DNA of 64,000 bases from Trichocoleus sp. FACHB-46. GTDB taxonomy: Bacteria; Cyanobacteriota; Cyanobacteriia; FACHB-46. The translations under genes and the position numbers were made by a program. Under the pieces are notes generated by a model. It ran no database searches, was not told the origin of the DNA, and saw only the letters and a program-made list of their open reading frames with translations. Every line of letters starts with the position of its first letter. Position 1 is the stretch's first letter. Positions 1 through 64,000 of this stretch are shown here, in pieces. The DNA lies in the NCBI RefSeq assembly GCF_014695385.1, contig NZ_JACJOD010000041.1, positions 62,001 through 126,000 on the forward strand, in the 5' to 3' direction.

Positions 1-200
1 CTGACTTAGTCAGAGCTTTAGCCGATGAGTATTCTGATGTGCGGCGAGAAGCGGCGATCGCTCTGGGCAACTTATTGCATCCTGCGGCCATCAATCCCTT
101 GAAACAGGCGCTAGATGATCCAGACAGAGATGTATGCATCTACGCCCAACGAGCCATCCAAAAAATTCAGAACTCCCTCAACACGACTCCTAATGTCTAG
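1..200 (+). CDS. HEAT-repeat protein, C-terminal end (partial)
   Basis: The reading frame starting at base 3 is open to a TAG at 198-200 and encodes about 65 residues, including ALADEYSDVRREAAIALGNL and then LDDPDRDVCIYAQRAIQKI. The DxxxxVRxxAAxALG pattern is the second helix of a HEAT or PBS-lyase-type repeat, so this is the tail of a HEAT-repeat scaffold protein of the kind cyanobacteria use as phycobilin lyases or adaptors. The start lies outside the window, so the exact family cannot be given. Its last 8 bases overlap the start of the downstream mrp gene, which suggests translational coupling. Confidence 0.8.
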   Translation, partial: DLVRALADEYSDVRREAAIALGNLLHPAAINPLKQALDDPDRDVCIYAQRAIQKIQNSLNTTPNV

Positions 201-1281
201 CCACTCTTCTCCTTTCCGTTCTCCTAGTCTCGCCGAAGCACCCTCTGAAGCTGCTCCTGATCCATCATTGCTGGTACGTCAATCAGAGGTAGTGGCTCGC
301 CTCAAACAGATAGTAGAACCTGTTTTACAGAATGACATTGTCAGCCTGGGTATGGTACGCAATCTCCGCATTGTGGAAGATTATGTTTATCTGCGGCTGT
401 ATGTTGGGACTCATCAACAGGAACTAGAAGCCGAAGTGCGATCGCGCTTGTCTGATTTAACTTGGTGCAAAAAGCTCTATATTCAGCTCTGCACGATTCC
501 AGGTGTTAAAACCACGTTGGCGATTTCTAGTGGCAAAGGAGGTGTGGGTAAATCAACAGTGTCGGTAAATTTGGCAGCAGCACTGGCCCAACAAGGAGCA
601 AAGGTTGGAATTTTGGATGCTGATGTCTACGGTCCTAATATTCCGCAGATGTTGGGGCTAAACCAGACAGAAGTACAGATTGTGGGGACTCCAGCAGGGC
701 AGCGATTTATCCCTCTAGAAGCCCACGGCATCAAAGTAATGTCAGTAGGGCTATTAGCAGAACCCGATCATCCCTTGGCTTGGCGCGGGCCTGTGCTCCA
801 CAAAATCATCACTCAATTTATCCAAGAGGTAGAGTGGGGCGAGTTAGATTATTTATTGATCGATCTCCCCCCTGGCACTGGAGATGCCCAAATCACGATT
901 ATTCAGGAGAGCCCAATTCGGGGTGTCTTGTTGGTTACGACTCCCCAGCAAGTTGCAGTTGCGGATGTCCGCCGGAGTATCCATATGTTTCGACGGGTGG
1001 GAGTTCCGGTGTTGGGCATTATCGAGAACATGAGTTATTTGGTTTGTGGTAGTTGTGGCGATCGCACCCCTATTTTTGGCAGTGGCGGCGGCCAGCAGTT
1101 AGCAACTGAGTTGCAAGCGCCTTTACTCGGAGAAGTGCCGATCGCGGCTCCTATTTGTCAAGGCGGAGATGCAGGCCAACCGATTGCGATCGCAGACCCC
1201 AACGCCTTGGCGAGTCAGGTATTTCAACAGATTGCAGCTGGCATTCACCAAACTTTCCAACTTCCGGGGATGGGTAACTAA
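193..1281 (+). CDS. mrp: Mrp/ApbC-type P-loop ATPase, iron-sulfur cluster carrier
   Basis: Protein of 362 residues. An N-terminal DUF59-type domain (VVARLKQIVEPVLQNDIVSL) is followed by the deviant Walker A motif SSGKGGVGKST, the VxxMSVGLL segment and DLPPGTGDAQ. The C-terminal CGSCGDRTPIFG supplies the CxxC that binds a bridging Fe-S cluster in this family. Mrp/NBP35 proteins hold and transfer Fe-S clusters to apoproteins in the cytoplasm. The frame is open from 115, but ATG at 193 is chosen because the upstream codons merely continue through the end of the HEAT gene and the family start fits here; the two genes then overlap by 8 nt. Confidence 0.93.
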   Translation: MSSHSSPFRSPSLAEAPSEAAPDPSLLVRQSEVVARLKQIVEPVLQNDIVSLGMVRNLRIVEDYVYLRLYVGTHQQELEAEVRSRLSDLTWCKKLYIQLCTIPGVKTTLAISSGKGGVGKSTVSVNLAAALAQQGAKVGILDADVYGPNIPQMLGLNQTEVQIVGTPAGQRFIPLEAHGIKVMSVGLLAEPDHPLAWRGPVLHKIITQFIQEVEWGELDYLLIDLPPGTGDAQITIIQESPIRGVLLVTTPQQVAVADVRRSIHMFRRVGVPVLGIIENMSYLVCGSCGDRTPIFGSGGGQQLATELQAPLLGEVPIAAPICQGGDAGQPIAIADPNALASQVFQQIAAGIHQTFQLPGMGN

Positions 1282-1348
1282 TGGGGAACGGTAGCTGTGG
1301 GAGTTGTGTCTACTTCTACAACTCTCCTCTTACCCCCAGGCTCACAGC

Positions 1349-3619
1349 ATGCCTCGTTGGTTCCAATTCTGGCTCTCCCTCAGTGTCCTCACGATCACCA
1401 TTGCCGAAAATCTTGTCCTCCCTAGCTACCAGGCGATCGCTCAACTGCCCCCAGTCGCAGCCTGTAATTTGGAAGTGCCACGAGACAACGAAGTCTTGAC
1501 GCTTCTGGATCAAGCCCGCATTGAGTTAGACAACAAAAACATAGAAGCTGCAACTCGCTACTTGCAAGCAGCCTTCCCTAATGCCCTTCAACTGAGCAAT
1601 GCTCACAAAACGGAACTGATTCAGCAGTGGCTTTTAGATCCCTACGAAGGACATTCGATTTCACGGTTACAGCGGTTGATGCAGCAAGCGGAGATGCAAA
1701 AGTCATCGGCTTCCATGCGACCTCTGCTAGACCAGCTCTTGCAGCTCACCAATCGCCTCACCGCCAGCCATAGTTTCGTCAAAACTAGCGCTCTCGCCGC
1801 GATCGCCCATCATTATGTAACGCTGGGTCAACCTCAACAGGCAAAATTGGCACTCAGCCAAGCACAGCAGGCAGCCCGCTCGATTCAAGGCCCCATTTTT
1901 ACAGCCCAAGCCCTTACGGATGTATCAGCAGGCTATGCGACGCTGAGTTCAGGCAGTGCTGCCAGTAAAAACCAAGCCCAAACGGCTCAGGCAGTCTTAG
2001 CTCAAGTTGAGCAAGCGATGAAGCAGATTCCACCTAAAACGTCTGAGTCTTTGCAAGCCGCACTTTGGCCTCGATTAGCAGCCATCTACGCTCAGATTGG
2101 CGACTATGCGAAAGCCAATCAAGCCGTTGCTAGATTGCCTAAAAATTCTGAGTCCCAATCTTTTGCTCAGCGTGGCGTGGTAGAAGCTTACACTACCGCT
2201 CAAAACCTTAGCACCGCCGAACAACTGGCTCAAACGATCGCCACACCTGTCCAGAAAGGATTGGCTCTGGGAAAACTCGCCGTTGGTTATAGCCAAGCTA
2301 AACAACCTCAAAAAGCCACTCAACTGCTGCGTCAAGCGGTGCAACTCGCACAATCGCCCACGGTGGCACGCGATTCGATTGCCCAGGAAGCCTTGCTAAA
2401 AGCGCTTGTAGAATCCTATTTGCAAGTAGGACAGCGAGATGAAGCTTTCCAGTTAGCCAAAACTGCGCTGAAAGGGTCTCAGACTGAAGCTATTAGAGCT
2501 GTGGCGATCGCCTACGCCCAAGCTGGGCAAACCAACTCAGTGCGGCAACTCTTATCTGAGCGGCTCCGCACCATTCAAGCGATGCCGCCAAGTTGGGATC
2601 GGCAGTTGGTGTCACCGAGCTTGCTGCAGCTGGTGATGGATACGCAACAGTTTGACTGGGTTCGTCAGGAATGGCCTCGCCTTGCCGCCCTGGATTACGG
2701 TCTACAAGATGATCGGGTAGTAAAAATGGCCACTGCTTACGCCCAGTCAGGACAGCACCGTCAAGCCCTTCAGTGGGCGAAGCAGTTGCCCATCAGCGAT
2801 CGCCCTTTATTACAGGTTAAGCTAATGACCGCGATCGCCCGTGAGGCTCACCGTCAAGGTGAAACCCAATGGGCAAATGAATTACTCCAGCAAACTTTAC
2901 AAAGTCTCGACCCATTGCTGCGAGCCTACGACGAGCGAATTAAACGCGAAGGAGGCGATCTCCTCGAACGCGATCGCTTCAAACCCCAATCTTTAGCGCT
3001 GATTGCCCTCGTCTACGCTCAGAGCAACCAAGCAGAACCCACTCGCAGATTGCTTCAGCAAGTCAGCCAACTGGATGTCAATATGAGCGATCCAGCGATC
3101 GCACCTCCAGACCCCAATCCCTTCGCCCTCTTTATGGCAACCGAGCAATATGTCGGCGCTTTACAATTGGCTCAAGCGACTAAAAACCCAGAAATTCGGG
3201 TCGCCCGATTACAAGGCAGCGCTACTGCATTACTGAAACAGAATCGGTTTGATTTGGTGTTGCCAGTGGTAGATCAAATCACCGCTGCCGATCGCAAAAC
3301 TCAAATGCTGCTGGCGATCGCCCAACGCTACGGTGAACTTCAACAAGTAGACAAAGCCTTGCCAATTCTGGCGCAAGCCTTCCGTGTCGCCCAAACTATT
3401 CCTGGTGAGGAATCACGGGTGGATCGCTTCGGAACCGATGGCGCAACTGTCATGGAGGCATCCGATGACCGGGGCAGTATGCTAACGGCGATCGCAGTGC
3501 AGTATGCTCGCTTCCAGCAACCCACCCAAGCCCTGAAAGTTGCCAACACTTTGCAAGCCAAAGAAACTCGTGAGCAAGCCCTTCAAGCCGTAAAGTGTGC
3601 TTCTAGTCTCAAGGTTTGA
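1349..3619 (+). CDS. Secreted TPR-like helical repeat protein
   Basis: Protein of 756 residues. From the ATG at 1349 it begins MPRWFQFWLSLSVLTITIAE, a basic and then hydrophobic signal sequence with probable cleavage after AIAQ. The rest is a run of helix pairs of TPR or Sel1-like spacing, rich in Q, A and L, such as YAQIGDYAKANQAVARL, YSQAKQPQKATQLLRQAV and YAQSGQHRQALQWAKQL. It most likely acts as a periplasmic or lumenal protein-protein interaction scaffold. An upstream TTG at 1304 would add 15 residues and spoil the signal peptide. It begins 67 nt after mrp on the same strand. No enzymatic motif is visible and the specific function is unknown. Confidence 0.8.
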   Translation: MPRWFQFWLSLSVLTITIAENLVLPSYQAIAQLPPVAACNLEVPRDNEVLTLLDQARIELDNKNIEAATRYLQAAFPNALQLSNAHKTELIQQWLLDPYEGHSISRLQRLMQQAEMQKSSASMRPLLDQLLQLTNRLTASHSFVKTSALAAIAHHYVTLGQPQQAKLALSQAQQAARSIQGPIFTAQALTDVSAGYATLSSGSAASKNQAQTAQAVLAQVEQAMKQIPPKTSESLQAALWPRLAAIYAQIGDYAKANQAVARLPKNSESQSFAQRGVVEAYTTAQNLSTAEQLAQTIATPVQKGLALGKLAVGYSQAKQPQKATQLLRQAVQLAQSPTVARDSIAQEALLKALVESYLQVGQRDEAFQLAKTALKGSQTEAIRAVAIAYAQAGQTNSVRQLLSERLRTIQAMPPSWDRQLVSPSLLQLVMDTQQFDWVRQEWPRLAALDYGLQDDRVVKMATAYAQSGQHRQALQWAKQLPISDRPLLQVKLMTAIAREAHRQGETQWANELLQQTLQSLDPLLRAYDERIKREGGDLLERDRFKPQSLALIALVYAQSNQAEPTRRLLQQVSQLDVNMSDPAIAPPDPNPFALFMATEQYVGALQLAQATKNPEIRVARLQGSATALLKQNRFDLVLPVVDQITAADRKTQMLLAIAQRYGELQQVDKALPILAQAFRVAQTIPGEESRVDRFGTDGATVMEASDDRGSMLTAIAVQYARFQQPTQALKVANTLQAKETREQALQAVKCASSLKV

Positions 3620-3897
3620 TCCAACTTGTAACCATCGTGCTGTATCAACTTTGCCCCACAACTGCTTAGAAATCGGGTTAGAGCGATCGCGAAGCTACAA
3701 ACAGCAGAGTGCGCTCAAATTCCAGTGCTGCGCCTCAGACCAGAATTCGATATTGCTTAGACTGCCTAATCTCAGCAATCAGTCATTAGCTGGAAAATTG
3801 ATGGACTTAAGAATTGCTTAAATCTCCCTATGTATCAATACTTTCATCCGTTTAAGTGTTCACAATAAAGGTGAAGTAATGGGACGAAGGGATCTAC

Positions 3898-5628
3898 GTG
3901 AACGGGGACGAGTTTATTGAACAGATTCACGATGTGCAGCAACGAGTAGCAGAACTCCAAGAGGATGCTACCCAACTGCCATCGCTGCAAAAAAGCCGAT
4001 TGACAGAATCCCTGGAGAGGCTGACCGCAGCTTTAAGAGATTTGCAAGTTGCTGAGGAAGCCATTCGGCTGCTGCTGTCTGCTGTACAGCAATCGCGCGA
4101 CTCCATCATCATTACCACGGCCCATGTCGATCCGCCAGGGCCAGAAATCGTCTATGTTAATCCAGCCTTCAGCGAGATGACTGGCTATGCCAGCGAGGAA
4201 GTGCTTGGCAAAACTCCTCGGTTACTCCAAGGCCCTGATACCGATCGCGAGCTGCTTCGAGACTTACGCCAGCATTTGATTGATGGAGAACCTTTTCACG
4301 GTGAGGCAATCAACTACCGAAAGGATGGAACCGAATATTATGTGGAGTGGAACCTCACGCCGATTCGGGATGTTCAGCAAACCATTACCCACTTTGTCGC
4401 AATTCAACGAGATATTAGCGATCGCAAACGCTTAGAACAAGAACGAGAGCATTTATTACAGCAAGAGCAAGCTGCGCGGAATGAAGCAGAAGCAGCGAAT
4501 CGGACCAAGGATGAATTCTTAGCGATGCTCTCTCATGAACTAAGAACTCCCCTGACACCCATTTTGGGTTGGGCTAAGATGTTGAGAACTAAGCAGCTGT
4601 CAGAAGCCAAGCGCCAAGAGGCGTTAGATGCGATCGAGCAAAGTGCGAAACGCCAATCTCAAGTCGTAGACGACCTGCTCGATCTCTCTCGGATTGTCCA
4701 AGGTAAATTAACTCTCAATCTCACTTCAGTATCATTGGCAACCCCCATTACTGCGGCGTTAGAAACGGTGCGTTTGTCTGCGGAAGCGAAATCTATTCGC
4801 ATAGAGACAAAACTAGATCCAACGGTTGAGCCAGCCATTGGTGATACAGGCAGACTGCAACAAGTGTTTTGGAATCTGCTTTCAAATGCCATCAAATTCA
4901 CCCCTTACAAAGGTCACATTCAGTTAGAACTGAAGCAAGTTGAGCAATATGCTCAAATCACGATTACCGATAGTGGGCAGGGAATTCATCCGGAGTTCTT
5001 ACCGTTTGTATTTAATCGGTTTCGTCAGCAAGACAGCTCAATTACACGGCAATTTGGTGGCTTGGGGCTGGGCCTGTCCATCTCGCGGCAGTTGGTAGAA
5101 GCGCATGGGGGCACCATTACAGTCAATAGCGCTGGAGAAGGCAAAGGGGCAACTTTTACAGTGCGGCTTCCCCTCATACCGCACACTTCCCCAACGGAGG
5201 CTCCTAACTCATCAACCGACCGAGCGCAGAGTTTGGCAGGCACCCAGGTTTTGGTCATAGATGATGAACCTTTTACGCTAAAGTTCATCACTTTTGCCCT
5301 AGAAGAAGCAGGTGCAGCCGTTACTGCTGTCACTTCTGGGCAAGCAGCCCTGCAAGCTCTGAGCCAATCTAATTTTGATGTATTGCTGAGTGATATTGGG
5401 ATGCAGGAGATGGATGGCTATGCTTTAATTCGGCAGATTCGTTCTTCTCGGCCAAATCGAGATCTGCCAGCGATCGCCCTCACCGCTTATGCGACTGAAG
5501 ACAACTGCCAAAAAGTATTGTCGGCTGGCTTTCAACAACATTTGGCTAAACCCGTCGAGCCAGAAACTTTAATTGCAGCGATTGCGTTGGCCTTGGAACA
5601 AACGTCAACTCTATCGCGGAATAGTTAG
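3898..5628 (+). CDS. Hybrid PAS sensor histidine kinase with receiver domain
   Basis: Protein of 576 residues. Domains in order: N-terminal coiled coil (about 1-60); PAS with PAC motif (about 62-178, VYVNPAFSEMTGY to VAIQRDISDRK); HisKA with phosphoacceptor His213 in MLSHELRTPLTP; HATPase_c with N-box QVFWNLLSNAIKF, G1 DSGQGI and G2 GGLGLGLSI; C-terminal REC domain with VLVIDDEP and phosphoacceptor Asp499 in LLSDIGMQEMDG. No transmembrane segment is seen, so it is probably cytoplasmic. The GTG start follows a short AAGG purine run and the ATG at 3879 is out of frame. The PAS has LOV-like spacing (GKTPRLLQGPDTD) but no photoactive Cys. The ligand is unknown. Confidence 0.92.
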   Translation: MNGDEFIEQIHDVQQRVAELQEDATQLPSLQKSRLTESLERLTAALRDLQVAEEAIRLLLSAVQQSRDSIIITTAHVDPPGPEIVYVNPAFSEMTGYASEEVLGKTPRLLQGPDTDRELLRDLRQHLIDGEPFHGEAINYRKDGTEYYVEWNLTPIRDVQQTITHFVAIQRDISDRKRLEQEREHLLQQEQAARNEAEAANRTKDEFLAMLSHELRTPLTPILGWAKMLRTKQLSEAKRQEALDAIEQSAKRQSQVVDDLLDLSRIVQGKLTLNLTSVSLATPITAALETVRLSAEAKSIRIETKLDPTVEPAIGDTGRLQQVFWNLLSNAIKFTPYKGHIQLELKQVEQYAQITITDSGQGIHPEFLPFVFNRFRQQDSSITRQFGGLGLGLSISRQLVEAHGGTITVNSAGEGKGATFTVRLPLIPHTSPTEAPNSSTDRAQSLAGTQVLVIDDEPFTLKFITFALEEAGAAVTAVTSGQAALQALSQSNFDVLLSDIGMQEMDGYALIRQIRSSRPNRDLPAIALTAYATEDNCQKVLSAGFQQHLAKPVEPETLIAAIALALEQTSTLSRNS

Positions 5629-5757
5629 GGCTGTCTTGAGAATATCTTTGGGGGAATCTCGAAGCGATCGCCGGAGGTGGGATACCCGGCGACTGAAGAA
5701 GTATGAGCTCCCAAGGTTAGAATTAGCAGTAGACGGTTAACACCATGAGAAGTACCT

Positions 5758-6804
5758 ATGTTCGGCCATGACATCATTGTGATTGGTACATCGGCGGGTG
5801 GGCTGAAGGCACTAAGCAAAATTGTGGGTAACCTACCTGCTGACCTCAATGCTGTCATCTTTATTGTTCAACATATTGCCCCAGATAAGCCTAGTTTGCT
5901 GCCCAGCATCCTAGAAGATGTTTGTGATTTTCCAGTTACGCATCCTCAAGATGGGGAGAAGTTTCAAAAAGGGCGAATTTACATTGCCCCACCCGATCAT
6001 CATTTGTTGGTGTATCAAGGGCAAATGCGAGTGGTGCGGGGACCGCAAGAGAATCGATTTAGACCCGCGATCGATGCCTTATTCCGCTCAGCGGCGCGTG
6101 CCTATGGCCCTAGAGTTGTAGGCGTGGTGCTCACAGGCTATCTGGATGATGGCACTGTAGGTCTCCAAGCAGTTAAAAAGCGGGGCGGAGTTGCTATAGT
6201 GCAAGATCCTCACGAGGCACAGTATTCTAGCATGCCTAACAGCGCCTTGAGGTATGCCTCAGTAGACCACTGCCTATGCTTGGCGGAGATTGCAGAATTA
6301 TTGGTGTCTTTGACGAAGGAACCCGCAGCGGAGGAGAAAACGTACCCAGTCACTCAAGAAATAGAGTTTGAATCTAATATTGCTGAACAGCAGATGAATA
6401 CGCAGCAGTTTCTAGAGAATGTTGAGAAGATTGGACAGCGTACAACCTATAGCTGTCCTGAGTGTAACGGCAGTATTTGGCAAATTGGTGATGGGGATTT
6501 ACTGCGGTTTCGCTGCCATATAGGGCACGCTTTTACAGCGAATATCTTTCTGTCTGAGCAGACTAAGAATATAGAAAATACTTTATGGTCGGCTGTGCGA
6601 GCTTTGGAGGAGAAAGTGACGCTCTCACGCCAAATGGCTCAACGGATGAAAAATATCAATTTGTCTACCGTAGCAACAAAATACGAAAATAACGCGCAAA
6701 AAATAGATGAAGAGGTGTCAGCGCTGCGGAACTTGATTCTTACGGGCTTTGCCACAAAACAAAATATATTCTTCAAAGATGAGGAGTTAGAGGAGGGACT
6801 GTAA
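5758..6804 (+). CDS. Stand-alone CheB-type methylesterase-like protein with C-terminal Cys motif
   Basis: Protein of 348 residues. Residues 1-190 match the CheB catalytic domain: Ser12 in IGTSAGG, His39 in IVQHI and Asp131 in LTGYLDDGTVG form the usual Ser-His-Asp triad, and the family block QDPHEAQYSSMPNSAL is present. There is no receiver domain, so control by phosphorylation in cis is absent. The C-terminal part carries CPECNGSIW and RFRCHIGHAF, a zinc-ribbon-like CxxC/CxxH arrangement seen in cyanobacterial CheB-like proteins, followed by a helical tail. It lies 129 nt downstream of the hybrid kinase on the same strand. No CheR or chemoreceptor gene is near, so its substrate is unknown. 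Confidence 0.87.
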   Translation: MFGHDIIVIGTSAGGLKALSKIVGNLPADLNAVIFIVQHIAPDKPSLLPSILEDVCDFPVTHPQDGEKFQKGRIYIAPPDHHLLVYQGQMRVVRGPQENRFRPAIDALFRSAARAYGPRVVGVVLTGYLDDGTVGLQAVKKRGGVAIVQDPHEAQYSSMPNSALRYASVDHCLCLAEIAELLVSLTKEPAAEEKTYPVTQEIEFESNIAEQQMNTQQFLENVEKIGQRTTYSCPECNGSIWQIGDGDLLRFRCHIGHAFTANIFLSEQTKNIENTLWSAVRALEEKVTLSRQMAQRMKNINLSTVATKYENNAQKIDEEVSALRNLILTGFATKQNIFFKDEELEEGL

Positions 6805-6982
6805 CCTGGCAATCGCCCTCTATCCTTCAGTATCTCTCCCTAAATCCCTCTCCGTTTGGAAAGGGGTTATGAATTCTTATCTAACCCTCGCGCTAGAGAT
6901 ACTTTGTTGGTTGGAGATGTCTAATAGGAGAGCACAAAAGGAAAGTTGGCGATCGCCAAGCTAGCCGAATCGATTGAAACTC

Positions 6983-7714
6983 ATGTTGTTAATTGGCACC
7001 AGTGGTTGGGTCTATAAACATTGGATGGGATTGTTCTACCCAGCGCAGATGCCTGGTGAGCAGCAGTTACCTTTCTATGCAGAGCAATTTCCTAGCGTAG
7101 AAGTCAATTTCTCCTTTTATCGTTTACCAGAGCGATCGGTGTTTGAGCATTGGCGGGCGCAAACTCCGGATAAGTTTCTATTTGCCGTTAAGGGTAGCCG
7201 CTATCTCACTCACATGAAGAAGCTGAAAGATCCTGAAGAGCCCTTAGAGCGACTAATGGAGCGAGCTAGCGGTCTGCAAGAAAAGCTGGGGCCGATTTTG
7301 TTCCAGTTTCCTCACACCTGGCATCTCAACCTCGATCGCCTGCAACCATTTTTAGACTTGCTCCAGAATTATCCGCAACAGCAGTACACATTAGAGTTTC
7401 GCCATACTAGTTGGCTGATTCCAGAAGTTTACCAACGATTAGAGAAGGCACGAGTAGCGCTGTGTCTCCCTGTTAGTCCCACTGTTCCCTTAGACATTTG
7501 CCTCACTGCTCCCTGGACTTACATTCGGATGCACTCTGGTCAGGAGGGTACAGGCTACAGCGATGCGGAATTGCTAACTTGGGCGGCCCAAATTCGTTCG
7601 TTCTTGGCGCAGGACATTAATGTCTATGTCTATTTCAATAATGATCCAGAAGGCCACGCCATCTACGATGCCCAACGCCTCAAGATATTGATTGATTCCG
7701 ATGCCAAACAATGA
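6983..7714 (+). CDS. DUF72 domain protein
   Basis: About 243 residues in the YecE/DUF72 TIM-barrel-like family. It opens with IGTSGWVYKHWMGLFYP and contains PSVEVNFSFYRLP, FLFAVKGSRYLTHMKKL, LGPILFQFPHTW, YTLEFRHTSW and the closing VYVYFNNDPEGHA block typical of the family. The biochemical role of DUF72 proteins is not settled. ATG at 6983 is preferred because it puts the conserved strand right at the N-terminus; an in-frame TTG at 6974 would add three residues. It converges on the following minus-strand gene with a hairpin between them. Confidence 0.88.
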   Translation: MLLIGTSGWVYKHWMGLFYPAQMPGEQQLPFYAEQFPSVEVNFSFYRLPERSVFEHWRAQTPDKFLFAVKGSRYLTHMKKLKDPEEPLERLMERASGLQEKLGPILFQFPHTWHLNLDRLQPFLDLLQNYPQQQYTLEFRHTSWLIPEVYQRLEKARVALCLPVSPTVPLDICLTAPWTYIRMHSGQEGTGYSDAELLTWAAQIRSFLAQDINVYVYFNNDPEGHAIYDAQRLKILIDSDAKQ

Positions 7715-7744
7715 GCGATCGCCCCACAGTATCTATTATCTATT

Positions 7745-7767
7745 CCCCTTCCCGGCGAGGGAAGGGG
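7745..7767. terminator. Hairpin between convergent genes
   Basis: CCCCTTCCC and GGGAAGGGG form a perfect 9-bp stem around a 5-base loop, 14 nt beyond the stop codon of the minus-strand fusion gene and 31 nt after the DUF72 gene. The flanking GGGGCTAGGGGTTAGGTCT recurs almost unchanged at about 14660, so this is also one copy of a small dispersed repeat. Confidence 0.6.
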
Positions 7768-7780
7768 CTAGGGGTTAGGT

Positions 7781-10129
7781 CTACGCTCTCTGGCAAAGAT
7801 ACCGATCGATCGCGTCATCTAGAGATGGCAACAAGATACCGCGTTCACTGCTGAGGGCACTGTAAACGGGTCGAGAAGCAGCCCAGCCCAAATCTTTAGT
7901 AGGACGAGCTTCGATCACCGCTGTATCTAATCCAGCGAGATTTGCCACAGTTTGGGCTAACTCGGACCAAGCGATCGCGCCTGAGTTCGCCAAGTGCCAA
8001 ATACCGCATTCTCCATCAATCAGGAGATCTAGCGTGTTATTGACGAGATCGGGGACATAGGTGGGGGATACCACTGAATCTTCCGCTGCGATAAAAGGCT
8101 GACCGGAAGCTAGAGTTCGCAGGGCGATCGCCAGAAAGTTATGTTCATCCCAAGGACCGAAAAAGGCGCTAGTGCGAATCACTAAGGAACAGGGATGGTT
8201 GGCAAGTACCCGTTGTTCGGCGATCGCTTTGCTGTGTCCATATACATTTAGAGGTGCCACTTCACAACTTTCGACATAAGGTTCCGCTCGGTTGCCATCG
8301 AACACTAAATCCGAAGAGAAGGTGACGAAGGCAGCCCCATGATTTGCACAGGTCTCCGCTAAAATTGCCGCTCCATCTGTATTAATGAACCGACATAGGT
8401 CTGGTTCTCGTTCTGCATCATCAACCCGGACATAGCCTGCTGTATTGACCACCGCCCAAGGTTTTAGCTCTGCGATGACGTGATCGACAGAATCTGGATT
8501 GGTGATGTCCATATCCTGACGAGACAGCAACTGGTAAGGAATGCCACGGACTTCACAAAGGCGGGCAAAAGCCTTTCCGAGCGTCCCAGTTGCACCCGTG
8601 ATCAAAAGCGGTGGCGTTGAGGCAGCAGAAGTTTCAGCACCCCGTAATACTTGGCTTCCAACGCTTGACTTCCAATGCTTGGCTTCTGACTCCTGCTTAT
8701 TGGCTCCAGGCTCCTGATTCTTACCTTCTAGCTGCTGATCTCCTGGTTCTCCGGTGTAGTTCACAGGCGGATATAGCAACCGTTCTGGGCGTTGCCACCA
8801 GCCGGGAACAGCGAGCAAAGGATGATGAAATTCGTTGCCTTCAGCTAGCTGACGTAGCATCTGAGCTAAGGCAGTAGGCCGAGGCTGAGGTGATCTGAGG
8901 TCAAATACACCGGGTTCGTAGTAGCCGTCCGATCGCGTTAGTAGGCTATTCCAGTCGTAAGCTCCTAGCAGCGACCAAGCAGTAACGGCTCGGATATCTA
9001 CACCGTCAGTTCGCAGTTGTTGGGCTGCTTCCCAGATTTCCTTGAGCCAGCGCAACTGTTCTTCTCTGGTGCAACCCAAATGTACCTCTGTCACCGCGAT
9101 CGGTAACTGGTAGCGCTCCCAAACCTCTTTGAGTAGGGTCTGGGCATCGCAAATTCCCTCTACACAAACCCGGACCGCTTCTACATCAGCATACTGATGT
9201 TTGCCGTTGCCTCCGTGGGTATGAGCAGGATAACGTTCTAGCCGCTCATCTAAAAAGCGATCACTCGTGAGATAGCGGTTAATGCCCATAATGTCCGGTG
9301 GGCAAGGATGGTCCACAAACCAAGTGAGTTCGGCTTCGCCAATCCCAACTAGCTCTCGCAGATATTCCCAAAGTGGATGCTCGTGATTGACTCGACCGCA
9401 GAGTAGATCAAGACTGAGCCAGCGGCGATTGTTCTCGAATTCTGCCTGGTAAGCCAGCAGAGGAGTGCTGAATATCTTGCCTAAATCTTCGGTTTGTACC
9501 AGTTGGGCGCTCGGATTAATTTGCCGAACTGCCTGCATCGAAAGCACAACGGCGCGGCATTGATTGAGTAGTGCCTGGATAAAAGCCAGCCCATCCCGCT
9601 TGTGAGGGTACCAGTGGCCGTAGAGAGCACTGAAGCGAGCTGTGGTCAGGGGTTCATTCACCGGAGTGTAATGAGTGATCCAGGGATAGCGAGTTGCGAC
9701 CGCGTGAGCAAATTCCGCTAGCTTTTCCGGAAAAGCGGGATCAAGCAAGCTGGTATCCTTGGGACCACTACCATGATGCACAAGCCCCAGAATGGGCCGA
9801 ATACCTAGATCATCCAATCGCGCTAATCGCTGGTCTAACCAAGACCAATCTGCTTGCGCTAATCCATTGGGAGCAATTCGTTCCCAGAGGGCAGGATAGC
9901 GGATGGCTGTAATGCCTAAAGAATCGAATAGATCTAGATCTTCGATCCGATTAAGGTGACCGTTACGTTCTAGTTGATCGAAGTATTGGTCGCCGATACG
10001 ATTTACGGTGCATTCAATACCAGCCCACAATTCCAGGTTGGCGGCTGAATTTGCGCTATTGGCTACTGAGTTACTAGACGCAACATTAACTGGAGAAGAC
10101 TGCTCCTCACTCCTCGTATTCGCTATCAT
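7781..10129 (-). CDS. Fusion of GH1-like glycosidase and RmlD-type sugar-nucleotide reductase
   Basis: Protein of 782 residues with two halves. Residues about 33-430 resemble a family-1 glycoside hydrolase: THYTPVNEP gives the acid/base Glu159, and AVTEVHLG supplies a candidate nucleophile Glu348 (normally TENG). A polar linker of about 75 residues follows. Residues about 506-782 are an extended short-chain dehydrogenase of the dTDP-4-dehydrorhamnose reductase type: nucleotide-binding TGATGTLGKA (511-520), then SSDLVFDG and the catalytic pair Tyr630/Lys634 in YGHSK. It is probably cytoplasmic, as no signal peptide is seen. It lies 103 nt downstream of glf on the same strand. The GH1-like half is divergent and its substrate cannot be read from sequence. 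Confidence 0.87.
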   Translation of the reverse strand: MIANTRSEEQSSPVNVASSNSVANSANSAANLELWAGIECTVNRIGDQYFDQLERNGHLNRIEDLDLFDSLGITAIRYPALWERIAPNGLAQADWSWLDQRLARLDDLGIRPILGLVHHGSGPKDTSLLDPAFPEKLAEFAHAVATRYPWITHYTPVNEPLTTARFSALYGHWYPHKRDGLAFIQALLNQCRAVVLSMQAVRQINPSAQLVQTEDLGKIFSTPLLAYQAEFENNRRWLSLDLLCGRVNHEHPLWEYLRELVGIGEAELTWFVDHPCPPDIMGINRYLTSDRFLDERLERYPAHTHGGNGKHQYADVEAVRVCVEGICDAQTLLKEVWERYQLPIAVTEVHLGCTREEQLRWLKEIWEAAQQLRTDGVDIRAVTAWSLLGAYDWNSLLTRSDGYYEPGVFDLRSPQPRPTALAQMLRQLAEGNEFHHPLLAVPGWWQRPERLLYPPVNYTGEPGDQQLEGKNQEPGANKQESEAKHWKSSVGSQVLRGAETSAASTPPLLITGATGTLGKAFARLCEVRGIPYQLLSRQDMDITNPDSVDHVIAELKPWAVVNTAGYVRVDDAEREPDLCRFINTDGAAILAETCANHGAAFVTFSSDLVFDGNRAEPYVESCEVAPLNVYGHSKAIAEQRVLANHPCSLVIRTSAFFGPWDEHNFLAIALRTLASGQPFIAAEDSVVSPTYVPDLVNNTLDLLIDGECGIWHLANSGAIAWSELAQTVANLAGLDTAVIEARPTKDLGWAASRPVYSALSSERGILLPSLDDAIDRYLCQRA

Positions 10130-10232
10130 GCTTGTTTATTCTGGGCCATGCTAGAAAAGTGCATTAAAGGTCAATTAGCAGGTGGATCTTTCGTTGATGA
10201 CTGATGAAAGACCCACCGCTAAAGTAGGCGTT

Positions 10233-11501
10233 CTAGTCTGCCTTAGTAGATAAGGATTTGCTGGAACCATTCTTCTCTATGTTTTTAGCAGGAGATGAAT
10301 TGGCAGCATGGGTGAGGGAAGTTTGATCCAAGTTGATTTCGGATCTGCGATCGCTGCTAGGAGATTTAGCCGATACGCGAGCGGCAACGCTCTCTTCGGG
10401 GTGCCAACTGGGTCGCTCTGTGATTTTGGCGTAGACGGATAGGGCTTGAGCGACTACTTGATCCATGTTGTAGTACTTGTAGGTAGCCAATCGCCCCACG
10501 AAATGTACTCCAGGTGTTGAGTCGGCTAGTGCTTTGTACTGCTTGTAAAGCTCCGCATTCTCAGGGCGGGGGACTGGGTAGTAAGGATCTCCCTCTGCCT
10601 TGGGATATTCATACACTAGGCTGGTCTTAGTATGCTCCTGACCCGTGAGATATTTGAACTCAGTGACACGAGTGTAGAGATGTTCGTTGGGATAGTTGAC
10701 TACAGCGGCAGGCTGATGCACAGATTCATTCAGCGTCTCATGCTTGAAGTCGAGGGATCGGTAAGGTAGCTTACCGTAGCGATAATCAAAAAACTCATCC
10801 ACGGGGCCAGAGTAGATCATTTCCTTGAAAGGAATCATCTTTTGAATTTCCCGGTAGTCCACATTCAACATCACTTTGATGTTGGGGTGAGACAGCATGT
10901 TTTCAAACATGCGAGTGAAGCCGTGCAATGGCATTGCTTGGTAGGTATCGGTAAAGTAGCGATCGTCTCTGTTGGTGCGAGTCGGAACGCGAGCTGTGAC
11001 CGACTTATCGAGTTCCGAGGGATCGATGCCCCATTGCTTGATCGTGTAGTTGCGGAAGAACTTCTCGTACAGTTCCCGTCCTACTTTGCTAACTACTACA
11101 TCTTCGGAGGTGCGGATAGATTCTTTAGGTTCCGCAACTGAGGCAAAGAAATCATTCAGTTCAAAGGAAGTGAGATTTAAGCCATACAGCTTATTAATGG
11201 TGTCCAAGTTAATGGGCATGGGCACCAATTGACCATCAACACTAGCTAGAACTCGGTGCTCGTAACGCCGCCACTCGGTGAAGTTGGACAGATACTCAAA
11301 GACATCACGCGAGTTGGTGTGAAAGATGTGAGGGCCATACTTGTGTACTAGAATGCCCGCATCGTTGTAATGGTCGTAAGCATTGCCACCAATATGATTG
11401 CGGCGATCGCAAACCAGTACCTTTTTGCCTAACTGGCTTGCCAAGCGCTCCGCCAGAACGCTACCTGAGAATCCTGCACCCACAATTAGGTAGTCGAACA
11501 T
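10233..11501 (-). CDS. glf: UDP-galactopyranose mutase
   Basis: Protein of 422 residues. The N-terminal FAD-binding motif DYLIVGAGFSGSVLAERLA is followed by DRRNHIGGNAYDHYND, HIFHTNSRDVF, the NYTIKQWG block and LATYKYYNMDQVVAQAL, all typical of Glf. The enzyme uses reduced FAD to interconvert UDP-galactopyranose and UDP-galactofuranose, the donor for galactofuranose-containing glycans. The catalytic region ends near residue 375; the last 45 or so residues (Ser-, Asn- and Lys-rich) form an extension beyond the usual 370-390 residue length. Its neighbours are a glycosyltransferase upstream and the glycosidase-reductase fusion downstream, consistent with a cell-surface glycan locus. Confidence 0.94.
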   Translation of the reverse strand: MFDYLIVGAGFSGSVLAERLASQLGKKVLVCDRRNHIGGNAYDHYNDAGILVHKYGPHIFHTNSRDVFEYLSNFTEWRRYEHRVLASVDGQLVPMPINLDTINKLYGLNLTSFELNDFFASVAEPKESIRTSEDVVVSKVGRELYEKFFRNYTIKQWGIDPSELDKSVTARVPTRTNRDDRYFTDTYQAMPLHGFTRMFENMLSHPNIKVMLNVDYREIQKMIPFKEMIYSGPVDEFFDYRYGKLPYRSLDFKHETLNESVHQPAAVVNYPNEHLYTRVTEFKYLTGQEHTKTSLVYEYPKAEGDPYYPVPRPENAELYKQYKALADSTPGVHFVGRLATYKYYNMDQVVAQALSVYAKITERPSWHPEESVAARVSAKSPSSDRRSEINLDQTSLTHAANSSPAKNIEKNGSSKSLSTKAD

Positions 11502-11719
11502 TGAAATACCTCTCTTTTAGTAAATGGTTGGAGCTTTCGTTGCCATCTTGGTTATCGCTGAAAGCTCTAGTTTCGGCATCTGAGTCATTCGTCTTCACAG
11601 TGCCTGTCGGCACCTATGACTCATCACCGCAGGTTTGTAAATGTCTGTATTTGTCTTATGTCTTAAATCGCTGGCATCTAGTCATCTAAAGCTTGAAGAC
11701 TAGTAACGAACTGGGCTAG

Positions 11720-13024
11720 CTAGACACTCGAAACAGATTCTGAGAGAACGGCTGTCGGCTTGGGCGTTGACTCGACCTGCTTGCTCGCGATCGCTGACTC
11801 AATCAGTTGCAACATTGCTGCCCAAGTTTTATCCCAAGAAGTCTGGGCCAAAAAGGCATCCACTTGATGCCGCCATTCTGTATCTTGCTGAGCCTGTTGC
11901 ATGGCTGCTTCGGTGGCTGTCACAAACTCAGATGCTGTGTCAGCGATATGAACTAAGCCCTGCTCCCCGTAAGGTCGCACCACATCTCGAATCGAGGTAG
12001 AAACCACAGGCTTGCCAGCAGCGAGATATTCTGGAGTTTTGGTAGGGCTGATAAAGCGTGTCGATTCATTCAACGCAAAAGGCAACATAGCGACATCCCA
12101 TCCCGCTAGATATTGCGGTAGCTCTGGATAGGATTTGCCCCCTAAATAGTGAATGTTAGGGTGGCGGGGCAGAGTCTCTGGATCGATTTTGACTACAGGA
12201 CCAATAATCACTAAATGCCAATCAGGTCTGGCTTGAGCAATGCCATCTATTAGGTCCAGGTTCATTCGTTCGTCTATAACACCATAGAAACCTAGACGAG
12301 GATGAGGAATAGCTGCTTGGTCGGCTGGATCTGTGGCGATCGCTCTGGCTTGGGCAAAGTGTTCTGCTTCAATGCTGCTAGGGAAGGCGTAGGCATGAGG
12401 ATGCTGATGGCGTTTCGCTTCGTACAGGCTTTGGCCACCTGTAAATACCAAATTAGCTCGTTGGAATAGTTGGTCTTCAAACTCTCTGAGTTCCGGGGGG
12501 GCTCCCTTAAAGGCAGCTAGTTCATCCATACAGTCATAAACGACTGCTGCGGCCTGCAAATGACTGGTGAACGCCAAGGCCATCGGCGTGTAGTACCAGA
12601 GAATCGGGTTGGCGATCGCATACTCAGCAAACAGATCATCTATCAAGCTCTGTTGCATGGCAGTGACCATCTCTGCTTTCAAGCCACTGGGGAGATGGGG
12701 CACAACTACTGACACGCCACACTCCCGTTTGCCGACTTCCAGCCACCAATCATCTCCTGCTTCAAAGATGGGTTCCTCAACAAAAAAGACTCTACGTCCC
12801 TGAGCACAACGACTTAAAAGATGTTGCGGTCGCTGATAAACAAAATCCCACCGTAAGTGGGACAAACAAACCAAATCAGATGTACCTGGGAAGAACCATT
12901 CAACATCTGAAAGAGAAAAGCTAGCAGTCTGCGATTCTGATGTTGATGTATCTTGCAAAGATAACTTTCTTATAGGTCTCATCTTAGTACTATTACTGAT
13001 TGATGCGGGGTCAGGTGGAGTCAT
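11720..13024 (-). CDS. Family 1 (GT4-like) glycosyltransferase
   Basis: Protein of 434 residues with a GT-B fold pattern. The N-terminal block LSHLRWDFVYQRPQHLLSR is characteristic of a glycosyltransferase group often found with glf, and the C-terminal nucleotide-binding half contains RLGFYGVIDERMNLDLI, WHLVIIGPVVKID, IHYLGGKSYPELPQYLAGWD and ISPTKTPEYLAAGKPVVST, where the E of the EX7E-like motif contacts the donor. Donor and acceptor cannot be told from sequence; location 218 nt upstream of glf on the same strand makes UDP-galactofuranose or another galactose nucleotide a reasonable guess. The first 40 residues are low complexity, so the true start could be a little internal. Confidence 0.88.
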   Translation of the reverse strand: MTPPDPASISNSTKMRPIRKLSLQDTSTSESQTASFSLSDVEWFFPGTSDLVCLSHLRWDFVYQRPQHLLSRCAQGRRVFFVEEPIFEAGDDWWLEVGKRECGVSVVVPHLPSGLKAEMVTAMQQSLIDDLFAEYAIANPILWYYTPMALAFTSHLQAAAVVYDCMDELAAFKGAPPELREFEDQLFQRANLVFTGGQSLYEAKRHQHPHAYAFPSSIEAEHFAQARAIATDPADQAAIPHPRLGFYGVIDERMNLDLIDGIAQARPDWHLVIIGPVVKIDPETLPRHPNIHYLGGKSYPELPQYLAGWDVAMLPFALNESTRFISPTKTPEYLAAGKPVVSTSIRDVVRPYGEQGLVHIADTASEFVTATEAAMQQAQQDTEWRHQVDAFLAQTSWDKTWAAMLQLIESAIASKQVESTPKPTAVLSESVSSV

Positions 13025-13533
13025 GATTCAACCTAGTTTTATTTAGGTGGAAAGCTCTAATCTTAATTCACAATAATTCCTTATTACTTTTAAAAGCTTC
13101 TATTCAACGGTAGATGTGAAATCTATCTTCAGACAGAGATAAGTATTAAAATAACTTGTAGCTTCGAGTCTTTATAGGCGCTAAAGTGATTTAATATCAG
13201 TGTTTTTGGCTTTTTATCTAGTTTTGTTGCAATATCTACAATTAGGGACACCCAGATTTACGTCATTAGTAGGATATGAAGCTTTTGAGAAATCTGAGTT
13301 AATTGCCAAATTGGATGCCAAGTTAAATGTCAATTACTAGATTGATGCAAGTAATTAGATTTGGCTTTGAATTTTGTATTGACTCATTTTCAATCTAAGG
13401 ATTTGCATGTTATTGATTGATATAAAAATTTTATTTTAGAATTAAGACAAATTAAGTTTTTAATTCTGAAGCGTTTCTTAAATAGAAATACCCAAAGAGA
13501 TCCACATCCTATCTATCAAGGCACACCAATCTC
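13025..13533. promoter_or_regulatory. AT-rich divergent intergenic region
   Basis: 509 bp separate the starts of the minus-strand glycosyltransferase and plus-strand galE. The stretch is markedly AT-rich and has no convincing ORF, HIP1 octamer or strong hairpin. By position it must hold the promoters of both sugar operons. I could not assign specific -10/-35 elements with confidence. Confidence 0.45.
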
Positions 13534-14535
13534 ATGATTTTAGTAACCGGGGGAGCAGGGTATATTGGCTCCCATGCTGTTATGGAGTTACAACGAGCAG
13601 GTTATGAGGTGATGGTTTTAGATAACCTCTCTTATGGCCATCGGGAAATTGTTGAGGAAGTCTTACAAGTAAAACTAGTAGTAGGGGATATTAGCGATCG
13701 CGCCCTACTCGATCAACTATTCTCTACCTATCCTATTACCGCAGTTATGCACTTTGCGGCCTACATCGCTGTAGGTGAGTCTGTTACAGATCCCGCTAAG
13801 TATTACCGCAACAACGTTACAGGCACTCTAACGCTCTTGGAAGCGATGATCGCAGCGTCTGTAAAGCAGTTTGTGTTTTCTTCAACCTGTGCGCTGTATG
13901 GCATTCCTAAGTTTGTGCCAATCACAGAAGAGCATCCGCAAGACCCCATCAGTCCCTATGCCACCACAAAACAGACTGTGGAGCACATTCTCTCGGATTT
14001 TGATGTAGCTTATGGTCTGAAGTCAGTTCGCTTCCGGTACTTCAACGCGGCTGGAGCGCATCCCAATGGTCAACTCGGTGAGGACCATGCGCCTGAAACC
14101 CACTTAATTCCTCTTGTGTTGATGGCTGCCTTAGGTAAATTACCCGCCATCCAGATTCTAGGGACCGATTACCCTACACCAGATGGCACTTGCGTCCGTG
14201 ACTACATTCACGTCAGCGACCTGGCTCAAGCTCACGTTCAAGGATTGCAGTATCTGGAAAACGGTGGGGCCAGTGACGTGTTCAACTTGGGTAATGGCCT
14301 AGGATTCTCAGTCCGCGAAGTGATTGAAGCCGCTCGCGAAGTCACTGGCCGAGAAATTCCTGTAGTAGAGCGCGATCGCCGCCCTGGAGACCCTCCGGTT
14401 TTAGTAGGTAGCAGCGACAAAGCCAGCAATGTGTTGGGTTGGAAACCCGAATACGCTGACTTGAAACAAATTTTGACTCACGCTTGGCAATGGCACCAAC
14501 AACGGCACGGTCAGCATACGCCTGTGCCACAGTAG
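13534..14535 (+). CDS. galE: UDP-glucose 4-epimerase
   Basis: Protein of 333 residues, full length for GalE. The NAD-binding motif is VTGGAGYIGSHAVMELQRAG; FSSTCALYG and SPYATTKQTVEHIL give the catalytic Ser/Thr and the Tyr-x-x-x-Lys pair; RYFNAAGAHPNGQLGEDH and CVRDYIHVSDLAQAH are standard GalE blocks. It interconverts UDP-glucose and UDP-galactose in the cytoplasm, supplying Glf and closing the Leloir pathway with the downstream galT and galK. It is followed by two hairpins before a convergent cupin gene. Confidence 0.96.
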   Translation: MILVTGGAGYIGSHAVMELQRAGYEVMVLDNLSYGHREIVEEVLQVKLVVGDISDRALLDQLFSTYPITAVMHFAAYIAVGESVTDPAKYYRNNVTGTLTLLEAMIAASVKQFVFSSTCALYGIPKFVPITEEHPQDPISPYATTKQTVEHILSDFDVAYGLKSVRFRYFNAAGAHPNGQLGEDHAPETHLIPLVLMAALGKLPAIQILGTDYPTPDGTCVRDYIHVSDLAQAHVQGLQYLENGGASDVFNLGNGLGFSVREVIEAAREVTGREIPVVERDRRPGDPPVLVGSSDKASNVLGWKPEYADLKQILTHAWQWHQQRHGQHTPVPQ

Positions 14536-14598
14536 CCACAATGTGAAGCTTATGAAGCTTTGAAAGCAAGCTCAAGTCCTAGCAAGACCTAACCACCA

Positions 14599-14663
14599 GC
14601 CCCTCTCCACATCGGAGAGGGGCCTTAGTTCTATATGGCTCCCCTACCCTATCAGGGAAGGGG
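14599..14663. terminator. Double hairpin between convergent genes
   Basis: Two consecutive stem-loops: GCCCCTCTCC/GGAGAGGGGC (14599-14623, perfect 10-bp stem, 5-nt loop) and CCCCTACCCT/AGGGAAGGGG (14641-14663, one mismatch). The second is followed by GGGGTTAGGTCT, as at 7761-7781. They lie between galE and the minus-strand cupin gene and probably end transcription from both sides. Confidence 0.6.
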
Positions 14664-14686
14664 CTGGGGGTTAGGTCTCACAGTTT

Positions 14687-15049
14687 TTAAGATTCTGGAA
14701 CAGAAGGATATCTCACAGTCAGCACTGTAGAGTCTTCCTCTGCCAGCCAACCATGAGAGAGACCGGGCAACCACAGGGCGTAATCCCCTTCTTGAGCCAG
14801 CACTACCTCGCGATCGGGGAACTGCAAGCGAAAGCGACCCTTGATCAAAATTGAAAGCGTCGTCGCTTGGTGATTGACCCCCCATTCTTGCCTACTGTCC
14901 CCAGCGGAGTGAGTCCCCCACTTAACCTCCACAGCCGACGTAGCGCGGGGATCATCGGCTGGCGTCACAAAGTACCCCATAAACCAACCGCGACGGGTTT
15001 TTCCTTCGGTGTAACTATTGCCAACAATAATTTGTGGTGAATCAGCCAT
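14687..15049 (-). CDS. Cupin-fold small protein
   Basis: Protein of about 120 residues. The end half has the cupin pattern: GVNHQATTLSILIKGRFRLQ, then FPDREVVLAQEGDYALWLPG and LSHGWLAEEDSTVLTVRYP, with G(X)5HXH-like and PG..H elements. It starts MADSPQIIVGNSYTEGKTRR and contains RGWFMGYFVTP. Such proteins are usually metal- or ligand-binding sensors or isomerases; function here is unknown. ATG at 15049 is preferred over an in-frame TTG at 15073 because the TTG adds only eight residues and lacks a clear ribosome binding site. Confidence 0.75.
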   Translation of the reverse strand: MADSPQIIVGNSYTEGKTRRGWFMGYFVTPADDPRATSAVEVKWGTHSAGDSRQEWGVNHQATTLSILIKGRFRLQFPDREVVLAQEGDYALWLPGLSHGWLAEEDSTVLTVRYPSVPES

Positions 15050-15518
15050 TTCTTTAAAAATTTTCAATAACAATTTGGTGAATTATAGCTTTGAGAATCG
15101 TCAAGTTTTGTGTTGATAGTTAGTAGTGATTGTCACAGTATTTATTCAGATTCAATTCAAAAACGTACTATAAGTATTCTTAATTTCTTGCTAAAAGGAT
15201 TTTGGTTTGGTAATCAAAGGTAGTTTTGAACCTGAATTCAGGCTTCTATCTCAGGAATGATTGTAATTAGGTATGATTTAAATAGGTAGTTTGACTAGAC
15301 CTTGATAAAAGCGGTTTATGTCAGGGAATGCAGTAATTCGCTCGGACACAAGAGTAGGGTTACTGTTGATGAATTTTCACTGCTCTGAAGTTCCCCTAAT
15401 TAAAAATTCCTTCCCGAAGAAATAAAGGCTCGAAAAATTTTTAGTTTCGAAGCTGATAAATAGATAAATCAGGGGTAGCAAAGGGCATTCTTCGTTAAGT
15501 AGCTAGGGTTCAAGTTTG
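15050..15518. promoter_or_regulatory. AT-rich divergent intergenic region
   Basis: About 470 bp between the divergent cupin and GH2 genes. It is AT-rich, has no supportable ORF and no HIP1 octamer, and must contain promoters for both directions. No specific operator was recognised. Confidence 0.4.
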
Positions 15519-17522
15519 ATGAAATTACTCGGCAGAAGCCTCGAAATCAATGCCCCCTCTGATTCCAGCGCGATCGCGATGTTTCGCCAGCTTGAAACGG
15601 GGTATCCTCGTCCACAGTTACAGCGAGCTAACTGGCTCAACCTCAATGGAGCCTGGAAATTTGCCTTCAATAATGAAAGCAACTGGGTCCAGCCCACCGA
15701 TGTCGCCGAGTGGACCCACACAATTGAAGTTCCCTTCGCGCCAGAATCACAACGCAGTGGTATCGGTGACACAGGGTTTCACCCCAACTGCTGGTACGAG
15801 CGCGACTTTGAATTAAGCCCAACTCAAAGCGCTCATCCTGCTCGTGTGTTGCTACATTTTGGTGCAGTTGATTACCACGCTCGCGTTTGGGTCAACGGTC
15901 AGTTCATTGGAGAACATGAAGGTGGTCACACTTCCTTCAGTTTTGACATCACCCCAGCTTTGCGCCCTGAAGGCCCTCAGCGAGTCACTGTTTGGGCCCA
16001 AGATGACCCCCAAGACCTCGCCAAGCCCAGAGGTAAGCAAGACTGGTTGCTAGAAGCTCACAGCATTTGGTACCCCCGCACCAGTGGTATTTGGCAGACT
16101 GTCTGGATTGAGACGGTGCCAGAAACTTACTTAGAAAAAATTCGCTGGACTCCCCACTTTGAGCGCTGGGAAATTGGCTTTGAAGCGCTGATTGCTGGCA
16201 ACACCTGCGATGATTTGCGCCTCAGTGTCCGGTTGACAGTAGATAGCCGCTTACTCGTGAACGATGTTTACGAAGTGATCAATGGTGAAATTCATCGGCG
16301 GATTGCCCTGTCTGACCCTGGCATTGATGATTACCGCAACGCTCTACTTTGGAGCCCCGAAAAACCAACTCTGATTGATGCTCAGGTACAGCTCTGGCGT
16401 CACGGTGAGTTGTTAGATGAAGTCAAGTCCTACACGGCGATGCGGACTGTCTCAATTCAGCGCGATCGCTTCATGCTCAACGGGCACCCTTATTATCTAC
16501 GTCTGGTGCTGGATCAGGGCTACTGGACTGATACGCTCATGACGCCGCCCTCGGATGAAGCACTGCGCCAAGATATTGAGCTGACCAAGCTCATGGGCTT
16601 TAATGGCGTCCGCAAGCACCAAAAAGTTGAAGATCCTCGCTTCCTCTACTGGGCCGATGCGATGGGCCTACTAGTTTGGGAAGAAATGCCTAGTGCCTAT
16701 CGCTTTACGCCTAAAGCCGTAGAACGGATCACAAAAGAGTGGACAGAGGTGATCGAGCGGGACGCTAGCCACCCTTGTATTGTGGCTTGGGTTCCTTTCA
16801 ACGAATCTTGGGGTGTGCCTAACCTCACTGAAACTCGGGCACATCAACACTATGTCCAGGCACTTTATTACTTGACCAAAACCTTAGACCCCAGTCGCCC
16901 GGTTATTGGCAATGATGGCTGGGAAAGCACTACTACTGATATTCTGGCGATTCACGATTACGACAACAACCCGCAAAGATTAGCCAAGCGCTATGGCCCA
17001 GAAATCAAGATTTCTGATTTGCTGCACAATCAGCGACCCGGAGGACGTGTCTTAACGCTGGACTGCTATCCTCACCAAGGCCAGCCGATTATGCTGACCG
17101 AGTTTGGTGGCATTGCTTATACCCGTCCCGCTGATACGGAAGCTTACAAAGCTTGGGGTTATGCCCGCTCATCAGACACCTCGGAACTGCAACAGCAATA
17201 CAGCGCTTTGCTTTCAACTGTGAATCGGGTTCAGATGTTTAGTGGTTTCTGCTATACCCAGTTGACAGATACATTCCAGGAAGCCAATGGTCTTCTGTAC
17301 GCCGATCGCACGCCGAAGTTTCCGCTAGAGGCGATCGCATCTGCAACTCTAGGTAGGGACAATCCAGAAGTGGAGAGATCTATACTGCCACCATCAGTTA
17401 CAACCCCGTGGTCCAGTGCAGAAAATGTACCTCCAGGAACTCCTCAAGCCGGATGGTCGCAAGCTCACCCTGTACAGCAGATGCCCCATTGCAGCGGGCA
17501 TCCAGGCTCCCAGTCCTGGTAA
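15519..17522 (+). CDS. Glycoside hydrolase family 2, beta-galactosidase-like
   Basis: Protein of 667 residues. Residues about 20-200 form the sugar-binding jelly roll (QRANWLNLNGAWKFAF, WYERDFEL, VWVNGQFIGEHEGGHTSFSF), then an immunoglobulin-like domain and the TIM barrel from about residue 320. Catalytic residues are the acid/base Glu429 in VAWVPFNESWG and the nucleophile Glu528 in IMLTEFGG. There is no signal peptide, so it acts in the cytoplasm. GH2 members cleave beta-galactosides, glucuronides or mannosides; position directly before galT and galK argues for beta-galactosidase. The last 32 or so residues are read through the start of galT in another frame, so the natural C-terminus may be earlier. 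Confidence 0.88.
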   Translation: MKLLGRSLEINAPSDSSAIAMFRQLETGYPRPQLQRANWLNLNGAWKFAFNNESNWVQPTDVAEWTHTIEVPFAPESQRSGIGDTGFHPNCWYERDFELSPTQSAHPARVLLHFGAVDYHARVWVNGQFIGEHEGGHTSFSFDITPALRPEGPQRVTVWAQDDPQDLAKPRGKQDWLLEAHSIWYPRTSGIWQTVWIETVPETYLEKIRWTPHFERWEIGFEALIAGNTCDDLRLSVRLTVDSRLLVNDVYEVINGEIHRRIALSDPGIDDYRNALLWSPEKPTLIDAQVQLWRHGELLDEVKSYTAMRTVSIQRDRFMLNGHPYYLRLVLDQGYWTDTLMTPPSDEALRQDIELTKLMGFNGVRKHQKVEDPRFLYWADAMGLLVWEEMPSAYRFTPKAVERITKEWTEVIERDASHPCIVAWVPFNESWGVPNLTETRAHQHYVQALYYLTKTLDPSRPVIGNDGWESTTTDILAIHDYDNNPQRLAKRYGPEIKISDLLHNQRPGGRVLTLDCYPHQGQPIMLTEFGGIAYTRPADTEAYKAWGYARSSDTSELQQQYSALLSTVNRVQMFSGFCYTQLTDTFQEANGLLYADRTPKFPLEAIASATLGRDNPEVERSILPPSVTTPWSSAENVPPGTPQAGWSQAHPVQQMPHCSGHPGSQSW

Positions 17523-18525
17523 CGAGCCGATTCAGGCAAATCCTCATCTCCGTTGGCATCCATTGCGGGGTGAGTGGGTGGCTTATGCCAGCCATCGTCA
17601 GGGGCGAACTTTTATGCCACCCCCTGAGTACAACCCACTCGCCCCCACAACAAACCCCGAATTTCCTACAGAACTTCCGCAAGGCCAGTACGACATTGCG
17701 GTATTTGAAAATCGTTTTCCATCAATGGCAGTCCAGGCCCACGATCCACCGCATCTTATTGTGGATACCCTGCCTGCTAATGGTGCTTGCGAAGTGGTGG
17801 TCTTTACCCAAGACCCGAGTAAATCGCTCTCTAATTTAGAACTGGATCACCTCGATTTGCTGCTGCAAGTCTGGGGCGATCGCACGCGAGCTTTGGGCGA
17901 TCAAGCTCAAATTCAATATGTACTCCCCTTCGAGAATAAAGGGGTTGAAGTTGGCGTGACGCTGCACCACCCACACGGGCAGATCTACGCTTATCCTTTT
18001 GTGCCCCCGGTGCCTGCCCGGATGCTAGAACAGCAGCAAGCTTATTACCAGCAGCATCAGCGGGGCCTCCTACAAGATTTAATTCAGCAAGAGATTGCCG
18101 ACGATCAGCGGATTCTTTATCGAGATGAGTGGGCGATCGCTTTTGTGCCGATCTGTGCGCGTTATCCCTATGAAGTGTGGGTGGCTCCGATTCAACCTGT
18201 GCCGACTTTGGGCGAGCTGACTCAGGAACAACGGAGGAGTTTAGCGAAGGCGCTGAAGACCGTTACTCTAAAATTCGACGGTTTATGGAATCGGCCTTTT
18301 CCTTACTTAATGGCTTGGTATCAAGCTCCTACTGACGGTCAACTCCACCCAGAATCGCATCTACACGCGGAGTTTTATCCGCCCTACCGCACTGCTGATC
18401 GACTCAAATATCTGGCGGGTACAGAACTGGCGGCTGGAATGTTTGCTAATGATGCCCTTCCAGAGGAAAAGGCTAAAGATCTCCAAGCCGTGGTGGTGAA
18501 TTTGGCAGAGTCAGCCTACGCCTAG
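17425..18525 (+). CDS. galT: Galactose-1-phosphate uridylyltransferase
   Basis: Protein of about 366 residues. It carries LLKPDGRKLTLYSRCPI, RWHPLRGEWVAYASHRQGR, FENRFPSMAV, EVVVFTQDP and the active-site signature HHPHGQIYAYPF, whose His-x-His-x-Gln forms the uridylyl-enzyme intermediate. It exchanges UMP between UDP-glucose and galactose 1-phosphate. ATG at 17425 is preferred; a GTG at 17416 is also possible. The gene begins about 98 bp inside the GH2 frame, so the two must be co-transcribed. The LHAEFYPPYR segment near the end is typical of bacterial GalT. Confidence 0.93.
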   Translation: MYLQELLKPDGRKLTLYSRCPIAAGIQAPSPGNEPIQANPHLRWHPLRGEWVAYASHRQGRTFMPPPEYNPLAPTTNPEFPTELPQGQYDIAVFENRFPSMAVQAHDPPHLIVDTLPANGACEVVVFTQDPSKSLSNLELDHLDLLLQVWGDRTRALGDQAQIQYVLPFENKGVEVGVTLHHPHGQIYAYPFVPPVPARMLEQQQAYYQQHQRGLLQDLIQQEIADDQRILYRDEWAIAFVPICARYPYEVWVAPIQPVPTLGELTQEQRRSLAKALKTVTLKFDGLWNRPFPYLMAWYQAPTDGQLHPESHLHAEFYPPYRTADRLKYLAGTELAAGMFANDALPEEKAKDLQAVVVNLAESAYA

Positions 18526-18640
18526 CCTGACAGCTGGGTAATTTGGCTTAGTCCTGCCGCTTAGTCCTGCCAAGGGCTGATGTTGTAGATGCAAGTTGCA
18601 GCTATCTCAGTAATTAAAGAACCTCAACAACCCATCAACC

Positions 18641-19765
18641 ATGGTCATGCAACCAGGAACGGAAATTTCTGAGAAGCTTACGAGCATTCGAGATACTTTA
18701 GAGGAAACTGGAGCGGCTGGAGTTCGCTTACGTGGCACGGATTGGTTTGCTTGGGCAACGGGAGGTGCGTCTAACACCGTGTTGTTAGCGGCTGAGTCTG
18801 GGGTGGCTGAAGTTTTGGTGACTCCCGATGGGGCTTGGGTGCTCACGGATGAAATTGAAGCCCAGCGTTTTCGAGATGAGGAGTTAACAGGCGATCGCGG
18901 TGAATTTTATCAGTTACAGGTCGCCCCCTGGGCAGAATCGACCAAGCGCGAAGCTTTTGTAGCGGAGGTGACTAGAGAGGGGAAAGTTCTGAGCGATCGA
19001 CCTGTGAGTTTATTGCCTCATAGCCCTGAAATGCTTTTACCCACTGCTTTGGTACAGCAGAAACGCACTCTTCTACCTAGTGAACTCGATCGCTACCGTC
19101 AAGTAGGACGTTTAGCTAGTGAAGCGATGACAGAAGCGCTCACTCAAGCCAAACCTGACTGGACTGAACACCAACTGGCAGGAGTAGGAGCCGCTGCGCT
19201 ATGGAAGCGAGGGTTACATCCCGCTCTAACTTTGGCTGCTGGAGAACGCCGTCTGCCGCTTTATCGCCATCCTACTGCTAGCGCCGCACCGATTGGTCAA
19301 GTGGCAATGATGGTGTTTTGTGCTCGCGGCTTTGGACTCTATGCCAATCTGACTCGGTTTATTTGCTTCGGTTCTCTAGCGGCTGAGCAAAAGGAACTGC
19401 ATCGGCAGGTTCGAGAGATTGAGGCGGCTGCTTTAGAGCAGTGCCGTAGAGGTACGCCCCTCAATCAGGTTTATACCAGCTTGCAACAGGCTTACAAACA
19501 GCAAGGGTATCCTCAAGCGATTTACGAGCATCATCAAGGGGGAACGACGGGTTATCTGGCGCGTGAGGTGGTGGCTAATCCAGCTACCACTGATTGTCTT
19601 ATGGCAAATATGGCGATCGCTTGGAATCCCAGTCTGCGGGGAGGCAAAATTGAAGATACTTTTGTGCTGCACCCGGATGGCAGTTTAGAGGATCTTACCT
19701 TTGACCCGAACTGGCCTAGTGTTGAGGTAGAAGGGCGATCGAGACCTGTTCCGTTAGAACTTTAA
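18641..19765 (+). CDS. M24 aminopeptidase-fold protein with incomplete metal site
   Basis: Protein of 374 residues with the creatinase-like N-terminal domain and a C-terminal pita-bread fold (EHHQGGTTGYLAREVVANP, GGKIEDTFVLHPDG). Of the five usual M24 metal ligands only His298 and Glu338 appear kept. The motif normally reading D...D-x-T-R is MVFCARGFGLYANLTRF, where the second Asp is Asn236 and the first is lost; the EPG glutamate aligns with Asn329 in AWNPS. A dinuclear metallopeptidase is therefore unlikely; a metal-free hydrolase or binding protein fits better. It sits between galT and galK on the same strand (115 nt after galT, 22 nt before galK), which suggests a link to galactose metabolism. 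Confidence 0.85.
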   Translation: MVMQPGTEISEKLTSIRDTLEETGAAGVRLRGTDWFAWATGGASNTVLLAAESGVAEVLVTPDGAWVLTDEIEAQRFRDEELTGDRGEFYQLQVAPWAESTKREAFVAEVTREGKVLSDRPVSLLPHSPEMLLPTALVQQKRTLLPSELDRYRQVGRLASEAMTEALTQAKPDWTEHQLAGVGAAALWKRGLHPALTLAAGERRLPLYRHPTASAAPIGQVAMMVFCARGFGLYANLTRFICFGSLAAEQKELHRQVREIEAAALEQCRRGTPLNQVYTSLQQAYKQQGYPQAIYEHHQGGTTGYLAREVVANPATTDCLMANMAIAWNPSLRGGKIEDTFVLHPDGSLEDLTFDPNWPSVEVEGRSRPVPLEL

Positions 19766-19787
19766 ATTCTCAACTATAAGCTTTCAT

Positions 19788-20846
19788 ATGGACTTTCAAC
19801 AGATCTTTAATGCTGCGCCCAAAGTTGAAGCGAGTGCGCCGGGACGAGTTAACCTGCTAGGCGAACATACCGACTATAACGACGGCTTTGTATTGCCAAC
19901 CGCTATCCCGCAAAAAACCACTGTTTATCTTGGCCTAAGCCCTGACGATCAACATCACTTCTATTCGCAGGAGCTAGAAGAACAGATCGATGTGAAAACT
20001 TCTGATCCTGTCCCGGAAAGCTTTGCTAGCTATATCTTTGGTTGCATTGGCGTACTGGAGAAACAGGGAATTACGGTGCCACCGCTCAATGTCTATGTCA
20101 CCTCGTCTGTGCCAATGGGGTCAGGACTTTCGAGCAGTGCAGCTTTAGAAGTGGCGATGTTGAGAGGGCTGCGATCGCTGCTACAGCTTGATCTTGATGA
20201 TGTTCGCATTGCTCAACTAGGACAGGAAGCCGAGCGACAGTATGCAGGGGTGCAGTGCGGCATTATGGATCAGATGGCCTCTAGCCTTGCGGATACAAAT
20301 CATCTCCTGTTTCTGGATACTCGCACCCTCGATCGCGAACTTCTTCCTTTTCCGTCAGGGGCCGAGATTTTAGTGATCGACAGTGGTATCCCTCGCACAT
20401 TGGCAGGCAGTGGCTATAACCAACGGCGGGAAGAATGCGAAGAGGCTGCGAAACAATTAGGAGTTGGGGCATTGAGGGATATCAGTGATGTCGAGGCGAT
20501 CGCCCATCTTCCTGAACTCCTCAAGCGGCGATCGCGTCATGTGATTACAGAAGATAACCGCGTGCTAGAAGCTCGGAAGGGTGTATCAGCCGAGCGCTTT
20601 GGCGAACTAATGAACGATTCCCACGCGAGCTTAAGGGATGATTATGAGGTCTCCATTGCAGGGTTAGATCATCTAGTTGAAATTTTGCAGAAAACCCCTG
20701 GTGTATTTGGTGCCAGGCTGACAGGAGCAGGGTTTGGGGGAGCTTGTGTTGCCTTGACGGTGGCAGGAAAAGCCAAGGCGATCGCGCAACAAGTTTTGGA
20801 ACAGTATAATCGCGCAGAACAAATAGGTCGTGTTTTAGTTCCCTAG
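19788..20846 (+). CDS. galK: Galactokinase
   Basis: Protein of 352 residues, GHMP kinase family. The galactokinase signature PGRVNLLGEHTDYNDGFVLP is at residues about 20-39; the ATP-binding loop is VPMGSGLSSSAALEVAML; CGIMDQMASSLA holds the catalytic Asp; and GARLTGAGFGGACVAL is the third GHMP motif. It phosphorylates galactose to galactose 1-phosphate in the cytoplasm, feeding GalT. The ATG lies 22 nt after the M24-like gene, so the two are probably one transcript. Confidence 0.95.
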   Translation: MDFQQIFNAAPKVEASAPGRVNLLGEHTDYNDGFVLPTAIPQKTTVYLGLSPDDQHHFYSQELEEQIDVKTSDPVPESFASYIFGCIGVLEKQGITVPPLNVYVTSSVPMGSGLSSSAALEVAMLRGLRSLLQLDLDDVRIAQLGQEAERQYAGVQCGIMDQMASSLADTNHLLFLDTRTLDRELLPFPSGAEILVIDSGIPRTLAGSGYNQRREECEEAAKQLGVGALRDISDVEAIAHLPELLKRRSRHVITEDNRVLEARKGVSAERFGELMNDSHASLRDDYEVSIAGLDHLVEILQKTPGVFGARLTGAGFGGACVALTVAGKAKAIAQQVLEQYNRAEQIGRVLVP

Positions 20847-21131
20847 CCTGGATGGCTCTCAATCATTACATTAAGAATGGTACAAGGGCTTTCTTTAAGG
20901 CAAGCAGTGTGATAGTGAATACAGCATCCTGTAAAAGAGATCCTATCTTTGTCTAGACGACATTTGAAGAGGAGTACAGCATACTTTATAACAACAGCAT
21001 TTGTGGTGTGAGGTGTATCGCTGATGAGAGCCTATGGATGATTGCCAACCCAGACTATTAAGATCAATCGTTTGATCAAATCTTTTAGTAAGAACTCAGA
21101 ACTACAAACATAAATAAGTTGGTAAAACATT

Positions 21132-21326
21132 ATGCAGCTCCAAATTGAACCGAATAAGTTTCCCTCCAAAAGCAGTCTTTGTCAGCTCTGCGGGCAATCG
21201 TTTGCCATGAAAGAAGCGCAAGTGATTGTCTGTAACGAACAAGGCAAGAGTCAAGGCCAGGTTTGTTCAAGTTGTATTGGCAGGGGATTTAACTGGATTC
21301 AGCAACAATTTGAACTGCTACAGTAA
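21132..21326 (+). CDS. Small four-cysteine protein, probable zinc ribbon
   Basis: Protein of 64 residues with two CxxC pairs, LCQLCGQSF and VCSSCIGRG, about 30 residues apart, a spacing that fits a single zinc-ribbon. Between them is KEAQVIVCNEQGKSQGQ and after them FNWIQQQFELLQ. I do not recognise the family. Small zinc-ribbon proteins often bind nucleic acids or partner proteins. It stands alone with a 285-bp spacer upstream. Confidence 0.65.
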   Translation: MQLQIEPNKFPSKSSLCQLCGQSFAMKEAQVIVCNEQGKSQGQVCSSCIGRGFNWIQQQFELLQ

Positions 21327-21430
21327 GCTTCAAATACAGAACTTTAACTTTTTCAGAACAGTATCCCAACTTAACTGAATACCATGCCGTTCAGCATGAT
21401 GTTTACTCGGTTGGCGAATTCACATCCTAC

Positions 21431-21474
21431 AATTTCCCTTTAGATCCTTTCAAATTAGGATTTAAGGGGAAATT
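21431..21474. repeat. Near-perfect inverted repeat upstream of DOPA-dioxygenase-like gene
   Basis: Arms of 18 bp (21431-21448 and 21457-21474), differing at two positions, around an 8-nt loop. There is no T-run, so it is not an obvious intrinsic terminator for the zinc-ribbon gene upstream. It could be an mRNA leader hairpin or a small mobile repeat remnant. Confidence 0.6.
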
Positions 21475-21582
21475 GCTATGTGGATTGACTTAAGCCATTG
21501 CCACGCTTTTCCAAAGTTTGGATCCTTTGAAAATAGCTGTAAGCTAGTCGGTGAAAAGAGATCAGTCGTGGAGCCGAGAAAA

Positions 21583-21936
21583 ATGGTAGAAGCAACAACC
21601 ACAATCACTGGATTCCACGCTCACATCTACTATGGTCCTAAAACTCGTGATGTTGCAGCGCGGGTACGGGAGGGACTGGCTGCTTTTGAGGTGCGTTTGG
21701 GACGGTGGCACGATCGCCCGATTGGCCCTCATCCTCAAGCGATGTACCAGATAGCTTTCCTACCCGATCAGTTCGTAAGGGTTGTTCCTTGGCTGATGCT
21801 ACATCGCGAGGGGTTGGATGTTTTGGTGCATCCGGAGACAGGCGATGATGTCTTGGACCACACAAACCATGCTCTATGGCTAGGCAATAAATTAGAACTG
21901 AATATTGAAATTCTGCGTCAAACTAGCAGCGCCTAA
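21583..21936 (+). CDS. DOPA 4,5-dioxygenase family protein
   Basis: Protein of about 117 residues. It has the family's TGFHAHIYYGPKTRDVAARV N-terminus, GRWHDRPIGPHPQAMYQIAF and GLDVLVHPETGDDVLDHTNH, with the His residues of HAH, GPHP and VHPETG as likely metal ligands. Fungal members cleave the ring of DOPA; bacterial members are mostly uncharacterised, so the substrate is unknown. ATG at 21583 is chosen because it precedes the conserved block; an upstream in-frame ATG at 21478 would add 35 residues of unrelated sequence starting beside the inverted repeat. Confidence 0.85.
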   Translation: MVEATTTITGFHAHIYYGPKTRDVAARVREGLAAFEVRLGRWHDRPIGPHPQAMYQIAFLPDQFVRVVPWLMLHREGLDVLVHPETGDDVLDHTNHALWLGNKLELNIEILRQTSSA

Positions 21937-22235
21937 GCGCAGCCTCCAACTTCTAGATTGCTCAATTCCTGTAAAAACATAATTTCTATAGAAGCAACCG
22001 CTACCTTTGATCTACCTTTGGATAGGCGACTATAGCTTAATGGGCCAAAAACCTCAGTGTTTACATTGAATTATTAATTAAATAATCGCTTGGCGCTACA
22101 CATTTGGTTAGTCAACTGTATTTAGACAGAGAATCCAATCAATTAAATTTATCAACTCAAGAACTATATATATTTGCTTCTATCTTCTTTAGAAACTAGC
22201 TTATAAATATAAACAATTCAGTATGACAAGTTGCT

Positions 22236-22490
22236 ATGGATACACATCCTATCGCTAATGAGATTGATTGGAATCCGATTCTGCTACGCTTGCAAATGAA
22301 GGAATCACGGCCTACACCAGCTTACCCAGGAGATTTGAAGGCGGCATTACTGAATCACGCAGGTCTCTTTAATCACCCCAAGGGTGAAGCAGCATACCAA
22401 ATGGCAGTAGAAATTGCTCGGCTTACGACCTGCTGCGATCCAGAAGTCGTTTATTGGTTCTCACGCATTGTATCGTTGATGGATGCTTAG
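22236..22490 (+). CDS. Small hypothetical protein
   Basis: Protein of 84 residues, beginning MDTHPIANEIDWNPILLRLQ and ending with CCDPEVVYWFSRIVSLMDA. Codon use is protein-like and the AT-rich spacer before it gives way to normal composition at the ATG. It is soluble and mostly helical, with adjacent cysteines near the end. I do not recognise a family or function. Confidence 0.5.
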   Translation: MDTHPIANEIDWNPILLRLQMKESRPTPAYPGDLKAALLNHAGLFNHPKGEAAYQMAVEIARLTTCCDPEVVYWFSRIVSLMDA

Positions 22491-22610
22491 GCAGTTAGCC
22501 TAACTGGTGACCCCATCTGTGTCTCATCAAGTTTAGAGATACAGATAGGGCAACGCTTACGATGATTGATGCCTCGTCTCAGGCTTGCTGATTAACGATA
22601 GGCGAGTTAA

Positions 22611-23807
22611 TCAGGCCACAGCAGCGAATTCAGCTTTGACAGCGACGTAGGCCCAGTCAAGCCAGGGTAGGAGAGCTTCGATGTCGGAAGTTTCTACCGT
22701 GGCTCCGCCCCAGATCCGCAGTCCTGGAGGTGCAGCCCGATAGGGAGCAACATCATAAGCAACACCTTGCTTTTCTAAAGTTTTCGCCCATTTCTTGGCA
22801 AAAGTCGCTTGGTCTTCCGCACTGAGATTTGTGAACCAAGGGTCAGCTACTTTTAGGCAGATCGAGGTGCAAGAGCGAGTTTCTGGTTTTTCAGCCAAGA
22901 AGTCTACCCAATCGCGTTGCTCTACCCAACGAGCGATCGCGCTGAGGTTGGCTTCACTGCGCTGAATCAAACCAGATAAGCCACCCACACTCTCGACCCA
23001 ATTCAAACTGTCGATCGCGTCCTCTACACACAGCATCGAAGGTGTGTTGATGGTGTCACCTTTGAAGATGCCTTCAATCAACTTACCTTTTTGGCTGAGC
23101 CGGAAAATTTTCGGGATTGGCCAGGTGGGTTGATAGCTCTCTAGGCGCTCGACAGCACGAGGAGAAAGAACGACTACGCCATGTTGAGCTTCGCCACCCA
23201 AGACTTTCTGCCAGGAGTAAGTCAGGACATCGATTTTGTCCCAGGGGATGTCCATTGCGAATACTGCGGAGGTGGCATCGCAAATGGTCAAGCCTTGGCG
23301 ATCGCTGGGAATCCAGTCACCATTGGGCACTCTCACGCCTGAAGTAGTGCCATTCCAGAGGAACACTACATCGTGGCTAAAATCCACTTGGCCCAAGTCG
23401 GGCAGACTGCCGTAGGGAGCTTTGATCAGGTTGACATTTGGTAATTTCAGCTCATCTAAAACATCTTTTACCCATTCCTGACCAAAACTTTCCCACGCTA
23501 AAATATCGACGGGGCGCGGTCCTAGCAGTGACCACAGGGCCATTTCGACCGCACCTGTGTCGGAAGCAGGCACAATGCCCAGCCGATAATCTGCGGGAAC
23601 ACCCAAGATTTTTTTAGAGCGATCGATGACTTCTGCAAGTTTAGCTTTGCCGTCAGCAGAGCGATGGGAGCGACCCACACAAGCATTTTTCAAATTGGTC
23701 ACACTCCAGCCAGGGCGCTTGGCACAAGGACCAGAGGAAAAATAAGGGACGGTGGGTTTGGTGGTTGGAGGAGTAGGATGTTCTGACATGGGTGCTGAAT
23801 GCAGCAT
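22611..23807 (-). CDS. serC: Phosphoserine aminotransferase
   Basis: Protein of up to 398 residues, fold-type I PLP enzyme. It contains [50 protein letters not shown] and [18 protein letters not shown], where the Lys binds PLP. It makes 3-phosphoserine from 3-phosphohydroxypyruvate and glutamate. The [12 protein letters not shown] start is typical of the SerC subgroup found in alphaproteobacteria rather than the E. coli type. Two in-frame ATGs (23807 and 23789) are possible and neither has a clear Shine-Dalgarno. Confidence 0.88.
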
Positions 23808-23945
23808 TCATTAGGGTAGGTAGTCATTATATATATTTCTTTTGCACCTCCAACATCCGGTGTTGCACTGGCTTAGCGAAATCACAAAAACTTCTGACCT
23901 TCTACACTAGAAATCAGTGTTCAGTGGGGGGATATAGGCACAGTC

Positions 23946-24775
23946 ATGAAAGAAATTACGCGGCGTCAGTTTATTACGACTGCTGCCTTGGCAACTGGCT
24001 TTGCCTTAGCAGTAGAACCTATTTCGGCCAAAGTTATTCGGACAGACGCGAAGGGATTGATTGCGGGTGCCGTAAAAATTCCGGTCAAAGATGGCAACAT
24101 TCCCGCTTACAGAGCCATGCCTGCCAGAGGCCAAAATTTTCCTGTTATTTTGGTAATCCAAGAAATCTTTGGCGTGCATGAGCATATCCAAGATGTCTGC
24201 CGTCGCTTTGCTCAGTTGGGATATGTGGCGATCGCTCCGGAATTATTTGTGCGGCAAGGCAATGTCCTGACGCTAAGCAGCGTGGACGAGATCCGGAAGG
24301 TAGTGGCAAAAGTGCCAGATGCTCAAGTGCTGTCTGATCTCGATGCCACGGTGAATTGGGCGGTGAAGTCTGCTAAGGGCAATAGTAAGCGTTTGGGGAT
24401 TACGGGCTTTTGCTGGGCGGTCGCATGACTTGGCTCTATGCCGCACATAATCCGCAAGTGAAAGCAGGCGTGGCTTGGTATGGCCGCTTGGTAGGCGATC
24501 GCAGCCCTCTTACACCCAGACATGCGGTTGATATTGCGCCCCAACTGAAAACCCCAGTTTTAGGACTTTATGGTGGAGAGGATACCGGAATTTCTCTAGA
24601 GACAGTGGAGGAGATGCGCGATCGCCTGAAATTGGGTCGCAGCAAATCCCAAATCATTGTTTATCCTGATGCACCTCATGCCTTTTTTGCCGATTACCGT
24701 CCCTCTTATCGCGAAAGAGACGCGAAGGATGGTTGGAAACGGCTTCAGGCTTGGTTTAAGCAATATGGTGTGTAA
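23946..24775 (+). pseudogene. Dienelactone hydrolase family gene, frameshifted
   Basis: Two overlapping frames together make one alpha/beta hydrolase. The first (23946-24428) starts [20 protein letters not shown], a twin-arginine-type export signal, and runs through [16 protein letters not shown] and YVAIAPELF to LGITGFCW, then stops. The next frame continues [30 protein letters not shown] and the catalytic His region [12 protein letters not shown]. The nucleophile motif of the family is GFCWGGR. Restoring one G to the GGG at 24415-24417 joins the frames exactly at this motif. Either the gene is a recent pseudogene or the base was lost in sequencing. A functional product would be exported and hydrolyse ester or lactone bonds. 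Confidence 0.88.
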
Positions 24776-24805
24776 TTTTCCCAAGCAATATTAGGAGACA
24801 GCATC

Positions 24806-25501
24806 ATGATTGAGCTTTATTACTGGACGACTCCAAACGGACACAAAATCACTTTGTTTCTAGAGGAAACAAATCTGCCCTATGAGTTGGTGCCGATTAA
24901 CATTGGTGCAGGCGATCAGTTCAAGCCCGAATTCCTCCAGATTGCTCCTAACAACCGGATTCCCGCGATCGTCGATCGTGAGCCTGTGGGAGGTGGTGAT
25001 CCAATTTCTGTGTTTGAGTCTGGAGCGATTCTGTTGTATTTAGCGGAAAAAACTGGCCAGTTCATTCCTGCCGATCTCCGAGGTCGTGTCGAAACGTTGC
25101 AGTGGTTGTTTTGGCAAATGGGTGGATTAGGGCCAATGGCAGGTCAGAACCACCACTTTAACCAATATGCGCCAGAGAAAATTCCTTATGCGATTAATCG
25201 CTATGTAAATGAAACTGCTCGTCTGTATGCAGTACTCAATAAACAATTAAGCGATCGCGAATTTGTTGCAGGAGAATATTCGATCGCGGATATGGCAATT
25301 TATCCCTGGATCGTGCCCTACGAGATGCAAGGCCAAAAGCTAGAAGACTTTCCCAATATCGAACGCTGGTTTAAAGCGATTAAAGCGCGCCCAGCTACGA
25401 TCCGAGCCTATGAAAAAGCGGCAGCTTTCAAAGACCAAGCACTCAATATTGAGCGATCGCGGGATCTATTGTTTAATCAGTCTGCCAACACAGTGCAATA
25501 G
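24806..25501 (+). CDS. Glutathione S-transferase family protein (YfcG/Ure2p-like)
   Basis: Protein of 231 residues. The thioredoxin-like N-terminal domain begins IELYYWTTPNGHKITLFLEE, with NNRIPAIVD (cis-Pro) and VFESGAILLYLAEKTG (GSH-binding Glu-Ser). The C-terminal helical domain includes WLFWQMGGLGPMAGQNHHFN and SIADMAIYPWI. This pattern matches the Nu-class YfcG/YghU group, which has disulfide reductase activity on glutathione. It sits 30 nt downstream of the broken hydrolase, with AGGAG before the ATG, and is probably in the same transcript. Confidence 0.9.
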   Translation: MIELYYWTTPNGHKITLFLEETNLPYELVPINIGAGDQFKPEFLQIAPNNRIPAIVDREPVGGGDPISVFESGAILLYLAEKTGQFIPADLRGRVETLQWLFWQMGGLGPMAGQNHHFNQYAPEKIPYAINRYVNETARLYAVLNKQLSDREFVAGEYSIADMAIYPWIVPYEMQGQKLEDFPNIERWFKAIKARPATIRAYEKAAAFKDQALNIERSRDLLFNQSANTVQ

Positions 25502-25663
25502 ATTTTCTAGCCTGTGATCCCATAATCTTCATCTCCGCTCTTTAGACAGAGGGTTGCTTAGATAGCAGTCGTTACTCTGCTTATGGGGCGGTCGTTTTTT
25601 ATAACTTCAAATTCAAACGGTCGAGCTGGTTCAATTTACTCTTCACATCTAGGTTTAAGCGCC

Positions 25664-26293
25664 ATGAAAAGACTCAACTACTTTAATAAAGCTACTACTC
25701 TTGTGGGAGCAGCAGCCCTCACATCACTGATCAGTTTTCCAGTGCTGGCGCAGATGACTCCTCGGCCTAGCACCCCAGCTAATCGATCTGCTCAAAGCAC
25801 AACAAATCAACAACGGGGCGCTGCAACTGCACCCACCGCTTTAGACCGCGAATTTGTCCTGATGGCAGCTCGCGGAAATAATGCTGAGATTCAAACCTCT
25901 CAGCTAGCCTTGCAAAAGTCATCTAATCAGATGGTGAGAACCTACGCGCAGCAGATGATCCGGGAGCATACTCAGGCAAACCAACGCCTGTCTCAAGTCG
26001 CAGCCCAACATCGGATCACGCTACCCACTGATCCTGGTCCCCTCAATGCAGCGATCGCCCAGCAACTGGCCCTGCTCTCTGGCACAAACTTCGATCGCGC
26101 CTATATGGGTGTCCAAGAAAATCTGCACATGCAAGCGATCGCTTTGTACCGGACAGAAATTCAGCACGGAAAAGCGGCTGATGTGAAACAGTACGCCTCG
26201 GCCCTGCTGCCCAACATCAACAATCACTATCAAATGGCTAGTCGTGCCATGACGGCAAATAGACCAGGAAACACTGGCCGACCTCTCCAATAA
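25664..26293 (+). CDS. DUF4142 exported protein
   Basis: Protein of 209 residues. From the ATG at 25664 it begins MKRLNYFNKATTLVGAAALT, a clear signal peptide ending near FPVLAQ. After a Ser/Thr/Gln-rich stretch the DUF4142 four-helix domain follows: DREFVLMAARGNNAEIQTSQ, ALQKSSNQMVRTYAQQMIRE, HTQANQRLSQVAAQH and YRTEIQHGKAADVKQYA. This ferritin-like domain is common in periplasmic proteins of unknown role. The frame is open from 25583, but that start would bury the signal peptide. A strong intrinsic terminator follows. Confidence 0.87.
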   Translation: MKRLNYFNKATTLVGAAALTSLISFPVLAQMTPRPSTPANRSAQSTTNQQRGAATAPTALDREFVLMAARGNNAEIQTSQLALQKSSNQMVRTYAQQMIREHTQANQRLSQVAAQHRITLPTDPGPLNAAIAQQLALLSGTNFDRAYMGVQENLHMQAIALYRTEIQHGKAADVKQYASALLPNINNHYQMASRAMTANRPGNTGRPLQ

Positions 26294-26316
26294 TCGTCCC
26301 ATCTACTTGTAACTGG

Positions 26317-26350
26317 GAGAAGCTGAGGGATGCCTTGGCTTCTCTTTTTT
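26317..26350 (+). terminator. Intrinsic terminator of the DUF4142 gene
   Basis: GAGAAGC at 26317-26323 pairs with GCTTCTC at 26338-26344, with further pairing of GAGG and CCTT inside, followed immediately by six T residues. It starts 24 nt after the stop codon. Confidence 0.85.
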
Positions 26351-26489
26351 GTATTGCCTGAGATTGCCGTGTGATATAGGCTTCCAATCAACTTTGCAAT
26401 CCCGCAGACCCTTTCATTCCCTAGATAGAACGCGATGTTTCTAGAGCAAGCCCTTTAGCCAGAGGTCAGCAATCTTTTCGCTACTTAGG

Positions 26490-27881
26490 ATGAATGCAAT
26501 CGTTAGCAGTTCATCTGCGGGTAGGGCTTCAGCCATGCTAGAAAAATCGATCGCCGAACTAGCTGATGTAGTACGCCAATGCGCCCATCCTCTCTCAGGT
26601 TCTGCTTCAGATTACGACCCGTTGATGGATCTAGGTGGGAATGCTCGGTTTGTCTTAATTGGCGAGGCGACACATGGCACCCATGAGTTCTATGAGCAGC
26701 GGGCTGAAATTACCAAGCGGTTGATTCAAGAAAGAGGCTTTGCAGCAGTTGCAGTAGAAGCTGACTGGCCTGATGCTTACCGAGTTAACCGCTTTGTCCA
26801 AGGCATGAGTGAGGATGCCACCAGTAACGAAGCACTGGGTAACTTTCATCGCTTCCCGACTTGGATGTGGCGAAATACAGACGTGCTGAATTTCGTTAAC
26901 TGGCTGCATCAATATAATGCAGCTTTGCCGCCAGAGAGGACTAAAGTTGGTTTCTATGGTCTTGATCTTTACAGCCTCTACAGTTCCATTGAAGCAGTGC
27001 TGAAGTATCTCGACCAAATTGATCCAGAAGCATCTCAGAGAGCGCGTTCTCGCTATGCTTGTTTCGAGCATTTCGAGGAGGATTCTCAGAGTTACGGATA
27101 TGCGACTAGCTCTGGCATGGCAGAATCCTGTGAAGGTGGAGCGGTAGATCAACTTTTAGAGTTGCAAAGACAGGCGAGTGAGTATACGCGCAGAGATGGC
27201 CCCTTAGCCGAGGATGAGTTCTTCTATGCGGAGCAGAATGCTCGACTGGTCAAGAATGCTGAGGAGTACTACCGCTCCATGTTCCGAGGGCGAGTGTCTT
27301 CTTGGAATTTGCGCGATCGCCATATGGCAGAAATACTTGACCACTTATCGGCCCATCTAGAGAAACAGCAGCAACCCGCCAAGATCGTGGTTTGGGCACA
27401 TAACTCTCACTTAGGCGATGCTAGAGCTACCGATATGGGGGAAGCGGGTGAATGGAATGTCGGTCAACTGGTGCGAGAGCGTTACGGTGAAGATGCCGTG
27501 TTGGTTGGCTTCAGCACCTATACTGGCACCGTCACAGCAGCGACCGATTGGGATGGCCCTGCTGAACTCAAGCAAGTCAGACCTGCACTGCCCAATAGCT
27601 ACGAAGCGCTCTTCCACGAGACTGGATTACCCCGCTTTTGGTTGAATCTCCGCCAAGATAATCTGGCGATCGCCCAGCTACGAAAACCCCGCTTAGAGAG
27701 GGCGATCGGCGTGATTTACCGTCCTCACTCCGAGCGGCTAAGCCACTATTTCCACACCCAGTTACCCAGCCAGTTTGATGCCATCATTCATATTGATGAC
27801 ACCCGTGCGGTCGAACCGCTAGACCGCGATGAGCCTGTCGAGGATAATGAAGTGCCCGACACTTATCCCTCAGCGCTCTGA
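26490..27881 (+). CDS. Erythromycin esterase family protein
   Basis: Protein of 463 residues. The family signature is FVLIGEATHGTHEFYEQRAE near the N-terminus, with AVAVEADWPDAYRVNRFV, FYGLDLYSLYSSI, FYAEQNARLVKNAEEYYRSM, NLRDRHMAEILDHL and IVVWAHNSHLGDARATDMG. The conserved Glu and His residues fit the hydrolase mechanism proposed for Ere enzymes, but most members of this large family are not macrolide resistance proteins and their substrates are unknown. It is the last plus-strand gene before the cassette array. No signal peptide is present. Confidence 0.88.
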   Translation: MNAIVSSSSAGRASAMLEKSIAELADVVRQCAHPLSGSASDYDPLMDLGGNARFVLIGEATHGTHEFYEQRAEITKRLIQERGFAAVAVEADWPDAYRVNRFVQGMSEDATSNEALGNFHRFPTWMWRNTDVLNFVNWLHQYNAALPPERTKVGFYGLDLYSLYSSIEAVLKYLDQIDPEASQRARSRYACFEHFEEDSQSYGYATSSGMAESCEGGAVDQLLELQRQASEYTRRDGPLAEDEFFYAEQNARLVKNAEEYYRSMFRGRVSSWNLRDRHMAEILDHLSAHLEKQQQPAKIVVWAHNSHLGDARATDMGEAGEWNVGQLVRERYGEDAVLVGFSTYTGTVTAATDWDGPAELKQVRPALPNSYEALFHETGLPRFWLNLRQDNLAIAQLRKPRLERAIGVIYRPHSERLSHYFHTQLPSQFDAIIHIDDTRAVEPLDRDEPVEDNEVPDTYPSAL

Positions 27882-28023
27882 ACAAACCAGTAAAAATTTC
27901 AATTCAAATTCTAGCGATCGCCCTTCGACACGTTTCCAAATCTTGTGTTTGTCGAAATTCTGAATAAGCGCATAGACTGTGGGCTAGCGATATCTCTTTG
28001 TATCATGAGCTTAGTCAGCTAGC

Positions 28024-28109
28024 GCCTAGATTCACCGGTGCCGCATGATCAAACTGAGGTCATTAGGCAAGCTCCGCGGCGCAGTGTCGGGTGCAATCGC
28101 TAGTTAGAC
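28024..28109 (-). other. attC recombination site, distal, right core degenerate
   Basis: On the minus strand the left core is GTCTAAC (28109-28103), a perfect RYYYAAC. Inner boxes GATTGCACC (28098-28090) and GGTGAATC (28036-28029) pair except for one extra base at 28094, the extrahelical base that gives attC its polarity. The right core reads TCTAGGC (28030-28024) instead of GTTRRRY, two mismatches, so this outer crossover site has probably decayed. Confidence 0.72.
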
Positions 28110-28201
28110 GCTGTCTGGGGAACGGGCCAGCTTAACTCCGCCAAAGGTAAAGAACACGAGCGTTGGTTCGTTGGAACCGCGGTATGCATCCTGCGCATTG
28201 C

Positions 28202-28429
28202 TCAGCTTTGCAGCAATTGCAGTATTTGCCAGGCGTCTATTTCAGTTCCTTCCCAAACGGGCTTGGTAAGCTCAGCGATTGCATACTGCTTGCCGCATTT
28301 GCGAACTACCAACGCATCGTGACAAGAGTCTGGCACGGTGGACGGATTGTCCCATTGCCCACACCCATGTTTGGCTGCTCGTGTTGAAGGTTCCAACGGT
28401 CTGTGCTGGTTAATGCGCCTCAATGCCAT
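28202..28429 (-). CDS. Unrecognised cassette ORF (downstream of two)
   Basis: Protein of about 75 residues, second ORF of the distal cassette. It starts at ATG 28429, or at TTG 28435, and overlaps the end of the preceding ORF by about 20 nt. The sequence is MALRRINQHRPLEPSTRAAK, then CGQWDNPSTVPDSCHDALVV and KQYAIAELTKPVWEGTEIDA, ending WQILQLLQS. The C-terminal half looks like a compact beta-alpha domain. I do not recognise the family. The two ORFs could also be one gene split by a frameshift, since the overlap has no clear second ribosome binding site. Confidence 0.45.
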   Translation of the reverse strand: MALRRINQHRPLEPSTRAAKHGCGQWDNPSTVPDSCHDALVVRKCGKQYAIAELTKPVWEGTEIDAWQILQLLQS

Positions 28430-28571
28430 CCTCAAATTCGGAGATCAGCAAGCCAGTGTCCTGAGCAAAATGCCAAGCCTCCTCTGCACCGAAGCGCCAG
28501 ACCCTCTGGTGCCTAGACGTCTTGCTCCCCAGTTCATTCCATCTCAACTGTTTCAACTCTTCGTAAGTCAC
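28410..28571 (-). CDS. Unrecognised small cassette ORF
   Basis: First ORF of the distal cassette, 53 residues if read from the GTG at 28571, which is preceded by AGGAGA at a good spacing. The frame is open from a TTG at 28595. It encodes TYEELKQLRWNELGSKTSRH, then QRVWRFGAEEAWHFAQDTGL and LISEFEDGIEAH, an acidic, Trp-rich, soluble protein. Small paired ORFs in cassettes are often toxin-antitoxin or unknown; nothing here identifies a toxin family. Confidence 0.45.
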   Translation of the reverse strand: MTYEELKQLRWNELGSKTSRHQRVWRFGAEEAWHFAQDTGLLISEFEDGIEAH

Positions 28572-28608
28572 GGTGTCTCCTAACTCAGCTATCAACTTGC
28601 GGTGAGGT

Positions 28609-28689
28609 GCCTAACGCCCGGCATCACCCGCCCGCGCAACATACGTGAGAGGCATTGTGATACGAGTCGGGTGCATGTGGTTGTTATGC
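28609..28689 (-). other. attC recombination site between the two cassettes
   Basis: Read on the minus strand: left core GCATAAC (28689-28683), right core GTTAGGC (28615-28609), a perfect GTTRRRY with crossover after the G at 28615. The inner boxes CATGCACCCG (28677-28668) and CGGGTGATG (28630-28622) pair along their length except for one extra G at 28674. An unpaired extra base in the left inner box is the hallmark of attC and gives the same orientation as the ORFs. Total 81 nt, within the known size range. Confidence 0.82.
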
Positions 28690-28731
28690 CTCGCCGTAGG
28701 GGATTACCGCCCCCGGTAAACGCTCCTCCGC

Positions 28732-29001
28732 CTAGACTTCGCCTTGGCTCAGGGTTGAATGGTGGATGACCCAATACAGGCCGGCCACGAAGACACCACC
28801 GAGCAGGGTGGCGAACACCCACACCATCGGTCCCACCAGAGCCGTCCTACGTCTGCGGCGCTGAAGTACACCGACATCGTGGCCAACTCCGACTGCGAAC
28901 AGGACGTTGAGTCCGACTGCGAACAGGACGTTGAGGATGACGTGCAGCAACATCACCGGTGTGGCTAGCGCCGAAAATAACTCCCAGCTTTCAGTGTCCA
29001 T
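28732..29001 (-). CDS. Small two-helix membrane protein, cassette-borne
   Basis: Protein of 89 residues, [20 protein letters not shown] onward. Two hydrophobic segments are seen: [19 protein letters not shown] (extended by a duplication) and [20 protein letters not shown], joined by a basic loop [11 protein letters not shown]. The ATG at 29001 follows GGAGG by three bases, and that ribosome binding site lies about 25 nt inside the cassette edge, as is typical. A 24-bp tandem duplication (28888-28911 and 28912-28935) repeats eight residues in frame within the first helix. The sequence is clearly more GC-rich than its flanks. No family recognised. Confidence 0.6.
28888..28935. repeat. 24-bp perfect tandem duplication
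   Basis: Two identical adjacent 24-bp units (28888-28911, 28912-28935) inside the cassette membrane-protein gene. They are in frame and double the segment LNVLFAVG, lengthening the first transmembrane helix. Confidence 0.9.
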
Positions 29002-29110
29002 ATTCCTCCACAAAATACAAAAAAGGCATAACTATTACTAGGTGTACTTTTTCACCTAAGATCTCCTATGAGGTGATCAGATGACCTGTCTCTCCATAAT
29101 TAGCTTTTGA

Positions 29111-29144
29111 GGTTATTATGCGGAAAGTTTTCCGCATAATAACC
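29111..29144. repeat. Perfect 34-nt palindrome
   Basis: GGTTATTATGCGGAAA (29111-29126) and its exact complement (29129-29144) flank a two-base centre. The 16-bp arms resemble a tyrosine-recombinase core or a transposon end remnant. There is no T-run directly after it, so a simple terminator is less likely. Confidence 0.75.
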
Positions 29145-29165
29145 CTGAACAGTACGCTTCGGTAG

Positions 29166-29193
29166 AAAGGCGAAGTAAATGTTTCGCCTTTTT
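29166..29193 (+). terminator. Intrinsic terminator-like hairpin
   Basis: AAAGGCGAA (29166-29174) pairs with TTCGCCTTT (29183-29191) around an 8-nt loop, ending in a T-run on the plus strand. No plus-strand gene lies directly upstream, so it may be a leftover of a gene displaced by the cassette insertion. Confidence 0.55.
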
Positions 29194-29387
29194 AGCTCCT
29201 GAACTCAGCCTAAGATCCCATAACAGCTAATTAGCCTGACTCGAGGAGAAATTTGTGGAGTAATAGGATAAAAATCAAGTGATTATATTCAAGTTAAGGC
29301 ATAGAGCGATCGCCCTTCCAACCACAAAACTCACCACTCTTGACTAGCAAGTCAAGTGTTGTAGCTAACAGCAGGAGTGCTTTAGTT

Positions 29388-29792
29388 CTAACCTTGACTT
29401 TGCAGAGCTTGCAGCTTGGCTCGAACTGTTTCAATGCGTTTGCGGTTAACCCCTAAATCCGATTTGCCCAAGCGCGAGGCCGATCGCACGTGAATCACTT
29501 GCTGAACTTCATCCAGGTAAAATTCCACGTCATCCACATAGCCCATCAAAGCGCTTTTGAATTCTGCGTACAAGTAGTTAGGCCTTTCCGTAACGATGGT
29601 TGTACGCTCCAGATTTTGGATCACCGTTTTGAGGTCAGCGATCGCTTGGGTTGCTGTGGAGGTGTAAGTCAAAGGGGCAATCTGACAAGTTGGGCTTGTA
29701 CTTTGGCTATTGACACAGTTAGGGGTATTTGGGCAGGGTGCTAAGCTACCATTTTGAACGCCAAGATTAGTGGGCCGTTTGCCAGCAAACAC
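29388..29792 (-). CDS. DUF1499 domain protein
   Basis: Protein of 134 residues. It has the family blocks LAPCPNTPNCVNSQS near the N-terminus, RTTIVTERPNYLYAEFKSAL in the middle and VEFYLDEVQQVIHVRSASRL followed by GKSDLGVNRKRIETVRAKL at the end. DUF1499 proteins are small, widespread in cyanobacteria and plants, and of unknown function. The GTG start at 29792 is preceded by GGAGGAAG at suitable spacing. No clear signal peptide is seen from this start. Confidence 0.88.
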   Translation of the reverse strand: MFAGKRPTNLGVQNGSLAPCPNTPNCVNSQSTSPTCQIAPLTYTSTATQAIADLKTVIQNLERTTIVTERPNYLYAEFKSALMGYVDDVEFYLDEVQQVIHVRSASRLGKSDLGVNRKRIETVRAKLQALQSQG

Positions 29793-29914
29793 AGTTCTTC
29801 CTCCAATGCATTAACCAAGACCTTTGTGAGCTTACCATCCCTAGCCCTTGCCTCTGCTAAACTTCCCAACAGGTACCCATGATTTGCTCATAATTTGATA
29901 GAGGAGATTTGGTT

Positions 29915-30199
29915 ATGGCTGATCCATTAACCCCTAGTATTAGCGATCGCATTTGCAAACATATGAACGAAGACCATGCCGAGGCGATCGTGCTTTATGC
30001 CAAAGCCTATGCTGGAGCGACCAGTGCCACTGCGGCGGAGATGGTTTCGATTGATGCCCAAGGGATGAACTTGATGGCTCAGGTTGAGGGAGCGATAACC
30101 CCACTTCGGGTTGAGTTTGACCACGAACTGCAAGACTCGGAAGATGCTCACCAAACTTTGATTGCCATGGTAAGACAAGCTCGGACCCAGCCCCAGTAG
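29915..30199 (+). CDS. DUF2470 domain protein
   Basis: Protein of 94 residues that is nearly all domain: SISDRICKHMNEDHAEAIVL, YAGATSATAAEMVSIDAQGM and LRVEFDHELQDSEDAHQTLI. DUF2470 is the C-terminal module of HugZ-like heme oxygenases and of the plant chloroplast DGR proteins, and the HMNEDH block can contact heme iron; here it stands alone. GAGGAG sits 8 nt before the ATG at 29915. Role unknown, possibly heme or pyridoxamine-oxidase-like chemistry with a partner. Confidence 0.87.
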   Translation: MADPLTPSISDRICKHMNEDHAEAIVLYAKAYAGATSATAAEMVSIDAQGMNLMAQVEGAITPLRVEFDHELQDSEDAHQTLIAMVRQARTQPQ

Positions 30200-30276
30200 C
30201 ACGTTCGACAACTGCCGCAGTCCTAGGCTGCAACACATTAAGATTGAAGAGAAGACTTTAGTACAGATGTACGTTT

Positions 30277-30846
30277 ATGGTTCAGTATACGCTAGCGCAA
30301 AGCCCTGAAATTATTCTGACTGTATCTGGCAAAGATTCTGCCAAAGCCCGTGAAAAGGCAATGGATCAGCTGATGGAGCTGATGGATTCAGGCAAGTTAC
30401 CGACCGATTTGGCAGAAGGATTTGGCCCTCAACAATTTATTGAAGTGAAAGAACCAAGCTCAACGGTCTCCGCCGACGAAGATGCTGTCACCCAGGCAGT
30501 GCAAATTCTCAGCAACTTGGCTACGCTCAAGCTGAAGGTGCAAGAATTGCGTTCTGAAGCAGTCAAAGTGCGAGAGCAGGTCGATATTCTGTTTACAGAT
30601 GAGTCGGTGAGCGAGGAGGCGATCGCCAACCTCAAAGAAGGCTTCAAAACCTTGAAGACTTTTGCTCAAACCAACCTCCGTTACCGAGAAGCTAGAGCCC
30701 AAGCAGAAGAGGCGCGGACTGTACTGGACCAAGCGCTCCAATCGCCGGACTCTAAAGCTTCATCGGACCCTAAAACAGATAAACCGAGTGACGCCAAAGC
30801 GAGTGACAAAACTACTGACACTAAGGCCGAGAAATCTGGCAAATAG
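30277..30846 (+). CDS. Hypothetical coiled-coil protein with charged tail
   Basis: Protein of 189 residues. The first 70 residues (MVQYTLAQSPEIILTVSGKD, EKAMDQLMELMDSGKLPTDL, GFGPQQFIEV) form a compact domain; residues 75-155 are predicted coiled coil; the tail after residue 158 is a Lys/Asp/Ser/Thr-rich disordered segment (SDPKTDKPSDAKASDKTTDT). It resembles conserved cyanobacterial proteins of unknown function. It is soluble and probably cytoplasmic. It converges on crtW with only 5 nt between the stop codons. Confidence 0.72.
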   Translation: MVQYTLAQSPEIILTVSGKDSAKAREKAMDQLMELMDSGKLPTDLAEGFGPQQFIEVKEPSSTVSADEDAVTQAVQILSNLATLKLKVQELRSEAVKVREQVDILFTDESVSEEAIANLKEGFKTLKTFAQTNLRYREARAQAEEARTVLDQALQSPDSKASSDPKTDKPSDAKASDKTTDTKAEKSGK

Positions 30847-30851
30847 TGTGC

Positions 30852-31712
30852 TCAGATCGTTCCTTGTGCTTTAGCCGCTCCGGGTAGTTGCCACCAAGCT
30901 AGCTGCGGGTACTCATGGTGCTCCTCGTGATAGCCAAAGTGATAGCAGGTAATGAAAGACCAGAAAACTGGAAGGGGGTTACTTTGGGCCCGATGGTGAT
31001 TTTTGTATCCTCCTTCTGGTTCTCGGTGCGGCAGGTAGGTGCCAAAGAAAAACAGTTGTACCGAGCTGGAGATCGAAGGAATGACCCAAAACAGCGTCAT
31101 GTTTTCTGCTGGCAAAGCCAGCGTCAAGCGAATGGTGTGAAAGAGCGCAACTAAGGCCAATATTCTGACCCAGCTCCAGTGGGATTTCATGAACTGAAAG
31201 TACCAAGCAAAAAAATTCTGATGCTTGCCATTATGAGAATCTGGGTCTCGTTCGCTCACTGGATGCTGATGATGTTGCCAATGTTTTTGCTTTAGCTTCT
31301 CGAAAGAAAACAGGGCATAGCAAGATAAAGCAATCGCTCCCATTCCATCATTAATCTTGGAGTTTTTGGGATATACCGCTCCATGCATCGCATCATGCGC
31401 GACGATGAATAGCCCTGTGTAGAGAAACATTTGCCAAACCATCAGCGGCAGTTTCCACAACAAGGGCCACGCGGAGATATCTAAGCTCAACAAGCAAGCT
31501 AAACTCGTCGCCCAAAGGCTTAACATGCCTATTGCAGTGATCAGGCTACGGTTTGCTTCTTTCGCGGGGTCAGCGATCGTTACCTCTTCTTTTAATGGGG
31601 CAGCGGGTGGGGATACTTGCTCAGAGGAAATCAAATCTTCAGCTCCAGATAACGATTGACTTAAGTAGGCAGATACAAAGCTAAGCAGCCACCGCTCAGC
31701 GTGGGTAAACAA
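30852..31712 (-). CDS. crtW: Beta-carotene ketolase, CrtW type
   Basis: Protein of up to 286 residues. It has several hydrophobic segments and the three histidine clusters of the CrtW di-iron site: FIVAHDAMHG, KHWQHHQHP and HFGYHEEHHEYPQLAWWQLP. These match cyanobacterial ketolases that add keto groups to beta-carotene to give echinenone and canthaxanthin in the membrane. The start is uncertain: the frame opens at a TTG (31712) without a clear ribosome binding site, and the first 50 residues are not needed by the family. Echinenone or canthaxanthin is also the ligand of orange carotenoid protein, but no ocp gene is in the window. Confidence 0.92.
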   Translation of the reverse strand: MFTHAERWLLSFVSAYLSQSLSGAEDLISSEQVSPPAAPLKEEVTIADPAKEANRSLITAIGMLSLWATSLACLLSLDISAWPLLWKLPLMVWQMFLYTGLFIVAHDAMHGAVYPKNSKINDGMGAIALSCYALFSFEKLKQKHWQHHQHPVSERDPDSHNGKHQNFFAWYFQFMKSHWSWVRILALVALFHTIRLTLALPAENMTLFWVIPSISSSVQLFFFGTYLPHREPEGGYKNHHRAQSNPLPVFWSFITCYHFGYHEEHHEYPQLAWWQLPGAAKAQGTI

Positions 31713-31861
31713 TTTCTATGAAGAATATTTACTTTAATCCCGTCTGCCTCCTAAACCAAGGCTTTCTGGCAGAACTAATGCAAAAAGTGGAGTTGGATGT
31801 GTCGATTTTCCAACTTAACCATTCCGAGACTCTAGATGAATAGGACATTGGGCCATAGCAA

Positions 31862-31922
31862 AACCTTGTGGTCAGACTGGCAACTTAAGCTGAGTTAAGG
31901 CCACCAGTCTAACGACAAGGTT
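31862..31922 (-). terminator. Long imperfect hairpin downstream of hliP
   Basis: AACCTTGT (31862-31869) pairs with ACAAGGTT (31915-31922), and AGACTGG (31874-31880) pairs with CCAGTCT (31904-31910), with a nested CTTAA/TTAAG. On the minus strand the structure ends in TTTT, so it probably terminates hliP, whose stop is 54 nt upstream. Confidence 0.7.
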
Positions 31923-31975
31923 GGATGCTTATGACTTATTCAGTGATTAACAGTCAGTTACTAACGAGCCAGTGA

Positions 31976-32191
31976 CTAACGAGCGATGTACTGGGGTAAG
32001 AAGTGCAGCACGTCACGCAATACACTGTAACCGTTCAAATCCCACAACAGATATGCCAAGAAACCAATCATGGCTAGACGACCGTTCCATAGCTCGGCTT
32101 GGGGATTCCAACCAAACAAAAAGGCGTTCCGATCTTTGCCGTTATAAGCGTTAGCAACAGTGGGTAGATCAGCAGAAGGACGAGATTCCAT
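31976..32191 (-). CDS. hliP: High-light-inducible (Hli/Scp) chlorophyll-binding protein
   Basis: Protein of 71 residues with one transmembrane helix. NPQAELWNGRLAMIGFLAYL is the chlorophyll a/b-binding motif, with E and N-G-R-xx-M as pigment ligands. Such proteins sit in thylakoid membranes, bind chlorophyll and carotenoid, and protect photosystem II assembly intermediates under strong light. ATG at 32191 is chosen because GAGG lies 9 nt before it; the frame is open from 32221. The neighbour crtW lies on the same strand, giving a photoprotection pair. Confidence 0.93.
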   Translation of the reverse strand: MESRPSADLPTVANAYNGKDRNAFLFGWNPQAELWNGRLAMIGFLAYLLWDLNGYSVLRDVLHFLPQYIAR

Positions 32192-32205
32192 ATTTACATT
32201 CCTCA

Positions 32206-32229
32206 ACGAACTTGTTAACAAACTTGTTA
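32206..32229 (-). promoter_or_regulatory. Paired 12-bp direct repeats upstream of hliP
   Basis: Two adjacent 12-bp units, ACGAACTTGTTA and ACAAACTTGTTA, lie 15-38 nt before the hliP start codon in the leader region. TATAGTAT further up (about 32235-32242) could be part of a -10 element on the minus strand. The repeats resemble, but do not clearly match, the paired TTACA high-light element bound by RpaB, so this is only a candidate operator. Confidence 0.35.
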
Positions 32230-32505
32230 TGTCCCTATAGTATCGAGTTGCCTCTAAGCCGCAGTCTGCCTAGGGTGCGAAACTATAGGCCCTCCTTCTG
32301 ACCGATGTAAAGAAACTTTAAGCTAAAACGGCTCTAACTAAAGATGAGTACAGGCAAGTACAAGCCCGAACTCTACAATTCGACAGAGGCTGAGTCGGCA
32401 AAGGCAGGTGCGTTAAAATGGCTCAACTTTAAGGATTGGGGTTTAAGAATCGAGGGCTGATTGAGCCAAGATTTACTTTGCTGCACGCGATCGCTTGAGA
32501 GAGCC
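32230..32505. promoter_or_regulatory. Divergent promoter region, hliP and GH63-like gene
   Basis: With the paired repeats at 32206-32229 this makes a 314-bp gap between two divergent start codons. No ORF is supported. Purine-rich GAGAGAG just before 32506 is the ribosome binding site of the glycosidase gene. Confidence 0.4.
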
Positions 32506-35223
32506 ATGACAGAAAACACCACCGCAGAAGCTCAACGGCTAGAAGCAACTCGTCAAAGACAGGCGCATTGGCGCAGATGGGGACCGTATCTCAGCGATCG
32601 CCAGTGGGGAACTGTCCGGGAAGACTACAGTGCTAGCGGGGCAGCCTGGGACTATTTCACCCATGACCAAGCGCGATCGCGGGCTTACCGTTGGGGAGAA
32701 GATGGCATCGCAGGCATTTCGGACAATCATCAACGGCTTTGTTTTGCGATCGCCCTTTGGAATGGCAATGACACAATTCTCAAAGAACGGCTGTTTGGCT
32801 TGACTGGGAAAGAAGGCAATCACGGTGAGGACGTTAAAGAATACTATTTCTACCTCGACAACACGCCGACGCATTCCTACATGAAATGCCTCTATAAATA
32901 TCCACACCAGGCATTTCCTTACGAGCAATTGGTGGCCGAGAATGCTTGTCGGGGTCGCGATCAACTAGAGTTTGAGCTATTGGAGACAGGCATTTTTGAC
33001 GAAGAACGCTATTTTGATGTCTTGGTTGAATATGCTAAAGCGGCTCCAGAAGACATTTTGATTCGCATCAAGGTCAGCAATCGCGGGCCAGAAGCTCAAA
33101 CCTTACATTTATTGCCGACGCTGTGGTTTCGTAACACTTGGTCTTGGAGTACGGGGTCTGGGAGTGAGAAGCAAGCTTGTCCCTCCCTTCCCAACTCCGA
33201 CAAGCCCTTACTGTCTAAAGCGAAATCTAAGGACAAGGACAATTACAGCGTCATTGCCGCCTCCCATTCCAGCTTGGGTGACTACTGGTTGTATTGCGAC
33301 CCACCGACAGAGCTGCTATTTACCGAAAATGAAACCAATACGGAGCGTATTTTTGGGACGCCTAACGTTTCGGCTTATCTCAAGGATGGCATCAACAACT
33401 ATGTAGTTCAGGACGAGCACACTGCTGTCAATCCTGAATTGGTTGGCACCAAAGCCGCAGCACACTATATCTTGCAGGTACAGGCAGGCGAGACGCAAAC
33501 TATTCAACTCAGATTAAATCAAGTGGCTCCAGCGCTTGTCACCGCTTCTCCCTTGGGAGCTGAGTTTGAGCGGGTTTTTAGCGATCGCCAGCGGGAAGCT
33601 GATGAATTTTACCAACGGGTTTGCTGTTTCACGCGATCGCCCGATTTGCAAAACATCCAGCGTCAAGCTTTTGCGGGCCTATTGTGGAGCAAGCAGTTTT
33701 ACTACTACGTGGTGGATGAATGGTTGAAAAACGTGCCTGCTGAGCCATCCGTATCCCCGGAGCGGCTGAAAGGGAGAAACTCTGAGTGGATTCATTTATT
33801 TAATGATGACATTCTCTCCATGCCCGACAAGTGGGAATATCCCTGGTTTGCGGCCTGGGATCTGGCCTTTCATGTGATTCCCATTGCCATGATTGATCCA
33901 GAACTGGCTAAATACCAACTGGATCGCCTGACGCGAGAATGGTACATGCATCCCAACGGCCAACTGCCTGCTTATGAATGGGCGTTTGGGGATGTGAATC
34001 CTCCTGTCCATGCTTGGGCAGCGTGGCGGATTTACAAGATTGAACAGAAACTATACGGTCGGGCCGATAGTGTTTTTTTAGAGCGAGTATTCCAAAAGCT
34101 ACTGCTCAACTTTACTTGGTGGGTGAACCGCAAAGATGCAGCGGGCAATAATGTCTTTCAAGGCGGCTTCCTCGGTCTAGACAATATTGGCGTATTCGAT
34201 CGCAGTTCCGAACTGCCTACCGGAGGTCGCATTGACCAATCGGATGGCACCAGTTGGATGGGCATGTATAGCTTGCATATGCTAGCGATCGCCTTAGAGC
34301 TATCAAAAGCCAATCCCATCTACGAAGATATTGCCAGCAAGTTCTTTGAGCACTTCCTCTACATTGCGGAGGCTATGAACCGCATGGGCCGAGAAGAAGC
34401 CTCCCTCTGGGATGAAGCAGACGGCTTCTATTATGATGTGCTCCATTTCCCAGACGGGCATCAAGTGCGCTTGAAAGTTCGCTCCATTGTTGGCCTGATT
34501 CCTCTGTTTGCAGTGGAGGCGATCGAAGCGGAACTCCTAGAGCAGTTTCCTGGTTTCTGGAAGCGAACGGAGTGGTTTATTCGCAATCGTCCCGATCTGA
34601 CACAAAATATTGCTTGTATGAAACGGCAGGGGGTCGGCGATCGCAGGCTTTTGGCGATCGTTTATCGCGATAAACTGCGGCGGATTCTAGAGAAAATGCT
34701 AGACGAAAAGGAATTCCTCAGTCCCTATGGCATTCGGGCTCTGTCCCGTTATCACGCCGAGCATCCTTACATTTTTGAAGCGCAAGGCCAGGAACACCGC
34801 GTTGATTATGAGCCAGCGGAATCCACTAGTGCCTTGTTTGGGGGCAATTCTAACTGGCGTGGCCCGATTTGGTTTCCCATCAACTTCTTGCTAATCGAAT
34901 CGCTGCAAAAGTTTCATCATTACTTAGGTGATGACTTTAAAGTGGAATGCCCGACAGGTTCTGGGCAATGGATGAACTTGTGGGAAGTCGCCAGCGAAAT
35001 CTCCCAACGACTCATAAAGATTTTTACCCAAGATGCCGCCGGTCGTCGCCCCGTCTATGGAGACACAGAAAAATTTCAAACCCACCCACACTGGCAAGAT
35101 TTGATTTTGTTCTACGAATACTTCCACGGTGACAATGGTGCTGGAATCGGTGCGAGTCACCAAACTGGCTGGACTGCTTTGATTGCTAAATTAATCCAGC
35201 AGGTGGAAGAGCACGAAGATTAG
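32506..35223 (+). CDS. MGH1-like (GH63-related) glycoside hydrolase
   Basis: Protein of 905 residues. It opens [20 protein letters not shown], then [20 protein letters not shown] and [20 protein letters not shown], the N-terminal beta-sandwich blocks of this family. The (alpha/alpha)6 catalytic part includes [54 protein letters not shown] and the closing [20 protein letters not shown]. It is related to GH63 processing glucosidase; bacterial members act on mannosylglycerate, glucosylglycerate or alpha-glucans, and this one's substrate is unknown. ATG at 32506 follows GAGAGAG. No signal peptide, so it is cytoplasmic. Confidence 0.88.
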
Positions 35224-35233
35224 GGCATAGCCT

Positions 35234-35722
35234 TCAATCTAGAGGTAATTCTTCCTGCAACTCCGCCCGATACTCAGGCTTGAGCAACAAGCCCCACTGG
35301 GCGTTGTAAGGATGCACTTTGGTCGTAGGCTGCTCGGCTTGCCAGAGCGGTCGTGCTTCGTTGGCCCACTGAAAAATGCTGCCTTCCAAGTCATAAACCT
35401 GCGTGAAGCCTGCTTGCGCCAACTGAGCCGCAACTTTCGCACTGCGATACCCGATCGAGCAGTAGACAACTAGGGGTGTAGCCTGATCAATCTGGCCTAG
35501 AGCGGCCAAGTCAGGCGCAATCGGATCGATTTGCTGAGCAGTTGCCAAATGGCTGACTGCATACTCAGCCTGAGTTCGAGCATCTAATAGGAGCGGTTGC
35601 GATCGGACAGGATTGCTGAGCCATTGAGCGAGTTCTGCGGTCGTGATCCACCGAACCTGCGGAAATTGCATTGCAATCGAACGCCTGATTAGCTTGAAGA
35701 TGAGCGATCGCCCCATGCCCAT
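35234..35722 (-). CDS. Rhodanese-domain protein
   Basis: Protein of 162 residues with one rhodanese domain: PLLLDARTQAEYAVSHLATA and the active loop VVYCSIGYRSAKVA with the sulfur-carrying Cys. It moves sulfane sulfur or reduces small substrates; the partner is not known. The start is 3 nt after the queA stop, so the two are co-transcribed. Internal methionines at residues 3 and 18 are alternative starts; the last puts the start right before QFPQVRWITTAEL, the usual beginning of the domain. Confidence 0.88.
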   Translation of the reverse strand: MGMGRSLIFKLIRRSIAMQFPQVRWITTAELAQWLSNPVRSQPLLLDARTQAEYAVSHLATAQQIDPIAPDLAALGQIDQATPLVVYCSIGYRSAKVAAQLAQAGFTQVYDLEGSIFQWANEARPLWQAEQPTTKVHPYNAQWGLLLKPEYRAELQEELPLD

Positions 35723-35725
35723 GAT

Positions 35726-36892
35726 TTAGATTCTGGCCTCTGGCAACACCAGCATGGCATCCCCAAATGAATAGAAACGGTACTGTTCCGCGATCGCCTC
35801 TTGGTACAACGCCATCAAGCGCGGACGACTTACCAACGCACTCACCAGCATCAGCAAACTGGAGCAAGGCAAATGGAAATTGGTAATTAATCCCTCCACG
35901 ACGCGCCATTGATAACCAGGGTAAATAAATAGATTCACCTTGCCTTGGTAGGGCTGCAATTCACCAAACTGGTTGCCATTCTGCTCAGCTTGCTGCGCCA
36001 CTCCTTCCAGGGTGCGGACGACCGTCGTACCCACAGCAATCACGCGCCCGCCTTGGGCTCTGGTCCGCTGAATTTTGGCGACTGTCTCGGCTGGAACTTC
36101 TACCCACTCGCTATGCATAGCATGTTGGGTAATATCCTCCGCTTCGACGGGCCGAAAGGTGCCGACTCCCACATGTAAGGTAACGAAGGCTTGGTCAATG
36201 CCTTGAGCTTGTAACTTAGCCAGCAACTCAGGGGTAAAGTGCAAGCCTGCGGTTGGGGCTGCGACAGCTCCAGGTTGCGCGGCATAAACCGTTTGGTAGC
36301 GTTCTGGCTCTGCTTCCGATTGGGTAATGTAGGGTGGCAAAGGTACTTGGCCGAGTTCGTGTAGGCGTGTTTGCAATGACTCCCCATCGGGCACCTCGAA
36401 CTGCAAAATCCTCCCTCCCGTGGGCGCATCCGTCGCTAAGACCGTGGCCTTTAAGCTCGGTGGCTCAGTTGGGTCTGGACCAAACTCAATTGCCGCTCCG
36501 GGTTTCAGCCGCCGACCGGGTTTGACTAGAGCCAGCCAGCAATTAGGTTGGGGTTGGGGTTCTAGGAGCAAAACTTCGATCGCGGCACCCCCTGGCTTAC
36601 GACCGTACAACCTGGCGGGAATCACACGGGTATTGTTGAGCACTAGTAAATCTCCCGACCGGAGGAGATCTGGCAAGTCTCGAAAGATGCGGTGGCTATG
36701 CTGAGTTGGGGAATCGAGGACGAGCAACCGTGCCTGATCCCTTGGCTCTACGGGGTTTTGAGAAATCCTTTCTTCTGGTAACTCGTAGTCATAGGCGCTC
36801 AGTAATTGGTCGGAGGTAGGCTCGGACGCGATCGCCGGAGTGACAGGCTGATCTGAGGAACTAAAATTGTGAGGTTTGGCCGTGAAGTTCAT
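35726..36892 (-). CDS. queA: S-adenosylmethionine:tRNA ribosyltransferase-isomerase
   Basis: Protein of about 388 residues. QueA blocks are clear: YELPEERISQNPVEPRDQAR, LLVLNNTRVIPARLYGRK, AAPTAGLHFTPELLAKL, TLHVGVGTFRPVEAEDI, NLFIYPGYQW and the end YRFYSFGDAMLVLP. The enzyme transfers the ribosyl group of AdoMet to 7-aminomethyl-deazaguanine in tRNA, making epoxyqueuosine. The N-terminus before the conserved block is about 35 residues longer than in E. coli. ATG at 36892 is preferred to a TTG at 36913. It is co-transcribed with the rhodanese gene. Confidence 0.95.
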   Translation of the reverse strand: MNFTAKPHNFSSSDQPVTPAIASEPTSDQLLSAYDYELPEERISQNPVEPRDQARLLVLDSPTQHSHRIFRDLPDLLRSGDLLVLNNTRVIPARLYGRKPGGAAIEVLLLEPQPQPNCWLALVKPGRRLKPGAAIEFGPDPTEPPSLKATVLATDAPTGGRILQFEVPDGESLQTRLHELGQVPLPPYITQSEAEPERYQTVYAAQPGAVAAPTAGLHFTPELLAKLQAQGIDQAFVTLHVGVGTFRPVEAEDITQHAMHSEWVEVPAETVAKIQRTRAQGGRVIAVGTTVVRTLEGVAQQAEQNGNQFGELQPYQGKVNLFIYPGYQWRVVEGLITNFHLPCSSLLMLVSALVSRPRLMALYQEAIAEQYRFYSFGDAMLVLPEARI

Positions 36893-37042
36893 ACCAGCGT
36901 AAGGCTGCGACAAGCAATGAAGGGCAAAACTTATAACAACATTGGGTGGAACCCCCCATAGGAGGTCGGGGGCTTCTCCCCTATTGGCTTCAGCAAATCC
37001 CCGTAAGAATAGAAATGTAGCATTCGCTGGGTCCGAAGAAAC

Positions 37043-37432
37043 ATGGAATATCTCTACTACCTTGGCAATGCCAGCCTCACCCTAAGAGTCGTCGAACACC
37101 TACATGGCACCACGCTAATGCCTGTTCGATTCATGACTGTAATTCATCAGATTGATGGCTGGGTCGTCAAGGTCAAGATGAATCGCTACTTGAGCCCACA
37201 AGAAGATGGAGATTTCCGAGCTTTCTTGAATGAGCTAGGCATTCCCTACGAGCCAGAAATTCGTATTCAAATGGCTTTGTGGAGCCTGGAAACGGGTCAG
37301 TCTGCCATTGATGTGATGCGGCGCTATCAAGTAGCGGTGGTTTCTCACGGTAGCCCCGATCGCGGTGAAATTGAAGAGTTCCGTAAGCAGTTTGTTCTAG
37401 GACTGGGCTATTGTCCTGAGACGCTAGCTTAA
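37043..37432 (+). CDS. Conserved hypothetical cyanobacterial protein
   Basis: Protein of 129 residues, MEYLYYLGNASLTLRVVEHL, then FMTVIHQIDGWVVKVKMNRY and LRVEHL-type beta strands, ending with EEFRKQFVLGLGYCPETLA. Composition and codon use are those of a real soluble protein. I do not recognise a domain. It is divergent from queA, separated by 150 bp. Confidence 0.65.
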   Translation: MEYLYYLGNASLTLRVVEHLHGTTLMPVRFMTVIHQIDGWVVKVKMNRYLSPQEDGDFRAFLNELGIPYEPEIRIQMALWSLETGQSAIDVMRRYQVAVVSHGSPDRGEIEEFRKQFVLGLGYCPETLA

Positions 37433-37507
37433 GCTGCAACACGTGGCAATTTCTTCTGGCTGGCTATCATCTCCCAGCAGGTGTTGGAGTAGCCTGATAA
37501 CGGCAAA

Positions 37508-38107
37508 TTAAGTGAAAGCCGCTTGGATATAATCTTTTAAGCTTAGTTGATAACCTTCGATCGCAATAGGTTGCCCTTGGGCGATCGCTGCTTGACTCTG
37601 GTTAACCACATGATTCATTGCTAATATCGCAGCCTGAACTTGATCGACACCAAGCTTTTCAGGTTGCGATCGCGCTTTTGATTCAGTTTGATACGCCACC
37701 AGCGCCACATCAAAGCGGCAAGGTAGTTTTGCAAGTTCTGGATAATTGGACAAAAATAATTCTGCTGTCTGCCAAAGCTTGGCTTGCTTTTGGGTCGTGA
37801 TCGCTAGCAAGCCGTCCGTATCCCAATTGTTGTCGCTACGAGTTTTAACTTCCACAAATACAAGCGTGGCTGAACGCGATCGCATCTGGTCAGGTGATAT
37901 AGGTCTAGATGCTATGGATTGTTGGACCGCAGGTTGTTGGGCAATTAGGTCAATTTCGCCCCAACGACAATGCCAGCGTTGATGCAGCAGTCCCCAACCT
38001 TGAGCTTGCAACCATGCTGCAATAAAGGCTTCTCCTAGCAACCCGATTTCGCTCTTAGATTGAGACGAGCGGCGCGATCGCGAGGGTCTAGGCGTGTCAG
38101 AATTCAT
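37508..38107 (-). CDS. YraN/UPF0102 family nuclease-like protein
   Basis: Protein of 199 residues. The YraN core is IGLLGEAFIAAWLQAQGWGL, RWHCRWGEIDLIAQQ, TLVFVEVKTRSDNNW and CRFDVALVAYQ. The E...GEIDLI...VFVEVKTR arrangement is the PD-(D/E)XK restriction-endonuclease-like active site. The family is nearly universal in bacteria, with an unclear role in DNA processing. The protein has about 60 extra residues, as an insertion before VFVEVKTR and a C-terminal extension, as is common in cyanobacteria. Confidence 0.9.
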   Translation of the reverse strand: MNSDTPRPSRSRRSSQSKSEIGLLGEAFIAAWLQAQGWGLLHQRWHCRWGEIDLIAQQPAVQQSIASRPISPDQMRSRSATLVFVEVKTRSDNNWDTDGLLAITTQKQAKLWQTAELFLSNYPELAKLPCRFDVALVAYQTESKARSQPEKLGVDQVQAAILAMNHVVNQSQAAIAQGQPIAIEGYQLSLKDYIQAAFT

Positions 38108-38320
38108 GCACTTTACTTAAATTTGCTTGCAGGAAGAAGCAGTCAGACTTTAACCTTCGTTACGAGTCTAGTGCTTTTTCACCAAGGAGACCGACAGCTT
38201 CGGGTAGGATCAGGGATGGGACCGCTCAGGTCAGTCTAGGCTGCGCTTAGCGCTAGCCTATAGATTGATGTGGCTCCCAGACTCACTGATTCGTCACAGT
38301 CACTTAGTAAAGTACGCGAG

Positions 38321-38881
38321 ATGGACAGAAGGTACGGTTTCCCATTGCTTCAGCACCCAATTCAGAAACCAGTGAAAACAGCCTGGTATCAACGCCTAGC
38401 CACTGCTTGTTTCAGCTTATGCTGGATGACTCTGGCGGGGTTGCTGGTTTGGGGGGCGATCGCGGCTCCTGCTTTGGCTGAGGACTATAACAAAGCTTTC
38501 TTGGTGGGGGCCGACTTTTCGGGCCGTGTTTTAGTAGACTCCAGCTTTACTAAGGCCAATATGCGCGGCATCAATCTCAGTCAGAGTGATTTGCGCGGAG
38601 TGAGCTTTTTTGGGGCTAATCTGGAAGCTGCCAATTTGGCAGGGGCAAACCTCAGCAACGCCACGCTAGATACGGCTCGCCTGTCAGATGCAAATTTAAC
38701 CAATGCGATTCTAGAAGGAGCCTTTGCCTTCAACGCCAAGTTTGAAGGAGCCGTGATTGACGGCGCAGACTTCACCGACGTGGAGTTTCGACAAGATGCC
38801 CAAACTTTGCTCTGCAAGGTGGCGAAGGGCACTAACCCAGCGACAGGACGCAACACCCGCGACACGCTCTATTGCAACTAA
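38321..38881 (+). CDS. Exported pentapeptide-repeat protein, lumenal type
   Basis: Protein of 186 residues. After a basic N-terminus the hydrophobic segment WMTLAGLLVWGAIAAPALAE is a signal peptide. The mature part is a right-handed beta-helix of A(D/N)LXX repeats (GADFSGRVLVDSSFTKANMR, GANLEAANLAGANLSNATL, DANLTNAILEGA), closed by a two-cysteine cap (LLCKVAKGTNPATG to LYCN). This layout matches thylakoid-lumen pentapeptide proteins. The frame extends up to a GTG at 38270; ATG at 38321 gives a more normal signal length. Its last 4 bases overlap the convergent dnaG. Confidence 0.85.
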   Translation: MDRRYGFPLLQHPIQKPVKTAWYQRLATACFSLCWMTLAGLLVWGAIAAPALAEDYNKAFLVGADFSGRVLVDSSFTKANMRGINLSQSDLRGVSFFGANLEAANLAGANLSNATLDTARLSDANLTNAILEGAFAFNAKFEGAVIDGADFTDVEFRQDAQTLLCKVAKGTNPATGRNTRDTLYCN

Positions 38882-40893
38882 CCCAACTGCGGCACTTCTA
38901 GTAGATCGGCTGGGGTGACGCAGCGTTGGCGATCGAGTTCTTGCAGGTAGCGTCTTTCGTCGTAGAACAGCTTCTGAAACCGCAAGGCTTCGACATCGAA
39001 GGCCGCATCTAGGCTTTGTTCTAAAGAATCTAGGATTTGTACTTGGTTGGGGTCAGCCAAGATCGCTTGCGTGGCTTCTTCCCACATCTTCAGCAAGTGA
39101 CGGCAACGTTTCTCGCACATAATCCGCTCTAGGCTAGCAGTGGCAGTGCGAATCGCTAGACTCGGACGGAGAATATCTAACTTTGCTGTTTCATCGAGTT
39201 GCAGAATGTGCAGAACTCGCTTAATTTCCTCTGGCGACTCAGTGCAGCGGTCTTGCAGGGCCGTGAGTAAGTCAACTTCTGTGTGCTCCTCCCAACTGGC
39301 GTAAGACTGAGGCAGTTCGGTCTGAGGCTCTTGATTTTCTGTTTCTTCAATGTCTAGGATCTGCCGCCACAGAAAGCGGTAATGAGACAAGCTAAACTCC
39401 AGTTCACGCTCTTTAAGGGCGTTATGCACTTCTGGACGATGAGCGGGGCAATGAATGTAGATACGGAGCAGTTGGGCTTCTGCTGCTTCTCGCAAGCTGT
39501 AATCGGTGGGTTTTTCCCATTTTTGCGATCGCCCGTGCCAACGCTGCCCCCGAACTTGGGTGCGGAGGTTTTCTTCCAGTTGCAGCGCAAACCTGGCATC
39601 GCCTTGACTCAAAAACCCCGCACACTGATGAATATAGTGGGTTCGTAAAGGGGTATTGGGTAAATTGCCTAGGAGCTTGACGATCGCCTGAATCGACTGC
39701 TGGAACTGATCAGCTTGCTTCAGGTCTTGGCCTTGGAGCGCTTGTTGAATTTGCCAATCTAACCACAGGGGCGCTCTTTCCAGGAGGCTGAGGTAATGCT
39801 CTGAAGAATGCGTGTGCAAGAACTCATCCGGGTCTTTGCCTTCGGGAATGTTGAGGACTCGCAACTGCACCTGACCTTGGTAAGCCAAATCAGCCACTTC
39901 CCCGATTGCCCGTTCTGCCGCTTTCACCCCCGCCGCATCGGCGTCAAAGTTGAACACAACTTGCTTTGACTCGCTATAGCGCAGTAATTGTTTGACTTGG
40001 GCCACACTCAATGCGGTACCCAAAGACGCGACGGCGTTGGTAATCCCGGCGGCATGCAGGGCAATTACATCAAAATAACCTTCTACGACTACCGCTTGGT
40101 CTTGCTTGGCGATCGCAGCGCGGGCCTTGTCTAACCCAAACAGGGTTTTGCCTTTGTCAAATAGATCCGTATCGGGGGAGTTGAGGTATTTGGGTTGCTC
40201 ATCGCTCAGGGTGCGGCCCCCAAACCCAATCACACGACCTTGAATATCCAGAATCGGGATCATCAAGCGATCGCGGAAACGGTCGTAGTAACCACCCCCA
40301 GATTTGCGCGGCAAAATTAATCCAGCTTGGTCTACCAACTCCACCGGGTAGTGTTTCTGCTCTACCAAATAGCCGTACAGCGTTTCCCAACCCGCCGGAG
40401 CGTAACCGAGTTGAAACTGCTGAATCGTTTCTTGGCTCAGGTGCCGAGAGTTTTGTAGGTAATCTAAAGCGACCTTTCCTTGAGGTTGTCGCAGTGCATG
40501 CTCGTAAAATTTGGCCGTCAGCGACAAAATCTCGTACAACTGCTCCCGCACCGAAAGCTGCCGTTGCAACTCTTGGCGCTGTTCTGGAGCCAAAGTTTTG
40601 ACATTTACTTGGTAGCGGCGAGCCAGATCCAGCACGACATCGCTGAAGGAGTTTTTACCCAACTCCATCAGAAACTTGATCGTGTTGCCACCCGCTCCAC
40701 AGCTAAAGCAATAGTAAAACTGCTTGCTGGGACTGACGCTGAAGCTCGGAGACTTGTCATCGTGGAACGGGCAGAGCCCGACAAAGTCTTTGCCCTGTTT
40801 CCGCAGCACGACATGCTCAGAAACTATATCGACAATGTCAGCTTTTTGCTTGACTTGCTCAATAGTGTCAGGATGCAGCCGAGGAATGTCCAT
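38878..40893 (-). CDS. dnaG: DNA primase
   Basis: Protein of 671 residues. Zinc-binding domain: GLCPFHDDKSPSFSVSPSKQ then FYYCFSCGAGGN. RNA polymerase domain with LIPILDIQGRVIGFGGRTL and PKYLNSPDTDLFDKGKTLFG, and Toprim motif QAVVVEGYFDVIALH followed by FDADAAGVKAAERA. The C-terminal part is the DnaB-interaction region. It makes RNA primers at replication forks. It starts at ATG 40893 with MDIPRLHPDTIEQVKQKADI, the usual N-terminus. Confidence 0.97.
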   Translation of the reverse strand: MDIPRLHPDTIEQVKQKADIVDIVSEHVVLRKQGKDFVGLCPFHDDKSPSFSVSPSKQFYYCFSCGAGGNTIKFLMELGKNSFSDVVLDLARRYQVNVKTLAPEQRQELQRQLSVREQLYEILSLTAKFYEHALRQPQGKVALDYLQNSRHLSQETIQQFQLGYAPAGWETLYGYLVEQKHYPVELVDQAGLILPRKSGGGYYDRFRDRLMIPILDIQGRVIGFGGRTLSDEQPKYLNSPDTDLFDKGKTLFGLDKARAAIAKQDQAVVVEGYFDVIALHAAGITNAVASLGTALSVAQVKQLLRYSESKQVVFNFDADAAGVKAAERAIGEVADLAYQGQVQLRVLNIPEGKDPDEFLHTHSSEHYLSLLERAPLWLDWQIQQALQGQDLKQADQFQQSIQAIVKLLGNLPNTPLRTHYIHQCAGFLSQGDARFALQLEENLRTQVRGQRWHGRSQKWEKPTDYSLREAAEAQLLRIYIHCPAHRPEVHNALKERELEFSLSHYRFLWRQILDIEETENQEPQTELPQSYASWEEHTEVDLLTALQDRCTESPEEIKRVLHILQLDETAKLDILRPSLAIRTATASLERIMCEKRCRHLLKMWEEATQAILADPNQVQILDSLEQSLDAAFDVEALRFQKLFYDERRYLQELDRQRCVTPADLLEVPQLG

Positions 40894-41217
40894 TGACGCT
40901 GTGCCGAAAAGTAGAACTCACTTACTATTGTCACCGCTCTCTCAGTTTCAGCCAAGCCGTTGTGCTTTGAGAAAAGCCGTGCTGTGACTTCATTTGCCTA
41001 AACCCGTTGGTACAAAAGGCTGAAGTTCGAGTATTATCACGGTGATCTCGCCTGGAAGCTGTATTCTGGCTTTGGGTTGGGCATAATCAATTCGTTAAGG
41101 GTAATTTCATTTATTCAGAGTCATGGGTAGAGGGCCGTTCTAGAGGTCAAGCTACAGCAGTTTTATTAAACAGAAACTAAATATCAATAATTTTTAGCTC
41201 TAGAGGAAACAGCGCAG
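40894..41217. promoter_or_regulatory. Divergent intergenic region, dnaG and amidase
   Basis: 324 bp without a supported ORF between the starts of dnaG and the amidase gene. Promoters for both should lie here. AGAGGAAACAGCGC before 41218 serves as the amidase ribosome binding site. No hairpin or repeat of note. Confidence 0.4.
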
Positions 41218-42621
41218 ATGGGACGAATCTTTATTTCGGCAGGTCATGGTGGAAACGAGAACGGCAGAATCGATCCAGGCGCGATCGCGGGCGGCACCAC
41301 AGAAGCCAGAGAATTGATTCTGCTGCGGGATTTGATCGTCGCCGAACTGCGATCGCGAGCGTTTGAAGTTTTGGCCGTACCCGATGACCTCAGCCTAGCG
41401 GGGACCATTGCCTGGATCAACAGTCGCGGGCGCGTGGGTGACGTAGCCCTAGAAATTCACGCTGATGCCTTCTCTGACCCCTCTGTGAGGGGAGCCAGTG
41501 TTTTCTATATTGCCAATAATGACGAGCGCAAAGCTCACTCAGAGCTGTTGTTGCTGGCGCTGCTGCGTCGAGTGCCCCAACTGCCAAGCCGAGGAGCTAG
41601 ACCCGACACTGCTACCGGAGTGGGCAGCCTAGCTTTTTGCCGCCAAATCATTCCTGCTTCTCTGTTAATGGAAGTGGGTTTCTTAACCAATCCAGACGAT
41701 CGCTTTTTGATTCAAAACCGTCGCCGCGATATTGCGTTGGGTCTGGCTGACGGCTTAGCAGCTTGGAGCCGAGCGGTAAGTGGAACAACTCCTACGCCAA
41801 CTCCCACACCAACCCCTACGCCTACGCCCACTCCCACGCCCACACCTTTGCCGACTGGCACCTATACTCCCGCCAACATCAATATTAATGGCTCTATTTA
41901 TGGTGAACAGGGCATTGTGGTCAATGGCAATGCTTACATTCCAATTGACTTGGCCGATCGCCTGCGGGTAGATTTGACCAAAGCCCCTAATATCCGCCGG
42001 ATCAACTACCGCAACATTGTCTACATCCGAGCGGTCGATCTGCGGGAGGTTAATATTTCTGTGGGTTGGGATAGCGTCAGCCGGACAGTGATTTTGCGAT
42101 CGATCCTTTCAATTTGTCCCGGTCAACTCGATCGCATCATTAGCAACGGCAACACTTCGGAAGTCCAGCTAATGATGTTCCTCAAATCTAACAATGAGAA
42201 TGCTTTAGCTCAGTTTCCCGACTTACCGAAGCTGTACCGAGAAGAAGCCAGCGTGGAAGGCGTAAATTACGATATTGCTTTCTGCCAAATGTGTGTGGAG
42301 ACGGGCTTTTTACGCTTTGGTAGTGAAATCAAACCTTCGCAGAACAACTTTGCTGGCTTGGGAACAGTCGGTGGTGCTGAGGTGGGTGCGTCTTTCCCCA
42401 GTGCCCGCATTGGAGTTCGGGCGCATGTGCAGCACCTCAAAGCCTATGCCAGCACCGAGCCTTTAGTTCAGGATGTGGTTGACCCGCGCTTCCGCTTTGT
42501 CACTCGCGGTATTGCCCCTTTGGTGGATCAACTGAGTGGTCGCTGGACTGCTGACTTACAGTACGGCACTAAAATTACCGCTACCCTGAGAAGGCTCTAC
42601 GAAACCGCAGGATTACTGTAA
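41218..42621 (+). CDS. Bifunctional N-acetylmuramoyl-L-alanine amidase / glucosaminidase
   Basis: Protein of 467 residues with three parts. Residues 1-185 are an Amidase_3 domain with zinc ligands His10 (SAGHGG), Glu29 and His81 (EIHADAF) and the catalytic Glu152 (LMEVGF). Residues about 189-213 are a (Thr-Pro)n linker. Residues about 218-297 resemble the copper-amine-oxidase-type stalk, and 300-467 resemble a lysozyme-like glucosaminidase with probable Glu361 in QMCVETGFLRF and NNFAGLG. It should cut both the peptide and sugar parts of peptidoglycan. There is no signal peptide: the catalytic domain starts at residue 1, so export must use another route or cell lysis. Confidence 0.88.
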   Translation: MGRIFISAGHGGNENGRIDPGAIAGGTTEARELILLRDLIVAELRSRAFEVLAVPDDLSLAGTIAWINSRGRVGDVALEIHADAFSDPSVRGASVFYIANNDERKAHSELLLLALLRRVPQLPSRGARPDTATGVGSLAFCRQIIPASLLMEVGFLTNPDDRFLIQNRRRDIALGLADGLAAWSRAVSGTTPTPTPTPTPTPTPTPTPTPLPTGTYTPANININGSIYGEQGIVVNGNAYIPIDLADRLRVDLTKAPNIRRINYRNIVYIRAVDLREVNISVGWDSVSRTVILRSILSICPGQLDRIISNGNTSEVQLMMFLKSNNENALAQFPDLPKLYREEASVEGVNYDIAFCQMCVETGFLRFGSEIKPSQNNFAGLGTVGGAEVGASFPSARIGVRAHVQHLKAYASTEPLVQDVVDPRFRFVTRGIAPLVDQLSGRWTADLQYGTKITATLRRLYETAGLL

Positions 42622-42636
42622 GGCTCGTTGAATTTA

Positions 42637-43314
42637 CTAGTTGCGATCGCGCTCAACTGTTTCTAACGCAAGATATCGAGTTTGCAACACTCGAGACTGA
42701 GCGGCCAATACCTGAGATTGAGTTCGCAGCCTTTGAAATTGTGCTTTTAGCGCTAGAGATCGGGCTTTAAGGCGGTCGTGGTCATCCTTAAATGCGATCG
42801 CTTGTTTGGATAAAGGGTAGGTGTTATCTGTGCCAGAAATACGAGGCTGCGGAGATGTCCATCTCCGCAGCCTTCCCAGATCTCTAGGGCTACCATCTCG
42901 GCCATAAATTAGTTGAAGCAACCTGGCTAGAGCCTCTCTGATAGGCTCATCCTCATTGAAAATTTTTTTCGCGATCGCTTGATTATAAGAAACTCGATCG
43001 GAGTTTAAGGCCTGACATAGTTCTTGATTGGTATGCTGCAATTCCTGATAGCAGGATTTCAACTCCTTAGCCTGGCTCCACAACTGCTGATACAGAACCT
43101 TCTTTTGTGCTTTCAGTTGTGTTGCTTCTGCTTCTAGCTGCTTGACCTTTTCCTCAATTTGTTGAATAAAAAGGTTTAGATAGTCCTCAAAGTTGGACTC
43201 TTTACTATTTAAAGGCTCATCTTGCAGCTGCTGAATTTGGGCTTTTAGTTCCCTCACCGCCATTAAAATGTCAACTTGGATTTGGCCCTTAGTGGGTTGT
43301 GTTTGGTTATCCAT
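42637..43314 (-). CDS. Hypothetical coiled-coil protein
   Basis: Protein of 225 residues, strongly coiled coil throughout: ILMAVRELKAQIQQLQDEPL, NLFIQQIEEKVKQLEAEATQ, ELKSCYQELQHTNQELCQAL and the end FKDDHDRLKARSLALKAQFQ. There is no membrane segment or signal. A middle region of about 50 residues (YGRDGSPRDLGRLRRWTSPQ) is not coiled. No family recognised; it is likely structural or an interaction partner. Confidence 0.65.
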   Translation of the reverse strand: MDNQTQPTKGQIQVDILMAVRELKAQIQQLQDEPLNSKESNFEDYLNLFIQQIEEKVKQLEAEATQLKAQKKVLYQQLWSQAKELKSCYQELQHTNQELCQALNSDRVSYNQAIAKKIFNEDEPIREALARLLQLIYGRDGSPRDLGRLRRWTSPQPRISGTDNTYPLSKQAIAFKDDHDRLKARSLALKAQFQRLRTQSQVLAAQSRVLQTRYLALETVERDRN

Positions 43315-43640
43315 ACTTCTAGCGATCGCTAGATTTAAACTAGCAAAAGAATACTGATGCTCACAAATTTAGAACTCATTACAAAAACTTGATTCGTCCT
43401 TTTGGACGAATCAAGTTTTTGTGTTTATGGCTACTAGCATTTTCTACTTAGTAGCTGAACTCTTCAGACGAGTTGAAATATTTTTAGTTGATTCCACTAA
43501 AATCACACCTACTGTCCCGCTGGATATTGGTTGACAAACTGAGTCAAAGGTCAATGGCGATCGCGCAACTTGCCCAACCATCGTTAATCTCTCCCTAGGT
43601 TTATGGGAGTCCTGGCAAATTTGATTTGATGAGTTGAAGT
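43315..43640. other. Intergenic region with strong hairpin
   Basis: 326 bp between the coiled-coil gene and the lipoprotein gene, both on the minus strand. It contains the 19-bp hairpin described separately. A minus-strand frame (43444-43665) is open but has no recognisable family or ribosome binding site and overlaps the lipoprotein, so I do not call it. Confidence 0.45.
43381..43422. terminator. Perfect 19-bp hairpin, bidirectional terminator
   Basis: The arms at 43381-43399 and 43404-43422 are exact complements around a TTTT loop. The stem begins with an A-run and ends with a T-run, so it can end transcription in both directions. It separates the lipoprotein gene from the coiled-coil gene. 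Confidence 0.8.
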
Positions 43641-44060
43641 CTACTGGAGGGGTTCTGTTACCCAAGTAGATTCAGCTTCTGTATCTGATTTGCTAAGCTG
43701 AGCTAGCTTCCAACTTTTCTGGTCAGGTTGCTGTTGCAGGTAGACCTCGAACGGATTTTTTTCCTGAGTGACTTGGCGGCTAGGAAACTTTAAGGTGAGG
43801 TCGTAAGTTCCTTGGAGATGGTAAGCAGATAAGCCTTGAATCTTTAGCGAGTCTTGCTTAGCGATCGCGACTTGCTTCACTTCTACTTTGGGGGGCTTTT
43901 TGAGCCGGAGTTGTTGGGCGAGGGTTTGCTGGGTTTGGCCGACTTGTAGAGCGATCGCTTGTTGAACGACTCGGTCACTCAGCCCCGGAATGCCGTTGCC
44001 ACAAGCCGTTAATAGTCCTACCAGAACTACTGCCAAAATCGCTCGGATCATAAACTCCAC
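43641..44060 (-). CDS. Small lipoprotein
   Basis: Protein of 139 residues. It starts MEFMIRAILAVVLVGLLTAC, a lipoprotein signal with lipobox LTAC; the Cys at position 20 would be lipidated and anchor the protein in a membrane. The mature part has Gln-rich helix AIALQVGQTQQTLAQQLRLK and beta strands LQGTYDLTLKFPSRQVT. An internal ATG gives MIRAIL as an alternative start. No family recognised, though the pattern is common in cyanobacteria. Confidence 0.75.
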   Translation of the reverse strand: MEFMIRAILAVVLVGLLTACGNGIPGLSDRVVQQAIALQVGQTQQTLAQQLRLKKPPKVEVKQVAIAKQDSLKIQGLSAYHLQGTYDLTLKFPSRQVTQEKNPFEVYLQQQPDQKSWKLAQLSKSDTEAESTWVTEPLQ

Positions 44061-44138
44061 TCTCCTCTGAGTTCCAATTACAGCAAATCACCCTCAATAT
44101 AGTAATTTTGTAGCTGCATTTTTAAGCAAAACATTCCT

Positions 44139-44801
44139 ATGTCTAATAAAACACTGGATTTGACGAATCAACTGTATGACTATCTGTTGTCCAACTCTTT
44201 GCGTGAACCGGAGCTTTTAGCGCAACTGCGACAAAAGACCGCTGAACATCCGATGGCTCAGATGCAGATTGCTCCAGAGCAAGGGCAGTTTATGGCGCTG
44301 TTGGTGCAGCTAATGGGGGCTAAGAAAACGCTGGAAGTGGGAGTATTTACAGGTTACAGTTCCTTAGCGGTGGCGCTGGCTTTACCCGCTGATGGCAAAA
44401 TCATTGCTTGCGACGTGAGCGAAGAATATACCGCGATCGCCCGTCGTTATTGGCAAGCCGCAGGGGTGGCTAACAAAATTGAGCTGCGGATTGGCCCAGC
44501 CGTAGACACCCTAGACCAGCTTTTAGCCGCTGGTGAGGCCGAAACCTTTGATTTTGCTTTTATTGACGCTGACAAGAGCAATTACTGGAACTATTACGAG
44601 CGATCGCTGCAACTCGTGCGTCCGGGTGGGTTGATCGCGATCGATAATGTGCTTTGGTCTGGACGGGTGGCAGACCCGAAAGTGCAAGACAACCGCACCG
44701 AGTCGATCCGCGCCTTTAATGCCAAGCTACACCAAGACCAACGCATCACGCTCAGCCTGGTTCCGATCGCGGATGGCTTAACCTTGGCTCTAAAGCAGTA
44801 G
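44139..44801 (+). CDS. Class I SAM-dependent O-methyltransferase (CCoAOMT-like)
   Basis: Protein of 220 residues. It contains the family blocks MQIAPEQGQFMALLVQLMGA, KTLEVGVFTGYSSLAVALAL (SAM-binding), IACDVSEEYTAIARRYW, FDFAFIDADKSNYWNYYERS (metal-binding Asp and Asn) and GGLIAIDNVLWSGRVADP. This is the cation-dependent caffeoyl-CoA/catechol O-methyltransferase group known from cyanobacteria. It acts in the cytoplasm on catechol-type groups; the natural substrate is unknown. Confidence 0.92.
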   Translation: MSNKTLDLTNQLYDYLLSNSLREPELLAQLRQKTAEHPMAQMQIAPEQGQFMALLVQLMGAKKTLEVGVFTGYSSLAVALALPADGKIIACDVSEEYTAIARRYWQAAGVANKIELRIGPAVDTLDQLLAAGEAETFDFAFIDADKSNYWNYYERSLQLVRPGGLIAIDNVLWSGRVADPKVQDNRTESIRAFNAKLHQDQRITLSLVPIADGLTLALKQ

Positions 44802-44812
44802 CCGAACCAGCA

Positions 44813-45748
44813 TTAACTAAACAAGAACCAAACCCCTGCCCAAGCGACCAAGACGCCTAAAATGGCCTGTCTGCTGACCACCTCACCCATTGCGATCGCG
44901 ATTGGCAAAATGAACAGGGGACTGGTGGAACTGAGGGCTTGGGCTACCCCAACTGCCGTAAATTTGAGCGAAGTTTGTTGCAGCCAGATGCCCAAGTAGG
45001 TGCTGAAAAAAGAGGTAATGGCGATCGCGCCTAGCCAAGACATTCCCTTCCGGCGATCGCGCTCAAATTCTAGGGTTTGCATCACCAATCCTGCTTGCCG
45101 TCGCACTAGTAGCCACACCAGCATCACCAACACCCCGGTGGCTAAACGGACTAGGGTGCTCCACAAGGGGCTGATAGTGCTCTGAGTTAAAGCAGCACGA
45201 GATAGCACCGCCCCTCCTGCTTGGCCCAAGGCTGCTAGTAAACCGTAACCAACTCCTAGTAGAGGATGCGTTGGTTTGCCTGTCGCTGAATTGGCTGTTT
45301 CGGTAGGCGATCGCTCACTCACCACCCAAGTCACACCGACAATGGTAAGAAAAATCCCCAACCAATTGCTCAGTTTTAGGGTTTCTTGCAAAAACAGTAA
45401 GGCGAGGAAAGCGGAGAGCGGGGGTGCTAAAGCCTCCAGTAGCAGAGTTCGCCTTGGCCCCAGTAAATTCAGTGCGGCAAAGTAATAAGTGTCGCCAAAG
45501 CCAATCCCTACCACTCCACTCAGGATCAATAGTCCCAAAGCTGTGCCGTTGATGTCGGGTAAGCCGCTGCCTTGAAGCCAGAGGGTAATGGCGAGGAAGG
45601 CGATCGCAATCACGCCTTTCAAAGAGTTCAAAACCAAGGGAGGCACCCGCTGCCCAATGCGAGTGTAGATGACAGACGCGATCGCCCACAAAAATGCCGC
45701 ACTCAGCGCGGCTAGTTCGCCCTTAAATTGGGTGAGCCAAATTAGCAT
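44813..45748 (-). CDS. EamA/DMT-family transporter
   Basis: Protein of 311 residues with about ten transmembrane segments and two EamA repeats, for example ELAALSAAFLWAIASVIYTR, ALGLLILSGVVGIGFGDTYY, LSNWLGIFLTIVGVTWVVSE and WLGAIAITSFFSTYLGIWLQ. Drug/metabolite exporters of this type move small metabolites across the inner membrane; the substrate is unknown. It is convergent with the O-methyltransferase, with 11 nt between the stops. Confidence 0.9.
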   Translation of the reverse strand: MLIWLTQFKGELAALSAAFLWAIASVIYTRIGQRVPPLVLNSLKGVIAIAFLAITLWLQGSGLPDINGTALGLLILSGVVGIGFGDTYYFAALNLLGPRRTLLLEALAPPLSAFLALLFLQETLKLSNWLGIFLTIVGVTWVVSERSPTETANSATGKPTHPLLGVGYGLLAALGQAGGAVLSRAALTQSTISPLWSTLVRLATGVLVMLVWLLVRRQAGLVMQTLEFERDRRKGMSWLGAIAITSFFSTYLGIWLQQTSLKFTAVGVAQALSSTSPLFILPIAIAMGEVVSRQAILGVLVAWAGVWFLFS

Positions 45749-45772
45749 GGGATTTGTGGAGCTGATGAATCC

Positions 45773-47398
45773 CTATAATCTCCCAACCTTGAGGTCTTGG
45801 AGAATTTCGTTAGCGGCTTGGATGCCAGATAGCGCTGCCCCTTCCATAAAGCCCTGCCATTCGTAAAAAGAGTTGGCATGTTCTCCGGCGAAATGGAGAT
45901 TACCGACGGGTTTGCCTTCGTTGCCCGCAATGCTGGTAAATTGTCCGGGCGTGTAGCAGGTGTAGCTGCCTTTGGTCAATGGGTTAGAGGGCCAAGGCTC
46001 TAGGTGAACGCGGTATTGACCATTGATTTTAGTAGCGACTGCTTTTGACCCCGGATACACTCGATTGAGATCCGTAAGGAAGCGATCGGCCTCGGCTTGC
46101 ACATTGCTGACTTTGAGACGCAGAGCGCGATCGCCACTAGAGTAGTCGGTGAGAATCGCCTGAGTACTGGTGGCTTTAACGGGGTTGGTTTCCCAGGTGG
46201 ATTGATGATTGGGTAAGTCGGAGTAAGAGCTGCCGTTGCTGCTAGGGAGCCAAGGCCGACCGTTGAAGCCGAGCATCATCTTGGCATTGTTACCATAACC
46301 CAGCTGTTGGATGGCTTGAACCTTCCAGGCAGGCAGACCCAGGCTTGGATCCAACTCGACTTGACGTAGTGTCGTGAAGGGAATGGCCAAAACGACCGCA
46401 TTATAAGTAGCGGTTGTAGTGCGGGAGCCACTCTGGAAGGTGAGTTCAATCTGATTGGTGCCCGTTTTCCGCACCCGCAGCAGTTTCATACCCAGTTTGA
46501 CTGGACTTTGTAGGCGATCGCGCAACCCTTGAGTGATTTTGTCGTTGCCCTCCACCACGTGATAGCGTTCATCACTAAAGACACCAAAAGGCGTGAATTT
46601 AGAGCGGCGATCGGCATGGATAAACAGGAGGAAGTTTAAGCAGCTTTGTTGAGCGATCGGTAAGCCATATTCCGCTTCATAGGCGGCTTTGATCGCTGCC
46701 TTCACCACATTACCCGCTTGGCGGCTGTCCAGATAGGCTTGTAAGCTGGTGCGATCGAGTCTCACATCTGCCTCGGTGTGGCTATCAGCGCTAGGCTCAC
46801 CGGAGAGCGTCCGTAAGTCTGCTTGCATAGCCGACACCAAAGCTCGAAACTCATCCACTACGACTGATTCTGGGTAGCGCTGGCCGTTGAAGTAGTAGAA
46901 AACTTCTCCTGGTTGTTTGTTGACATCTTCCAGCGTCAAACCAAATTCGCGAGCATAGCCGATCAGGGTTTTGTGCAAGTTATCAATAAACTCACCTCCC
47001 CGCTCTGCCACCTGCCCAGGAAAGAAGTTGTTATCCAATGAATAGCAACGGCCCCCGACGCGATCGCTGGCTTCATGGAGGGTGGCAAGAATGCCGTTAC
47101 GTTGGAGTTCGTAGGCACAAGTCAATCCCGCAAATCCTGCGCCGACAATCCCTACAGTGGCACTTGATTTTGGTTTGGGTGCGGCACTGACCTGACCCAT
47201 GTGACCCACAATCGCGCCTGCAATTCCCAAACCGCCTAACGCTAACAACTCCCGGCGATGCAGCCGTTGGCGATCGGCAGCTTCCTCAATCGCGGCGAAC
47301 CACTCTAAACCTTGGCTAGTCGAAATCTGCTGCCGATCGCAAAATAAAGCAACCCGGATAGCCCGCGCCAAATTGTCGAAGAGAGGGGAGTGACTCAT
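45773..47398 (-). CDS. Flavin monoamine oxidase / L-amino acid oxidase-like protein
   Basis: Protein of 541 residues. A twin-arginine-type segment HRRELLALGGLGIAGAIVGH lies at about residues 47-66, after an unusually long N-terminal region, then the FAD motif VGIVGAGFAGLTCAYELQRN and HEASDRVGGRCYSLDN. The C-terminal NLHFAGEHANSFYEWQGFME is the second FAD-binding block. It oxidises amines or amino acids with release of hydrogen peroxide and ammonia; the substrate is not readable. The Tat-like segment predicts export of the folded flavoprotein. Confidence 0.9.
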   Translation of the reverse strand: MSHSPLFDNLARAIRVALFCDRQQISTSQGLEWFAAIEEAADRQRLHRRELLALGGLGIAGAIVGHMGQVSAAPKPKSSATVGIVGAGFAGLTCAYELQRNGILATLHEASDRVGGRCYSLDNNFFPGQVAERGGEFIDNLHKTLIGYAREFGLTLEDVNKQPGEVFYYFNGQRYPESVVVDEFRALVSAMQADLRTLSGEPSADSHTEADVRLDRTSLQAYLDSRQAGNVVKAAIKAAYEAEYGLPIAQQSCLNFLLFIHADRRSKFTPFGVFSDERYHVVEGNDKITQGLRDRLQSPVKLGMKLLRVRKTGTNQIELTFQSGSRTTTATYNAVVLAIPFTTLRQVELDPSLGLPAWKVQAIQQLGYGNNAKMMLGFNGRPWLPSSNGSSYSDLPNHQSTWETNPVKATSTQAILTDYSSGDRALRLKVSNVQAEADRFLTDLNRVYPGSKAVATKINGQYRVHLEPWPSNPLTKGSYTCYTPGQFTSIAGNEGKPVGNLHFAGEHANSFYEWQGFMEGAALSGIQAANEILQDLKVGRL

Positions 47399-47545
47399 AA
47401 GCTTCCTTAACAGCAGTTTTCTTAATAGCGAGTGAGGGAAATAGTCCCTAACTGGAGTTTGTTAGATCTGCTACACGTTAGCCAAAAACTGAAGCGACTG
47501 TCATCGTGAAGGAGCCATAATTCTCCTGCTAAGAACCCCGTAAAG

Positions 47546-48589
47546 TTATTTTTGCTCGTATGGCTTAGCGCCTTTTTGCTTTAATAAAGCAGCAATCTCT
47601 GGCTGGTTTGTGGCGATCGCGTGATCCAGAACAGAGTAATAGCCATATCTCAACCGATGAGGTTCCACAAAAGTTTCGCGACTCGCTGCATCAACTCTTG
47701 CCCCCTGTGCTAGTAGAAGTTTCACGATCGGTAATGAGCCTCGCCGCACTGCAAACATCAACGGAGTCCGCCCTAAGTGATGGGTAGGATTGACATTGAC
47801 TTTTTCAGACAGCAGTCGTTGCACGATCGCCGGATTACCCCGCCAAGCGGCATAGTGTAATGCGTTCTCTCCATAGGCATTAGCTGCTTTTGCATTCGCA
47901 CCTTGTTGCAGTAACAGTTCCACCAGTTTTTCATTGCCGTGCCCTGCGGCGACCATTAGCACTGTTGTTCCATTGCTGCGATCGCGGTCGTTTGGATTGG
48001 CTCCTCCTTGAAGGATTAAGCGGATTGTTTCTATACCCTGATCGCTGACTTGAGGAAACCGATCTATGTGGCTAGTCCAATCTAGAAAGCTAATGTATGA
48101 GTTGCTGAATAAGGCTTCTTGCAAAATAGAATCTGTATTCCCATCTTGCTGATTCGGGTCTGCACTGTGCTTCAACAACAATCGAACCAGCGGATCATTT
48201 CCTGTACGTACAGCTTGTCGCAGGGGTGAAACACCGTCATTAGCATTAGGGTCTGCGCCCCGCTTAAGCATGAGTTGAATCAGCTCTGGCTGATTGCTCT
48301 GAACAGCTCTCAGCATTAATTCAGAGCGCTCAATGTCTTGAGCCGATACAGACTTTAATAACCGTTTGGCTTGGGCAAAATCTTTGTTGAAGAAAGCGGC
48401 CTCTAACGCTTCTACTGGGGTCAGAGTAGGCTGTAGTTTCAATTGTGAAATAGGTTTTGGTTGACCGGGTGGAGTAAAGGAAACTCGATAGCCACAAGCC
48501 GTGAGTAGAATCGCTAGGGCGATCGCTGCACCATTCTTGCCAAGACATCGATTTATCTTTTTTCTGGGAATTCTATCTGTCATAAACAT
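47546..48589 (-). CDS. Ankyrin-repeat lipoprotein
   Basis: Protein of 347 residues. The N-terminus has a basic region and GAAIALAILLTACGYRVSF, with the lipobox LTAC, so the protein is probably lipid-anchored. From residue about 85 there are six or seven ankyrin repeats, such as GVSPLRQAVRTGNDPLVRLL, GTTVLMVAAGHGNEKLVELL, GENALHYAAWRGNPAIVQRL and GRTPLMFAVRRGSLPIVKLL. It should be an extracytoplasmic binding scaffold. Its start codon lies only 14 nt from that of the divergent membrane-protein pair. Confidence 0.87.
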   Translation of the reverse strand: MFMTDRIPRKKINRCLGKNGAAIALAILLTACGYRVSFTPPGQPKPISQLKLQPTLTPVEALEAAFFNKDFAQAKRLLKSVSAQDIERSELMLRAVQSNQPELIQLMLKRGADPNANDGVSPLRQAVRTGNDPLVRLLLKHSADPNQQDGNTDSILQEALFSNSYISFLDWTSHIDRFPQVSDQGIETIRLILQGGANPNDRDRSNGTTVLMVAAGHGNEKLVELLLQQGANAKAANAYGENALHYAAWRGNPAIVQRLLSEKVNVNPTHHLGRTPLMFAVRRGSLPIVKLLLAQGARVDAASRETFVEPHRLRYGYYSVLDHAIATNQPEIAALLKQKGAKPYEQK

Positions 48590-48603
48590 CGTTCTCAGGC
48601 TGC

Positions 48604-49368
48604 ATGAAAATTAGCCAGTCGCCTCAAGACCTGATCATTCATCATCGACAACCAGGGAGATGGATGATCGCGATCGCTTGTTTGGCAGTTGGTGTGGCAG
48701 CAGCCCTTAAAACCAGCATTATTTCAGAGATCTCCTGTCAACGAACTGCAACACTATCAAACTGTACTCTTACCTATCGCTCATTGAACGGGCTTACTTC
48801 AGAAAGCGGTATTCAAGTCAAATCCGTTTATAAATCGCCTATCTGTGTACCTCCTCAGCTTGGCTGGACAGGCTGCTTTGGCGAAGTAAATGTATTAGAA
48901 ACTCAGCGGAGTAAAGTTTATGTTTTGGGGATGGAAGCTGATCTCCTAGCTGAGGTTGTAGATCAATTTATTCGCCAGTCCAATTTGTCTCCATTACAGC
49001 TTGAGGTTTATGGTTGGTCGTTGAACCATCCTCCTTATAATCTTGTATTTTTTATTCTGCCCTTTGTCATGTTTATTCTGCTGTCCGATTGTTTAAGGCA
49101 GGAAAAAATTTACAGGTGCCAGTTTAATAAATCGAGCGGTTGGGTGACGATTGCCTGCACACAGTTCTACGGCACAAAGGTAGTCATCACAGAGCTTCCC
49201 ATCGCAGACATTGAAACAGTTCATTTACGTTGGTTTATCCCTAATTGCCTGATCCTAAAACTAAAATCAGGCAAACAGGTGCGAGTTGCGGAATTTCTTT
49301 GGATACCCTTTCAGACAAAGCGATCGCTCGAAAAAGGCCGCCAGGTAATCACGGAGTTCCTTCAGTGA
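48604..49368 (+). CDS. Membrane protein with extracytoplasmic cysteines, first of a paralogous pair
   Basis: Protein of 254 residues. The cytoplasmic motif DLIIHHRQPGRWMIAIACLA leads into the first membrane helix. A loop of about 120 residues outside carries four cysteines (SCQR, SNCTLTYRSLNGLT, SPICVPP, TGCFGEV). A second helix NLVFFILPFVMFILLSDCLR is followed by a cytoplasmic tail (EKIYRCQFNKSSGWVTIACT). The same architecture is repeated in the next gene. No family recognised. Confidence 0.7.
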   Translation: MKISQSPQDLIIHHRQPGRWMIAIACLAVGVAAALKTSIISEISCQRTATLSNCTLTYRSLNGLTSESGIQVKSVYKSPICVPPQLGWTGCFGEVNVLETQRSKVYVLGMEADLLAEVVDQFIRQSNLSPLQLEVYGWSLNHPPYNLVFFILPFVMFILLSDCLRQEKIYRCQFNKSSGWVTIACTQFYGTKVVITELPIADIETVHLRWFIPNCLILKLKSGKQVRVAEFLWIPFQTKRSLEKGRQVITEFLQ

Positions 49369-50165
49369 GAATTTTGAAACAAACCTATCAAGAACTTGTG
49401 CTCTGCCATCGGCAAACAGGTCGCTGGTTGGCCGCAGGTAGCTGGCTGTTACTCTGCTTAGGGGCGATCGTCGGGTTTAGTTTTAAGCCAAAAATTGTTT
49501 GTCCAGGTGGCACCCAAACTCCAAGCTGTAGATTAACGTACCGCTCGTTTACAGGTTTAGCACTAGAACGAGACATTCAGCTAAAAGCGGCTCGCTCCGA
49601 AAGCATCTGTGGGTTTAGCCGCACGCAAAAATCGAGTTGTAATGGCTTTACCGTAATCTTGACGACTGATGCAGGAGACATCTCTTTTCCAGATGGCTAT
49701 CTCCGCTTTAACGAGAAAAGAGCGAATCAATTCATTCAAAATCCCAGCAAGATCTCATTTCAGATTCAGTCAGGAGTTTTGCCCGTCATAGATCGGCCAT
49801 TTCTCTTTGTGCTTGGGTGTATGGTTATTGTTGTAATATTGCGGGCGGTAGATACGTCACTGGCAAAAGAAGAAATTTATACTGTGAGATTTGATAAGAC
49901 GAAAGATTGGGTTACGGTGACGCGCAGACAGCACTCTGGTAACCCCCCAATTGCAGTGGCTGAGTTTCCAATCTCGGCGATCGCATCTGTGAATGCAGGT
50001 CGAGATTATCTTGCTCTAACGCTAAAATCTGGGCGAGAAGTTCGGCTTGCTGCTGCAATTTGGGGCAAAAAAACTATGATAGAGCCTATCGGTGGATCTC
50101 CGGTAGAAGTGAATCAAGCTTTTAACGAAACTCAGAAGGAGATCTCTGCCTTTCTACAAAATTGA
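49365..50165 (+). CDS. Membrane protein with extracytoplasmic cysteines, second of a paralogous pair
   Basis: Protein of 266 residues from a GTG start that overlaps the stop of the previous gene in GTGA, the classic coupling arrangement. ELVLCHRQTGRWLAAGSWLL parallels the N-terminus of its neighbour; IVCPGG, SCRLTYRSFTGLA, SICGFS and SSCNGF give the same four cysteines; FLFVLGCMVIVVILRAV is the second helix; EEIYTVRFDKTKDWVTVTRR starts the tail. The frame is open from 49245, but the extra 40 residues lie inside the previous gene and have no counterpart in the paralog. Confidence 0.7.
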   Translation: MRILKQTYQELVLCHRQTGRWLAAGSWLLLCLGAIVGFSFKPKIVCPGGTQTPSCRLTYRSFTGLALERDIQLKAARSESICGFSRTQKSSCNGFTVILTTDAGDISFPDGYLRFNEKRANQFIQNPSKISFQIQSGVLPVIDRPFLFVLGCMVIVVILRAVDTSLAKEEIYTVRFDKTKDWVTVTRRQHSGNPPIAVAEFPISAIASVNAGRDYLALTLKSGREVRLAAAIWGKKTMIEPIGGSPVEVNQAFNETQKEISAFLQN

Positions 50166-50212
50166 GTAGGGGCAGGCGATCGCCCGAAATGCGCCTAAAG
50201 CTCTAAAGCCAA

Positions 50213-50680
50213 TCAAAGATAACGGGCAACTTGAACTGTGATTTCATTTAGAGGCTTTTGGGGCAATCGATTCGCCTTCAAGACACGGCTGAAGTTGACT
50301 GATGCTCCAGCTTGTAATGCCCCAGGAATTTCCAGCGGCAAAATTCCTTTGTAGAGAACCTCCTGGCTTTGCTGATCTACCAGTTTGTATTCCACTAAAA
50401 CCAGAGGGATAGGCTGATTATTGCGATTCGTCACGCTACCTGACACGGCAACCAAGCCATTGCCTGTAGGCTCAACCCGCAAATTGGAGAACATCAGTGG
50501 TGTCAGCCTAGATACGACAGGCGATCGCGGGCAAACTGAGCCATTTAAGTCAATCACTGCTCCTGCGGAGTTCAGCATCCAGCAGCCCTCATACTCTTGA
50601 GCGATCGCTGGTTGGCTAAACCAGCCAAGTTCCACTAACAGTAAAGCTAAGACAAGGAACAAACGTAAAAAAATCAGCAT
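50213..50680 (-). CDS. Exported small beta-rich protein
   Basis: Protein of 155 residues with signal peptide MLIFLRLFLVLALLLVELGW and probable cleavage after AIAQ. The mature part contains FSNLRVEPTGNGLVAVSGSV, TNRNNQPIPLVLVEYKLVDQ and the end LNEITVQVARYL, the strand pattern of FxLYD or DUF3426-type immunoglobulin-like domains. Two cysteines (GCWML, SVCPRS) may form a disulfide. Role unknown. Confidence 0.65.
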   Translation of the reverse strand: MLIFLRLFLVLALLLVELGWFSQPAIAQEYEGCWMLNSAGAVIDLNGSVCPRSPVVSRLTPLMFSNLRVEPTGNGLVAVSGSVTNRNNQPIPLVLVEYKLVDQQSQEVLYKGILPLEIPGALQAGASVNFSRVLKANRLPQKPLNEITVQVARYL

Positions 50681-50922
50681 GGCAGGATTTCAATAGTCGC
50701 GATCGCAGCTCACTACTACAGTGGCAACTTTAATCTAACCTGGATCGCAACTGAGCTTGCGGATGGAAAGATTCTGTGCTGCTAAATGGAAGGCGGCATA
50801 GGATTCAAGAGCATATTCGAGTAAATGAAAGAAAAGTAGCATTTCTGGGTATTTTAGTAGCAGTAAGTTGCCCCCTTCGACAGGTTCGCTAGTTTAAGAC
50901 CCATAGGGAGACACTTCCAGCT

Positions 50923-51960
50923 ATGCCAGAGACAGATTTATCAATTGTTGATTTGACTGACATTCAAGGAATTGTTGCTCAAGCCAGTGAGCTATTTAAC
51001 CTCATTGACTCTGACAACGCCTTTGGTAGCATTACCTTTCCATCTATCCTGGACCGTGCCAGCAGCATTTCTCAGTTCGTACGCTCTCTAGCAGCAGGTC
51101 AAAAAGATACAACAGGTGCATCATTTGAGGAGCAGCTTGAATCTGCTGAAACTATTCTGACAGCACTTCAGTCTAGTTTAGGTGGCATAGTTGACCTTAA
51201 CAAACTTGCTGATTTGCTCAAAGGCATAGACAGTGCTAACTCGAAGATCAACATTCCCATCGAGAACGCTGGCTTTGAAGACCCAGCTCAGGAAGACTTT
51301 ACCTTTACCGTTGAGCCACCGCCTGGTTGGGACGTTTACGACCCCAATGACATTATTCCTGATGTAACAACTGACGACTCTTCGGCAACGGGTGTCTTTA
51401 ACCCCTCCCTCAACAATTACCCTGGTGGCGTTCCAGAGGGAGATAATGTTGGCTATAGCTTCTTAGTTGATCCTGTGGGGAGTGGAGAGGCAGGTTTAAG
51501 CCAAACTCTCGATACGCTGCTTGCTCCCAACACTCGTTATACTCTTTCGGTTGCGGTTGGTAATCCCACTGGTGATGATCCAGTTCCAGGAATTTCCTTC
51601 CCAGGCTTCTCAGGCTACCGCGTTGAGCTGCTGGCAGGTGGGCAAGTTTTGGCAGTGGATGACAATTCTCTGCATATTCCAGAAGGGGAATTCAAAACTT
51701 CTAAGATTACTTACACCTCTTCTGCCACTGATATGGTAATCGGTCAATCCTTAGAAATTCGCCTGATCAACTTATTGCAGGGACCAGGGATTGAGGTTGA
51801 TTTTGACGATGTGCAATTGACGGCCAAAGCGCTTCCTGTAGGCAGTAAAAGCTCCCACAACTTGAGCGAGGAACATGGCAGCCTCCTCAATCCGCTGCAT
51901 CCGTCCTCTAACTTGACCCTCCCTTTAGGAGCCGTTGATAGTTCTAGTTTGCTTGGCTAA
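50923..51960 (+). CDS. Acidic jelly-roll-like protein
   Basis: Protein of 345 residues, acidic and without signal peptide. The first 110 residues are helical (DIQGIVAQASELFNLIDSDN, SFEEQLESAETILTALQSSL). From residue about 110 there is a beta-sandwich: INIPIENAGFEDPAQEDFTF and PPPGWDVYDPND, NVGYSFLVDPVGSGEAGLSQ, LLAPNTRYTLSVAVGNPTGD, and EVDFDDVQLTAKALP. The order 'N-x-GFE-P ... P-x-W' and 'Y-x-L-x-V-x-VG' is that of carbohydrate-binding or hemagglutinin-like modules in cyanobacterial surface proteins. Secretion by a type I route is possible. Function is inferred only. Confidence 0.65.
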   Translation: MPETDLSIVDLTDIQGIVAQASELFNLIDSDNAFGSITFPSILDRASSISQFVRSLAAGQKDTTGASFEEQLESAETILTALQSSLGGIVDLNKLADLLKGIDSANSKINIPIENAGFEDPAQEDFTFTVEPPPGWDVYDPNDIIPDVTTDDSSATGVFNPSLNNYPGGVPEGDNVGYSFLVDPVGSGEAGLSQTLDTLLAPNTRYTLSVAVGNPTGDDPVPGISFPGFSGYRVELLAGGQVLAVDDNSLHIPEGEFKTSKITYTSSATDMVIGQSLEIRLINLLQGPGIEVDFDDVQLTAKALPVGSKSSHNLSEEHGSLLNPLHPSSNLTLPLGAVDSSSLLG

Positions 51961-52056
51961 TTCTGCTTGAGATGAGCGATCGCATCTCTCTCATCTCTTT
52001 TTGCTAGAGAATTAGAGATACCTGTAGGGGCGAACGGTGGTTCGCCCTCATAACTC

Positions 52057-53586
52057 TTAGAGCCGTAGTTGATCCAGCAATGTCTTGACTTGGTGGGGGA
52101 AGACGAGAGTATTGGCACATAAAATCCCGGAAGCGGCAACTGCGGGGACACCAATTCCTGGACTCGTGCTGTCTCCTACCCGATACAAGCCTGCGATCGG
52201 AGTTTGGGGTCCAGGAAACATGCCTTGTCCAGCGGCGATCGCGGGGCCATAGGTGCCTTGGTAACGGCGCAAGTAACGGGCATGGGTGAGAGGAGTACCA
52301 ATTAGTTCAACCACAATGCGATCGCGTAGATCTGGAATGACCCGTTCTAGGGCATGAAAGAGAGTTTGAGCTTTCTCTTTTTTGCGCTCCTCGTAGTCTT
52401 CATCTCGCTGCCAGCCTGGAAAGGGTTCTAATGTGTAGGCATGAACCACATGATGACCTGCTGGAGCCAGATCAGCATCCCACACGGATGGAACTGAAAT
52501 CATGCAGGTGTTGCCCGGAACGGTGATATCTTGCTCAGAGCTATGCACCACCACATGATGTCCGGTGAGAGCGTCCAAACCATCGGCTCGGATACCGAGA
52601 TGTAAGTGCATGAAGCTTTCTACTGTTGGTGTGGCGATCGCTTCCTCACGATAGGCCGTAGGCAAATCCTCCAGCTTGAGTAGCTTGGTGTAGGTATCCC
52701 AAAGCGTGGCGTTAGAAATCACAACCGGAGCTTTCAAGCTTTCACCGTTACGCAGTTGCACTCCTACGGCTTTGCCGTTCTCAACCAAAATTTGCTCCAC
52801 GTGAGTTTTGAGCCGCAGTTTGCCGCCCCATCGCTCTAAGCCTCGAATCAGCGCTTGGACGATCGCCCCACTGCCACCGACTGGGTAATCAATCACCGAT
52901 CGCGATCGCTCTCCCAACATAAAGGCTACTTCTGGGGCGATCGTGCCTGCTGCTTTCAGTCCTGACAGCAAAAAACACTCCAAATCAATTGACCGCCGCA
53001 CCCAAGGATCTCGCACCGTTTGATCCATAATTTTGCCGACTGAACTTTGAATCATGCCTAGCTGCGGCAATAGCTTGATCAAAGCGGGAAGGTAACGGGT
53101 GGCTAGGATGGGTCCAATTTGCCAATCAGCTCGCAGCGCGATCGCTGGAATGCCCCGCAAGGCTTCGTAAAGAGCTAACAATCTGCGTTCAAATTGGGCA
53201 AGTTCTTGAGCGCCTTGAGGAGTAATGTGGGCCACAGCGGCTCGATAGCGTTCAGGATTGCAATACGCCGGAAATGTGCCTTCAGGGAAGTGGTAGTGAC
53301 CCAGCGGATCATAAGCGATCGCCTCTATACTCTCTTCCAAAACATCCAAAACTTGGCGTAATGGGTTCAAACTGTTGGGGTCGCTCAATCCTGCATAAAA
53401 TGATGGACCAGCATCAAAATGAAAGCTTTGGTAGGTAAAGCTCTGAGCCGCTCCTCCAGGTAGGTTATGGCTTTCGCAAACCAGCACTCGCTTGCCATAG
53501 CGTGCCAAAAGAGCCGCAGCAGTCAGGCCACCAATCCCACTGCCAATCACAATTACATCAAAATCTTGAGCTTCAGAACCTTGCAT
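52057..53586 (-). CDS. CRTISO-like FAD-dependent oxidoreductase (phytoene desaturase superfamily)
   Basis: Protein of 509 residues. The N-terminal FAD motif is DVIVIGSGIGGLTAAALLAR, followed by ESHNLPGGAAQSF and FHFDAGPSFYAGL; the C-terminal VGDSTSPGIGVPAVAASGIL is the closing FAD-binding block. Length and pattern fit carotenoid isomerase and its relatives, which act on prolycopene in the membrane. Cyanobacteria hold several paralogs, so crtH is not assigned firmly. It could also act on other polyenes or retinol-like substrates. Confidence 0.85.
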   Translation of the reverse strand: MQGSEAQDFDVIVIGSGIGGLTAAALLARYGKRVLVCESHNLPGGAAQSFTYQSFHFDAGPSFYAGLSDPNSLNPLRQVLDVLEESIEAIAYDPLGHYHFPEGTFPAYCNPERYRAAVAHITPQGAQELAQFERRLLALYEALRGIPAIALRADWQIGPILATRYLPALIKLLPQLGMIQSSVGKIMDQTVRDPWVRRSIDLECFLLSGLKAAGTIAPEVAFMLGERSRSVIDYPVGGSGAIVQALIRGLERWGGKLRLKTHVEQILVENGKAVGVQLRNGESLKAPVVISNATLWDTYTKLLKLEDLPTAYREEAIATPTVESFMHLHLGIRADGLDALTGHHVVVHSSEQDITVPGNTCMISVPSVWDADLAPAGHHVVHAYTLEPFPGWQRDEDYEERKKEKAQTLFHALERVIPDLRDRIVVELIGTPLTHARYLRRYQGTYGPAIAAGQGMFPGPQTPIAGLYRVGDSTSPGIGVPAVAASGILCANTLVFPHQVKTLLDQLRL

Positions 53587-53776
53587 GGAATTTTCTTGAG
53601 AGAACAGACATCAACCAGTAGAGAGACGAGCTAAGCGCGATCGCTGGGCTAAGGTTAGGCACCGTAGCACTCTGACAGAGATTTGATGATTGAGGAATCA
53701 GGAGATTTCGCGACCACCCATCAAAGCTTCTGTGAGCAATTACTAGCAAGAGAACGCATATAGGACCCGACTTGCT

Positions 53777-54937
53777 ATGAACATATTATCGACTGAAGAA
53801 TTAAAAACCTTGGTAGAACAAACCCAAGGTGTTTGTGTTTCGCTATACATGCCGATGGTTCGCCTCGGTTCTGAAACTCAGCAAAACCCAATTCGCTTTA
53901 AAAACTTGATTCGGCAAGCAGAGAAACAACTGGCTAACCAGGGTATGCGCTCTACCGAAGCTGTAGATCTGCTCAAACCCGCTCATGACCTTGATCACGA
54001 GGACTTTTGGCAGCACCAAAGCGACGGATTAGCTATTTTTATCGCCAATGGTGTGTTTCGGTACTATCGTCTACCGACTAGCTTTAATGAGTTGGTAGTC
54101 GTCACCGATCGCTTCCACATCAAACCCCTACTGCCATTCTTGACAGGCGATGGGAAATTCTATTTGCTGACCCTGAGCCAAGAAGATGAAGTGAAATTCT
54201 TTGAGGGCAGCCGTTTCAGCCTTCAAGAGCTTGAGGTAGAAAACATGCCCAAAACCTTGAATGAGGCGCTGCATTACGATGGGCTAGATCAGGGAATTGA
54301 GCAGCGAATCGCGACTTCTCGGGGCGGCACCAACAACTCATTCCAGCAACCGGGTACTTTCCACGGTCAGGGCAATGATGGCGCAAAGCAAAATGATATT
54401 CTGCAATTTTTCCATCGCTTAGATGAAAGCTTGCATGACATATTGCGCAACCAAAAAGCGCCCTTGGTTTTAGCAGGGGTGGAATATCTCCTGCCGCTCT
54501 ATCGCGAAGCCAATACCTACCCTCACTTGCTGGAAGAAGGGATTAATGGCAACCAAAAAATCTCTCACTCCGAAGAACTCCATGCCGCTGCTTGGCAGAT
54601 TGTGGAACCTCTCTTTCAGCAAGCCCAACAGCAAGCAGTGGAGCACTACCGGGAGCTGAACGGCACTGGCAAGAATTCTCACGATCTGAAAGAGGCAGTT
54701 TCTGCGGCTTACTATGGGCGGGTGGAACAACTGTTTGTCGCCGTGGGTGTGCAACAGTGGGGCACCTTTGACCCTGATGCCAACCAGATCCAAGTTCACA
54801 CTGATGCCCAACCCGGAGATGAAGATTTGCTAGATTCTGCGGCAATCCAGACCCTCCTAAATGGTGGGATAGTCTACGCCGTTGAACCAGATCAAGTCCC
54901 TGGAGAAGCACCTTTAGCCGCTGTCTTCCGCTATTAA
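53777..54937 (+). CDS. baeRF family protein (release-factor-like)
   Basis: Protein of 386 residues. It has the pattern of the bacterial archaeo-eukaryotic release factor families: N-terminal CVSLYMPMVRLGSETQQNPI, NLIRQAEKQLANQG, QSDGLAIFIANGVFRYYRLP and KFYLLTLSQEDEVKFFEGSR, then PLVLAGVEYLLPLYREANTY and a C-terminal DLLDSAAIQTLLNGGIVYAV. These proteins resemble eRF1 domains and are suggested to act on stalled ribosomes, though no function is proven. A Gly/Asn/Gln-rich loop (RGGTNNSFQQPGTFHG) lies in the middle. Confidence 0.75.
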   Translation: MNILSTEELKTLVEQTQGVCVSLYMPMVRLGSETQQNPIRFKNLIRQAEKQLANQGMRSTEAVDLLKPAHDLDHEDFWQHQSDGLAIFIANGVFRYYRLPTSFNELVVVTDRFHIKPLLPFLTGDGKFYLLTLSQEDEVKFFEGSRFSLQELEVENMPKTLNEALHYDGLDQGIEQRIATSRGGTNNSFQQPGTFHGQGNDGAKQNDILQFFHRLDESLHDILRNQKAPLVLAGVEYLLPLYREANTYPHLLEEGINGNQKISHSEELHAAAWQIVEPLFQQAQQQAVEHYRELNGTGKNSHDLKEAVSAAYYGRVEQLFVAVGVQQWGTFDPDANQIQVHTDAQPGDEDLLDSAAIQTLLNGGIVYAVEPDQVPGEAPLAAVFRY

Positions 54938-54993
54938 TTAGCAGGAACTCACGAGCTTTAGAACGAACTACAATCTGCCTCTAGAATTTGTCA

Positions 54994-55033
54994 GTCTCCC
55001 AGGGAAGCCTTAGCATGAGGAGTCTTGGGAGAC
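54994..55033. terminator. Hairpin between convergent genes
   Basis: GTCTCCCA (54994-55001) pairs with TGGGAGAC (55026-55033), between the end of the baeRF-like gene and the end of the dioxygenase gene. It probably ends transcription from one or both sides; no long T-run is present. Confidence 0.5.
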
Positions 55034-55080
55034 GTATGATATAACCGCAGATGATCGTTACAGCTATTGTCATCCACAAA

Positions 55081-55923
55081 TCAACCATAGGCACCTGTGG
55101 GCAAAAATCCTAAGAGTCGCTTTAGGCGTGGATCTGCTTCTTCATAGCAATGACTGGGCATCTGATAATTCATGAATGACCCATACTTGTGTCCGATTAA
55201 GCGCTTGGCATAAGTCACTTGTGTAATGTAGCGAGTCACTGCTGAGGAGTTCCGCGAACCACGATGCCAAACTTGGTTATTGAAGCACACCGCGGATCCC
55301 ATCGCTCCTAAGCAATGCTGGATAGAACCTTCGTAGCCCGTAATATCACCATTGCAAAACTTACCAAATAGATGAGAACCGGGAATGACTTGAGTAGGTC
55401 CGTTTTCTGGAGAAAGCACATCTGTCAGGTAGTAATTAACGGTGAATGCCAAAACATTCAAACGGATGTTAGTCAAGGGTTTGCCATCTAGAGAGAGCAT
55501 ATGCGGCGTATCATCTTGATGCCACACATTGTTTCCTAAACCATCTGTTCCAGCAGGGATTTTGAACGAGTTGTTGTGAATGACATGGACAGTATTGGCA
55601 TTAGGAATACCATCACTAATTGAGTAACCTGGCCCATTCGCCCCACCGATGAGATGTTCAGCAAAGGTTGCAATTGGTTCCAGAGCAAATAGATCGAGGT
55701 TAGCTTTGGATTGCTCAAACATCCGCATCATAATCGTTCTAGAGCATTGATAGTTGTCTCCCTCCGCTTGTTTCAGAGCCGTATCCAAATCACTCCTCAG
55801 TAACCTACATTGCTCTGGCGATAGGACATTGGGAATGACTAGAAAGCCATTGGTATGAAAATAATCGACCCACTGCTCTAGCTGCGCTGCGGTGGGCTGC
55901 CCCATCGTCAAATATTCCGCCAT
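55081..55923 (-). CDS. Phytanoyl-CoA dioxygenase (PhyH) family protein
   Basis: Protein of 280 residues. The Fe(II)/2-oxoglutarate site is visible: NNVWHQDDTPHMLSLDG gives the HxD pair and FNNQVWHRGSRNSSAVTRY the distal His and the Arg that holds 2-oxoglutarate. The N-terminus is QWVDYFHTNGFLVIPNVLSP. The family hydroxylates or halogenates small molecules; the substrate is unknown. ATG at 55923 is preferred because GGAAGG lies 9 nt before it. The start lies inside the end of hisC, so the two are co-translated. Confidence 0.88.
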   Translation of the reverse strand: MAEYLTMGQPTAAQLEQWVDYFHTNGFLVIPNVLSPEQCRLLRSDLDTALKQAEGDNYQCSRTIMMRMFEQSKANLDLFALEPIATFAEHLIGGANGPGYSISDGIPNANTVHVIHNNSFKIPAGTDGLGNNVWHQDDTPHMLSLDGKPLTNIRLNVLAFTVNYYLTDVLSPENGPTQVIPGSHLFGKFCNGDITGYEGSIQHCLGAMGSAVCFNNQVWHRGSRNSSAVTRYITQVTYAKRLIGHKYGSFMNYQMPSHCYEEADPRLKRLLGFLPTGAYG

Positions 55924-56963
55924 TGCCTTAAACCTTCCCACAAAGTCTGATTTTGCTCATTGGTGCCGATTGTGATCCGCAGCTTATCCTTTAGGCCAGG
56001 CTGATGGAAGTAACGTATCCAAATGTCTTGTTCCCTTAGCGCTAGAAAAATCTGCTCAGCGTTTTTCTGAGGCGGCTCTACCAGTAAGAAATTAGTTTGG
56101 GAATTCCACACCCGGAAGGCTAAGTGCTGCAAATCTTGAGCAAGCTTGGTTCGGGATGCTTTGACTTTAGCGACACAAGTATCTTTATAAGTTTGGTCTC
56201 GCATCGCTGCCGCACCCACTAGTGCAGCGATCGCGTCAATATTGTAGGTATCTTTCACCTTCAGTAATCCCTGCAACAGTTGAGGCTGAGCAATGCCAAA
56301 GCCAAGCCGCAGCCCTGCTAAAGAGTATCCCTTAGAAAGGGTACGGAGGATAATCACATTCTCAAACTCTTGTACCAGGGGCAATGCTGTCTCTTCAGCA
56401 AAGTCTACATAGGCTTCGTCAATTACCAATACCCCGGTTAATCTCGCGGCTAACTCCCGCAGCTCGGCGATCGCTACTCCATGCCCAAAGGGACTATTGG
56501 GTGCAGTAATGAAGGTTACGGCTCCATTAGCTGCGACCAGTGACTCAATCGGCAAATGCCCATCTGCTGGATCAGCAACTTCAATGCGATCGGCGGGTTG
56601 GATCTCCGTCAACAGGGGATACAGCATGTAGGTGGGCGTAGGGTAAACCACTTGGCGTTTGCCCTCAGCGCAAGCTCGCGCGACTACATGCAGGAGTTCG
56701 TCACAGCCGTTGCCCACAATGATCCAGTCAAGGGGAATCTGGAGTACTGCTGCGATCGCTTGCCGCAACTCATTGGCATTAGCATCCGGGTAACGCCGCA
56801 AGTACTCCAAATCTAGGTTTTGCAGAACGGCACGAATGGTGGGTGAAGGGGGATAAGGATTTTCGTTGCTATTGAGTTTAATGCTGGGGCTGCCAGGTTT
56901 AAGGTAGTGGCTAGGGGTATGGCCTTTCATGGCCTCAACATTCGGGCGGAAATAACTAGACAT
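55908..56963 (-). CDS. hisC: Histidinol-phosphate aminotransferase
   Basis: Protein of 351 residues, fold-type I PLP enzyme. Blocks: SIKLNSNENPYPPSPTIRAV, IIVGNGCDELLHVVARACAE, LVIDEAYVDFAEE and the PLP lysine in LRTLSKGYSLAGLRLGFGIA. It transaminates imidazole acetol phosphate with glutamate in histidine synthesis. Cyanobacteria often have more than one HisC-like gene. The overlap with a PhyH-type dioxygenase raises the option of a specialised aminotransferase in a small-molecule pathway. Confidence 0.88.
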   Translation of the reverse strand: MSSYFRPNVEAMKGHTPSHYLKPGSPSIKLNSNENPYPPSPTIRAVLQNLDLEYLRRYPDANANELRQAIAAVLQIPLDWIIVGNGCDELLHVVARACAEGKRQVVYPTPTYMLYPLLTEIQPADRIEVADPADGHLPIESLVAANGAVTFITAPNSPFGHGVAIAELRELAARLTGVLVIDEAYVDFAEETALPLVQEFENVIILRTLSKGYSLAGLRLGFGIAQPQLLQGLLKVKDTYNIDAIAALVGAAAMRDQTYKDTCVAKVKASRTKLAQDLQHLAFRVWNSQTNFLLVEPPQKNAEQIFLALREQDIWIRYFHQPGLKDKLRITIGTNEQNQTLWEGLRQWRNI

Positions 56964-57033
56964 GGCTGGGCAGCATGTAGACTGGTCGCAAATAGGACAC
57001 CCTCAAGTTTAGATGTTCCAGTTGCCCAACTGT

Positions 57034-57069
57034 CTGCCAATGAATCTGCCAATGAATCTGCCAATGAAA
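57034..57069. repeat. Three tandem 12-bp repeats
   Basis: Three perfect adjacent copies of TCTGCCAATGAA. They lie just beyond the terminator hairpin of the RluA-family gene and upstream of hisC, about 70 nt before its start codon, so they may influence hisC expression or be a simple replication-slippage repeat. Confidence 0.85.
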
Positions 57070-57070
57070 A

Positions 57071-57109
57071 ACCCCTGGGCGTCTTTCCGTGTTTCGACTC
57101 CAGGGGTTC
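57071..57109 (-). terminator. Intrinsic terminator of the RluA-family gene
   Basis: AACCCCTGG (57071-57079) pairs with CCAGGGGTT (57101-57109). On the minus strand the stem is followed by a T-run, 120 nt beyond the stop codon of the pseudouridine synthase-like gene. Confidence 0.75.
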
Positions 57110-57229
57110 TTCAGTTCTGACTTTGCTCCTCACACATTTATATCATCGTGCTAAATCGGTAGAAACGGTATCTGCCTTATGACAGATTTCAAACTGGCTC
57201 ACTACACAGTTCGTTCTAAAGTCATCCTA

Positions 57230-58180
57230 TCAATCGCTCAGCTCGCCTGGAGCAGGACAGACAAAGCTGATAAGCTGCTGGGTTTGAGGATGGGTAAAGG
57301 CCAGTTGATAAGCATGAAGATGATAGCCACAATCTCCGGGTACGGGTAATTTCTCGGTCTCTGTTGCGGGTGGGCATTGTGGAACACCTCCCACATCGTA
57401 AAGCGGATCGCCTACCAACGGATAACCGACAGACGCAAGGTGAATCCGGATTTGGTGAGGTCGTCCAGTCTGAATAGTTACTTCCAGCAGCGTGCTGGCG
57501 GCGTTGCGTTTAATCACTCGACAGTCACTATGAGCAAATAGTCCATCTGGCGTGGCCCCATAGATGTACCCTAAAACCGGATGCGGAATTTTGCCGATGG
57601 GTTGGGTAATGGTGAAGTGAGGCTCTAGATTTGGAGCAGGGCCAATCAAAGCTCGATAAACTTTATGAATTTGGCGATCGCGCATTTGCTGGCTCAAATT
57701 AGCTCTAGCCAAGGGCGATCGCGCAATTAGCATTAAACCTGAAGTGCCTCGGCCCAAACGATGAATGGGGACGGGTTCTATTTGGAGATAGCGTTGTTGT
57801 AGTTGCCATAGCAAGGTATGTTCTAAAAAGCCGCCGCCCGGTAACACGGGCAGACCAGAAGGCTTTGCGACAATCAGCAAATCTGAATCTTCGTGCAGCA
57901 CCTCAAAATTCAGCGGCACCTCAGGTTCTTCCCAAGGGGGGCGGTGATAGGCCAAAGATTGTCCGAGTCGTAACTGGGTATTAGCTTCAACCTGTTTGCC
58001 GTCTAGCAAAACTTGCCCAGCGGCAATCCGTTCCTGCCATTCTGCTTGACTAGAGTGGCGATAGTGTTGGGTGTAGTACTGCAAAACGCTCAAGCCAGCT
58101 TTGGTGCGACTCACTTGTTCTCGATAAACCCAACCCCGATTCATAACCGTTTGGCCTGAGGCTTCCATAAACCAGTCCAC
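57230..58180 (-). CDS. RluA-family pseudouridine synthase-like protein with Asp-to-Gly at catalytic site
   Basis: Protein of 316 residues. An S4-type RNA-binding domain (about 24-75, SVLQYYTQHYRHSSQAEWQE, AAGQVLLDGKQV) is followed by the synthase domain with DLLIVAKPSGLPVLPGGGF, the motif HRLGRGTSGLMLIA and GRPHQIRIHLASVGYPLVGD. In RluA enzymes the motif is HRLDxxTSG and its Asp is the nucleophile; here residue 143 is Gly. The DNA reads TTG GGC CGA, so it is not a reading ambiguity. The protein may be a non-catalytic RNA-binding member, or this subfamily uses another residue. Confidence 0.87.
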   Translation of the reverse strand: MDWFMEASGQTVMNRGWVYREQVSRTKAGLSVLQYYTQHYRHSSQAEWQERIAAGQVLLDGKQVEANTQLRLGQSLAYHRPPWEEPEVPLNFEVLHEDSDLLIVAKPSGLPVLPGGGFLEHTLLWQLQQRYLQIEPVPIHRLGRGTSGLMLIARSPLARANLSQQMRDRQIHKVYRALIGPAPNLEPHFTITQPIGKIPHPVLGYIYGATPDGLFAHSDCRVIKRNAASTLLEVTIQTGRPHQIRIHLASVGYPLVGDPLYDVGGVPQCPPATETEKLPVPGDCGYHLHAYQLAFTHPQTQQLISFVCPAPGELSD

Positions 58181-58368
58181 CTTAGACTGTACTTCTGACT
58201 GTAACAGGCATCAATCACTAGGCGTTATTAGGTATTAGTAGGCATTAGAGCGATCGCAAATGAAATCAACCGATTTGCAGCGAACCGTTTCTCCCACAGA
58301 CAGTAGACTGCTGACAAGATAGACAGGTAACGTTGGACTCAGCAGTCTAGTCAAGGCAGGGTAGAGCA

Positions 58369-60285
58369 ATGGTGCGATTACAGTTGTGGCAGTGGGTCGT
58401 ATTAGCACTTCCGATCGTCAGCATTGTTGGTTTTCTGCTCATCGCCGCAGGCGTGCAAATCCACGAATGGCATCTGAACTGGATTTGGGCTGTATTTACC
58501 CTCGGTTTGGTCGCTTGGCGGTGGCTACTGGTGCAGTGGACTCGACCTGCGATCGCCCAGCTAGAAGCAGTGATGGCGGAGATGAGCGCCGAACTAGAAT
58601 CTTCCTCAGATGTAGCTACTCAGTTGCCTGGGGGTAAAGAAACTGCCAGTACAGCAGAGGCAGCTTTCCAAGAAGTTCTGCAAGCTGCCCAAAGCGATCG
58701 CCCCATTTGGGAAGATTGGCAAACCTTCTGGAACCGCTGTCAGGATTTGGTGGCCGCGATCGCTCACATCTACTACCCAGATGTAAAATATCCCCTACTC
58801 AACATCTACGTGCCCCAAGCCTACAGCTTAATTCGGGGTACGGTGGATGACCTCGATCAGTGGATGCAGAAGCTCTCACCAGCCTTGAATCAGGTAACGG
58901 TGGGCCAAGCTTACCAAGCCTACGAGGTGTATCGAAAACTGGAACCTTCGGCTCGGAAGCTATGGCAAGTTTTAGGCTGGGCCCAATGGTTTTTGAATCC
59001 TGCTGCTGCCTTGGCGAAACAGGCCAGCCAACGCTCTAATAACCAAGCTACCCAGGAACTCCTGGTGAATTTAAGTCAGATGCTCCGGGAAGCAGCGCTA
59101 CGAAACTTATGTCGGCAGGCGATCGCGCTTTACAGTGGCGACACCTTACCCACTGCAACCTTCTCTACCGCTACCCCAACCCTTCCCCAAGCCAAAACCC
59201 AAACTCTCCGTGATATCCTCTCCCAAACTGAATCGCCGGAAGTGGTGGCACAAAAACCCGTCAATATGTTGTTGGTCGGGCGCACCGGAGCGGGCAAGAG
59301 CAGCTTAATCAATACGCTATTTCAAGCTGAGCTAGCCGAAGTAGATGTTTTGCCCAGCACTGATCAAATTCAGAACTACCATTGGCAAGCCCAAACAGGT
59401 GAAACTCTAACGCTGTGGGATACACCAGGATATGAGCAGATTAATCGGGCTGAGCTACGCGAGCAAGTACTGGACTATGCCACGACAGCGGATCTACTCC
59501 TGCTGATTACGCCTGCTCTCGATCCAGCTTTGCAAATGGATGTGGACTTCCTGAAGGAGATCAAAACAGAGATCGCAGACTTACCTGTGATTGTGATTGT
59601 CTCCCAAGTCGATCGCCTACGTCCAATGCGTGAGTGGACACCACCCTACGACTGGCAATGGGGAGAACGCCCTAAGGAAAAGGCGATCCGAGAAGCCACG
59701 CAGTATCGCTCTGAGCTATTAGGAGAGTTTTGCGATCGGGTGCTTCCGGTTGTAACTAAAGATAGCAAAACCAATAGAAATCCTTGGAATGTTGATGCGC
59801 TCTCAATGGGATTGGTGGAAGCGATCGCTCCTGCGAAGCAACTGCGTTTGGCTCGTTTTCTGCGCGATCGCGAAGCTCGTACAGTGGCAGCAGCCAAAAT
59901 TATTGACCAGTACACCTTCCAAATGGCAACGACTCAAGGACTCACCGCATTACTCAAAAGTCCAGTTCTCCAGTTTGTCTCCACCATGACCACTGGATCT
60001 CCAGCCTTAGCCCAGTTGCTCATGCAAAAGATTCCAGTTGAGCAGTTGCCTGTAGTAATCGGCAAGTTACAGATGGCTTATGATTTATTCTCGCTATTGG
60101 GCACAGGAGACACCAAAACTCGCAATTTTGACTTGCTTACTCTCTGGCCTTTATTACTAGACAATCCTGCGTCTCCAGAGCGAAACGCTTGGGCTTTTGG
60201 TCACGCCTTAGTGGAGTACTGGGCCCAGCATCTCACTGTAGAACAGCTCCGAGAGCGCCTTGAATTCTATCTGCAACAGATTTGA
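58369..60285 (+). CDS. Membrane-anchored Era/dynamin-like GTPase
   Basis: Protein of 638 residues. Two hydrophobic segments near the N-terminus (VVLALPIVSIVGFLLIAAGV and LNWIWAVFTLGLVAWRWLLV) anchor it. A long helical region follows, then the GTPase domain: G1 GRTGAGKSS at residue 304, G3 DTPG at 351, G4 SQVD at 412-415 (normally NKxD). The C-terminal part (LTALLKSPVLQFVSTMTTGS) is helical. Cyanobacterial GTPases of this kind have been linked to membrane or photosystem stress, but no role is certain. Confidence 0.83.
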   Translation: MVRLQLWQWVVLALPIVSIVGFLLIAAGVQIHEWHLNWIWAVFTLGLVAWRWLLVQWTRPAIAQLEAVMAEMSAELESSSDVATQLPGGKETASTAEAAFQEVLQAAQSDRPIWEDWQTFWNRCQDLVAAIAHIYYPDVKYPLLNIYVPQAYSLIRGTVDDLDQWMQKLSPALNQVTVGQAYQAYEVYRKLEPSARKLWQVLGWAQWFLNPAAALAKQASQRSNNQATQELLVNLSQMLREAALRNLCRQAIALYSGDTLPTATFSTATPTLPQAKTQTLRDILSQTESPEVVAQKPVNMLLVGRTGAGKSSLINTLFQAELAEVDVLPSTDQIQNYHWQAQTGETLTLWDTPGYEQINRAELREQVLDYATTADLLLLITPALDPALQMDVDFLKEIKTEIADLPVIVIVSQVDRLRPMREWTPPYDWQWGERPKEKAIREATQYRSELLGEFCDRVLPVVTKDSKTNRNPWNVDALSMGLVEAIAPAKQLRLARFLRDREARTVAAAKIIDQYTFQMATTQGLTALLKSPVLQFVSTMTTGSPALAQLLMQKIPVEQLPVVIGKLQMAYDLFSLLGTGDTKTRNFDLLTLWPLLLDNPASPERNAWAFGHALVEYWAQHLTVEQLRERLEFYLQQI

Positions 60286-60354
60286 ACTGGCTGCATCAAT
60301 GATTAAGCGGTGCGTTGCGCTTCGCTTCACACACCCTCTACAATCTTACTTCTG

Positions 60355-60414
60355 GAGGGGGTCTGGGGGACGCAGCCGTCCCTCAGCGGGGGTTTGGGGG
60401 CAGGTGCCCCCAAA
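60355..60414. repeat. G-rich double-hairpin element (REP-like)
   Basis: GGGACG/CGTCCC (60367-60382) and TTTGGGGGCA/TGCCCCCAAA (60393-60414, perfect 10-bp stem with two-base loop) sit in a G-rich stretch between two convergent genes. This type of element recurs in many cyanobacterial genomes and probably also serves as a terminator. Confidence 0.65.
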
Positions 60415-60440
60415 GGTTCGGCATCTAACTCAAAAAAGGA

Positions 60441-61025
60441 TTACCAGAGACCCGGAACACCAGCGCTACCGTCATCAGTTGTCGCACCTGTAGTAGGGCT
60501 AGACTGCTCAGCATCTTGAGTGACACCAGGAGAAGTTTGGCTTGGCTGAGTAGTAGTAGAGCGCTGAATTTGAGTTTCGCTCTCGGTAGTACGCCGAATC
60601 GTGGTGCCAGACTCGCCTGTGGTCTCTGCACCGGAACCACCAGGAGATTGCATTTGCTCCATTGTGGAGCCACCTGTAGGCTCATCGGTAGGAGTTGCTT
60701 CTTGGGTATTCACCGAGCCGCCAGTTGAGTTATTAGACTCGCCTGTGGTCTCTGTACCGGAACCACCAGGAGATTGCATTTGCTCCATTGTGGAGCCACC
60801 TGTAGGCTCATCAGTGGGAGTTGCTTCCTGGGTATTCACCGAACCGCCAGTTGAACCACCAGTAGACTGACCCACAGAAGGAGCGCTGCGATTGTAGGGA
60901 GCCTCGTTAAAAATACTAGGGCTAGGGTTAACTTGGGCAGCAGCAGGGAAACCCACTAAAGCAGTCGCACCAACCACACCTGTCAGAATTGCGAGAGTTT
61001 TGCTCAAATACTTGTGTCCGTTCAT
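60441..61025 (-). CDS. Secreted low-complexity protein with internal duplication
   Basis: Protein of 194 residues. Signal peptide MNGHKYLSKTLAILTGVVGA with cleavage after AAAQ. The mature part is nearly all Gly, Ser, Thr, Glu and Gln and contains two copies of a 42-residue unit (GGSVNTQEATPTDEPTGGST then MEQMQSPGGSG). The DNA copies are 126 bp apart and almost identical, so the duplication is recent. No domain is recognised; the composition suggests a disordered surface or periplasmic protein. Confidence 0.7.
   Translation of the reverse strand: MNGHKYLSKTLAILTGVVGATALVGFPAAAQVNPSPSIFNEAPYNRSAPSVGQSTGGSTGGSVNTQEATPTDEPTGGSTMEQMQSPGGSGTETTGESNNSTGGSVNTQEATPTDEPTGGSTMEQMQSPGGSGAETTGESGTTIRRTTESETQIQRSTTTQPSQTSPGVTQDAEQSSPTTGATTDDGSAGVPGLW
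60611..60855. repeat. Tandem repeat, period 126 bp
   Basis: Two near-identical copies (about 60611-60728 and 60737-60855) within the secreted low-complexity gene. They are in frame (42 residues) and differ at only a few positions. Confidence 0.85.
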
Positions 61026-61280
61026 CTGTATCTCCTCTACCTTTGTACTAAAAAGTGAATTAGGACTTAATTGCTTTTGAATGGATGTTTTGGTTTTCTG
61101 GTGCCAATGCAGCTTATGGCGACCCCAGTATTTACGAAGTGTAAATAGCTTGTGACGACTGTTTGTCTCCCTTCAGACTGATGTTGCTCTCTCTCAAGGT
61201 TGAGCTTGTTGACAAGAGGTTGAAAACCCGTTAGCTTTTGGCAGAAAATCACGAAAACTTGACTTAAGCTTCCTACCGCT

Positions 61281-61922
61281 TTAGGGCATAACTTTGACAG
61301 GGGTACCTAAGCTTACTTTTTGGAAAATTTCTTCGACATCTTGGTTGTACATGCGTACACAACCATGCGAAGCTGCCTGACCGACTGATTTTGGATTAGG
61401 GGTGCCGTGGAAACCAATCCAATTCTTACCATTGGTCCAAAAGCCAATCCAGTGCCGACCTAAAGGGTTATCCGGATCTCCTCCCTTCACTGCTTCACCC
61501 GTAAAAGGATGAATCCAAATCGGATTCCGCAGCTTTTGCTGTACTCGCCAGGTTCCGAGGGGAGTTTCCCAACCAGGCTTTCCGACCGCGATCGCATAAC
61601 TTTTAACGGCAACATCTCCTTGATAAAGCGTCACTCGTCGTTTACTGCGGCTAATTTCTAAACGGATGGGTTGCTCAACCGAGGGATTGGCTGGAATGGT
61701 GCTTGGGGTTAAGGCTGGTGTTGATGGTGAGGTTGGAGTTAGGGCGGGTGTTGGCGTTGGCGTTGGCGTTGATGTTTTTGGTGTTGGTGCTGGTTCTAGG
61801 CTTGAAGCTGGTAAGGGGGAAGTTATGACATCAGCAGCTTGAGATATTTGAGGGATAGAGATAGGAGCTAGTAAGCTCAACAGCAAGGACAAGATAGCTG
61901 GGCGAGTTAAGTACTTCAACAT
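61281..61922 (-). CDS. L,D-transpeptidase (YkuD domain)
   Basis: Protein of about 213 residues. From ATG 61922 it begins MLKYLTRPAILSLLLSLLAP, a signal peptide. A Pro/Thr-rich linker (about 35-80) follows, then the YkuD domain: RLEISRSKRRVTLYQGDVAV, GKPGWETPLGTWRVQQKLRN, IGFHGTPNPKSVGQAASHGC and the catalytic signature HGCVRM. It cross-links peptidoglycan or attaches proteins to it in the periplasm. The frame is open from 62090, but that start would place the signal peptide 56 residues in. Confidence 0.9.
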   Translation of the reverse strand: MLKYLTRPAILSLLLSLLAPISIPQISQAADVITSPLPASSLEPAPTPKTSTPTPTPTPALTPTSPSTPALTPSTIPANPSVEQPIRLEISRSKRRVTLYQGDVAVKSYAIAVGKPGWETPLGTWRVQQKLRNPIWIHPFTGEAVKGGDPDNPLGRHWIGFWTNGKNWIGFHGTPNPKSVGQAASHGCVRMYNQDVEEIFQKVSLGTPVKVMP

Positions 61923-62246
61923 TGTGCAAAACAAAAGTGGCAGAGAGTTTCCATCGATTTTTCTGTAATATTTTTCTATAAGTAATGAGATCAGCGATCG
62001 CGACCTTTCTGACTGCATCTCTGAGGTACGGTCAAGTACTGCTGTAGATAGAAGCAGGCTGGAAAGTAAATCCGCATCCCCCACAAGCAAGAAATCCCCA
62101 GCCTTGCCTCCTGCTTGACTGGGGATTTCTTGTTAATTCAAACGATTTAGAAATTAGCCGAGCGATCGCTCTACCATAATCACATAATCACTGAAGTCTC
62201 TTTTCTCTCTTTCCAATCTCTAGGATGGCAGCACAATTATTGGTAA
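61923..62246. other. Intergenic region with terminator
   Basis: 324 bp between the L,D-transpeptidase start and the end of the metallophosphoesterase gene. It holds the 14-bp hairpin described below; the rest should carry the transpeptidase promoter. No separate ORF is supported. Confidence 0.45.
62088..62132 (-). terminator. Strong hairpin downstream of metallophosphoesterase gene
   Basis: CAAGAAATCCCCAG (62088-62101) is exactly complementary to 62119-62132, a 14-bp stem with a 17-nt loop. On the minus strand the stem ends in TTTCTTG. It lies about 115 nt beyond the metallophosphoesterase stop. Confidence 0.7.
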
Positions 62247-63008
62247 TTATTCAGGATTAAGCGATACTTCCAACAAGTGAAAGGGAGGATGGTCAGGATT
62301 GGCTTTTTTCAAGAGAGGGAGAGAGACATTGTAGACCGGAATATTGCTACTGGTGTGCCCCTGCAAATGACCGTTGTGGGCGTGACCATGAAAAGCCGCT
62401 GTGACTGAGTAACGAGTTAGAGGCTCCTCCAAACGACTAGAACCTAAGAAGGGAAAGATTTCCGGTGGTTCTCCCTCGATAGTCTCTTGAATTGGGGCGT
62501 AGTGCAGAATAGCGACTCGGTGGGGCGTTTCTAAGCGAGCTAAGGCCGCTTCCAGCTTCAATGCTTCATCCACTGCTTCATGCACAAACCGCTTGATGCT
62601 TGCTTCTCCCCAAGCTCCTAAGGCTTTAGAACCAAAGCCACCACCAAACCCTTTAACCCCAGCAAAACCAACTCCTTCAATCTCGCAGGCTTCCCCATCT
62701 AGAACTTTCACTCCAGCCTGTTCCAAGATCTCCCTGACTTCATCTTGCTGGCCTGACTCATAGTCATGATTGCCAAATACGGCGATCGCGGGGATTCTAG
62801 CTCCGGTCAATTCCTTAACCAAAACGTGAGCTTCCTCAGGCAGGCCGTAATCCGTCAAGTCACCACATAGCAATAGGATGTCTGCCTGCTCACTGGCTTG
62901 GGCAAATAGTGGGTACAACTCTCCCTGAGAGGTTTTGGTGCAGTGAATATCTCCTACGGCGGCTATCCGCACAGTCTGTTTTGCGACAGTATTTTCTGCG
63001 ATCGCCAT
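62247..63008 (-). CDS. Metallophosphoesterase family protein
   Basis: Protein of 253 residues, calcineurin-like fold. Metal-binding motifs in order: AAVGDIHC (GDxH), LLLCGDLTDYG (GDxxD), AVFGNHDYESG (GNHD), VAILHYAPI (H) and FHGHAHNGH (GHxH). It hydrolyses phosphoesters in the cytoplasm with two metal ions; the substrate is unknown. It starts at ATG 63008 just downstream of GTGAGAGGAACG, which supplies the ribosome binding site. Confidence 0.9.
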   Translation of the reverse strand: MAIAENTVAKQTVRIAAVGDIHCTKTSQGELYPLFAQASEQADILLLCGDLTDYGLPEEAHVLVKELTGARIPAIAVFGNHDYESGQQDEVREILEQAGVKVLDGEACEIEGVGFAGVKGFGGGFGSKALGAWGEASIKRFVHEAVDEALKLEAALARLETPHRVAILHYAPIQETIEGEPPEIFPFLGSSRLEEPLTRYSVTAAFHGHAHNGHLQGHTSSNIPVYNVSLPLLKKANPDHPPFHLLEVSLNPE

Positions 63009-63280
63009 CCGTTCCTCTCACTTCAAATCTCTACAGCTTCTGCCCCCGATTATGTCGTGGGTCAGCCAGAGTTACCTATTTCTTCAGGCGCATTTTTCGA
63101 GTTGCCAGGAGTGATATCACAGGATTCCGTAGGAGATCATTTCGCTCTCCGGATTGAGGTCATTATTTCGTACTTACGTCAGGGTAGAAAATACTACTGA
63201 AATCGCCTAGAATTTTACCTTATTTATGTTTAGGTATGTAGGTGGTAGCTATTTATAATTTCTATTTCTAGAGAACCACA

Positions 63281-64000
63281 ATGCCGTCCCACGCCCTGCA
63301 CCTAGCTGACCTCGATCCGCATGTCCGCGACTTTTACTGTCGTTCGCTCCGAGTCTTGCAACAAGCTCAAGTGCCCTTTTTAATTGGCGGCGCTTATGCT
63401 TTTGAGCGCTATACAGGCATCGCGCGACCGACGAAAGATTTAGATTTGTTTGTGCATCCGCGAGATGTGCAGCGAACTTTTGAGGTGTTTGGAGCGGCGG
63501 GATACGAAACAGAACTGTCAGTACGTCATTGGTTAGGCAAAGCCTTCTGTGGTGATAACTTCGTGGACCTGATCTTCAGCTCCGCCAATGGCTGTGCGCC
63601 AGTCGATGACGCTTGGTTTGAGCATGCCATCACCGAAGAAGTGTTGGGAATGACGGTACAAATTTGTCCCATTGAGGAAACGATCTGGTCTAAGGCTTAT
63701 GTAATGGCCCGCGATCGCTTTGATGATGCGGATATTGCCCATCTATTGCTAGCTTGTGGCGATGAAATCAACTGGTCACGCTTGTTGTCTCGGTTTGGTG
63801 ACCATTGGCGAGTGCTGTTTAGTCACTTAGTTCTATTCGGGTTTATTTATCCCGGAGAGCGATCGCGAGTGCCAGAGGGAGTGATGAATCAGCTCACCCA
63901 GCAGTTGCAGCAAGAAACGAACGCCGCACCAATCTCGACTAAGCTATGTCAGGGAACACTATTAGCCCCGTTGCAATATCGACCTGATGTTGAAGAATGG
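63281..64000 (+). CDS. Nucleotidyltransferase-like protein, truncated by window end
   Basis: The frame is open from ATG 63281 to the end (240 codons). It begins MPSHALHLADLDPHVRDFYC. VPFLIGGAYAFERYTGIARP followed by TKDLDLFVHPRDVQRTFEVF is the nucleotidyltransferase-fold signature GG-x(n)-DxD, here in the form seen in AbiEii-like and MNT-like proteins. Other blocks: KAFCGDNFVDLIFSSANGCA and ETIWSKAYVMARDRFDDADI, which match the 'K-x-(F/Y)-x-R-x-R-x-x-D-x-x-D' helix of AbiEii-type enzymes. No partner antitoxin is seen upstream. Confidence 0.8.
   Translation, partial: MPSHALHLADLDPHVRDFYCRSLRVLQQAQVPFLIGGAYAFERYTGIARPTKDLDLFVHPRDVQRTFEVFGAAGYETELSVRHWLGKAFCGDNFVDLIFSSANGCAPVDDAWFEHAITEEVLGMTVQICPIEETIWSKAYVMARDRFDDADIAHLLLACGDEINWSRLLSRFGDHWRVLFSHLVLFGFIYPGERSRVPEGVMNQLTQQLQQETNAAPISTKLCQGTLLAPLQYRPDVEEW

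What the first reader, a model, noticed from the sequence alone, without database searches (positions are those of the whole stretch)
28024..29032. Integrase-less integron cassette array (CALIN) in a cyanobacterial chromosome
Two attC-type sites lie 500 bp apart in the same orientation, each at the 3' end of a minus-strand ORF set, in a region lacking HIP1 octamers. No integrase is in the window. Seen: core sites, paired inner boxes, extra base, matching orientation of ORFs. Known: cassettes end in attC and CALINs are arrays without IntI. Inferred: cassettes were brought in by an integrase elsewhere or since lost. Cassette arrays outside proteobacteria are less well documented.
Basis: partly seen in the sequence, partly recalled or inferred. 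Interest (0 to 1): 0.88.

Follow-up and report, generated by a model that had tools for sequence, protein, structure and literature searches.

The report
Headless integron with its landing site
In this cyanobacterium a gene-capturing element (an integron) has lost its recombinase gene but kept its landing site and two captured genes, and related landing sites, often without a recombinase beside them, turn up in about 40% of the cyanobacterial genomes sampled.

Summary
Window 28019-29031 (minus strand) holds two integron cassettes. Site A (28609-28689) is the best attC hit in the whole genome (35.8 bits, model trained without it). Site B (about 28012-28108) is degenerate and credible only by position. 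No integrase lies in the window.

Upstream of cassette 1 is an attI site (29032 to about 29313). A sequence model built from four integrase-less copies recovers attI beside full-length IntI genes in other cyanobacteria, ending at the same G|TTRRRY junction. Cassette 1's first bases (GTTATGC) pair perfectly with R'' of its own attC (GCATAAC), the hallmark of a captured cassette. So this is most likely a decapitated integron, not cassettes dropped at a random site. The genome's only recognisable intI is a 96-codon fragment on another contig.

The pattern is widespread: 153 of 390 cyanobacterial genomes carry this attI. At 40 such sites with no listed IntI beside them, 29 of 30 attC hits lie downstream in the right orientation; ten keep only an N-terminal IntI stub.

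Integrons and CALINs in cyanobacteria are already known. Recognising attI heading integrase-less arrays at scale appears new and makes the origin of CALINs testable.

The parts
29026..29313 (-). attI-type element with no integrase gene; insertion point G29032|T29031, reading GTTATGC on the minus strand
   Evidence: R1 hit 29026-29149, 100 bits (training copy). BLAST similarity to copies in G002 (29024-29264) and G001 (29031-29313). The same model, trained only on intI-less copies, finds attI beside intI in G000:C81, G002:C42, Kovacikia pB and 14 further full-length IntI loci.
28615..29031 (-). gene cassette 1 (417 bp)
   Evidence: Bounded by the attI junction and by G28615|T28614 of attC A. 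Its first bases with the junction G (GTTATGC) are the exact complement of R'' of attC A (GCATAAC).
28732..29013 (-). cassette 1 ORF, 93 aa, membrane-type protein of unknown family
   Evidence: ORF; no Pfam family over its cut-off; found in 1 of 390 cyanobacterial genomes, its own
28609..28689 (-). attC site A, 3' end of cassette 1
   Evidence: R2 35.8 bits; best attC hit in the genome; not in the training set
28019..28614 (-). gene cassette 2 (about 596 bp; distal end inferred)
   Evidence: Starts TTAGGC at G28615|T28614. R'' of site B (GTCTAAC) pairs with GTTAGGC at 7 of 7 positions, one of them G-T (read from the sequence). Distal end inferred at G28019|C28018.
28202..28595 (-). probable remains of a DUF6882 gene in cassette 2, split between two overlapping frames (ORFs 28410-28595 and 28202-28435)
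   Evidence: ORFs; PF21813 25.8 bits against cut-off 23.9 in the downstream ORF, C-terminal part only; the upstream ORF has no Pfam hit
28012..28108 (-). attC site B, degenerate: R'' 28102-28108 good, L' arm with 5-nt insertion, R' G|CTGACT
   Evidence: R2 18.1 bits, E = 8 genome-wide; manual reading of the sequence; fold

Best explanation
The region is a degraded (decapitated) chromosomal integron: attI, cassette 1, attC A, cassette 2, attC B, with the integrase gene gone. An IntI-type recombinase once joined the folded bottom strand of each circular cassette's attC to the double-stranded attI at G29032|T29031, cassette 2 first and cassette 1 later, because the attI-proximal cassette is normally the newest. 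intI, which in intact relatives lies divergently about 200-350 bp on the other side of attI, was then deleted. The array is now frozen: the genome keeps only a 96-codon intI fragment on another contig, cassette 2's gene looks broken and site B is damaged. Shown here: attI homology and junction, cassette boundaries, attC A, absence of intI, signs of decay. Inferred: order of capture, former presence and time of loss of intI, present inactivity.
For: (1) Site A is the best attC hit in the genome, in the right orientation. (2) The R1 model from four intI-less elements recovers intI-adjacent attI in G002:C42 (E 7.7e-6) and G000:C81 (E 3.7e-4), in Kovacikia minuta pB and beside 14 full-length IntI in other genera at -195 to -365 from the IntI match. 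(3) In 17 aligned copies conservation stops at G|TTRRRY. (4) The bases after the attI junction pair with R'' of the first downstream attC: full 4/4 in 19 of 33 loci, permuted mean 2.6, maximum 9 in 10,000; the window scores 4/4. (5) At 40 attI sites chosen away from any listed IntI, 29 attC hits lie downstream on the same strand against 1 in the three other quadrants. (6) Ten of those 40 keep only an N-terminal IntI stub directly beside attI, as does G002:C1, so intI is being eroded while attI stays. (7) At the orthologous locus the sister species G002 keeps an attI remnant in the same orientation (alignment score 43, shuffle maximum 30). (8) The cassette 2 gene is split between frames.
Against: No intI remnant survives at the window's own attI, so intI may never have been there. 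Site B is not significant alone. Fold energies of A and B do not exceed shuffles. No sigma-70-like promoter was found in the attI region. IntegronFinder's own attC model could not be run. The sister species have unrelated DNA at this locus, so there is no clean empty site.
Confidence: 0.74

Rival explanations
1. The attI elements are dispersed landing sites in their own right. An integrase encoded elsewhere in the genome, now or in the past, filled them with cassettes in trans, and the window's attI never had a neighbouring intI.
For: Each of the three genomes has 3-7 attI-like copies but at most two recognisable intI genes or remnants. 29 of 40 attI sites elsewhere show no IntI trace at all. 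The window, G002:C10 and G001:2944k copies share about 290 bp that runs past where intI would start, at non-orthologous places.
Against: Ten of 40 intI-less sites, and G002:C1, retain an N-terminal IntI stub exactly where intI should start, which points to loss. Orthologous attI loci shared by the species in different states of decay also fit old integrons falling apart. No example of cassette gain at an intI-less attI was dated here.
Confidence: 0.18
2. An ordinary CALIN made by off-target insertion of cassettes at a chromosomal attG site by an integrase in trans (one of the two routes the first reader offered).
For: No intI nearby; attG insertion of cassettes is an established route (Loot et al. 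2024, cited in PMC12901181).
Against: The insertion point is a member of an attI family that also sits beside full-length intI genes, not an unrelated genomic site.
Confidence: 0.05
3. The upstream element is a generic cyanobacterial intergenic repeat (MITE-like), and its junction with cassettes is fortuitous or a hotspot unrelated to IntI.
For: It is multicopy (up to 8 scored hits per genome) and contains a perfect palindrome. The promoter scan gives no function.
Against: Fixed position and direction relative to intI, conservation ending at the recombination base, cassettes only on one side and one strand, and the R'' to cassette-start complementarity.
Confidence: 0.03

Closest known systems
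[quoted passage not shown] Cury et al., reviewed in PMC8618304)
   Same: attC-delimited cassettes, one orientation, no intI nearby; degraded integrons are one of the proposed origins of CALINs (PMC8618304, PMC9024848)
   Different: This array is headed by a recognisable attI site, which the CALIN definition neither requires nor reports; IntegronFinder does not look for attI outside class 1 integrons (PMC9024848). The second attC is degenerate, so a tool requiring two attC sites might not call it.
Integrons of cyanobacteria (e.g. Kovacikia minuta plasmid pB; G002:C42)
   Same: Same attI family, same divergent intI-attI layout, same attC architecture
   Different: The intI gene is absent here and the genome's only intI trace is a 96-codon fragment
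Xanthomonas integrons that have lost intI (PMC12444791), such as the two-cassette CALIN of X. citri pv. citri
   Same: Short two-cassette array surviving intI loss, with integrase decay across a genus
   Different: Different phylum. There one platform locus (ilvD) dominates; here each genome has several attI-headed loci.
attG-mediated cassette insertion (Loot et al. 2024, cited in PMC12901181)
   Same: Cassettes found away from any integrase
   Different: The insertion site here is attI-like, not a divergent genomic site

Membership tests
[quoted passage not shown]
   Site A 35.8 bits; site B 18.1 bits, E = 8 genome-wide, accepted only by position. IntegronFinder's model not available.
CALIN | No intI near the cluster | tested here: met
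   No TIGR02249 or PF00589 hit on contig C41; no IntI similarity in the 10 kb around the site
Integron (complete) | Functional intI gene adjacent to attI | tested here: not met
   Absent; the only trace in the genome is a 96-codon N-terminal fragment at C81
Integron (complete) | attI site with G|TTRRRY insertion point | tested here: met
   Homology to intI-adjacent attI; junction GTTATGC with one departure from the RRR consensus
Integron (complete) | Cassette promoter Pc in or near attI | tested here: inconclusive
   No sigma-70 consensus match at 28900-29400; expression not testable
Gene cassette | R'' of its attC is complementary to the cassette's own first bases | tested here: met
   Cassette 1: GCATAAC with GTTATGC, perfect. 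Cassette 2: 7 of 7 with one G-T, read from the sequence.
Gene cassette | attC orientation matches the ORF, extra base in L'' | tested here: met
   R2 scores the minus strand 35.8 bits with no plus-strand call; extra G on the L'' side read from the sequence
attG insertion | Insertion at a genomic site that is neither attI nor attC | tested here: not met
   Insertion site belongs to the attI family
Any integron-derived element | Recombination activity with an IntI | not testable with these tools
   Needs a recombination assay

The most novel reading that the evidence does not exclude
Cyanobacterial chromosomes carry a dispersed network of stand-alone attI sites, kept independently of intI, into which cassettes are delivered in trans whenever an integrase is present or arrives, so that attI, not the intI-attI pair, is the lasting unit of the integron.
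Probability: 0.18. Interest if true: 0.8.

Novelty: new variant of a known kind. Interest (0 to 1): 0.55.

Why it matters
Integrase-less cassette clusters are more abundant and more widely spread than complete integrons (PMC9668308), and three origins have been proposed: off-target insertion, loss of intI, and rearrangement (PMC8618304). They are hard to tell apart when attI is not recognised, and current software does not look for attI outside class 1 (PMC9024848). A sequence model that finds attI in cyanobacteria lets each cluster be sorted: attI present points to a former or trans-served integron, attI absent to off-target insertion or rearrangement. Here that test points to a decapitated integron in the window and to many like it across the class.

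Tried and rejected
Rfam gave nothing relevant. An unfiltered R2 search scored site A lower, apparently because it cannot span the long loop, so it was not used. Folding energy of the sites is uninformative. HIP1 absence is not special. A clean empty site in sister species was sought and not found: G002 and G001 have other DNA between the same flanking genes. R1 found no attI in the sister-species orthologues at E<=10; only a direct alignment test found the remnant in G002. Weak alignment scores at some other orthologous gaps (1-2 of 100 shuffles as good) were not claimed. The genus could not be named: the genome-contig scan leaves out near records. Cassette 2's fragment has no plasmid match. 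The simple R-box scan alone gives many false hits (14 in the window), so the claims rest on the covariance model, position and pairing tests.

Full report
WHAT WAS CLAIMED. Two attC sites about 500 bp apart on the minus strand near 28024-29032, read as an integrase-less cassette array (CALIN) in a cyanobacterial chromosome.

CHECK OF THE OBSERVATION. I built an attC covariance model (R2) from 16 attC sites: six from class 1 integrons on plasmids and ten from cyanobacteria, none from the window. Over the whole 6.56-Mb genome the best hit is window 28609-28689 on the minus strand, 35.8 bits, E 7.1e-4 (searches agree). The left-hand site scores 18.1 bits at 28017-28109, E = 8 for the genome. Its R'' box GTCTAAC is good, but its L' arm has a 5-nt insertion and the cleavage-side R' box is degenerate. 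I accept it by position, as a damaged attC. Neither site folds better than shuffles as single-stranded DNA. There is no integrase on the window's contig. The HIP1-free stretch exists but is only the sixth longest of 131 gaps.

In the minus-strand direction, cassette 1 begins right after AATAG|TTATGC at 29032/29031. The roughly 280 bp before it recur at other places in the two sister genomes. A sequence-only model (R1) built from four such intI-less copies hits the intI-adjacent attI region of G002:C42 (E 7.7e-6) and G000:C81 (E 3.7e-4), ending at the cassette junction, as well as the region upstream of the Kovacikia minuta pB integron integrase. Seventeen copies (16 in the three sister genomes, one in Kovacikia) align up to AATAGTT and then diverge at once. 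That is what attI sites with different first cassettes look like.

CASSETTE BOUNDARIES. In a genuine cassette, R'' of its attC pairs with the cassette's own first bases. In the window, R'' GCATAAC of site A is the exact complement of GTTATGC at 29032-29026, although the R' now next to it, GTTAGGC, belongs to cassette 2. Across 33 loci, the four variable positions pair fully in 19 cases, against a permuted mean of 2.6 and a maximum of 9 in 10,000 permutations; the R' found in place pairs fully in only 7. This ties attI junction and attC together as one recombination product.

THE WINDOW ARRAY. attI (29026 to about 29313); cassette 1 (28615-29031) with a 93-aa membrane-type ORF found in no other sampled cyanobacterium; attC A; cassette 2 (about 28019-28614) with what looks like a DUF6882 gene split between two frames; attC B, damaged. 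No IntI similarity lies within the 10 kb around the attI.

WHERE THE INTEGRASE WENT. The own genome has one recognisable intI trace: a 96-codon fragment (TIGR02249 positions 1-79, 93.5 bits) on contig C81, with attI, a cassette carrying an acetyltransferase-like ORF and more attC sites beside it. Sister G002 has an intI of 362 bits whose N-terminal end looks disrupted, plus an N-terminal stub at C1 beside an attI that heads at least six attC sites. Sister G001, a closed genome, has none over E 1e-30. At the window's locus G001 and G002 carry other genes between the same flanks, but G002 keeps an attI-like remnant in the same orientation (alignment score 43; shuffles at most 30). Other attI loci are orthologous between the species and in different states of decay.

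HOW GENERAL. IntI exceeds the curated cut-off in 125 of 390 cyanobacterial genomes. The attI model hits 153 of 390 genomes in 68 of 160 genera at E<=1e-3; 57 of them have no IntI hit at E<=1e-30. I examined 15 hits that lie beside a listed intI: 14 sit 195-365 bp from the start of the IntI match and end at or within a few bases of the junction; in the other the hit stops short of the junction and lies differently. I then examined 40 hits from 40 genomes that are not beside a listed IntI, 3 kb on each side. Of attC hits at 20 bits or more, 29 lie downstream on the same strand, none downstream on the opposite strand, one upstream on the same strand and none upstream opposite; 23 of 40 loci are positive. 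Ten of the 40 keep only an N-terminal IntI stub directly beside attI, one has a fragment 2 kb away, 29 have nothing; at two loci (L256, L273) the contig starts too close to tell.

INTERPRETATION. Loss of intI from an attI-headed integron explains the window best: attI, two cassettes and decay are all there, and stubs elsewhere show intI being eroded while attI stays. The main rival is that attI sites stand alone and are filled in trans; most intI-less sites show no stub and the window's subfamily shares sequence past the intI start, so I give it about 0.18.

KNOWN VERSUS NEW. Cyanobacterial integrons, CALINs, intI pseudogenes and degraded integrons are known (PMC8618304, PMC9668308, PMC8352920, PMC2426708, PMC9024848, PMC12444791). 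I found no paper in the searched library that identifies attI in cyanobacteria or uses it to sort integrase-less arrays; that library holds only open-licence papers. IntegronFinder 2.0 states that attI is poorly described outside class 1 (PMC9024848). The single locus is ordinary in kind; the attI-headed class is the new part.

LIMITS. R1 and R2 are small models with rough E-values. The 40 loci were chosen from the better R1 hits that reach the junction, so 23 of 40 is not a rate for all hits. Draft contigs may hide intI. No activity was tested.

Noticed in passing
window 28888-28935: Exact 24-bp tandem duplication inside the cassette 1 ORF (NVLFAVG repeated).
   Followed up: no
window 29111-29144: Perfect 16-bp palindrome (TTATGCGGAAA / TTTCCGCATAA) inside the attI element; intI-adjacent attI regions of relatives carry the same motifs as degenerate repeats about 40 bp apart. 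Possible integrase or regulator binding sites.
   Followed up: partly
window 14587-14676: Strong symmetric 90-nt hairpin ACCTAACC...GGTTAGGT that mimics attC R boxes in a simple scan but is not scored by the attC model.
   Followed up: no
L167 (G000:C50) 2133-3004: An intI-type attI copy lies about 200 bp downstream of a ~190-aa tyrosine recombinase on a small contig; several such short recombinases exist in this genome.
   Followed up: no
window 27991-29304 and orthologues L058, L059: The interval between the erythromycin-esterase-family gene and the DUF1499 gene is a variable hotspot: cassettes here, a different ORF in G002, about 7 kb of signalling-type genes in G001.
   Followed up: partly
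G000 contigs C19, C60, C49, C53; G002 C68, C33, C83: Further attC hits without a detectable attI in the same genus; candidates for true off-target insertions or more diverged attI.
   Followed up: partly
L074 (G002:C42) about 14330-14420: The only large intI of the genus looks frame-disrupted near its N-terminus, so none of the three genomes may have a working integrase.
   Followed up: partly
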